NCBI GenBank assembly: GCA_001830045.1
Contig: MIDA01000084.1
Span: forward strand, 1-32,024
Reading direction: 5' to 3'
DNA length: 32,024 bases
Source of the DNA: Tenericutes bacterium RIFOXYA12_FULL_35_10
Lineage (GTDB): Bacteria > Bacillota_I > Bacilli_A > Acholeplasmatales > Acholeplasmataceae
This document shows, one piece after another, positions 1 to 32,024 of the stretch; position 1 is the stretch's first letter; each line of letters opens with the position of its first letter. Both the position numbers and the translations under genes were made by a program. Below the pieces are notes generated by a model. The model was not told the DNA's origin. It did not search any database and was given only the letters and a program-made list of their open reading frames with translations.

Positions 1-3
1 AAA

Positions 4-438
4 ATGAAATCATGTGTTGTATATTATTGAAAAACAGGTAACACAAAAGGTGTTGCAAAACAGTTAAAAGATGTTGATTTATTAGAAATTCAAGCTGAAT
101 CTGATGATCCCAATGTCATGAATCCAGTACTTACTGAAATTCCGGATATTAAAGATTATGATTATGTGATTTTCGCGACCCCAGTACATGGGTTTCAAAT
201 GTCTAAAATCATGCAAGCCTATTTAAACCAACTGCCTTCTTTAAAAGGAAAAGTGATTGATCTTTTTATTACGCATTTCTTTCCTTTCGCATGGATGGGT
301 GGGAATGTCACATTAAAACAAATGAAAAAAATCATTGAACAAAAAGAAGGTCAAGTGCGTTTAATGACATCGATCAATTGGAAGAATAGACATCGTGAAG
401 ATGTCATTCAACAAGTGGTTACAACCTATCATGTCTAA
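4..438 (+). pseudogene. Flavodoxin-domain protein, interrupted by an in-frame TGA
   Basis: Read from the ATG at 4, the frame gives the hydrophobic first strand and then the flavodoxin FMN phosphate-binding loop, YY-stop-KTGNTKGVAKQL. The stop (TGA, 28-30) sits where flavodoxins usually have Ser (YYSKTGNT). The same frame continues without another stop to TAA at 436-438, with a typical second flavodoxin motif (FATPVHGFQMSK) and a length near 144 residues, normal for a short flavodoxin-domain protein. A restart at the ATG at 118 would lack the FMN loop and would hardly bind flavin. A single change of TCA to TGA explains it. TGA is an ordinary stop elsewhere in the window, so reading it as Trp is unlikely. 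Selenocysteine is possible but the family position is Ser, not Cys. It is most likely a recent nonsense mutation or a sequence error. The end overlaps the next gene, which encodes an FMN-binding protein. Confidence 0.75.
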
Positions 439-823
439 ACGTTTAAAAGTTACACTCCTCGTCATTTTGGCGTTGATTTCTGTTTTAGTTATTACAACGA
501 TTTTTATCTTTCAAAACATCAATAAAGAATTAGAAGGATTATCTAATATAACGATTGAATCACTCGATTTATCTGAAGTAAGTGATGGAACTTATCACGG
601 GACATATGAGACCATGGTCATTAAGGTCATCGTTGATGTGGAAGTTCAAAATCATCAGATCATAGCAATAACTATTGTTGAACACCAAAATGGACAAGGG
701 GACCCTGCAGATGCTATTGTTGATGATGTGATTGAAGCACAGTCTTTAGATGTTGATTTGATTGTTGGTGCAACCTATAGTTCGAGAGTGATTTTACTTG
801 CGATTGAAGATGCATTAAAATAA
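431..823 (+). CDS. Membrane-anchored FMN-binding domain protein
   Basis: A short basic N-terminus followed by one hydrophobic segment (about residues 5-27) anchors the protein. The rest is an extracytoplasmic FMN-binding domain (PF04205 type, as in RnfG/NqrC and PplA). Near the C-terminus is D-L-I-V-G-A-T-Y-S-S, which fits the ApbE flavinylation site, where the Thr after GA carries covalent FMN. I infer a role in electron transfer outside the membrane. I chose the ATG at 431, which overlaps the flavodoxin stop at 436-438, because it gives a normal MSKR anchor start. GTG at 395 or ATG at 401 would add up to twelve residues and there is no clear ribosome site to decide. The overlap implies co-expression with the damaged flavodoxin gene. 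No apbE gene is seen in the window. Confidence 0.75.
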   Translation: MSKRLKVTLLVILALISVLVITTIFIFQNINKELEGLSNITIESLDLSEVSDGTYHGTYETMVIKVIVDVEVQNHQIIAITIVEHQNGQGDPADAIVDDVIEAQSLDVDLIVGATYSSRVILLAIEDALK

Positions 824-851
824 GATATAATAAAAAAAAGTAAGAAAAGTT

Positions 852-876
852 GGATTTCTGATGAAATCCTTTTTTT
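852..876 (+). terminator. Rho-independent terminator
   Basis: GGATTT (852-857) and AAATCC (864-869) form a six-pair stem with a six-base loop, followed by seven T. It ends the flavodoxin/FMN-binding operon and lies just before the next promoter. Confidence 0.75.
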
Positions 877-889
877 ATGCAAAAAATTA

Positions 890-918
890 TTGTAAAACGA
901 TAATTATAGTGGTATGAT
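890..918 (+). promoter_or_regulatory. Sigma-A type promoter for the DUF2975-like operon
   Basis: TTGTAA (890-895) and TATGAT (913-918) are separated by exactly 17 bases. A strong ribosome site (AGGGGG, 928-933) and the ATG at 940 follow. The same -35 sequence, TTGTAA, occurs in front of hup. Confidence 0.75.
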
Positions 919-939
919 AGATGCAATAGGGGGTTCTTT

Positions 940-1866
940 ATGAAAAAAAGATGGCTAGTTTATGGATTCTCATTCGTTTTAGCGTTTGTATTGGGTTTGG
1001 TTTATCGTGGTGAAGATTTGAGTTACATGAATGTGATTTACTTTCCCTTCCTTGGACTGATTGATTTAATGATGCAGTTATCTCAAGGATCAACAACCGG
1101 TAATGGATTTGCTTGGATTTTGTTATTTCTTGTTTCATCATTACCTTTAGTGGTTGGTGTGATTATCTATAAGAAAGAGATAAAACTATTTGATGTGAGC
1201 AGTTTATTCGTGTTATCCATTTCGCTTGGAACTATCTTATATAGATGTATGAATTTAAATCAAGTTCCTACATGGTTAGAACGTATCCAGTTTTTTCAAA
1301 CAGTAGGTGACATAAGACCGCTCATTCAAATGGGGCTCATCAACCTTTGGCTTGTGTTCTTTCTTTTATATGTCATCTTCAAATTTTTTATTGTAAAAAA
1401 AGATTTAAGTCAAAAGGTTTCACATGTGATGATGATGTTAGTGGTATATATGATTTTACTATTTACGTATTCTTGGACACAAAAATCATATGGATTTGTT
1501 ACACATGAGCAAAGTGTTCTTTCGATTGAAAACATCTTTAATCTTGTGATCACTCTTATGATGATCATCCTCATTGAAATGATGATTATTTTTGTAGAAA
1601 AAATTAGAGATGAAGACTACCGAGAAAGTTTAAAAAAATTAACTTTATGGATTAAGATGATATCCTTATCAATCCTTTTACTATCTACTATTAAAATTGG
1701 TATTCTAAATGGATATCAGTTGATTCATTTAGGAGAATTAAACGATATTTCATTTACATTTTCATTAGATATTCTTTCTTGGGTATTGGTATTCTTTTTC
1801 TATGGACTCTACCATTACATCGTCATGGCAAATGACGTGATGGAAGAAGCGGAGTTGACGATTTAA
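940..1866 (+). CDS. Multi-pass membrane protein, C-terminal half DUF2975-like
   Basis: The 308-residue protein is almost entirely hydrophobic, with about nine membrane helices by eye (roughly 6-20, 29-47, 56-77, 84-102, 129-152, 160-180, 197-220, 235-257, 273-298). The last four helices and the ending MEEAELTI resemble DUF2975 proteins, which typically end near ENDLTI and lie next to a YozG-type small XRE regulator, exactly as here. Ordinary DUF2975 proteins are about half this length, so this one is either a duplicated or an N-terminally extended form. The stop TAA (1864-1866) shares its last base with the ATG of the regulator. The function of DUF2975 proteins is not known; a membrane partner of the regulator is an inference. 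Confidence 0.65.
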   Translation: MKKRWLVYGFSFVLAFVLGLVYRGEDLSYMNVIYFPFLGLIDLMMQLSQGSTTGNGFAWILLFLVSSLPLVVGVIIYKKEIKLFDVSSLFVLSISLGTILYRCMNLNQVPTWLERIQFFQTVGDIRPLIQMGLINLWLVFFLLYVIFKFFIVKKDLSQKVSHVMMMLVVYMILLFTYSWTQKSYGFVTHEQSVLSIENIFNLVITLMMIILIEMMIIFVEKIRDEDYRESLKKLTLWIKMISLSILLLSTIKIGILNGYQLIHLGELNDISFTFSLDILSWVLVFFFYGLYHYIVMANDVMEEAELTI

Positions 1867-2078
1867 TGTCGATTAAAGTCAAGTTAGATGATGTTTTAAA
1901 GTTAAGAGGAATGACATCTAAAGAGTTGTGTGCTTTAGTGGGAATAACGGAAGCAAACATGTCCATTTTAAGAAGCGGTAAAGCCAAAGCAATCCGTTTT
2001 GATACACTGAATAAGCTTTGTTTTTATTTGCAGTGCGAACCAAAAGATATTTTAATTTATGAGGGGGAAGAAGAATGA
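1866..2078 (+). CDS. Small XRE-family (Cro/C1, YozG-like) regulator
   Basis: This 70-residue protein is a single helix-turn-helix domain. Residues about 15-38 (MTSKELCALVGIT, then SILRSGKAKAIRF) form the HTH, and the ending LCFYLQCEPKDILIYE is the standard C-terminus of the YozG/XRE minimal regulators. It overlaps the upstream DUF2975-like gene by one base and the downstream lipoprotein gene by four bases (ATGA, 2075-2078), so the three are probably translationally coupled. Regulators of this class often control their own operon together with the membrane partner. That is family knowledge; no operator was identified here apart from the promoter at 890-918. Confidence 0.85.
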   Translation: MSIKVKLDDVLKLRGMTSKELCALVGITEANMSILRSGKAKAIRFDTLNKLCFYLQCEPKDILIYEGEEE

Positions 2079-2896
2079 AAAGAATAATTTTAATGGGGTT
2101 AAGTTTATTATTTTTGGTGGTCTTATCGAGTTGCAAACTAGCAACTGATGAAGAGATTATCATTGAGGAAAATGATAAAAAATTGATTGGATTTTACATC
2201 CAAATCGTTGATTTTTCTGAAGGATTAGGAACACGACTTTTACCTGAATACGGGGAAGTGGATGCAGTTTACATGATTGATTGGATTGAAGTGGATGAAG
2301 ATGGTTATTCAACACAATTTAATGAGACAAGTCCTTCTTTTTTAAATGTTAAATCAAACACACATATCCATGATAATATCGTCAATGACATCAAAACGAG
2401 AACCATAACTATAACAAGCGACATCGAAATCCTTTTAGGAATCGAACATGAAGATCATGTACTTTATATCGATCCGATTTATGAAGGTGATGACACACCT
2501 TCTGATGATGGTTCTTATGGTCATATGCTTTCTAGAGGACAAACCACAACATCGACCTTTGAAGATGAATACATTAAAAACGAAGTCATTTATAAAGTCT
2601 CTTTCAAAATTTCACACAAAATTGTTGATGAAGTAACACACGTGAATTTCATTGAAATGAATGAAAATCATCAAATCGTTAAAGAAACAACGCTGTATGA
2701 ACCCATCGAGACTTTAAATCTTCAAGAGAGTACAGCATATGTCATCATTGAAGAACACTTCATCAATGGAGGTAATGAGCCTTATATTGTTAGAAGAGTT
2801 CATGAAGAAAATCAAACCTCATTTGAACAACTCCATTTCTTAAATGTGTATGGATTTGTTTCAAGAGAAAGTGGCATCTCACTTTTATTTTCATAA
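2075..2896 (+). CDS. Predicted lipoprotein of unknown function
   Basis: The first 20 residues are a lipoprotein signal: basic MKR, hydrophobic core, and the lipobox L-S-S-C with Cys at residue 20. The mature part of about 254 residues is acidic, rich in Asp, Glu, Thr and beta-branched residues, with no membrane segment, and is expected to be anchored on the outer face of the membrane. I do not recognise a family. It starts inside the stop of the XRE gene (ATGA overlap), so it belongs to the DUF2975-like/XRE operon and may be the surface component of that module. Confidence 0.7.
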   Translation: MKRIILMGLSLLFLVVLSSCKLATDEEIIIEENDKKLIGFYIQIVDFSEGLGTRLLPEYGEVDAVYMIDWIEVDEDGYSTQFNETSPSFLNVKSNTHIHDNIVNDIKTRTITITSDIEILLGIEHEDHVLYIDPIYEGDDTPSDDGSYGHMLSRGQTTTSTFEDEYIKNEVIYKVSFKISHKIVDEVTHVNFIEMNENHQIVKETTLYEPIETLNLQESTAYVIIEEHFINGGNEPYIVRRVHEENQTSFEQLHFLNVYGFVSRESGISLLFS

Positions 2897-2974
2897 ATCA
2901 TGCGATCTATTAATCAATGATATGATTTAGTGATCTCACTCGATAAGTTTTTGAAAACGATTGGAGAAAAATAG

Positions 2975-3790
2975 ATGAAACTCAAATTGATTATAGTATT
3001 CTTCTTAATATTGTCAGGAACTGTTTGGCTTGTAATCATTAGCAGTATAAATAGTCGCATATATTCGAGAAATCTGATTTCAGCCATCGATGAAAGCAAC
3101 TATGCTAGATTAGAAGAGTTACTTGACAAAAAAGGAAATGTCGATGCAAAACCATATAGTAATTTCCATGCGTTTTTTTTGGAAATCTTTAATGATCCAC
3201 CTTTGTTTTATGCTATCAGAAAAGGGGATATAGAAAGTGTAAAAATGCTTCTTGAACATGGTGCTAATGTCAATCTTGAATCTGATGATTGTAAACCTAT
3301 TATGGTAACGGCATCTAGTGTTAACGTTGAAAGATTTGACATTGCTCATTTGCTCTTAGATTATGGTGCAGATATCGATTATGTAGACCAATGGGGAGTA
3401 ACTCCGGTAGTAAACTTTAATGTCGGTCACAATAGTGATGATGATTATACAAAAGGATACGAGTTATTTTTAAGATTTGTATCCTTAGGTGTGATACCTG
3501 AGAGTTCCAATGAATTTACATATGGTAATTTCTTATTATATGCAGTGACGACGAACAATGTGTTAATCGTAGATTATCTTATCAATTCCATGGATTATAA
3601 CATCCTTTCCACAGGTAAGGATAGAGTTTCTGCATTAATAAGAGCTTCGCAATATCATTCAACCTTGGTTGTTGAATATCTTTTGGAACAAGGTGTTGAT
3701 ACTTCGTATAGAGATGATTACAATAAAACAGTTTATGATTATGCGTTTGAGAAAAACTATAGTGATATTATAAACTTATTAAAGCCATAA
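2975..3790 (+). CDS. Membrane-anchored ankyrin-repeat protein
   Basis: A hydrophobic segment at about residues 4-24 forms a signal anchor. From about residue 30 the protein consists of roughly six ankyrin repeats; the clearest are PPLFYAIRKGDIESVKMLL (about 74-92), the repeat ending LLLDYGADIDYVD (about 125-137) and the last, ALIRASQYHSTLVVEYLLEQG (about 223-243). Ankyrin repeats bind proteins, so this is likely a surface or membrane-bound binding protein; the partner is unknown. GGAGA (2963-2967) precedes the ATG at 2975 with good spacing. No clear promoter or terminator separates it from the lipoprotein gene 78 bases upstream. A second ankyrin protein without an anchor is encoded at 14913. 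Confidence 0.8.
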   Translation: MKLKLIIVFFLILSGTVWLVIISSINSRIYSRNLISAIDESNYARLEELLDKKGNVDAKPYSNFHAFFLEIFNDPPLFYAIRKGDIESVKMLLEHGANVNLESDDCKPIMVTASSVNVERFDIAHLLLDYGADIDYVDQWGVTPVVNFNVGHNSDDDYTKGYELFLRFVSLGVIPESSNEFTYGNFLLYAVTTNNVLIVDYLINSMDYNILSTGKDRVSALIRASQYHSTLVVEYLLEQGVDTSYRDDYNKTVYDYAFEKNYSDIINLLKP

Positions 3791-3943
3791 TTTGGAGTAA
3801 TTTCTATAAGTGGGGATTACGTTAAAAAAGAACACGATTTTAGATCACTAAGACATGGATCATTCCTATCACTTTGCATCATAATAACATTAACTTCATG
3901 TGATCCTCTTTTAGTAGACACTACACACATTTATGTATTGTAG
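3791..3943 (+). pseudogene. Possible lipoprotein leader remnant
   Basis: Directly after the TAA of the ankyrin gene the same frame stays open for 50 codons, to TAG at 3941-3943. It encodes a stretch like a lipoprotein signal, RHGSFLSLCIIITLTSCDP, with a good lipobox (L-T-S-C). There is no ATG, GTG or TTG start in frame, and the ORF stops 14 residues after the Cys. This looks like the 5' end of a decayed lipoprotein gene, but chance is possible in so short a stretch. The rest of the gap up to 4016 holds a T-rich run (3961-3980) and no gene. Confidence 0.25.
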
Positions 3944-4013
3944 ATGTTTACGTAAAGTGGATTTTTCTTTTTTTTGTTTTATGTTTTATAAGGATGAATC
4001 CATAGTGAAACTA

Positions 4014-4022
4014 TGATATAAT
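4014..4022 (+). promoter_or_regulatory. Extended -10 promoter of rluB
   Basis: TGATATAAT: a perfect TATAAT (4017-4022) with the TGn extension at 4014-4016. No convincing -35 hexamer lies 17 bases upstream, as expected for extended -10 promoters. Confidence 0.7.
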
Positions 4023-4038
4023 ACATTAGGTGATAAAA

Positions 4039-4776
4039 ATGGAGAGATTACAAAAGGTACTCGCTCAATCGAATATTGCATCAAGACGCAAATCAGAAGA
4101 AATCATTTTAGCTGGTAGAGTCAAGGTCAATGGAGCGGTTGTAACAGAATTAGGGTTTAAAGTGGATAAAGATGATGTGATTGAAGTCGATGGGAAGCCC
4201 ATTTCTCGCGCACAGCATGTTTATTTTTTACTGAATAAACCAACAGGGTATGTCTCAACAACATCGGATGAAAAAGGAAGACAAACCGTTTTAGATTTAC
4301 TCGATGATGATCACCGTGAAATGCGTGTTTATCCTGTAGGACGTCTTGACTTTGATACTGCAGGCTTACTCCTTTTAACCAATGATGGTGAGTTTACCAA
4401 CAAAATGACACATCCTGAACACGAAATTGAAAAAGAATATTTAGCTCGTGTTGAAGGGGTTGTCATTAGAAAAAAGATTGTTGAACTTCGTAAAGGGGTT
4501 AGAATCGATGATGATTACTTAGCGATTCCTAAAGCAGTTCGCTTAATCGAAATCGATAAAGTGAACCAAACAACACTGATTTCTATGGTTTTAATTGAAG
4601 GTAGAAATAAGCAAGTGAGAAAGATGGTTGAAGCCATTGGACACACTGTCAAAAAATTAACACGTGTCCGTTATGACTTCTTAACCCTTGAAGGTGTTGA
4701 AAGAGGAGCTTACCGATCACTTAAAATTCATGAGGTACGTAAGCTTTACGCCAATGCAACCTCTAAAAAATCATAA
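4039..4776 (+). CDS. rluB: 23S rRNA pseudouridine synthase, RluB/RsuA family
   Basis: An N-terminal S4 RNA-binding domain (about residues 1-60, MERLQKVLAQ...SRRKSEEIILAGRVKVNG) is followed by the RsuA/RluB catalytic domain with the signature GRLDFDTAGLLLLTNDG at 101-117, where Asp104 is the catalytic Asp. RluB makes pseudouridine in helix 89 of 23S rRNA in E. coli; the exact target here is inferred from the family. Length, 245 residues, is normal. The start is the ATG at 4039: AGGTGA at 4028-4033 is spaced five bases before it, whereas the upstream GTG at 4030 lies within this ribosome site. It begins the conserved rluB-cmk-S1-der-gpsA block. Confidence 0.93.
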   Translation: MERLQKVLAQSNIASRRKSEEIILAGRVKVNGAVVTELGFKVDKDDVIEVDGKPISRAQHVYFLLNKPTGYVSTTSDEKGRQTVLDLLDDDHREMRVYPVGRLDFDTAGLLLLTNDGEFTNKMTHPEHEIEKEYLARVEGVVIRKKIVELRKGVRIDDDYLAIPKAVRLIEIDKVNQTTLISMVLIEGRNKQVRKMVEAIGHTVKKLTRVRYDFLTLEGVERGAYRSLKIHEVRKLYANATSKKS

Positions 4777-4803
4777 AACACGATAACAACGACAAAAAAT
4801 CTA

Positions 4804-4812
4804 TGTTATAAT
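4804..4812 (+). promoter_or_regulatory. Extended -10 promoter of cmk
   Basis: TGTTATAAT, with a perfect TATAAT at 4807-4812 and TGn at 4804-4806, lies 22 bases before the cmk start. It overlaps an upstream in-frame ATG at 4811, which rules that ATG out as the start. Confidence 0.7.
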
Positions 4813-4834
4813 GAAATACGTATGGAGGAAAATC

Positions 4835-5494
4835 ATGTCAGGGTTTAAATTAGCCATTGATGGACCAGCGGGATCTGGAAAAAGCACGATCAGCGCTTTA
4901 ATTGCTAAAAAATTAGGATGGACACATATCGATACAGGAGCTATGTATCGCGCGGTGACACTTCAAGCTTTAGAACTGGGTGTCGACTTAAATGATGAAA
5001 CATCTTATTCTTTTTTAGAAACCATCCACATCCATTATGATCATGACAAGATTTTCATTGGTGATCGCGATGTTTCTGAAGCGATAAGATCTGAAGGAGT
5101 CACCAACAACGTATCTTTAGTATCAAGCTTTCCTTATGTGAGAAAAAAACTCGTCGATCTTCAAAAAAGAGCTGCTGAAAAAGGAAATATTATCATGGAT
5201 GGTCGTGACATCGGAACGGTTGTCATTCCCCATGCTGATTTGAAAATCTTTTTAACAGCAAACGTTGAAGAACGTGCAAAAAGACGGTATAAAGAAAACG
5301 TCAAAAAGGGTAAAACCGCACATATTGACAAAGTGATCGAAGATATTGTCATTCGTGATCAAAAGGACTCAACCAGAAAAGAATCACCGTTACGAAAAGC
5401 AGATGATGCCATCGTACTTGATACAACACACTTAACCATCGAAGAAGTGGTTAACAAAATTATAGAACTAGCTAGCAAAAAGGAGAACGACTAA
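4835..5494 (+). CDS. cmk: Cytidylate kinase
   Basis: The enzyme transfers phosphate from ATP to CMP or dCMP in pyrimidine nucleotide supply. The P-loop GPAGSGKST is at residues 10-18, followed by the CMP-site motif DTGAMYRA and by DGRDIGT at 122-128. Length is 219 residues, standard for the bacterial enzyme. The start is the ATG at 4835, preceded by GGAGG at 4824-4828; the in-frame ATG at 4811 lies in the promoter. The next gene begins one base after the stop, with AGGAG (5481-5485) inside the end of cmk, so the two are co-translated. The cmk-S1 protein order is the common Firmicutes arrangement. Confidence 0.96.
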   Translation: MSGFKLAIDGPAGSGKSTISALIAKKLGWTHIDTGAMYRAVTLQALELGVDLNDETSYSFLETIHIHYDHDKIFIGDRDVSEAIRSEGVTNNVSLVSSFPYVRKKLVDLQKRAAEKGNIIMDGRDIGTVVIPHADLKIFLTANVEERAKRRYKENVKKGKTAHIDKVIEDIVIRDQKDSTRKESPLRKADDAIVLDTTHLTIEEVVNKIIELASKKEND

Positions 5495-5495
5495 C

Positions 5496-6899
5496 ATGGA
5501 GTTAAAGTTTTTGAGACAAGGGTCAATCGTAGAAGGAACTGTCATCAAAATTGAATCGAATACGATTTACCTCGATATCCAGGCACAAACGGAAGGTAAA
5601 ATCCACCTGGATAATTATGACAAACCCGCACCTGACACGTTCGAGGGTTTAGTCCAAGTAGGACAAAAGGTAAAAGCAAGAGTGCAGAAGATCACCGATG
5701 ATCCTGCGCAAATTCTTTTATCACGCTTACCCCTACTTGTCGAAGAAAAATTCGAAAAAATTCAAGCTTTAGCTCAAACAGGTGAAATCGTTAAAGCTAG
5801 AGTGAAACAAGTCTTAGAGAAAGGACTCGTTTTCAACTACTTAGAAAACGAAGTATTCCTTCCTTACAGTTTATTAGACTTTGAACTTGTGAAAGACAAA
5901 GAAAGTTTAAAGGGTAAGACATTAGAAATTCAAATCGTTGAAGCAACACAAAAAGGTAGAAGTAAGCGTATTGTTGCATCTAGAAAAACGATTTTTGAAA
6001 AAGAAAGACAAGAAGCTTACGAACAAAGACTTCAAGCACGCACTGATGAACTTGAAAACATCAATACAGGTGACGTGATCAAGGGTATTGTTGATAAGAT
6101 TGAACCACATGCTGCAACGATTCGTTTTAATTTCGTTGTTGGTTTATTACGCATTTCTCAAGTGTCACATTTTAGAATTGAAAAGATTGAAGATGTGTTA
6201 ACTTTAGGTCAAGAAGTTGAAGTAAAAGTCATTAAGAAAGAAGGCAATCGCCTAGACCTTTCGATGAAGGCTTTACAAAAGACACCTTATGAAGTGTTCT
6301 ATGAAACACACAAGGTTGGCGATACCGTGACAGGTACAGTTTTCCAAAAATTACCTTTTGGTATTATTGTTGAAGTTGCAAAAGATGTCAGAGGTTTACT
6401 CCATAAGAATGAATTCTCATGGAATCCCAATGACAACTTTGAAGCATACGTCAAGATTGGTGAAGAACTTACTTTAGCGATTATCCAACTTGATTTAAAG
6501 AAAGAACGTATCGCTTTATCTAAAAAATCATTAGAAGACAATCCTTGGAAGAACGTATCCTTAAGACGCGGTGAAGTTGTTTCTGCAAAAGTAACAGCTG
6601 TTTCTAAAGATGGTGTTAAAGTTGAAGTTCAAGGTGTTGAAGGTGAGATTGCTGCAAGCGAACTTGCTGTTGAAAAAATTAACAAACCAGAAGATTACTT
6701 TGCTGTTGGTGATGAAGTGAATGCACTTATTATTGAACTCAGCAAAGAAACATGGACATTAAAATTATCGATTCGTCGTATTTTAGAAAAAGCTGAAAGA
6801 GAATCTTACGAACAATATCTTGAAGAAGATGAAAATGATAAGAACCCTACATTGGGTGATCTCTTTGGCGATAAATTACAAAAGAGCAAGAAAAAATAA
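5496..6899 (+). CDS. rpsA: S1-domain RNA-binding protein (ribosomal protein S1-like)
   Basis: The 467-residue protein contains five S1/OB repeats, at about residues 8-76, 94-163, 190-258, 272-345 and 357-428, followed by an acidic then Lys-rich tail. E. coli S1 has six such domains and B. subtilis YpfD four, so this is an intermediate form. Its place directly after cmk matches rpsA in E. coli and ypfD in B. subtilis. It should bind mRNA and aid translation initiation, though in Firmicutes these proteins are not always true ribosomal components. The third repeat (190-258) lacks some glycines and may not bind RNA. The stop is 24 bases before der. Confidence 0.85.
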   Translation: MELKFLRQGSIVEGTVIKIESNTIYLDIQAQTEGKIHLDNYDKPAPDTFEGLVQVGQKVKARVQKITDDPAQILLSRLPLLVEEKFEKIQALAQTGEIVKARVKQVLEKGLVFNYLENEVFLPYSLLDFELVKDKESLKGKTLEIQIVEATQKGRSKRIVASRKTIFEKERQEAYEQRLQARTDELENINTGDVIKGIVDKIEPHAATIRFNFVVGLLRISQVSHFRIEKIEDVLTLGQEVEVKVIKKEGNRLDLSMKALQKTPYEVFYETHKVGDTVTGTVFQKLPFGIIVEVAKDVRGLLHKNEFSWNPNDNFEAYVKIGEELTLAIIQLDLKKERIALSKKSLEDNPWKNVSLRRGEVVSAKVTAVSKDGVKVEVQGVEGEIAASELAVEKINKPEDYFAVGDEVNALIIELSKETWTLKLSIRRILEKAERESYEQYLEEDENDKNPTLGDLFGDKLQKSKKK

Positions 6900-6923
6900 C
6901 GTTTTTGAAAAGTAGGTTTTAAT

Positions 6924-8228
6924 ATGCCTTATAAGGTAGCAATAGTTGGCCGTCCGAATGTCGGTAAATCAAGTTTATTTAACCGATTGATTGGATCTCG
7001 CCTGTCGATCACTGATGATCAACCTGGTGTGACCAGAGATCGGATCTATGCCAGAGCCGAATGGCTGACCAAGCATTTTAGACTGATAGACACAGGGGGC
7101 ATCGATCTCGGCGATGCTCCTTTTTTAAATCAAATCAAAGCACAAGCGCAAGTTGCGATGGATGAAGCAGATACCATCGTTTTTGTCGTTGATGGAAAAA
7201 CAGGTTTAGTGGATGCAGATTATTACATTGCAAAACTTTTGTATAAAACAGAAAAACCTGTTATTTTAGCAGTAAACAAGATTGATGATTTAGCACAAGC
7301 ACCAAATATCTATGAATTTTATGCTCTTGGTTTTGGTGATCCGATTGCTGTATCTACCATTCATGGTATTGGTATTGGTGATTTATTAGACCGCATTATG
7401 GAACATATGACCGATGAAGACATCAGTTATGATGATTCGATCATTCAGTTTTCCATCGTTGGTAGACCTAATGTCGGTAAATCAAGTTTAACGAATGCCA
7501 TTTTAGGTGAAGAAAGAGTCATTGTTTCTGAGATTTCAGGAACAACGACGGATGCGATTGATACGAGATTCAAAAAAGATAGAAAAGAATATGTCGTCAT
7601 CGATACCGCAGGGATTAAAAAACGTGGTAAAGTCTATGAATCAACCGATAAATATTCGGTTTTAAGAGCTCTTTCTGCACTAGAGCGTAGTGATATCGCA
7701 CTTTTAATTATTGACGGTGAGGAAGGCATTATTGAGCAAGATAAGCACGTTGCAGGTTATATCACCGATTACTATAAAGCATGCGTGATTGTTGTAAACA
7801 AGTGGGATGCCGTTGAAAAAGATGATAAAACCATGAAAAAGATGGAAGAAAAAATTCGTGATGAATTCCAATTTTTAACGTATGCACCGATTGTTTTCGT
7901 TTCAGCAAAACATAATCAAAGAATTCATACCATTTTCCCAGCCATCAATATGGCTTATGAAAATTATCAAAAACAAGTTCAAACGAGCATCTTAAATGAT
8001 TTAATTCAAGATGCAACAGCGATGAATCCAACACCGATTCATAATCATGGGAAAGCACAGTTTAATTACGCAACACAAGTTGCGATTAAACCACCGACAT
8101 TTGTTTTATATGTCAATAATCCAGATTTTGTGCATTTCTCTTATGAACGCTATTTACATAACCAATTACGTCAAGCAATTGACTTTACAGGAACACCTAT
8201 AAAACTTATTTTAAGAAAGAAGGCGTGA
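6924..8228 (+). CDS. der: Ribosome-assembly GTPase Der (EngA)
   Basis: Der has two GTPase domains in tandem and a C-terminal KH-like domain, and helps mature the 50S subunit. Here the first P-loop GRPNVGKS is at residues 9-16, with DTGGI at about 57-61 and NKID in the first domain; the second GRPNVGKSS is at about 180-188, with DTAGI and NKWD following. The KH-like part occupies about 355-434. Length, 434 residues, is normal. The gene ends with TGA (8226-8228), showing that TGA is a stop here, and the next start lies four bases on. It is in the cmk-S1-der-gpsA operon. Confidence 0.96.
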
Positions 8229-8232
8229 TGAC

Positions 8233-9228
8233 TTGAAGATAGGTATTATTGGCGGTGGTGCATGGGGATGCACACTCGGACAAGTCTTAATTGATAATGG
8301 TCATGAAGTATTAATCTATGATGTTAATTCTAAAGCGGTTGATGAGATCAACAGACATCATCATCCCTTTTTTGGTAACGATTTACCTTTAAGTTTGAAA
8401 GCAACAACTTCGATAGATGAACTGATTTTATTTAGTCATTATTTTATTTTATCCGTACCAACCAAAGTGATTCGTCCTGTGTTAAAACAGATGAATCCGA
8501 TATTAGTAGAACCTTCTGTTTTCATTAACGTCTCTAAAGGGATTGAACCAGAAAGTTTAAAACGTGTATCTGAAATTGTAGAAGAAGAAATTAGTGAGAC
8601 TAAACTTAAAGGGTTTGTTGTATTAACAGGTCCTTCACACGCTGAAGAAGTGATTTTAAGAAAGTTAACACTTTTAGTTTCATCATCTAAAGATATGGAG
8701 CTCGCAAAAGAGATTCAATCCATTTTTTCAAACGAGAAATATTTACGCATCTACACCTCAACCGATCTCATCGGTGCTGAAGTGGGTGGTGCGGTTAAAA
8801 ATGCGATTGCAGTGATCAGTGGTGCATGCACCGGTTTAGGTTTAGGTGAAAATGCGAGAGCTGCAGTTATAACACGTGGTATCGTTGAAATCGTCAGAGT
8901 GGTTGAAATCATGGGCGGTAAGAAAGAAACTGCGTTTGGTTTAACAGGTATTGGTGACTTGATTGTGACTGCATCTTCTGAAAATTCACGTAACTTTAAA
9001 GCGGGTCGAAAGATTGGCTTAGGCATGAAGCTAGATGAAGTCTATCAAAGCGAAGCACAAACCATTGAAGGTATTCGCACCATTGAAGCAATGCATAAAC
9101 TTTCTTTAGATCACGGTATTGAACTACCGATGATCAATATGGCTTACCGTATTATCTTTGAAGGTATGCCCGTTGAAGAAGGACTTGAAAGACTCCTTTC
9201 AAGAGATTTAAAGAGTGAAGACTTTTAA
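8233..9228 (+). CDS. gpsA: Glycerol-3-phosphate dehydrogenase [NAD(P)+]
   Basis: The enzyme reduces dihydroxyacetone phosphate to sn-glycerol-3-phosphate, the backbone for phospholipids. The N-terminal dinucleotide loop is GIIGGGAWG (residues 4-12), the motif around Thr-Gly-Pro-Ser-His is at about 135-139, and the catalytic Lys lies in GGAVKNAIA (about 184-192). Length is 331 residues, normal. The start is TTG at 8233: the only nearby ATG (8228) runs into a stop after one codon, the dinucleotide fold begins at once after the TTG, and AGAAGG lies upstream inside the end of der. A strong terminator follows. Confidence 0.95.
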   Translation: MKIGIIGGGAWGCTLGQVLIDNGHEVLIYDVNSKAVDEINRHHHPFFGNDLPLSLKATTSIDELILFSHYFILSVPTKVIRPVLKQMNPILVEPSVFINVSKGIEPESLKRVSEIVEEEISETKLKGFVVLTGPSHAEEVILRKLTLLVSSSKDMELAKEIQSIFSNEKYLRIYTSTDLIGAEVGGAVKNAIAVISGACTGLGLGENARAAVITRGIVEIVRVVEIMGGKKETAFGLTGIGDLIVTASSENSRNFKAGRKIGLGMKLDEVYQSEAQTIEGIRTIEAMHKLSLDHGIELPMINMAYRIIFEGMPVEEGLERLLSRDLKSEDF

Positions 9229-9229
9229 G

Positions 9230-9257
9230 ACCAAGGCTTTTTGTCCTTGGTTTTTTT
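9230..9257 (+). terminator. Rho-independent terminator after gpsA
   Basis: ACCAAGG (9230-9236) pairs with CCTTGGT (9245-9251) over an eight-base loop, followed by a run of T to 9257. It closes the rluB-gpsA block. The GNAT gene begins 16 bases later without a visible promoter, so some read-through is likely. Confidence 0.9.
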
Positions 9258-9272
9258 ATAGGAGAGAACAAC

Positions 9273-9722
9273 ATGATTAAAAAATTATCATTTGAAGATG
9301 TAGAAGAAGTCAAAAATCTTTTCTTAAGTGTATTTTCAAACCCACCATGGAATGATGTGTGGGTATCAGATGAATATCTTACGCTCTATTTGAAAGACTT
9401 AATGGATCAACAAAATTCCATGTCTTTAGGTTTTGTTGTTGATAAAAAACTCATTGGACTGTCGTTGGGTTACACATTTCATTGGTGGCAGGGAAAAGAT
9501 TATTTTATCAAAGAGTTTTGTATTAAAACAGATGAACAAGGAAAAGGTCTAGGATCGATGTTTTTAAACGAAATTGAAAGTTATTTACTAGATCAAGGAG
9601 TAGAAGCTATGTATCTTATGACAGAAAAAGAGATACCCGCATTTAATTTCTATCACAAAAATGGATTTAAGCTTTTAAAAGATAGTGTGATGTTTGCTAA
9701 AAATATTGTAGATAATAAGTAG
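9273..9722 (+). CDS. GNAT-family N-acetyltransferase
   Basis: This 149-residue protein has the GNAT fold: a first strand and helix (about 1-17), a central strand pair with LIGLSLGYTFHWWQG, and the acetyl-CoA pyrophosphate loop EQGKGLGS at about residues 89-96, which is the canonical Q/RxxGxG/A signature. The end NFYHKNGFKLL (about 125-135) is the standard GNAT C-terminus. The substrate cannot be told from the sequence. GGAG at 9262-9265 sets the ATG at 9273. It sits with a second GNAT gene in the interval between gpsA and hup, which are close together in many Firmicutes, so both look like an insertion into a conserved block. Confidence 0.87.
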   Translation: MIKKLSFEDVEEVKNLFLSVFSNPPWNDVWVSDEYLTLYLKDLMDQQNSMSLGFVVDKKLIGLSLGYTFHWWQGKDYFIKEFCIKTDEQGKGLGSMFLNEIESYLLDQGVEAMYLMTEKEIPAFNFYHKNGFKLLKDSVMFAKNIVDNK

Positions 9723-9726
9723 GTAT

Positions 9727-10296
9727 ATGATGAAAATTCACATTAATAGACTTAATCAAGAAACACTTAAAGATGCGGTCCACCTCAAAGTTATTTCCTG
9801 GCAAGAAGAGCTCAATGGAAAAGTCAAAGATGAACTTGATGAAAAATCAGTTTATCAGGAGATGTTACACTGGATGTTAACTGAAGAAGTGGATCATGAT
9901 AAACGAATCTTACTTGGTGCGTTCGATCATGATAAGGTTATTGGTGCTATTTTTTTAAGTTATGCAGATAAAGTTTTTGGTGAATCAGCACTTGAATTGA
10001 ATGGTTTATGGGTAGATCAACATTATCGTGGTATGTATTTATCACTTAGGTTAATGAAAGAAGGATTTACGTATTACCAAGAAGATCATGTGGATAAATT
10101 AATTGTTTATACCCATCGATTTGCTCCATCAAGATCTTTTTATTTAAACTTGGGTGGACAGATTATCAAATCGGAAACACAGTTAAATGGTCAGTTGATC
10201 ATTGATATTTTCTCATTTGATCTTGAAGTACTCACACAAAAACTTGAAAATAAATTGAAAAGAATAAAAACTTTAAATCAAACAGTGCTAAAATAA
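9727..10296 (+). CDS. GNAT-family N-acetyltransferase, divergent
   Basis: Fold and order of motifs are those of a GNAT enzyme: ILLGAFDHDKVIGAIFLSY, then LELNGLWVDQHYRGMYLSLRL's strand and helix, and RSFYLNLGG near residues 135-143. The acetyl-CoA loop, HYRGMYLS, lacks the second Gly of the consensus, so activity or cofactor binding may be altered. The last 30 residues (after about 160) are a Lys-rich helical tail. Two adjoining ATGs (9727 and 9730) are possible; the one at 9730 is better spaced from AGTAGG, which overlaps the stop of the first GNAT gene. Substrate unknown. Confidence 0.75.
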   Translation: MMKIHINRLNQETLKDAVHLKVISWQEELNGKVKDELDEKSVYQEMLHWMLTEEVDHDKRILLGAFDHDKVIGAIFLSYADKVFGESALELNGLWVDQHYRGMYLSLRLMKEGFTYYQEDHVDKLIVYTHRFAPSRSFYLNLGGQIIKSETQLNGQLIIDIFSFDLEVLTQKLENKLKRIKTLNQTVLK

Positions 10297-10324
10297 AACT
10301 ATAAGACATATGGGGGGGATTTAG

Positions 10325-10816
10325 ATGTCATTTGAAGAGCTACAAAAAACAGATAGCTATAAAAAACTAGGTATAGATGTTGTTGCCTTTTTTGCAATAG
10401 ATTTTTTTGGATTAATCTTTTTATTTGGTGGTATTTACGGGGACTCATTTCTGATTGTCTTTGGTATCATCACCATGGTTTTTAGTTCATGGGGATTATA
10501 CTATTTTGCGAAACAAATGAATGACATCAAGAAATATGCGAAAACATTTAAAAAAGCTGAAGGCAAAGTCGTCAATTTTGAACAAAGTGGTTTGTTTACA
10601 CATTTGGTTGCTGTGTTTGTTGATGATGAGAATGAAGAAAGACGTATGCTTTCAACAGACACATTACGTCGTTATGTCGTTGATGCGTATTTAGAAAAAA
10701 AGTTAGATATCTACTATTCTCCAAAGTTTAAAACAGTCTTGATTTATGATCCAAGTACAGAAGAAGTTTTAACTCAAAAAGAAGAAGAAAAAGAAGACGA
10801 TCCATACGCTTTATAA
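10325..10816 (+). CDS. Small membrane protein with two helices and a cytosolic domain
   Basis: The 163-residue protein has two membrane helices (about residues 18-38 and 42-63) and then a soluble domain of about 95 residues, with GKVVNFEQ and a short acidic tail (EEEKEDD). The layout resembles DUF3592-type proteins, where a beta-rich domain follows the helices, but I do not recognise it firmly. A strong ribosome site, GGGGGGG at about 10312-10318, precedes the ATG at 10325. It lies between the GNAT pair and hup; no terminator is seen after it. Confidence 0.65.
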   Translation: MSFEELQKTDSYKKLGIDVVAFFAIDFFGLIFLFGGIYGDSFLIVFGIITMVFSSWGLYYFAKQMNDIKKYAKTFKKAEGKVVNFEQSGLFTHLVAVFVDDENEERRMLSTDTLRRYVVDAYLEKKLDIYYSPKFKTVLIYDPSTEEVLTQKEEEKEDDPYAL

Positions 10817-10864
10817 GAAGAATAGAACACTAAAAGATAGATCAACCATAAACACATTTCCTTT

Positions 10865-10902
10865 ATAAAGAACACTTTATGAAATAAATTGCTTCATGAA
10901 GC
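10865..10902. promoter_or_regulatory. Two adjacent palindromes upstream of hup
   Basis: ATAAAG-aaca-CTTTAT (10865-10880) is a six-pair dyad and GCTTCATGAAGC (10891-10902) a perfect 12-base palindrome. They lie about 32-70 bases before the hup -35 box, without a T run that would make them terminators. An operator or processing signal is possible; no protein can be named. Confidence 0.35.
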
Positions 10903-10933
10903 CATCCAAATTGAACAAAAGTGGTCAATATGG

Positions 10934-10962
10934 TTGTAATTAGATCTAATTTTTGATACAAT
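10934..10962 (+). promoter_or_regulatory. Promoter of hup
   Basis: TTGTAA (10934-10939), 17 bases, TACAAT (10957-10962), with the extended -10 TG at 10954-10955. AAAGGAGG at 10974-10981 follows, a near-perfect ribosome site fitting a highly expressed gene. Confidence 0.8.
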
Positions 10963-10988
10963 GAAATCACTTTAAAGGAGGATATCAA

Positions 10989-11264
10989 ATGAATAAGACA
11001 GAATTAATCGCAGTCATTGCTAACCGTGCACAGGTTACACAGAAAGTCGCTGAAGATGTATTAGAAGCTTTTACAAGTACTGTTTCTGAAACATTAGGAA
11101 GACGTGGAGAAAAAGTTGTTGTCACAGGGTTTGGTACGTTTGAAGTTAGAAATCGCGTTAAGAGAACAGGTAAGAATCCAAGAACTGGTGAACTCATTAC
11201 AGTTCCTGAACAAAAATCACCCGCTTTCCGCGCAGGTAAGTTATTAAAAGAAGCAGTTAAATAA
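10989..11264 (+). CDS. hup: HU-family DNA-binding protein
   Basis: A 91-residue histone-like protein with the complete HU fold: N-terminal helices (MNKTELIAVIANRAQV), the GFGTFEVRNR segment, the DNA-binding arm R-T-G-K-N-P-R-T-G-E at about residues 57-66, and the C-terminal PAFRAGKLLKEAV. Arg, Lys and the intercalating Pro of the arm are present. HU dimers bend DNA and compact the nucleoid. In B. subtilis the HU gene hbs lies a few genes after der and gpsA; here four other genes lie between. It has its own strong promoter and terminator, so it is a single-gene unit. Confidence 0.97.
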   Translation: MNKTELIAVIANRAQVTQKVAEDVLEAFTSTVSETLGRRGEKVVVTGFGTFEVRNRVKRTGKNPRTGELITVPEQKSPAFRAGKLLKEAVK

Positions 11265-11275
11265 AAAACACTAAA

Positions 11276-11307
11276 AAAGCACTTGAAAAAGTGCTTTCTT
11301 ACTTTTT
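11276..11307 (+). terminator. Rho-independent terminator of hup
   Basis: AAAGCACTT (11276-11284), loop gaaa, AAGTGCTTT (11289-11297): nine perfect pairs, followed by a T-rich tail to 11307. Confidence 0.92.
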
Positions 11308-11344
11308 ATCTTAAAAACACAATGAATAAAGAGGTCACATATAC

Positions 11345-11752
11345 ATGATTATTCCATATCTTACATTTCATGGAAATTGCCAGGAAGCAATTACTTTTTA
11401 TGAAGACGTATTTCGTACAAAATCAGCCATGATTCAATACTATGATGATTATCAACCTGACGATGTTAATCCATTACCAGATCATTTATCTGAATGGATA
11501 CTTCATGCGGAAATGAAGATTAATGATCAGGTAGTTTGGCTAGCTGATGATACGAATGAGATAACGCAAGGTCACCAAGTTAAGTTATCACTTGTTGTGA
11601 AGACTAAGAAAGAAGCACTTGAGATATTTTCTGGTTTAAGTCATGAGGGTATCGTTACTTTACCACCTATTGAAACTTTCTACTCATCATGTCATGCTGC
11701 AGTGATTGATCGATTTGGTATTTCATGGCATATCGTTGCTGAAGAAAAGTAA
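11345..11752 (+). CDS. VOC-family protein, PhnB/YjdN-like
   Basis: This 135-residue protein has the two beta-alpha-beta-beta-beta halves of the vicinal oxygen chelate fold. The opening IIPYLTFHGNCQEAITFYEDVF and the ending DRFGISWHIVAEE are typical for the PhnB/YjdN subgroup (often named 3-demethylubiquinone methyltransferase-like or glyoxalase-like). Members bind a divalent metal, but the substrate is generally unknown and the name does not imply ubiquinone synthesis. AGAGG at about 11330 precedes the ATG at 11345. It stands alone between the hup terminator and the EamA gene. Confidence 0.83.
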   Translation: MIIPYLTFHGNCQEAITFYEDVFRTKSAMIQYYDDYQPDDVNPLPDHLSEWILHAEMKINDQVVWLADDTNEITQGHQVKLSLVVKTKKEALEIFSGLSHEGIVTLPPIETFYSSCHAAVIDRFGISWHIVAEEK

Positions 11753-11790
11753 TTTGATAATGATTTCACTTTTTGGATAAGTTGAATTTA

Positions 11791-11799
11791 TGTTATCAT
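11791..11799 (+). promoter_or_regulatory. Extended -10 promoter of the EamA gene
   Basis: TGTTATCAT, with TATCAT at 11794-11799 and the TGn extension at 11791-11793; TTTTGG at 11771-11776 is a weak -35 at 17 bases. A possible TTG start at 11773 lies upstream of this box and is therefore rejected. Confidence 0.55.
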
Positions 11800-11820
11800 A
11801 ATGAAAGTGAGGTCATGACA

Positions 11821-12696
11821 ATGAAAAAGAAAACATACATCCTTTATGCGATTTTAGCTGCTGTGCTTTATGCTATAAGTACGCCTTTATCAAAACTACT
11901 TTTAAATGAATTATCCCCAACCATGATTGCAGGTCTTTTATATATGGGAGCAGGTCTTGGTATGTCTATCGTTGGTTATATCAGAATGAAGACAACCAAT
12001 CATACCTATAAGAAGTTCACAAAAGATGAACTTCCACATATTTTAGGGATGATCGTTCTGGATATTATTGCACCGATCATGTTGATGATCGGTTTAAAAA
12101 CGAGTTTGCCCGAAAATGTTGCATTACTCAATAACTTTGAGATTGTAGCAACCTCACTTCTTGCAGCATTCATCTTTAAAGAAGTGATTCCAAGAAGATT
12201 AAGATTAGCCATCATTTTTGTGACTTTAGCAAGTATCATCTTAACTGTTGATGATTTAAGTGCATTTACGTTTTCTTTAGGTTCACTTTTTGTTTTACTT
12301 GCAGCAATTTCTTGGGGGTTAGAAAATAATTTAACAAGAAAATTATCAGTCAATGATCCTTTGATGGTTGTTGTAATTAAGGGGATATTCTCGGGCTTAG
12401 GTTCATTAATGATTGCTTTTTTCTTAGGTGAATTTAGTTTAAATGTCACCTACATTTTAATGACACTTGCTTTAGGTTTTGTTGCGTATGGCTTGAGTAT
12501 TTTCTTTTATGTCACTGCACAAAGGGAACTTGGTGCAGCTAAAACAGCAACCTTTTACGCGTTTGCACCCTTTGTTGGTGTATGCTTAAGTTTAATCATT
12601 TTCCAAGATATTCCACAACTCAATTTCTTTATTGCACTCATTTTAATGGGACTTGGTTCTTATTTTGCGTCTACGGAGAAAAGGATTAATGCTTAA
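11821..12696 (+). CDS. EamA/DMT-family transporter
   Basis: The protein, 291 residues, has ten hydrophobic helices in two EamA repeats (about residues 5-140 and 150-285), the drug/metabolite transporter layout of RhaT, YdcZ-like and PecM-like exporters. Typical elements are the AAVLYAISTPLSKLLL opening and the GLENNLTRKLS segment between the halves. The substrate cannot be told. The start at 11821 is spaced eight bases from AGTGAGG (11806-11812); ATG at 11815 is the alternative, and the upstream in-frame TTG at 11773 is excluded by the promoter. Confidence 0.87.
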   Translation: MKKKTYILYAILAAVLYAISTPLSKLLLNELSPTMIAGLLYMGAGLGMSIVGYIRMKTTNHTYKKFTKDELPHILGMIVLDIIAPIMLMIGLKTSLPENVALLNNFEIVATSLLAAFIFKEVIPRRLRLAIIFVTLASIILTVDDLSAFTFSLGSLFVLLAAISWGLENNLTRKLSVNDPLMVVVIKGIFSGLGSLMIAFFLGEFSLNVTYILMTLALGFVAYGLSIFFYVTAQRELGAAKTATFYAFAPFVGVCLSLIIFQDIPQLNFFIALILMGLGSYFASTEKRINA

Positions 12697-12713
12697 TATA
12701 TGTCAAACTTATG

Positions 12714-12737
12714 AAACCTCAGAAATGGGGTTTTTTT
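12714..12737 (+). terminator. Rho-independent terminator of the EamA gene
   Basis: AAACCTC (12714-12720) pairs with GGGGTTT (12727-12733) with one G-T pair, and a run of seven T follows. Confidence 0.85.
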
Positions 12738-12767
12738 GTTTTGAATGAGCACTTCAATACTGACTTG

Positions 12768-12776
12768 TGTTATGAT
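12768..12776 (+). promoter_or_regulatory. Extended -10 promoter of the DUF2207 gene
   Basis: TGTTATGAT: TATGAT at 12771-12776 with TGn before it. No good -35 box at 17 bases. Start codon is at 12809 after a GGGGG ribosome site. Confidence 0.6.
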
Positions 12777-12808
12777 GGTATTAACATAACGAAATGTGGG
12801 GGTAGCAC

Positions 12809-14722
12809 ATGAAAAAAACATTATGGGGTCCAATGTTGATTTATATGTTTATAGGTTTTTCCATTTTCCTTTTTTCATGGATCAATGATTTTGAAGATAT
12901 CGAAATTCATCGCTATGAAGCAGATATCACAGTCAATGATAAAGGTGATATGCACGTTATTGAAACCTTTGAAATGACCTATAAAGGTGATTATAACGTT
13001 AGATTTAGAGATATTGCATATGGTAAATATCCCGAAGGATATCCTTTTACCGAAGGTGAAAGGAATGTCGCATCATTTAATGAAGATGTCGCATCCATTA
13101 AGGTATATCAAAATGATTTAGATATCACCGATCAAGTTGATTTAGGCTATTCCTTTTTAGGCGATTATGATGAACTTGGTGAACGTATCATGTGTCCAAC
13201 GGGTCCTTTTTACTGCGAGTCTTTATTTGCTAACTTGATGCCTGTTGGCGGTCTTTATGGTGATATTCGATTTGTTTATGAATATGAAATCTTAGGTGCC
13301 ATCACTTCCTATAGTGATATCTCTGAACTTAACTGGAGATTATTTGAATATATGGAAGCGGATATTGAGAAGGTTAATATCAATATCACATTACCTCATA
13401 ATTTACATCCTATTTCAAGTTTTCAACTCTATACACATGGCGGCATTTTTAATCAAGGAAAAGTGATAGATAATCAGATTTTTCGTATTGAAGCAGAAAA
13501 TGTCAAAAAAGACGAGTTTGCAGAATTTAGACTTCTCATGCCTAATGATCTCTTTCCAAATTTAGATGAAAGACATCAAGTGATTGCTGATGATTTAAAT
13601 CTTTTATCTCTCCAAGCCTATGAAGAAGACTTAATCAGCCACTTTGAAATGGGTGAAAAGTTAATTCAAATTCCAAAATACGGCGCGTTTGTTGTTATCT
13701 TTTTAATGATGAGTGCAACCATTGGGATGTATATCTTTTATGATAAAGAACATGATATAGATTTTAAACCTTCATTTGATCTTGACCTACCTAGTGAGGA
13801 TACACCTGCAGAAGTTGGTTATCTATACCGTATGCAGAAAGTCATAGATCAAGACATCACAGCAACCCTTCTTGATCTCATCAGGAAGAATGTGATTGGT
13901 CTCGATTTTTACGAAGAAGAGATCAACAGTCCTGACGCGAGCTTTACCTTAACATGGAAAAAAGATCATGATCAAGCTTTAAAGGCACATGAAAAACATC
14001 TTTTATTCTGGTTTTTTGATGTGATTGGTAAAGATGGTATGGTTAAAACAAAAGAAATTGAAGCATACGCAAAAAAGGATTATGAACATGCAAAAGCTTT
14101 TGAAGGCTATGCGAAATCGTTTATGCAAAAGGTTAAACAAGAAGTAAATAAGAGTAAGTATTTTGAGACTTATTCCCGTAAACAAAAGGGGACTATGAGA
14201 CTACCTTTAATTATACCGATGGTTTATGGTTTAACATCTATCATTATTGGTGAAGTCTATCATTATAGTTATCTCATCTATCTTGGCTTATCGTTAGTTT
14301 TAATGTTAGGTTATCTCTTTTATGTTTCAAGCATTAAACGAAGATCAAGAACAGGTCAAGAAGTATTTAATAAATGGGATGCGTTTAAAGAGAATATGCT
14401 TGATATGGAAAAACTTAAAACATCATCCATACCAACAATCTTGGAATGGGAACACTATTTAGTCTACGCAACCACCTTTGACATCGCAGATAAAGTAATG
14501 GAGCAATTTAGCGTGATCATGCCAACGGGTGATAAAGAAGAATCAGTTACTCAATATCAAAGATCGTATATCTTAAGAAGTTATACCTATCACCGCATAT
14601 CTCATGCCTTTTATGATGCGAGAAAAAGTGCGGGAACCGTTATTTCTAAACATCATTCCTCATCAGGAGGTCGTGGTGGATCTTCCTTTGGTGGTGGCGG
14701 TGGTGGAGGAAGAAGTCGCTAA
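12809..14722 (+). CDS. DUF2207-domain membrane protein
   Basis: The 637-residue protein has a signal anchor (about 9-26), an extracytoplasmic DUF2207 domain (about 30-260) that begins in the family way (RYEADITVNDKGDMHVIE), a membrane helix at about 291-312, a cytosolic region, two further helices at about 465-510, and a Gly- and Ser-rich tail (about 618-637, SSFGGGGGGGRSR). This order, including the glycine tail, is that of DUF2207 predicted membrane proteins, widespread in Firmicutes and of unknown function. It has its own promoter and terminator and no evident operon partners. Confidence 0.85.
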   Translation: MKKTLWGPMLIYMFIGFSIFLFSWINDFEDIEIHRYEADITVNDKGDMHVIETFEMTYKGDYNVRFRDIAYGKYPEGYPFTEGERNVASFNEDVASIKVYQNDLDITDQVDLGYSFLGDYDELGERIMCPTGPFYCESLFANLMPVGGLYGDIRFVYEYEILGAITSYSDISELNWRLFEYMEADIEKVNINITLPHNLHPISSFQLYTHGGIFNQGKVIDNQIFRIEAENVKKDEFAEFRLLMPNDLFPNLDERHQVIADDLNLLSLQAYEEDLISHFEMGEKLIQIPKYGAFVVIFLMMSATIGMYIFYDKEHDIDFKPSFDLDLPSEDTPAEVGYLYRMQKVIDQDITATLLDLIRKNVIGLDFYEEEINSPDASFTLTWKKDHDQALKAHEKHLLFWFFDVIGKDGMVKTKEIEAYAKKDYEHAKAFEGYAKSFMQKVKQEVNKSKYFETYSRKQKGTMRLPLIIPMVYGLTSIIIGEVYHYSYLIYLGLSLVLMLGYLFYVSSIKRRSRTGQEVFNKWDAFKENMLDMEKLKTSSIPTILEWEHYLVYATTFDIADKVMEQFSVIMPTGDKEESVTQYQRSYILRSYTYHRISHAFYDARKSAGTVISKHHSSSGGRGGSSFGGGGGGGRSR

Positions 14723-14736
14723 CAATGAAATGGCTG

Positions 14737-14767
14737 AGTCTTTTCGAGATATCGGAAAGACTTTTTT
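14737..14767 (+). terminator. Rho-independent terminator of the DUF2207 gene
   Basis: AGTCTTTTC (14737-14745) pairs with GGAAAGACT (14754-14762) with one G-T pair over an eight-base loop, followed by T to 14767. Confidence 0.85.
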
Positions 14768-14769
14768 CT

Positions 14770-14788
14770 TCACTTATGTAATAAGTGA
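14770..14788. repeat. Second hairpin: TCACTTAT inverted repeat
   Basis: TCACTTAT (14770-14777), loop gta, ATAAGTGA (14781-14788): eight perfect pairs starting three bases after the preceding terminator. No T run follows on the plus strand. On the minus strand a short T-poor tail follows, so a terminator in that direction is doubtful. Confidence 0.6.
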
Positions 14789-14840
14789 GTCTATTTCTTA
14801 CAAAATACTTACCAACCACTTGAAGCCTTTAATAAGCCAT

Positions 14841-14862
14841 TTATCCACAAAACTTGTGGAAA
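14841..14862. promoter_or_regulatory. Inverted DnaA-box pair / hairpin
   Basis: TTATCCACA at 14841-14849 matches the DnaA box consensus perfectly. TGTGGAAAA at 14855-14863 is a second box in opposite orientation with one mismatch. The same bases form a TCCACAA-aac-TTGTGGA stem (14844-14860). It lies four to six bases before a TTGACA hexamer, so DnaA or a hairpin could affect the ankyrin gene promoter. Confidence 0.5.
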
Positions 14863-14866
14863 AAGT

Positions 14867-14894
14867 TTGACAGTTTGCATGTTAAAATGATAGT
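14867..14894 (+). promoter_or_regulatory. Candidate promoter of the cytosolic ankyrin gene
   Basis: A perfect -35 TTGACA (14867-14872) is followed after 16 bases by GATAGT (14889-14894), a four-of-six -10. TAAAAT at 14883-14888 is too close to that -35. The ATG is at 14913. Confidence 0.45.
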
Positions 14895-14912
14895 GTAAGG
14901 TGGTGTTATGAG

Positions 14913-15884
14913 ATGAGTATCTTCATGAAAGCCGCAGAAAACGATCTCGAATTCGTAAAACTCAATATGACCTATATCGATATGGTCGATGATAAAAAAA
15001 GAAGTTTACTTCATTACGCAGTATTAGGAAGCGCAATGGATGTTTTAACGTATTTACTGGATATGGATATTAATATTAATCTAGCAGATGAACATGGTGA
15101 AACCGCACTTTTTGATTGTGCCAGAAAAGCAAAATTAGATATCTCGAAATTACTTATTTCTAAATTTGCATCCGTTAATGTCGAAAATCGCGTTGGAGAA
15201 CTTCCGATTCATCTTGCAGCATTTAAAGGCGATTTGGATATGATTAAACTCTTGATTGAATCTGGCGCATTCTTAAACAAGAAGACACAAGAAGATAAAC
15301 TTCCAGTGCACTACGCGATTGCTGGTGGTAGAGTCGATGTGATTCCTTATTTACTTAAAGAAGGTAAACAAAACTGGTTTTTAAGAGATGCATACGGAAA
15401 TACACTGCTTCATCATGCAGCAAAAACATCGAATGTTCAGATTTTAGATATGCTTTTAAATCAAAACTTAGATCCAAATGCATTAAACTCACAGTTTGAA
15501 TCACCGATTTTCAATGCTGTTCGTTTTGGTACGATTGAAACCATTCGCTTATTGCTTGCAAGTGATGCATATTTAGATATTCATAACAGACGTTTTGAAA
15601 CACCTGTAGATACAGCGATGATTTTTGATAAACAAGATGTCTTAAAATATTTACAAGATTATATGATGTCACCTAAATATGAACGTTTAGTTCAAAAACA
15701 AGCTTTAGCGATTGCAGTCTTAAATAGAGATCATGTTTATTTAAGAAAATTAATCGAAAAAGATACACCAATGAAAAAAGATCGTCTGCAGAAGACCGCA
15801 TTGGATTATGCAAAAGAATATAATTTAGGACTTTGTGTGAGTCTCTTAAGAGATGTAGAAGTCAGTGGTAATGGAGCACAGTAG
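14913..15884 (+). CDS. Cytosolic ankyrin-repeat protein
   Basis: The 323-residue protein has no signal or membrane segment and is made of about eight ankyrin repeats in series; clear ones are LLHYAVLGSAMDVLTYLLD, the repeat with PIHLAAFKGDLDMIKLLI (about 97-114), PVHYAIAGGRVDVIPYLL (about 130-147) and TLLHHAAKTSNVQILDMLL (about 163-181). The C-terminal part (about 250-315) is a more divergent pair of repeats. Such proteins bind partner proteins; no partner can be named. AAGGTGG precedes the ATG at 14913. Upstream lies an unusual cluster of hairpins with a DnaA-box pair. It differs from the anchored ankyrin protein at 2975 in length and location. Confidence 0.85.
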   Translation: MSIFMKAAENDLEFVKLNMTYIDMVDDKKRSLLHYAVLGSAMDVLTYLLDMDININLADEHGETALFDCARKAKLDISKLLISKFASVNVENRVGELPIHLAAFKGDLDMIKLLIESGAFLNKKTQEDKLPVHYAIAGGRVDVIPYLLKEGKQNWFLRDAYGNTLLHHAAKTSNVQILDMLLNQNLDPNALNSQFESPIFNAVRFGTIETIRLLLASDAYLDIHNRRFETPVDTAMIFDKQDVLKYLQDYMMSPKYERLVQKQALAIAVLNRDHVYLRKLIEKDTPMKKDRLQKTALDYAKEYNLGLCVSLLRDVEVSGNGAQ

Positions 15885-15909
15885 CACTCATTCTTGAGTG
15901 CTTTTTTTT
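15883..15909 (+). terminator. Rho-independent terminator overlapping the ankyrin stop
   Basis: AGCACTCA (15883-15890), loop ttct, TGAGTGCT (15895-15902), then T to 15909. The stem starts inside the TAG stop codon (15882-15884). Confidence 0.92.
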
Positions 15910-15910
15910 A

Positions 15911-15939
15911 GTCACAGATTAGATAAGATTTGATAGAAT
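15911..15939 (+). promoter_or_regulatory. Promoter of the ROK-like gene
   Basis: GTCACA (15911-15916), 17 bases, TAGAAT (15934-15939), with the extended TG at 15931-15932. It starts two bases after the preceding terminator. Confidence 0.6.
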
Positions 15940-15960
15940 GAAGAAAAGGAAGTGAGTTTG

Positions 15961-16941
15961 ATGAATCCATTTAAATATAAAGATGCCATGCTTCCCATCG
16001 CATCCCTCAACTCATTTATCTTAAATGGTCAAAAAGCAAATGACCTTTTTCGTCCTGATCTACTCCTCAGAGATTTAAAAATCTTATGTCATACCTATCA
16101 ACTTGGTATCGATACGACTTTGATCAAACCTCTTTTAGATGAATTAATTCATCATGAAAACGAGGATGTCAGAAAAGATACGTTTGAGCTTGGATGGATG
16201 TATGGAAGAAGATTAGCAGATTTAATTTGTGCACTTAAAAATCCAACAGAAAGTCAAAAATTAGAAAACTTAAGATGGAAAGAAGAACATTGGGCATACT
16301 GGCATGACATCAAATATCTTTATCTTATGGGTGGTTTAGCATCCTCACCTTATCATGATATCTTTAAACAAGCTATTTTAGAGAAAGTGAAAGACCTAGA
16401 TGTTCACGTGGAACAAGATTCTCAAGATAAGGCACTTTACGGGATGTTAATGCGTTACCCATCCGGTCATTATGTCGTCTTTGATTTTGGTCAGTCCTTT
16501 ATTAAACGAACCTATGTTGTTCGTAAACTCGGTGAAAATATTATCACACGAAAATTAGAACCCATTCAAGCATCTCATTTGGAAGCACCGAAGGAAGATC
16601 GTTTTATGAAACATGCTGAAGATTTAAACCGGTTTATTCTTCAAACGATTATAGATACATTACATGAAGTCTCCGATACCCAAGCAGATGTCTTAATCAG
16701 CATCGCGAATTACGTCAATCAAGGAGAATTAAATCCAGGTAAAAGTAGTTATGGTGTTTTATCTGTTTTATCATCGAATTATGAAAATTATTTGAAAGAG
16801 CAATTATCAGAATTACTTAAAAGAAGAGTTCATGTGATGTTAGAACATGATGCAACCTCGATGTCACATCATGTGTTGCAACGACCAAAAACGGCTGTCA
16901 TCACCTTAGGAACAGCCTTTGGGATTGCGTTTATCGATTAA
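15961..16941 (+). CDS. ROK-like ASKHA protein with apparently permuted motif order
   Basis: The 326-residue protein carries ASKHA sugar-kinase motifs, but in swapped order. First comes a segment like the C-terminal lobe of ROK kinases: GRRLADLICALKNP (about 79-92), then IKYLYLMGGLAS with Gly124-Gly125, which fits the IVLGGG motif, and DKALYGM (about 155-161), which fits the D.a.l.GA end. Then comes the N-terminal lobe: phosphate-1 loop VFDFGQSFIKR (173-183), LEHDATSMSH (294-303) with Asp297 at the catalytic-base position of the ROK NDAN motif, and VITLGTAFGIAF (313-324), the GTGIGGG loop. The distances agree with a circular permutation. The loop has Ala319 in place of a Gly, so activity is uncertain. 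The start at 15961 fits AAGGA at 15946-15950; GTG at 15952 is too close. Substrate unknown; a plain annotation tool would call it hypothetical. Confidence 0.6.
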   Translation: MNPFKYKDAMLPIASLNSFILNGQKANDLFRPDLLLRDLKILCHTYQLGIDTTLIKPLLDELIHHENEDVRKDTFELGWMYGRRLADLICALKNPTESQKLENLRWKEEHWAYWHDIKYLYLMGGLASSPYHDIFKQAILEKVKDLDVHVEQDSQDKALYGMLMRYPSGHYVVFDFGQSFIKRTYVVRKLGENIITRKLEPIQASHLEAPKEDRFMKHAEDLNRFILQTIIDTLHEVSDTQADVLISIANYVNQGELNPGKSSYGVLSVLSSNYENYLKEQLSELLKRRVHVMLEHDATSMSHHVLQRPKTAVITLGTAFGIAFID

Positions 16942-16958
16942 AGTGATCTTGTGATAGA

Positions 16959-16978
16959 TTCATGTCTGAACTTTTTTT
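16959..16978 (+). terminator. Weak terminator candidate
   Basis: TTCA-tgtc-TGAA (16959-16970) followed by C and seven T. The stem is only four pairs, so the call rests mostly on the T run and its position between two genes. Confidence 0.3.
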
Positions 16979-16987
16979 AATTAAAAA

Positions 16988-17016
16988 TTGACAAAATAAC
17001 TAATATAAAATATAAT
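16988..17016 (+). promoter_or_regulatory. Perfect consensus sigma-A promoter
   Basis: TTGACA (16988-16993), exactly 17 bases, TATAAT (17011-17016). This is the only full match to both hexamers with ideal spacing that I found in the window. It drives the AbiEi-like gene at 17050. Confidence 0.88.
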
Positions 17017-17049
17017 ATAAGTTGATAAGACAAAAAGGAATGTGATAAA

Positions 17050-17640
17050 ATGTCTAGAGATAAATTATTAAAATTGATTAAAGACAATAACGGATACGTT
17101 CAAACTAAAGACCTAGAAAAATATGGCATCCACCGAGAATACTTATCTATTTTTGTGGAAGAAGAAAAACTTATTCGTGTATCTAATGGCATCTATCAAT
17201 CACCGGATGTATGGAGTGATCCATACTTGTTTTTACAATCTAAAAGAAAAAATATGATATTTTCTCATGACACAGCATTGTATCTTCATGGTCTTACAGA
17301 TCGAGATCCAATCAAACTTACCGCCACTGTTCCAACGGGATATAATACAACACAAATGAAGTCAATCTCTCTTGATCTGTATACCATCAAAAAAGAACTA
17401 TTTCACCTCGGTGAGACACGTATGAAAAGTCCCTATGGCAATGATATAACTGTCTATGATAGAGAAAGAACACTATGTGATATGATTCGCTCAAGAAGTA
17501 AGCTTGATCAGCATATGATTGTTGAAGGTTTAAAGCAATATATTAGATTGGATGATAGAGATATCCATACATTAATGAGTTACGCAAAAGAGTTAAGAGT
17601 CGATAAGATTTTAAGAAACATGTTGGAACTGCTTTTATGA
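17050..17640 (+). CDS. AbiEi-type antitoxin / transcriptional regulator, orphan
   Basis: The 196-residue protein has the AbiEi layout: an N-terminal winged helix (about 1-55, GYVQTKDLEKYGIHREYLSIFV...LIRVSNGIYQSP), the FSHDTALYLHGLTDRDP segment (about 75-91), and the C-terminal domain with ITVYDRERTLCDMIRSR (about 136-152). In type IV AbiE systems AbiEi represses its operon and counters the nucleotidyltransferase AbiEii, whose gene overlaps it downstream. Here the stop TGA (17638-17640) overlaps an ATG (17637), but that frame ends after five codons, and the next gene is on the other strand. The toxin is therefore missing. It may now act as a lone regulator or be an anti-addiction relic. A perfect consensus promoter drives it; RBS AAGGA lies at about 17036-17040. 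Confidence 0.82.
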   Translation: MSRDKLLKLIKDNNGYVQTKDLEKYGIHREYLSIFVEEEKLIRVSNGIYQSPDVWSDPYLFLQSKRKNMIFSHDTALYLHGLTDRDPIKLTATVPTGYNTTQMKSISLDLYTIKKELFHLGETRMKSPYGNDITVYDRERTLCDMIRSRSKLDQHMIVEGLKQYIRLDDRDIHTLMSYAKELRVDKILRNMLELLL

Positions 17641-17670
17641 TTGTTTTTAGATAAGTTAACTACGGTTTTT

Positions 17671-17703
17671 AAAAATAAAAAAGCACTTACTTTCGTAAAG
17701 TGC
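17671..17703 (-). terminator. Rho-independent terminator, minus strand
   Basis: On the minus strand GCACTTTAC-gaaa-GTAAGTGC (17703-17683) forms a stem of eight pairs with one bulged base, followed by a run of T (complement of the A-rich 17671-17682). It ends the minus-strand operon of 17716-20203. Confidence 0.8.
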
Positions 17704-17715
17704 ATGATTTAGTAT

Positions 17716-18120
17716 TTAGGATTCAATTAATAAACCACTGAGTAATTGAACACCTTCGGTATAGAGTGCTAAACCAAGGATTAAAATCAAGATAGACATG
17801 ATGAGAATACTGTAAAGATAGATTTTATCTTTTTGAATGCGATAGGTTCTGATTGAATCAATGAGTGATGGGATGGTCCCGATCAGAAAGAGAATGGATA
17901 CGAGTCTTAAGATAAGATTCGTATTTTCTTCATTTAATAGAGCATCTAGACCAAGCATCATTAAGATCACAACGAAGAACATAATGACCGTTAAGACTAA
18001 GAACGCACCTAACTTCTTTAAGATAGGTATAACATAATCTTTAAGTGTATGATGTGATTGAAAGGATAAACCTTTGAAAACCTCTAAGAATGGTTCAAAT
18101 AAATCGGATAAATGAAACAT
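17716..18120 (-). CDS. Small membrane protein of unknown function
   Basis: The 134-residue protein has an N-terminal amphipathic part (about 1-34) and then three membrane helices, at about 36-57, 68-84 and 100-128. I do not recognise a family. On the minus strand GAGGGGG lies six bases before the ATG (18118-18120). It begins 22 bases after the stop of the glucanase gene and is the last gene of the minus-strand group, before a terminator. Confidence 0.65.
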   Translation of the reverse strand: MFHLSDLFEPFLEVFKGLSFQSHHTLKDYVIPILKKLGAFLVLTVIMFFVVILMMLGLDALLNEENTNLILRLVSILFLIGTIPSLIDSIRTYRIQKDKIYLYSILIMSILILILGLALYTEGVQLLSGLLIES

Positions 18121-18142
18121 GAAATTCCCCCTCGTTCATTTT

Positions 18143-19048
18143 CTATTTTAAAGCATCTTTCGCATAAGCTTTTGGGTTTCTATTCACATCATAGATGCCC
18201 CAATGTTTTTCTGGTTCATCTAATTGATCGGATCCCTTCCAGGGTTCATCGAAGGCTTCAAAAATAAACATGGTCACATTATTTTTCTTTGCCCAAGGCA
18301 TGATTTGATCTAAATACATTTTTTGATAAGCTTCATTGGTTTCTTCTTTAAGCATAGGACCATTTGACATGGTTGCCCAGCCAAATTCAGTGAAGACAAC
18401 AGGTTTTCCTGGAAATGTTTTAACGGTATCTTCATAATCTTTAATGGTCATAGATACTGCATCTTTTAACGGTGTTTTTAACCATACGGGATAGGAATGA
18501 ATTGAGATAAAATCAACTGCTTCAGCAATCACATGGCCATGACTGATCCAATTATACGCACCCTCACAAAAAGTTACAGGTTGTTCAATTTTTCCTTTTA
18601 AGTAAGTCGCATAGCTTGCGATCGTTTCTGGTTTCATTAAGTTATGATGCCAAGAAGAAGTGTTTTCATTACCAACGCTTGCTGCTAAGACGATATCGCC
18701 ATAGGTGTTGCATAGTTGAGCAAGTTCATCTAATTGTTTAAAATTAAATGTCTTATTATAAAGAATTTCTTCATCAGAGTGAAGTCCTCCCCAAGGACAG
18801 TTTGGATTACTGATCTCTCCTCTTGGTTCAACACCGAGCATGACTTTTAAATCAATCTGATGTGTTTTAATAACATGTAGTACAGTTTTCGCATGATCAT
18901 AGGGATCATACATACGAATGTATTTAAAGTTTTTTGATAACAACATTAAGTCTTCTAAAACTTCAGCTTCGCTTGGAAAATTGTGTTCTCTTGGGCTTTG
19001 GTTTTCTCTATAGCCAGAATAACAAATGGCTGGTGCGGTTTTAAACAT
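18143..19048 (-). CDS. GH17-type glycoside hydrolase (exo-beta-1,3-glucanase-like)
   Basis: The 301-residue protein is a TIM-barrel hydrolase of the family 17 type. It opens with ICYSGYRENQSP, then has IRMYDP (44-49), the acid/base motif SVGNENTS with Glu128, SIHSYPVW (182-189) and the nucleophile motif TEFGWAT with Glu221, then FEAFDEPWKG near 255-264. The motif order and the 93-residue distance between the two Glu fit GH17 beta-1,3-glucan hydrolases. There is no signal peptide, so it should act inside the cell, which is unusual for a polysaccharide hydrolase; the substrate may be a short glucan or glucoside. It lies 12 bases after the CPBP gene in one minus-strand operon. Confidence 0.82.
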   Translation of the reverse strand: MFKTAPAICYSGYRENQSPREHNFPSEAEVLEDLMLLSKNFKYIRMYDPYDHAKTVLHVIKTHQIDLKVMLGVEPRGEISNPNCPWGGLHSDEEILYNKTFNFKQLDELAQLCNTYGDIVLAASVGNENTSSWHHNLMKPETIASYATYLKGKIEQPVTFCEGAYNWISHGHVIAEAVDFISIHSYPVWLKTPLKDAVSMTIKDYEDTVKTFPGKPVVFTEFGWATMSNGPMLKEETNEAYQKMYLDQIMPWAKKNNVTMFIFEAFDEPWKGSDQLDEPEKHWGIYDVNRNPKAYAKDALK

Positions 19049-19060
19049 AGTTTTCTCCTG

Positions 19061-20203
19061 TTATAAAAGTATTAAGATTAATAAAATAGAAACGCCATTA
19101 TTAATAATATGAACAATGGTTGGGATAACGATATTTCGATCTGATTTTAAATAAATAAAACCAAACACAAATCCCATCACGAAATAGGCAACACCATTCA
19201 CTAAGGCTTCAGCTAAACTTGCTTCACCAACAACATGAATTAATCCAAAGACGACGGTTGACACAAGTAGTGCAACGGTATTGTTTTTAATTAAACCAAA
19301 TAATGCTTTTCTAAAGACTAATTCTTCAATGATGGGTCCTATGAATACAGCTGAGATAATCATCAGGATTCCGGTCGAAGAAGTGACTGCAGAAATAATC
19401 GCTCTTTGGTTTACAGATTCTGCCACATTTAAGTTATAAGACGATGCGATATAGGTTGAAAGTGCATTGGAGATTAAGTTACCTGCCCACACATAAGCAT
19501 AACCTAAGATGATAGGAATGATTAATTCTTTACCTTTTGATTTTGCTTCATTGTAATCAAAAACAATATCGCGTTTCATGAAATAGATAATTCCTGGAAT
19601 CATGATTAAATAAATTAAGAAATTGAGTATAGAAGAAGCATCTGGAGTAAGCATCGTTTGAGGTCCTCGAATAACAGGGTCATCAACTCTAAAGATGGAT
19701 GCTTCAGGTAAAAGATCACCACGATATAAAACAATGGTACTACCATCATCCCATGTGCGTGTCACTTTGGTTGCCTGTTCAAATAACGCTACATTAAATA
19801 CTTCAAAGCCGAATTCATCTGTTACATAAAAGGTTTCTCGGTAAACATCATTATACGCATTCACAATGATGATAAAGCCTTCATAGTTTCCAACGTTTGC
19901 AACTTCAGTGTTGTATTCAGATGTTGAAACGGTTTGCCATAACGATTCAGGTATGGTTGCTAAACCATAGTAGTCTTGTGCAATCGATTCAATGAGCAAT
20001 TCTTCCTCACTGTATGTTTTTGTGAAATTAGGAAGACTCGCAAACACAATCACGATGATGGATGCAATGATATACATCACGATGGCGTAATATAAAAGGG
20101 TATATGTATATCCCCGTTTATTTGTGGGTGGTTCCTTTTTTTCAGGTTCCTTTTTACTTTTGAATATTTCTTCAAAAGTTATGATTTGTTTTTCTTCATT
20201 CAT
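19061..20203 (-). CDS. CPBP-family intramembrane protease
   Basis: The 380-residue protein has a hydrophilic Lys/Glu-rich N-terminus (1-30), a membrane helix (about 36-56), an external domain of about 130 residues, and then at least six membrane helices. The CPBP (CAAX protease and bacteriocin-processing, Abi) motifs are present: EELVFR with Glu293, Glu294 and Arg298; FGLIH with His323; and IVHIINN with His365. These are the metal-binding residues of the family. The target is unknown. On the minus strand AAGGTGAT precedes the ATG. It heads the CPBP-glucanase-membrane protein operon and is divergent from rdgB. Confidence 0.87.
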   Translation of the reverse strand: MNEEKQIITFEEIFKSKKEPEKKEPPTNKRGYTYTLLYYAIVMYIIASIIVIVFASLPNFTKTYSEEELLIESIAQDYYGLATIPESLWQTVSTSEYNTEVANVGNYEGFIIIVNAYNDVYRETFYVTDEFGFEVFNVALFEQATKVTRTWDDGSTIVLYRGDLLPEASIFRVDDPVIRGPQTMLTPDASSILNFLIYLIMIPGIIYFMKRDIVFDYNEAKSKGKELIIPIILGYAYVWAGNLISNALSTYIASSYNLNVAESVNQRAIISAVTSSTGILMIISAVFIGPIIEELVFRKALFGLIKNNTVALLVSTVVFGLIHVVGEASLAEALVNGVAYFVMGFVFGFIYLKSDRNIVIPTIVHIINNGVSILLILILL

Positions 20204-20221
20204 GTATGATCACCTTCTTCC

Positions 20222-20227
20222 ATTATA
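20222..20227 (-). promoter_or_regulatory. -10 box for the CPBP operon, minus strand
   Basis: ATTATA on the plus strand reads TATAAT on the minus strand, about 19 bases before the start codon. The -35 (TCACCA at 20250-20245) is weak. The same bases also contain TATAAT on the plus strand (20224-20229). Confidence 0.5.
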
Positions 20228-20265
20228 ATGGATTTTGGCTTAATTGGTGATTTGAAGTTAAATTA

Positions 20266-20274
20266 TGTGATAAT
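20266..20274 (+). promoter_or_regulatory. Extended -10 promoter of the rdgB operon
   Basis: TGTGATAAT: GATAAT at 20269-20274 with TGn before it. TTGGTG (20244-20249) is a weak -35 at 19 bases. It lies in the 109-base divergent region shared with the CPBP gene. Confidence 0.5.
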
Positions 20275-20312
20275 ATAGAAGAGAAAGAAAAGTTAAAAAA
20301 CGGGGTGAGATT

Positions 20313-20903
20313 ATGAAAAAAATGATTATTGCAAGCCAAAATGCCCATAAGATTAGAGAACTGAGAGCCCTTTTTTCACATAAAGATGTCCAATTGATTA
20401 GTTTAAAAGATTTAAATGATCAAGATGATGTTGTTGAAGATGGTGCGTCTTATTTTGAAAATGCCTACAAAAAAGCGATGTATTTCGCAAAAAAATATCA
20501 ATTACCTGCATTATCCGATGATTCAGGATTAAACGTTTATGCCCTTGATTTAAGACCTGGTATTTACTCAGCTAGATATTCAGGAAAAGGTGATCATCAA
20601 AATAACTTAAAAGTTTTAAAAGAGATGGAAGGCGTAGAAGATAGACGTGCCTATTTTATCTCAAGCATCGTCATTGCTTATCCCAATGGTGATTTTAAAG
20701 CCTATGAAGGTAAGTTTGATGGGTTTATTGGTCAAGAAATCAAAGGTCAACACGGATTTGGTTACGATGCCATTTTCTATTTACCCGAATATCAAATGAC
20801 ATCTGCAGAAATCGAACCCGAACTTAAAAATCGCATTTCACATCGAGCTCAAGCGATGAATCTTTTAGTGGAGGATTTAGATGACATTCTTAATCACGAG
20901 TGA
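20313..20903 (+). CDS. rdgB: XTP/dITP diphosphatase (RdgB/HAM1)
   Basis: The enzyme hydrolyses deaminated purine triphosphates (ITP, dITP, XTP) to monophosphates and keeps them out of DNA and RNA. Family motifs are all present: ASQNAHKIREL (7-17), LSDDSGLNV (about 67-75), GIYSARYSG (about 83-91), GHGFGYDAIF-type GQHGFGYDAIF (about 146-156) and NRISHRAQA (about 174-182). Length, 196 residues, is normal. GGGGTGAG precedes the ATG. It overlaps the downstream phosphodiesterase gene by 23 bases; the rdgB-ysnB type pair is common in Firmicutes. Confidence 0.96.
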   Translation: MKKMIIASQNAHKIRELRALFSHKDVQLISLKDLNDQDDVVEDGASYFENAYKKAMYFAKKYQLPALSDDSGLNVYALDLRPGIYSARYSGKGDHQNNLKVLKEMEGVEDRRAYFISSIVIAYPNGDFKAYEGKFDGFIGQEIKGQHGFGYDAIFYLPEYQMTSAEIEPELKNRISHRAQAMNLLVEDLDDILNHE

Positions 20904-21327
20904 TGTTCATTCTAAACTTGAACGTTTAGAAAAAGTGATCCAAAAACATCAAGATATCAAAGATCATGTGAATGCTGGAGATATGGTCTTAAGCCCACAT
21001 CTCTATGAAAAATATCACATCATCACCGTTAAAGGAAATAATGATTATGGTGTTGATTTGCCTTATATCAGAATCCTTGATTTAGGTGGTTTAAAAATCA
21101 TGTTAACGCATGGACATTTAGAGTATGTCAAGTTTGGATTAGATCGACTAAAATTAAAAGCTAAGCTACATGAGGTTAACATCGTCATCTTTGGACACAC
21201 CCATGAAAGGTATCTCATGGTTGAAGAAAACATCATGTTTATCAATCCAGGTGCTTTAGGCGATTCAGGAAGATCTTATGCAGTTTATAACGATGGTCAA
21301 GTGACCTTTTATCAGGAGAATATATGA
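20881..21327 (+). CDS. YfcE/MJ0936-family metallophosphodiesterase
   Basis: The 148-residue protein has the full set of metallophosphoesterase motifs: SDVH (Asp8, His10), AGD (32-34), KGNND (about 56-60), LTHGH and FGHTH. These bind two metal ions. Members hydrolyse phosphodiesters such as bis-pNPP in vitro; the natural substrate is usually unknown. The start is the ATG at 20881, inside the end of rdgB, because GGAGG at 20871-20875 fits it. It ends with an ATGA overlap (21324-21327) with the next gene, so the three genes are coupled. Confidence 0.88.
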   Translation: MTFLITSDVHSKLERLEKVIQKHQDIKDHVNAGDMVLSPHLYEKYHIITVKGNNDYGVDLPYIRILDLGGLKIMLTHGHLEYVKFGLDRLKLKAKLHEVNIVIFGHTHERYLMVEENIMFINPGALGDSGRSYAVYNDGQVTFYQENI

Positions 21328-22190
21328 CAGAAACAGAAAAGTTAATTCAAGAACGCGCAGCACACGCCTTTGGTGTGAACGAAAACGATGTCGTGATTAT
21401 GAACCGCCTCATGGGTGGCATGAGTCATTTAACCTATCACATTCAGATCAAAGGTGTTGATTACACTTTTAGAGTGATCGGTAAAGATGGTAATCTTTTT
21501 GTCGATCGGACGATTGAGAAAAAGAACTTAGAGATCATTAAACCTTTAAACTTAAATAATGAAACGGTCTATTTTGATGTAAAAACCGGTGAAAAAGCAG
21601 CGAAATACGTTGAAGGCACCGTTTTAACGCAACTTGATTTTAAAGAACATTTAACTGAGATTGCTGATGCGTTAAAAAAACTTCATCACTCAACACTAAA
21701 ACCAGCTTCAGATTATGAACTTGAAAAAAGATTAGCACTTTATGAAACGTTCACAGAAATCAGATCTGAACTCTACCTTGATTTAAAATCAAAATGGTTA
21801 AAAATCTATCATGAAGAAAGAGCAAATAAACCCAAAGTCTTTTGTCACGGGGATGCACAAAGATCGAACATGGTCATTGGAAAAAGACTTTATCTTTTAG
21901 ACTGGGAATATGCAGGATGGAATGAATTCTATTATGATATCGCATCTTTCGGTAACGTCGATTTTAATGATTCTCTCTTACTCCTAGATACCTATTTAGG
22001 TCGTAAAGCAACCAAAGAAGAACAAGATGCTGTGAGATTTTACCGGATGTATCAAGCACTCCAGTGGCACCAGGTTGCTACCCGTAAAGAAATGATTGGA
22101 CTCTCTGAAGTGCTTCATTTTGATTTCAAAATGCTTGCAGAAAAATATCTTAATTTAGCTAACACACTCTACCATCAGATAAAGGATTGA
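21324..22190 (+). CDS. LicA-like choline/ethanolamine kinase family phosphotransferase
   Basis: The 288-residue protein has a kinase-like fold of the APH/ChoK group. The catalytic loop is CHGDAQRSN (174-182, with Asp177 as base and Asn182), and the metal-binding motif is LLDWEYAGWNEFYYDIASF (191-209, Asp193), where the W-E-Y-A-G/N-xx-YYDIA form is that of LicA and choline kinases rather than of aminoglycoside kinases. The N-lobe has MGGMSHLTYHI (30-40). Substrate is probably choline, ethanolamine or a related small alcohol; thiamine is also possible. It overlaps the phosphodiesterase by four bases and precedes the GGDEF-EAL-like gene by four bases. Confidence 0.82.
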   Translation: MTETEKLIQERAAHAFGVNENDVVIMNRLMGGMSHLTYHIQIKGVDYTFRVIGKDGNLFVDRTIEKKNLEIIKPLNLNNETVYFDVKTGEKAAKYVEGTVLTQLDFKEHLTEIADALKKLHHSTLKPASDYELEKRLALYETFTEIRSELYLDLKSKWLKIYHEERANKPKVFCHGDAQRSNMVIGKRLYLLDWEYAGWNEFYYDIASFGNVDFNDSLLLLDTYLGRKATKEEQDAVRFYRMYQALQWHQVATRKEMIGLSEVLHFDFKMLAEKYLNLANTLYHQIKD

Positions 22191-22194
22191 TCCT

Positions 22195-25194
22195 ATGCGT
22201 CTTGCTGACGTCTTAAAGCTTCCTAAACAACCTCATAGTCTTTCGATTATTAAAGACTTCCTTGAACAACCGCTCTCGCATACAGATTACCAGGCGGCTT
22301 TTAGTTATTACTTTGATATTTGTCTATCTTTAGAAGCCTATGATCAAGTGTTTCAAGAAGGAACCAAAGTCTTAAAAGAGATTGAACTTCAAGTTGAAAC
22401 ACCTTACTATGAAAAGATCTTAAAAGCGATGATTGATGCATCTTTTCACTTATCTAAACTAGATGAGATGAAAACATACATCCAACTCAGAAAAGAAAAA
22501 CTACCCATTTTAAAACAATACTTAGGACTGCTCGATGACATCATGTATAAGAAAGCTTTGCAGCTTCCTTATTTAGATGATGTTTTACGTATCTTAAAAG
22601 ATGTGATTCCAACCGACACTAAAATATTTTGTCATCAGGAATTGTTTTATATCTATAAGCATGATGCACAACATGAGATGGCTTTAAATCAGATCTATGA
22701 ACTTTATAACTACGATTTAAAACATCAGTACATCTACGATGAACTTGATCTATTATTAAAATTAAATCGCTTTGATGAAGTAATTCAAAAAGCTTTAAAA
22801 GAATTAAGAGATCACCCCAAAGAAATCAAATGTTTAAGACCACTCATTACAGCCTATCTTCAAAAAGAAGACTACCATAAAGCATCAACACTTCAAGCAG
22901 AATATGATGATCAAATCGAAGATGCAGATGATGAAACGAAAAAATCACTTTATGAACTTTTTGTCATCCTCTATCAAAAGATGGATCATAAACCATCCGT
23001 TGATTTCTATTCCAAAAAGTTAAAAACGATCCAAAAAACACTAGAAAAGAAAGCACCTCAAAAAGTAGATATTGAAAAACCAAAAGAAGAAAAAATTGTT
23101 TTCGTCGAAAAAGTACCTGAAAAGACATTAAGTCATCCAAAGATGTTAGAAGACTTAGAAAGAGCACAAGATTTAATCGTCTTCGCACACTTAATCGATG
23201 ATAAACTTCCCTTAAGAGAGTATTTAAGACAATTTTTTATTCAAGTAGAGACCTATTTAAAAGTCAAAGACTATATTATCTATCTTGAAGGTGAATCACC
23301 GAATCTCTTTCACTACAAACAAGAAAGACTTTATGATAAAACGATATTACCGCAGTTTCTTGATGAAAGCATTGTTGATTTTGTTCTTAAATCTTTAGAA
23401 GAAGTGGTTGAAGAGACCAACGGTTTAAAACTTACCAAAAATATCATCACGCAAAAAGATTATGAAGAAGAGATCAAGTTTGTTTACGCATTTCCATTAG
23501 GCGATATTGGCGTCTTCTTAATCCATATCGAAGAAGAGATTAAAGACCCAGGCATTCATTATGATTTTTTAAAACTGATTTCATCCATTCTTTTTGGACA
23601 TCTTTTAGATGAAAAGAAGTTATCCAAAATGAAAGAAGAAAATAGATTTTATCAATCTGCGTTAAACGCCCCCATTCTATCATATAGGGAGCTATCAGAA
23701 CATCAATCTACCTATAATGAGTCCGCTCAAAAACTGTTTAGAATCGACTCACATCACCACCTAGAACTGTTTTTAAGAGATCTTTCGTATGAACATGTCT
23801 CTTTATATAAAGAAACGATTCAAAGGCTTTTAAACAAGTCTGGTGAAACCAAAGAACTACGTTACAGATACCAAGAAAAGCACATCTTAGAAAAACTTTA
23901 TGGATTAAAGATAGGAGATGAGCATATCGTGATGAGTCTATTTTTTGATGAAACTGCAGGGGTTAGTGAGGTAAAACAATTGCTTGATCAAGCAACATCA
24001 GATCCAGAAACAGATCTTGGGAATCGCTATTTATTTAGCCAAGAATCTGAAAAGTATTTAAAGGATAAAGCATCCTTTTTACTGATTGAATTAGATGAAC
24101 AGCTCAAGCATATCTACGGTCACGAACAGATGAAAAAGTATTTTAAAGAGTTTGCACAACACACCAAAAAATTCTTTAGTGAAGGTGAGACTTACCGTTA
24201 TGACTTTAATCAACTCTTAGTGGTCTTACCTGTTAATGACATCAGAAGTGTCACCAAGAGTGTTAAAGATTATTTAAGATATTTAGAAGTTTATGAATCT
24301 AAAGTCTTAACGTATGAACGGTTTAACGTCAATATCGGTATTTTAAGATATCCGGTTGTCACAATCGAAAAAAGCATGGAGAAAATCTTACGTTTTCTTG
24401 ATATCGCGCTCGAAAGAGCGAAGCGCGATAAAGAAGACAAATATGTTTTCTTTGTTTACCGTGATTATGAAGATGAACTGTTTGAACAACAAGTGATCGA
24501 TCATTTAAATATCGCGATTGAAGAAAGAAGTTTAGGTTTAGTCTTTAATCAACTGACAGACATTAAAAAAAATAGAGTATGGCAATATGAAAGTGAACTC
24601 GCACTTTTAAATTTATCCATTGATAACAAATATTTAATGGCGATTGCTAAAAAAAGACATCGTTTAGCAGATTTAGAAAGATTTCATATGAAGAAAGTGT
24701 GTGAGTTTTTAGTTGAACTTGAAAAGAAAACGGAAAGACTCATTAAGATCACGATTCCTGTATCTAAAGAAACCTTTTTAGATCCTACGTTCAACCCCTT
24801 CTTACTGGGAACTTTAAAAGAATATGGCATTCCCTATGAATTTATTCGCATTAAATTTGATATGGAATTAAGAGCTAGTCATTATGCCAATCAAATTCAA
24901 GAACTGATTGACTTAGGTATTGCCCTAGATACCACCTCACTAGAGATGGCCTTAAGTTATCCCTTTCATGCACTTCATCTCGATATGAAAAAAGAATCGA
25001 TTAAATGGAATAGCTACGTTTCTAAAGTCAAAGAAATGCTTGAGTCATTTCAAATGGCTTTAGTCATCAGAAATGTTAAAACAAAAGATCAAAAAGATGC
25101 ACTTGAAAGATTAGGTGTATCCTTTGTTGAAGGTTCGTTATATAAACAACTGCCTGCACCGATCTTAATCCAAAAAATTAAGGAGTCCTTATGA
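22195..25194 (+). CDS. Large TPR-GAF-PAS-GGDEF-EAL protein with degenerate catalytic sites
   Basis: A 999-residue soluble protein. By eye: TPR-like helical repeats (about 1-275), a charged linker (about 283-310), a GAF-like domain (about 318-475), a PAS-like domain (about 485-590), a GGDEF-like domain (about 597-750) and an EAL-like domain (about 765-995). The GGDEF domain begins DPETDLGNR (603-611), as in DxLTGLxNR, but the GGDEF loop reads GETYRYDFNQL (664-674), so the signature is lost. The EAL region keeps FNQL (784-787) and Glu799/Glu801, but DDFG is DTTS (912-915) and the KID lysine motif is HLD. The end, VEGSLYKQLPAP, matches the standard QGY...P.P end of EAL domains. I infer a c-di-GMP-like or other nucleotide receptor, not an enzyme. 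It is coupled to the HEPN-like gene by an ATGA overlap. Confidence 0.72.
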   Translation: MRLADVLKLPKQPHSLSIIKDFLEQPLSHTDYQAAFSYYFDICLSLEAYDQVFQEGTKVLKEIELQVETPYYEKILKAMIDASFHLSKLDEMKTYIQLRKEKLPILKQYLGLLDDIMYKKALQLPYLDDVLRILKDVIPTDTKIFCHQELFYIYKHDAQHEMALNQIYELYNYDLKHQYIYDELDLLLKLNRFDEVIQKALKELRDHPKEIKCLRPLITAYLQKEDYHKASTLQAEYDDQIEDADDETKKSLYELFVILYQKMDHKPSVDFYSKKLKTIQKTLEKKAPQKVDIEKPKEEKIVFVEKVPEKTLSHPKMLEDLERAQDLIVFAHLIDDKLPLREYLRQFFIQVETYLKVKDYIIYLEGESPNLFHYKQERLYDKTILPQFLDESIVDFVLKSLEEVVEETNGLKLTKNIITQKDYEEEIKFVYAFPLGDIGVFLIHIEEEIKDPGIHYDFLKLISSILFGHLLDEKKLSKMKEENRFYQSALNAPILSYRELSEHQSTYNESAQKLFRIDSHHHLELFLRDLSYEHVSLYKETIQRLLNKSGETKELRYRYQEKHILEKLYGLKIGDEHIVMSLFFDETAGVSEVKQLLDQATSDPETDLGNRYLFSQESEKYLKDKASFLLIELDEQLKHIYGHEQMKKYFKEFAQHTKKFFSEGETYRYDFNQLLVVLPVNDIRSVTKSVKDYLRYLEVYESKVLTYERFNVNIGILRYPVVTIEKSMEKILRFLDIALERAKRDKEDKYVFFVYRDYEDELFEQQVIDHLNIAIEERSLGLVFNQLTDIKKNRVWQYESELALLNLSIDNKYLMAIAKKRHRLADLERFHMKKVCEFLVELEKKTERLIKITIPVSKETFLDPTFNPFLLGTLKEYGIPYEFIRIKFDMELRASHYANQIQELIDLGIALDTTSLEMALSYPFHALHLDMKKESIKWNSYVSKVKEMLESFQMALVIRNVKTKDQKDALERLGVSFVEGSLYKQLPAPILIQKIKESL

Positions 25195-26258
25195 GTTTAT
25201 TGGAACTAAGAAGTTATGTCACTGATATCAAAAAAGATGATAAGAATTCGCACGGATACCGTGCGGCATCTTCTTTTTCGATGTTAGAACACATTGATCT
25301 GATGATGAACCGTTATCTAAAAGAAGAACAAACGGAAAAAGGTGCGATTCTACTCGATGTATTTGGTATGCTTCAAGGTTTATTTGTTGGTATTGACGCT
25401 TTATATGATTTAGCGATTGGGTTAACCCAATATAAATATCATATTAACGTCAATGCGAACCCCACACTTCATGAACTTAAATACATCAGAAACGATATTG
25501 TGGGTCATCCCACACATCGCACCTATCCCAATGGGGGTATGGGGTTTTCCATATTATCAACAGAACATTTATCAAAAGAAAAGTTTAGTTATCATACGTA
25601 TGTCTTTGAGAAGAATCATCTCGAAGTCAAAACAAAAGATGTTTATCTTAAACCGTTACTTGATGCTTATCAAAACGAAAAGAAACACATATTAGATGAA
25701 ATCTTAATCTTTTTAAAACACGAAACAACGAAAACCGATATTCCAGAAGCATTATATACACTGTTTGAAACCTTGAATCTAGAAACATTAACCGACATTA
25801 AAACAATGTTTATGAAAGAATATCAAGTTCCAACCGATTCACCACATCGTTTCATTTGGCGGCTTGGATTACTGGAAGAAGTCATTACATGGGTTGAAAC
25901 AGATGTTGAACTGAATGATTTTGTTTCACACATCGGTAAAACACAAGTTTCAAAACTTTATGAGATCGCACTCGATCTAGAAAATAGAAAGGGTAAAGAC
26001 TTATACGCACCCATTCCAAACATCTTAAAAGGATTTTATAAGTTTATTCGTGCACATGAGTCTTATGCACTTCATTTACTAAAAAATCTACATGATAAAG
26101 AGCATCCCTTGCATGATGCTGATTTAATCGCTTTAATGAGTTTAAATCCGAATAAAGAAGCATCCAAACTTTTAAGATTTCTTAAAGATCAAAAAGATGA
26201 ACATAAAGTCTTTATGATTGGTTCGATTTTACGTGGTTATCGACCAAAAAGTAAGTGA
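25191..26258 (+). CDS. Helical protein with a HEPN-like R-x5-H motif
   Basis: The 355-residue protein is mainly helical and soluble. Helices at about 26-45, 50-80 and 92-110 carry LKYIRNDIVGHPTHR, with Arg100, Asn101 and His106. This matches the R-x4-6-H motif (polar residue after Arg) of HEPN ribonucleases and nucleotidyl-processing toxins. The C-terminal part (about 160-355) is a set of helices I do not recognise. It starts inside the stop of the GGDEF-EAL-like gene (ATGA, 25191-25194), so the two are coupled in translation and probably act together. HEPN-like is a motif-level call; without a structure comparison it is uncertain. Confidence 0.5.
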   Translation: MSLLELRSYVTDIKKDDKNSHGYRAASSFSMLEHIDLMMNRYLKEEQTEKGAILLDVFGMLQGLFVGIDALYDLAIGLTQYKYHINVNANPTLHELKYIRNDIVGHPTHRTYPNGGMGFSILSTEHLSKEKFSYHTYVFEKNHLEVKTKDVYLKPLLDAYQNEKKHILDEILIFLKHETTKTDIPEALYTLFETLNLETLTDIKTMFMKEYQVPTDSPHRFIWRLGLLEEVITWVETDVELNDFVSHIGKTQVSKLYEIALDLENRKGKDLYAPIPNILKGFYKFIRAHESYALHLLKNLHDKEHPLHDADLIALMSLNPNKEASKLLRFLKDQKDEHKVFMIGSILRGYRPKSK

Positions 26259-26273
26259 AACTATTTAAGATTA

Positions 26274-26282
26274 TGATATAAT
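26274..26282 (+). promoter_or_regulatory. Extended -10 promoter of the 66-residue protein gene
   Basis: TGATATAAT, a perfect TATAAT at 26277-26282 with TGn. The same nine bases form the rluB promoter. It lies 20 bases before the ATG at 26302. Confidence 0.7.
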
Positions 26283-26301
26283 AAATCGAGAGGTGATTTT
26301 G

Positions 26302-26502
26302 ATGGCTTGGAGTAATGAAACCTATTTAATTGGTGAAAAAGTCAAGGTTGAAGGGGAAAAAGGATTTGGCGTGGTTTCACGCATTGATGTTCCTAGAGGT
26401 CTTGTTTATGTAATCTTTAAACGCATGAGAGAGGAAGCATATCCTTATCCCGAAGCGCTTGAATCAGGTAAATTGAAAGCAGAAGTAGCCAGACAAAAGT
26501 AA
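26302..26502 (+). CDS. Small beta-rich protein of unknown function
   Basis: A 66-residue protein, basic at the C-terminus, with alternating beta-type stretches: YLIGEKVKVEG, GFGVVSRIDV and GLVYVIFKRM. The pattern suggests a small SH3-like or KOW-like barrel, and a nucleic-acid or ribosome role is only a guess. The start is the ATG at 26302, with AGGTGA at 26291-26296 spaced five bases before it; the GTG at 26293 lies within this ribosome site. It has its own promoter and terminator, so it is a single-gene unit. Confidence 0.65.
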   Translation: MAWSNETYLIGEKVKVEGEKGFGVVSRIDVPRGLVYVIFKRMREEAYPYPEALESGKLKAEVARQK

Positions 26503-26526
26503 ACACACGCGTGTGTTTCTTTTTTT
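26501..26526 (+). terminator. Rho-independent terminator, perfect palindrome
   Basis: AAACACACGCGTGTGTTT (26501-26518) is a perfect 18-base palindrome beginning in the stop codon and followed by C and seven T. Confidence 0.9.
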
Positions 26527-26529
26527 CAT

Positions 26530-26871
26530 ATGAAAACATTCATACACTTTTGGCAAAAATTCTTTTTAATGGTTTGGGAAATCATAAAATCCATGAAATC
26601 ACTTCGGGGACTGATTGCACTTTTTGTGAGCTATTTGATCTTCCATGGTTGGGCAGTCATCTTTTTGGTTGTTGGAACATTAGTTGGTAACGCATTTATG
26701 ATTGGTATTGGAACTGCGGTTATTTTATTTTGGTTTGGTCCAGGTACACCCGTGATTCCACTCATTATCATTACAGCACTCTTTATCAGAAGATATGTGC
26801 TTTTTGAGAAGACAGAAAAATTAGATTTAAAAGCTAAATGGAAAGAACTCAATCAAAAATTTAAAGATTGA
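26530..26871 (+). CDS. Small membrane protein without an obvious ribosome site
   Basis: The 113-residue protein has a basic, aromatic N-terminus (MKTFIHFWQKFF), two or three membrane helices (about 27-50, 52-75 and 78-92) with FGPGTPVIP between, and a Lys-rich C-terminus. I do not recognise the family. The ATG at 26530 lies four bases after the T run of the preceding terminator, with no purine-rich ribosome site before it; alternative ATGs at 26572 and 26596 have none either. It may depend on read-through or leaderless start. It ends with TGA at 26869-26871. Confidence 0.55.
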   Translation: MKTFIHFWQKFFLMVWEIIKSMKSLRGLIALFVSYLIFHGWAVIFLVVGTLVGNAFMIGIGTAVILFWFGPGTPVIPLIIITALFIRRYVLFEKTEKLDLKAKWKELNQKFKD

Positions 26872-26931
26872 CATCACTTTGACACATGTTTTGGTTAAAC
26901 TGAGTGTATAAGCGTATTAAAGGGTGGGGAT

Positions 26932-27615
26932 ATGATGCATAAAATGGTATTTATTCTTGAAATGACATTGATTTTACTGGGTGGTCTATTTCAAACATGT
27001 ATCCGTTATGTAAGAACAGTTGATGTTGATATCAATCAAGTTTTACTTGATGAACATCAACTGATCTTCGAAGAACTTTATTTTGGTGCTGGCGTAAGAC
27101 CTGAAGATCTTATCTTTTTAGATCTAGAGGGCTTTGATGAAACAGACATCAACAAGATGATCGAAGCAGATAGATATGTTGGTTCAATGCCTTATACAGC
27201 AAGTATACTTTATGTCAAAACAGATCAAGGTGATAAAATCATTTTAACCGCAGTTAAAGTGGATAAAAAAGCTGATCCTGATGATTACTTTTATGTCTTT
27301 GATTATCATTTGTCCTATACGTATGATGAGATGTTAGAACTGTTTGTTCAAGAAGGTTTATTGGACGTAGAAAATACCTTTGAAGAAAGTGATCCAGTGA
27401 CCTTTGTTGGTTTTACTGAACATGGCTACTTCGAACCACTCATAGATACCTATGAAGAAGACTTTAAGAACGCCTTTCATTACTATATCTTTCAAGATCA
27501 AGGAGATCTCTTAGTGATTGTTGATGAAGATCAAATCTATGTCGTTTTCTTTGGTGGAGAACCACAAGTGTTATATCCTTATGACATTAGTTTTGAGGAT
27601 ATGTTTATCGTTTAA
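26932..27615 (+). CDS. Exported or membrane-anchored acidic protein, unknown function
   Basis: The 227-residue protein begins with a hydrophobic segment (about 5-24) that acts as signal or anchor; LFQTC at 19-23 lacks a good lipobox. The rest is acidic, rich in Asp and Glu, with no further membrane helix, and should lie outside the cell. No family is recognised. GGGTGGGG at 26922-26929 precedes adjoining ATGs at 26932 and 26935. TTGACA occurs twice upstream (26868 and 26879), but no -10 box has proper spacing. It is followed after 17 bases by the DUF805 gene. Confidence 0.6.
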   Translation: MMHKMVFILEMTLILLGGLFQTCIRYVRTVDVDINQVLLDEHQLIFEELYFGAGVRPEDLIFLDLEGFDETDINKMIEADRYVGSMPYTASILYVKTDQGDKIILTAVKVDKKADPDDYFYVFDYHLSYTYDEMLELFVQEGLLDVENTFEESDPVTFVGFTEHGYFEPLIDTYEEDFKNAFHYYIFQDQGDLLVIVDEDQIYVVFFGGEPQVLYPYDISFEDMFIV

Positions 27616-27632
27616 AGAAATGGGAGAAGAAT

Positions 27633-28103
27633 ATGCAAAACGTCTTAAAACAATTGGGTGATATCATCGGTAAAACCTTTGATTTTAAAGGCATAACAAA
27701 GCTAAAAGAATGTGCGATAGCACTTTCTTTTCAGCTTGTGATCTCAAGCGTTGTCACACTTCTTTTTTTAGGAACAAGATTAACTGACTTAGGGATGGTT
27801 GTAGAGATCTTAATCTATGTTTTATATGGTTATTTAGGTTTAACGTTAGTTTCATTTTTAAGTGTTTTAGCAAGAAGATTCAGAGATGCAGGCATTCATC
27901 CAGTTTATATTTTTCTGATTCCATTTTCATATGTCTTATTCTTTATCGTTTCATTAACTTTTAACTTTAAAGATGGTGAACCACTCATGATGATGTTGCC
28001 ACTGTTCTTATTCTTTTTACCCCATCTTTATGTTCTTTTTATGGTGTTATTACCATCGAAACAAATTCAAATGAAGGTAGGCGATTTGGATGATGAACAA
28101 TGA
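27633..28103 (+). CDS. DUF805-family membrane protein
   Basis: The 156-residue protein has four hydrophobic helices (about 29-48, 54-77, 90-111 and 118-143). The segment ARRFRDAGIHPVYIF (about 81-95) matches the DUF805 signature RRLHDTG.s.w. The family is of unknown function and widespread in bacteria. GGGAGAAG precedes the ATG. It overlaps the AlkD-like gene by 14 bases, so the two are co-translated; that link is probably one of genome packing rather than function. Confidence 0.78.
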   Translation: MQNVLKQLGDIIGKTFDFKGITKLKECAIALSFQLVISSVVTLLFLGTRLTDLGMVVEILIYVLYGYLGLTLVSFLSVLARRFRDAGIHPVYIFLIPFSYVLFFIVSLTFNFKDGEPLMMMLPLFLFFLPHLYVLFMVLLPSKQIQMKVGDLDDEQ

Positions 28104-28764
28104 TCATGAAGTAATTCAATGGATTAAAAATGAGATTAAAACTTATCCTAAAGGAAAACTGACGACACCTAAGGTGAGAGAGATCTCCAGATTAGCATTT
28201 CAAAGACTTAAGAATCAAGAGATTCATCATGTCTTAGAGATTGCTGAAACGCTATTAAAAGAAAAGAGTTGGGCAGAAAGTATTATTGCCTATGATTTTT
28301 GTTATCGGGTCAAAAAACAATACACCAAAGAAACGTTTGATGCGTTTGAACATATTCTTTTTACCTATGTTCATGATTGGTGGGATTGTGATGATTTTTG
28401 TACACATGCCTTTGGTGAACTTTTGTGTCAGTTTGATCTCTTTGATGAAAGAATCATCAAATGGGTCTATCATGAAAAGTTTGCAGTGAGAAGAGCTGCA
28501 GCTGTTATCCAAATCTTACCGATTAAACGAAATCTTCACCATAAGATGAATCCATTCATTGTTTCAGACTTACTGATGAATGATACACATGATTTAGTCT
28601 TAAAAGGGTATGGCTGGATGTTAAAAGTTTTATCACAAAAAGAACCAATGAAAGTTTATCACTATTTAAAACAACATGAAGAAGAAATGCCTAGAGTTAG
28701 CTTTAGATACGCACTTGAAAAGATGGATGAAAGACTTAAGAAAGAATTGATGGAAAAATCTTAA
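28090..28764 (+). CDS. AlkD-like DNA alkylation repair glycosylase
   Basis: The 224-residue protein is all-helical, as expected for HEAT-like repeats of the AlkD/AlkC family, which excise 3- and 7-alkylated purines. The family motif HDWWDCDDF (95-103) aligns with SWWDTVD of B. cereus AlkD; Asp102 takes the place of the catalytic Asp113. KFAVRRAAAVIQIL (130-143) and KGYGWMLKVLS (about 176-186) are also typical, as is the ending FRYALEKMDER. Either ATG at 28090 or 28093 may be the start; the ribosome site (AGGTAGG) favours neither clearly. It overlaps the DUF805 gene. A hairpin at 28790-28840 follows. Confidence 0.82.
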   Translation: MMNNDHEVIQWIKNEIKTYPKGKLTTPKVREISRLAFQRLKNQEIHHVLEIAETLLKEKSWAESIIAYDFCYRVKKQYTKETFDAFEHILFTYVHDWWDCDDFCTHAFGELLCQFDLFDERIIKWVYHEKFAVRRAAAVIQILPIKRNLHHKMNPFIVSDLLMNDTHDLVLKGYGWMLKVLSQKEPMKVYHYLKQHEEEMPRVSFRYALEKMDERLKKELMEKS

Positions 28765-28789
28765 TCATTGATAGAATTGTCTTTAAAAT

Positions 28790-28845
28790 AAGCCCTTCTG
28801 TGGTACAATTAACATAAGAAATTGTACCGAAAGAGGGCTTTTTAT
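28790..28845. promoter_or_regulatory. Long dyad: terminator, operator and promoter in front of the ene-reductase gene
   Basis: The outer arms AAGCCC (28790-28795) and GGGCTT (28835-28840) enclose the perfect inner dyad GGTACAATT (28802-28810), nine bases, AATTGTACC (28820-28828). The extended -10 TGGTACAAT (28801-28809) lies in the left inner arm, and the ribosome site AGAGGG (28831-28836) in the right outer arm. GGGCTTTTT makes the whole fold a possible terminator for upstream transcripts, and the inner dyad is well placed as a repressor operator. The repressor is not in the window as far as I can see. Confidence 0.6.
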
Positions 28846-29842
28846 GTTATTTGACAGTTATCAAATCAAGAATTTCACATTTAAAAATAGAGTGGTTATG
28901 CCACCCATGTGTATGTATAGTGCAGACACTCTAGGTTTTGTTAATGATTTTCATCTTGTTCACTATGGAACAAGAGCGATTGGTGGCGTTGGATGTATTA
29001 TCCAAGAAGCGACTGGTATTACACCTGATGGAAGAATTTCCATTCATGATTTAGGTATTTGGAGTGATGATCATATTCCAGGCTTGAAAAGAATCGTAGA
29101 GATCATTAAATCATATGGTGTTGTTGCTGGCATTCAAATTAACCATGCAGGTAGAAAATCAAAAACAGATCATCCGATGGGACCATCTGCCATTTCTTAT
29201 GGTGGTGATTATCAGACACCAAAAGAAATGACAACACAAGATATTAAAGATGTCATTCTTGCATTTGGACAAGCAGCAAGACGTGCGAATGAAGCAGGTT
29301 ATGATTTACTTGAAATCCATGGTGCACATGGCTATTTACTGTTTGAATTTTTATCACCGATTTCAAATCAAAGAACAGATAAATACCAAGATGGTAAAGT
29401 GTTCTTAAAAGAAGTGGTTAAAGAGATTAATAAATACTGGCCAAAAGATAAGATTTTAGCATTAAGAGTTTCTGCATTTGAGTATGTTAAAGAAGGGGTT
29501 ACACCTGAATCAATCTCAGATGCGATTAATTCAGTAAAACATTTAGGTTTAGATTTAATTGATGTAAGCTCCGGTGGTAATGTTTTAGTCAAGATTCCAG
29601 CATTCCCAGGTTATCAATTAGATTTAGCTAAAAGAGTTAAAGAATTAACAGGTCTACCTGTGATTGGTGGCGGGTTAGTCAATGATTTAACGTTAGCAGA
29701 AAATGCTGTTTCATCAAAAAGAGCAGATTTCATCTATTTTGGTAGAGAACTTCTTAGAAACCCTTATTTAGTCATTAATGGTGCTAAAGATTTAGGTGTT
29801 GAAATCAATTATCCAGAAGCATATATTAGAGGTAAAAAGTAG
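28844..29842 (+). CDS. namA: NADPH:flavin oxidoreductase, YqjM/NamA-type ene-reductase
   Basis: The 332-residue protein is an Old Yellow Enzyme of the YqjM class, which reduces activated C=C bonds, nitro compounds and quinones using FMN and NADPH. Cys23 in MPPMCMYSA equals the redox-sensing Cys26 of YqjM. HGAHGYLLFEFLSPISNQR at about 159-177 gives the substrate-binding His159 and His162 (YqjM His164/His167 motif). Gly-rich IGGG near residue 278 and FGRELLRNP near 304-312 are the FMN phosphate site. In B. subtilis yqjM is induced by electrophiles; here the dyad at 28802-28828 suggests repressor control. The short 29862 gene follows 19 bases on. Confidence 0.9.
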   Translation: MLFDSYQIKNFTFKNRVVMPPMCMYSADTLGFVNDFHLVHYGTRAIGGVGCIIQEATGITPDGRISIHDLGIWSDDHIPGLKRIVEIIKSYGVVAGIQINHAGRKSKTDHPMGPSAISYGGDYQTPKEMTTQDIKDVILAFGQAARRANEAGYDLLEIHGAHGYLLFEFLSPISNQRTDKYQDGKVFLKEVVKEINKYWPKDKILALRVSAFEYVKEGVTPESISDAINSVKHLGLDLIDVSSGGNVLVKIPAFPGYQLDLAKRVKELTGLPVIGGGLVNDLTLAENAVSSKRADFIYFGRELLRNPYLVINGAKDLGVEINYPEAYIRGKK

Positions 29843-29861
29843 TTAAGAAAGAAGGGTTGAG

Positions 29862-30284
29862 ATGCGTTTAGTCATAGCAAAAGTCGTGATCTTTATCTTT
29901 ATTTTAACGATCGCTTTAGTTGATTACCGCATGTTAACATTTAAAGATGGCAAAGTAATGGTGGCGAATTGGCACCAACTTTCGTCTTGGTCTGAAGTAG
30001 AAGATGCAGTTCTAGATATAGATAAAGCTGAAGTGTATCCATCACGAGTTGTTAGAAGAAGTAACAGTAGTGATGAACACTATTTAGTCATTTATATGAA
30101 TGAAAGTTTTTATAACATTAAAGCAACCGATTTAGAGATGGCAAGAATTTCTAACTTAATGGCAAGAGAACAAGTAGAGATTATTGAAGTAAAACCAGTG
30201 GATGTATGGTTTTATGGAATGTTGGTTGTATTACTTGTTGTGTTTCCAGTGATGAGAAAAGAGAAGTTTGATTTAAATTCATAA
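29862..30284 (+). CDS. Small membrane protein with two helices and an extracytoplasmic loop
   Basis: The 140-residue protein has a helix at about 4-21, a soluble part of about 88 residues, and a second helix at about 113-130, followed by a short basic end. By the positive-inside rule both ends should be in the cytoplasm and the middle outside. No family is recognised. AGGGTTGAG precedes the ATG at 29862. It sits between the ene-reductase and the PLD-helicase genes with gaps of 19 and 26 bases, so it is probably in the same transcript. Confidence 0.6.
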   Translation: MRLVIAKVVIFIFILTIALVDYRMLTFKDGKVMVANWHQLSSWSEVEDAVLDIDKAEVYPSRVVRRSNSSDEHYLVIYMNESFYNIKATDLEMARISNLMAREQVEIIEVKPVDVWFYGMLVVLLVVFPVMRKEKFDLNS

Positions 30285-30310
30285 CACGGCGTATTGGTTG
30301 GGGGATTAAG

Positions 30311-32024
30311 ATGCAAAATCAGTTTTTTGTCAATCATGAAGGTCCACATTTCATCGATTTTATCAAAGAGCATTTAGGAACTTGTAAAGAGTTCATTTTT
30401 TCCGTTAGTTTTATTAAACATTCTGGGTTATCATTAATCAAAAAAGAGATCATTCAAGCACTTGATAGTGGAGCAATTGGCAAAGTGATCACTTCAACAT
30501 ATCAAAACTTTACGGATACTGTTTCACTCAAGGAATTTCTTGATTTAATGAATAAATATCCTAACTTTGAATGTCATCTAGAGAAAAATAATTTATCAGA
30601 TGGTGGCATGCATACGAAAGGCTATCTCTTTAATCATGGATTCAAATTTACGCTCCTTGTAGGTTCAACAAATTTAACTCGTTATGCTTTACTTCATAAT
30701 ATTGAATGGAATTTAGTTCATACATCCATTTCAAAAACTGGTGTCTATCAAGATGCTGAAAATCAGTTTTATAAGATGTGGAATAATACAGATTTACTTA
30801 CACAAAAAGATATTGATAAATACGCGGTTCAACTCGAGTATGCCATTGAAAAATGGGATATGGATTATTTCCAGGAAACTGTATCCACTATAAAGCCTAA
30901 TTATTTACAAAGAAAGGCGTTAAAAGAACTTAGACGGTATCGCGACCAAGGTGTTCATAAAGCATTGATCATTGCAGCCACAGGTTCAGGGAAAACGTAT
31001 TTAGCTGCCTTTGATGCAAGAAACTATGGCGCATCTCGTCTGCTTTTTGTTGTTCATAGAGAATCGATATTACATGATGCTATGAGAACTTTTCAAAATG
31101 TTTTTGGACACAGTAGAACATATGGCTTCTATACAGGAACTGAAAAGGATTTATCATCTGATTTTGTATTTGCTACTAACTTAACATTAGCTAACAACCT
31201 CGATGTGTTTGATGATGATTTTTTTCAATACATCGTACTCGATGAAGTTCATCATGCTGCAGCATCAACATATCAAAAAATCATCAACAATTTTAAACCA
31301 GAGTTTTTACTGGGTTTAACTGCAACTCCTGATCGTATGGATAATCAAGATATCTATGGTCTTTTTGATAAGAATGTTCCATTTGATTTACCTCTGAGAG
31401 ATGCGATCATTAATGACTTAGTCGTTCCCTTTCATTACTATGGTATACGAAATCAACTGATCAGCTATGATGAAAAGGAAGCTAAAACATTTATTAGACA
31501 AATTGGTAGTTCTGAAAATGGCGAATTTATAAATGAAGAAATCAAAAAATATAAACCACTAGATAGTAAACTCAAAGCAATCGGTTTTTGTAGCACAACC
31601 GAACATGCAAGATTAATGTCAGAAGTCATGAATCAATTGGGATATCATTCTATCCATCTTCAGGCTTATAACAATACAGGTGAACGTTTAAGTGCATTTA
31701 AAGATTTACAAGATGAAAATCATCCTCTTGAAATCATTTTTGCTGTTGATATTTTAAATGAGGGTGTCGATATACCAGGCATTAATATGGTTCTTTTTAT
31801 CAGACCTACAGATTCACCTGTTGTTTTCTTGCAACAACTTGGTAGAGGATTAAGAAAATATCCTGGAAAGGATTATTTAACCGTTCTTGATTTTATTGGT
31901 AACTCGTATAAACGTAGTATTCAAATCATTAGAGCACTAGGTACTCTATCCAAGAGTACAGTTTTAGAGAAAAAATTACTGATTAATTTACTCAGGGATA
32001 ATTTCAAAGAGATTGATATTCCTG
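30311..32024 (+). CDS. PLD nuclease-SF2 helicase fusion (DUF3427 type), partial at the 3' end
   Basis: The open frame starts at the ATG at 30311, with GGGGGA at 30300-30305, and runs off the window after 571 codons. Residues about 20-150 are a phospholipase-D-like nuclease domain: HTKGYLF (about 101-107) with GSTNLT (about 118-123) is the HxK...GSxN motif. A SF2 DEAD/DEAH helicase follows: Walker A ATGSGKT (about 223-229), DEVH (about 311-314), TATPDR (about 338-343), and QQLGRGLRK (about 508-516). The family usually ends with a DUF3427 domain and has about 950-1050 residues, so nearly half is outside the window. Such proteins are found in defence islands and among genome-maintenance genes. 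Only one active-site HxK is seen, so it may work as a dimer. Confidence 0.85.
   Translation, partial: MQNQFFVNHEGPHFIDFIKEHLGTCKEFIFSVSFIKHSGLSLIKKEIIQALDSGAIGKVITSTYQNFTDTVSLKEFLDLMNKYPNFECHLEKNNLSDGGMHTKGYLFNHGFKFTLLVGSTNLTRYALLHNIEWNLVHTSISKTGVYQDAENQFYKMWNNTDLLTQKDIDKYAVQLEYAIEKWDMDYFQETVSTIKPNYLQRKALKELRRYRDQGVHKALIIAATGSGKTYLAAFDARNYGASRLLFVVHRESILHDAMRTFQNVFGHSRTYGFYTGTEKDLSSDFVFATNLTLANNLDVFDDDFFQYIVLDEVHHAAASTYQKIINNFKPEFLLGLTATPDRMDNQDIYGLFDKNVPFDLPLRDAIINDLVVPFHYYGIRNQLISYDEKEAKTFIRQIGSSENGEFINEEIKKYKPLDSKLKAIGFCSTTEHARLMSEVMNQLGYHSIHLQAYNNTGERLSAFKDLQDENHPLEIIFAVDILNEGVDIPGINMVLFIRPTDSPVVFLQQLGRGLRKYPGKDYLTVLDFIGNSYKRSIQIIRALGTLSKSTVLEKKLLINLLRDNFKEIDIP

Follow-up and report, generated by a model that had tools for sequence, protein, structure and literature searches.

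The ASKHA superfamily, to which the ROK kinases, hexokinase, Hsp70 and actin belong, has an ancient and widespread fold of two lobes, whose motion against each other drives function. The active-site motifs of hexokinases and of type II pantothenate kinases follow one another in the canonical order, and the ROK proteins have two hallmarks, a zinc motif (C-x-C-G-x-x-G-C-x-E) and an E-x-G-H motif. ASKHA proteins can also be without kinase activity, as in the ROK repressors and the TsaD-type proteins. Circular permutation is known in other folds. ADP-dependent glucokinase and 2-dehydro-3-deoxygluconokinase have a fold different from ASKHA. A segment swap between these last two enzymes is reported in the part of a 2007 survey of non-sequential alignments considered here (PMC2213659), while the part considered of a 2005 kinase classification allows permuted topologies within a fold group and names no permuted ASKHA family (PMC1079889). 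The portions of two further papers (PMC7824862, PMC10326533) had no bearing on permuted ASKHA proteins. In the literature searched, which consisted chiefly of titles and abstract openings and had most subscription papers and the bioRxiv preprints outside its scope, we recognised no description of a permuted ASKHA kinase.

Here we describe a gene whose product is probably an ASKHA-fold phosphotransferase that has undergone natural circular permutation, so that the chain begins and ends inside lobe II. It lies in a stretch of 32,024 nucleotides from Tenericutes bacterium RIFOXYA12_FULL_35_10, analysed as a whole and called the window below. The motif names and roles (adenosine motif with GG, phosphate-1, catalytic Asp, phosphate-2) are assigned from the ASKHA literature and are our assumption. 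The features are as follows.

14913-15884, + strand: ankyrin-repeat protein, by Pfam; it has a counterpart upstream of the gene in L004
15946..15952, + strand: ribosome-binding-like site AAGGAAG, 8 bases upstream of the ATG, read from the sequence
15961..16941, + strand: gene of the putative permuted ASKHA-like protein, 326 aa, ATG at 15961, stop included
15961..16452, + strand: first half (residues 1-164), proposed to supply lobe II from strand 3 onwards, on the basis of a weak match to ROK 240-321 and secondary structure
16276..16302, + strand: Trp-rich stretch, residues 106-114, just before the GG strand; W106 and W114 invariant
16318..16344, + strand: LYLMGGLAS, residues 120-128, proposed adenosine motif; GG invariant in 17/17
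16450..16470, + strand: residues 164-170, where the old C-terminus is proposed to meet the old N-terminus; helix 157-163 precedes and strand 171-176 follows
16453..16938, + strand: second half (residues 165-326), proposed to form lobe I together with the first lobe II hairpin, on the basis of the profile match to the ROK N-lobe
16483..16509, + strand: DFGQSFIKR, residues 175-183, phosphate-1 motif, in 17/17
16702..16716, + strand: IANYV, residues 248-252, where the substrate side is proposed to begin; I248-Y251 invariant, role inferred
16846..16866, + strand: HDATSMS, residues 296-302; Asp297 would be the catalytic base, and H296 and D297 occur in 17/17
16909..16932, + strand: GTAFGIAF, residues 317-324, phosphate-2 motif at the C-terminus; GT[AK]FG in 17/17

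The open reading frame at 15961-16941 is a real gene. It agrees with its description in an earlier, sequence-only reading of the window, and all the motifs quoted there are present, although LYLMGGLAS occupies residues 120-128 and not 121-128. Many stops interrupt the opposite strand in the one frame read. The family is under purifying selection, with dN/dS (Nei-Gojobori) of 0.10-0.16 in five pairs of members, four of these values being rough owing to a dS above 1. Taken alone, the window protein had no meaningful match among the families of Pfam and NCBIfam, nor any among PDB sequences (E up to 10).

Relatives could be identified in 19 distinct genomes, comprising 3 of the 20 of the window's genus (its own genome included) and 16 of the 49 of f16, another family of the same class. 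At the level of the order, the gene was present in 3 of 160 genomes, and in a sample of the class in 12 of 395, the window's own being counted in both. The class count had been 13 before G263 was dropped, its match (E 1.3e-5, with two internal stops) being judged a chance one at a locus whose long reading frame looks like a SAM synthetase. Beyond the window's phylum, coverage consisted of a contig scan with two short patterns, IMG/VR, and plasmids and phages. The scan yielded at least three loci that were matched by a three-row alignment, with the titles Acholeplasmataceae bacterium, uncultured Acholeplasma and 'Bacillales' MAG; no relative was found in IMG/VR, nor among plasmids and phages searched with the L005 protein. 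The three members from the genus grouped together with 90% bootstrap support (200 trees), although long branches meet there, and they may derive from one acquisition. The family alignment, A3, holds 17 rows from 17 genomes in which the gene is whole or nearly whole; it leaves out G353 and G452, where the gene is in pieces at contig ends, on two contigs each. Fifteen of the 16 other aligned members are 32-37% identical to the window protein.

Along the chain of all 17 aligned members, the motifs come in the order GG, phosphate-1, catalytic Asp, phosphate-2, as scored with the patterns GG, D-x-G-Q-[ST], H-D-[AT]-[ST] and G-T-[AK]-F-G, and the canonical ASKHA order is thus found in none of them. 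As a control, 42 ROK proteins were gathered, 28 of the 30 loci L009-L038 and 14 of the 27 loci L067-L093, the latter passing a filter for D-x-G-G-T and a reading frame over the locus centre of at least 250 aa. All 39 that could be scored had phosphate-1, Asp, phosphate-2 and then GG. The shared order in 17 of 17 members, most of them so distant from the window protein, together with the low dN/dS, indicates that the arrangement is more than chance. The lack of any meaningful Pfam, NCBIfam or PDB family match for single sequences might have raised the suspicion of a ROK gene that is degenerate, frameshifted or wrongly assembled, or of another fold with motifs that resemble those of ROK by chance. 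Against this stand the recurrence of the order in 17 different genomes, the purifying selection and the ASKHA fold matches of two structural models described below; we regard such an artefact as extremely improbable and reject it on the strength of the 17-row alignment and the dN/dS values.

The alignment has 35 invariant columns, 18 of which fall within residues 120-128, 175-183, 248-252, 296-302 and 317-324. Gln178, Lys182 and Phe320 are among the invariant residues, as are S154 and G161 in the first half. The distances between motifs had been thought to fit a ROK kinase once the chain is rotated. They are indeed near the ROK values, but not one of the four ranges overlaps (16 of the 17 rows, L004 being left out for its masked start, against 39 of the 42 ROKs): 121-123 in the family versus 89-104 in ROKs from phosphate-1 to Asp, 21 versus 24-27 from Asp to phosphate-2, 133-144 versus 111-127 from phosphate-2 round to GG, and 51-56 versus 58-85 from GG round to phosphate-1.

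The ROK proteins (PF00480, glucokinase type) are among the nearest described systems, sharing with the family the phosphate-1, catalytic Asp, phosphate-2 and GG motifs. In profile comparisons, their N-lobe resembles the second half of the family protein and their C-lobe, weakly, the first half. They differ in having the unrotated order, and the family has a Gln in phosphate-1 and an extra Trp-rich stretch before the GG. The original assignment to the ROK family proper was too narrow. PF00480 was absent from the Pfam matches of all 17 native members (E up to 1), the zinc motif occurred in 0 of 17 members versus 30 of 42 ROKs, and E-x-G-H in 0 of 17 versus 41 of 42. The best PDB sequence match of the second half was yeast hexokinase-1, weak at E 0.19 and colinear from phosphate-1 to the Asp, followed by a designed protein at E 0.35. 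For the first half, a HMMER search of the PDB found no ASKHA chain, the best matches being saposins (E 0.37). The window's genome has five PF00480 matches, three of them above 80 bits, so the family protein is not its only kinase of the ROK kind. Eight loci of the genus with weak PF00480 matches were considered as unpermuted sisters and rejected, as they hold BadF-like proteins instead. In the proteins of L058-L065, from the same genus, which we take to be BadF-type and of ASKHA fold, the motif order is canonical, unlike that of the family.

The proposed permutation can be followed in profile comparisons (hhalign). In native order, the 17-row profile matched a profile of 28 ROKs in two places, columns 285-333 to ROK 104-157 (P 5e-4) and columns 76-175 to ROK 240-321 (P 0.08), with a third, chance match. 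When the family was cut at residue 165, the point of rotation suggested by the sequence-only reading, the best match was a single long colinear alignment of columns 60-334 to ROK 53-318, with 226 columns; against 42 ROKs the rotated alignment had 216 columns. A scan of 28 cut points gave alignments of at least 175 columns at only ten cuts, those at columns 180-288, and a cut at column 173 likewise gave a long alignment of 216 columns. The top score was 38.3 at most cuts, so rotation adds colinear length and not score. With four family rows in place of the 17, the two matches were not joined in the rotated profile. In HMMER comparisons of the family profile with single ROK sequences, all matches were weak (best domain E 0.02), and of the 25 rows listed for the native profile, 9 had all or some of columns 120-176 aligned to the C-terminal end of the ROK. 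A BadF-type profile had no match to the family in native or rotated order.

Taken separately, the two halves differ in strength. The second half is clearly similar in sequence to the ROK N-lobe, as judged from its score of 35.1, which was reached by 0 of 300 column shuffles. The first half appears weakly similar to the ROK C-lobe, with a score of 19.2 reached by 9 of 300 shuffles; against the 28-ROK profile it scored 21.0, which 16 of 1000 shuffles reached without a condition on the diagonal and 1 of 1000 when the match also had to lie no more than 20 away from the diagonal expected. As a positive control, BadF-type proteins scored 28.3 with their C-terminal part against the same profile, which indicates that C-lobe matches are weak at such distances. 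One could ask if only residues 165-326, that is lobe I and the phosphate-2 hairpin, derive from an ASKHA protein, with residues 1-164 unrelated and mostly helical and their GG coincidental. This would account for the weakness of the C-lobe match and the lack of a PDB sequence relative of the first half. It sits poorly with a match that falls on the expected diagonal, with the invariance of the GG, S154 and G161, and with a modelled first half that runs helix-strand-helix-strand-helix as lobe II does; a lone lobe I would moreover miss half of the ATP site. We consider it improbable.

AlphaFold models, built from four sequences each, were obtained for the window protein (model 1; pLDDT 76.6, pTM 0.77) and the L005 protein (model 2; pLDDT 74.7, pTM 0.74). 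Read from residue 165, model 1 has strands at 171-176, 180-187 and 195-199, a helix at 212-237, a strand at 244-249, helices at 263-269 and 274-286, a strand at 290-295 and a helix at 297-304; strands at 311-315 and 321-324 follow, then a short hairpin at 20-25, several helices including 68-93, a strand at 119-123, a helix at 131-142, a strand at 147-150 and a helix at 157-163. In this predicted structure, the order of the elements from residue 165 fits a pair of RNase H-like lobes in which the chain is broken after strand 2 and before strand 3 of lobe II. The swapped order first proposed from the motifs is supported by their arrangement in 17 of 17 members, the rotated profile alignment, the shuffle control and the predicted order of secondary structure.

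In fold searches ASKHA proteins predominate, with modest E-values and low TM-scores. Judged by title or known fold, at least 44 of the best 50 PDB matches of model 1 (of 758, E up to 10) belong to ASKHA, the others being one SDR, two enoyl-CoA reductases, two ribosome chains and one entry of unclear title; for model 2, all of the best 50 (of 924, E up to 10) were judged to be ASKHA. The best E-values were 1.1e-3 for model 1 and 3e-4 for model 2, and the TM-scores under sequential alignment were mostly 0.2-0.3, which would be expected of a permuted chain and equally of mediocre models. In a viral library, the better matches included Hsp70, actin-related and RuvC-like proteins, with none at E < 0.001. 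Heading the fold matches of model 1 are four chains of the human hexokinases I and II, duplicated proteins of ~890-900 aa; the alignments span 374-411 columns, with an rmsd of 32-37 A. In our own reading, lobe I of the second half comes after lobe II of the first in such chains, which is the succession seen in the family protein. Type II pantothenate kinase (PDB 4m7x, 4nb4), an ASKHA kinase of similar size, is among the best matches of model 2, with TM up to 0.32 and 10-11% identity in the fold alignment. Counting against a permutant are the P of 0.08 for the first half, whose score some shuffles also reach and which has no ASKHA chain among its PDB matches, the lack of a score gain on rotation, the missing BadF-profile match in both orders, the modest fold matches of models built from four sequences and the spacings that do not overlap.

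The genomic neighbourhood differs between members. An ankyrin-repeat gene stands before the family gene in both the window and L004, and in L006 the family gene is followed by two genes resembling Nudix hydrolases. In f16, the gene lies between two RlmD-like genes in all nine regions read (of the 16 genomes with the gene), and a YjbQ gene just precedes it in six of the nine; neighbour families were assigned by hmmscan for L096 and by BLAST to L096 for the other regions. We also read the corresponding slot in 18 f16 genomes (L103-L120), chosen from the 33 without the gene for having both RlmD-like genes close together on one contig. The stretch between the RlmD-like genes held a relative in 0 of the 18 (no HMMER match below E 0.1), and no unpermuted ancestor was seen in the same slots. 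The slot is therefore variable, which makes the neighbourhood weak evidence for function, and a functional tie to rRNA methylation was rejected.

Several other observations were made in these regions. In L103-L120 the RlmD-like paralogues stay near each other while the genes between them differ, some being, by eye, antiporter-, endonuclease/exonuclease- or prenyl-synthase-like. The RlmD-like gene after the family gene at G406:C26:22583-23802 is in two pieces, with stops inside one, and looks broken or mis-assembled. Two genes past the family gene in L095, a reading frame at 6617-7390 (-) matches an APH(3') family model (232.2 versus a cut-off of 205 bits), a putative function. Within the window, a second ankyrin-repeat-like protein, judged by eye, is encoded at 2975-3790 (+), and an AbiEi-type antitoxin domain (PF13338, E 8e-7) at 17050-17640 (+), with no same-strand partner directly downstream, the next listed reading frame (17716-18120) being on the other strand. 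The 301-aa product of 18143-19048 (-) matches glycosyl hydrolase family 17 over part of its length, with a score under the cut-off, and has a relative near the gene in L004, and the last part of the 999-aa product of 22195-25194 (+) resembles divergent GGDEF/EAL domains by eye.

Could the protein be a permuted ASKHA protein other than a kinase, such as a sensor of sugars or nucleotides, an ATPase partner or an enzyme linked to RNA modification? The place between two RlmD-like methyltransferase genes in nine of nine f16 regions is suggestive, ROK repressors and TsaD-type proteins provide ASKHA precedents, and, compared with ROK, an Ala in phosphate-2 and a Gln in phosphate-1 are out of the ordinary. 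The variability of that slot argues the other way, as do the different placement of the gene in the window and in L006 and the presence in 17 of 17 members of the Asp expected as the base. We hold this to be rather unlikely. The Ala had also raised the idea of a pseudokinase; the Asp and G-T-x-F-G occur in 17 of 17 members, and the Ala itself in 16, L046 having Lys.

Judging from the sequence and given the ASKHA fold, the likeliest activity, which we favour with some reserve, is that of a cytosolic small-molecule kinase, perhaps for a sugar or polyol; ATP use, phosphotransfer and substrate are candidate roles. In the permuted chain, a short turn around residues 164-170 would connect the old ends. 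The new ends would lie within lobe II, after its first hairpin, GTAFGIAF, which forms the present C-terminus, and before its third strand, which has come to stand near the N-terminus. The lobes would close on Mg-ATP, with the phosphates held by DFGQS and GTAFG and the adenosine by GGLAS. Asp297, in a role presumed to carry over from ROK kinases and hexokinases, would be the base that acts on a hydroxyl group of a small substrate, which IANYV and the loop that follows it would hold.

The permutation is a possible reason for the lack of any Pfam, NCBIfam or PDB family match. Divergence plays a part as well, since four members searched as rotated copies also gave no PF00480 match (E up to 10) and no meaningful Pfam family. 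We lean slightly towards regarding this as the first known natural permutant of the ASKHA fold, an active and selected enzyme family that has had its chain ends relocated to the sheet of the phosphate-2 lobe and has gained a Trp-rich stretch before the adenosine motif; our confidence is held lower by the spacings, which do not overlap those of ROKs, and by the limited literature search. In a natural permutant the active-site motifs are kept, but the covalent connections inside each lobe and from one lobe to the other are shifted, and the dependence of catalysis and domain closure on chain connectivity thereby becomes testable.
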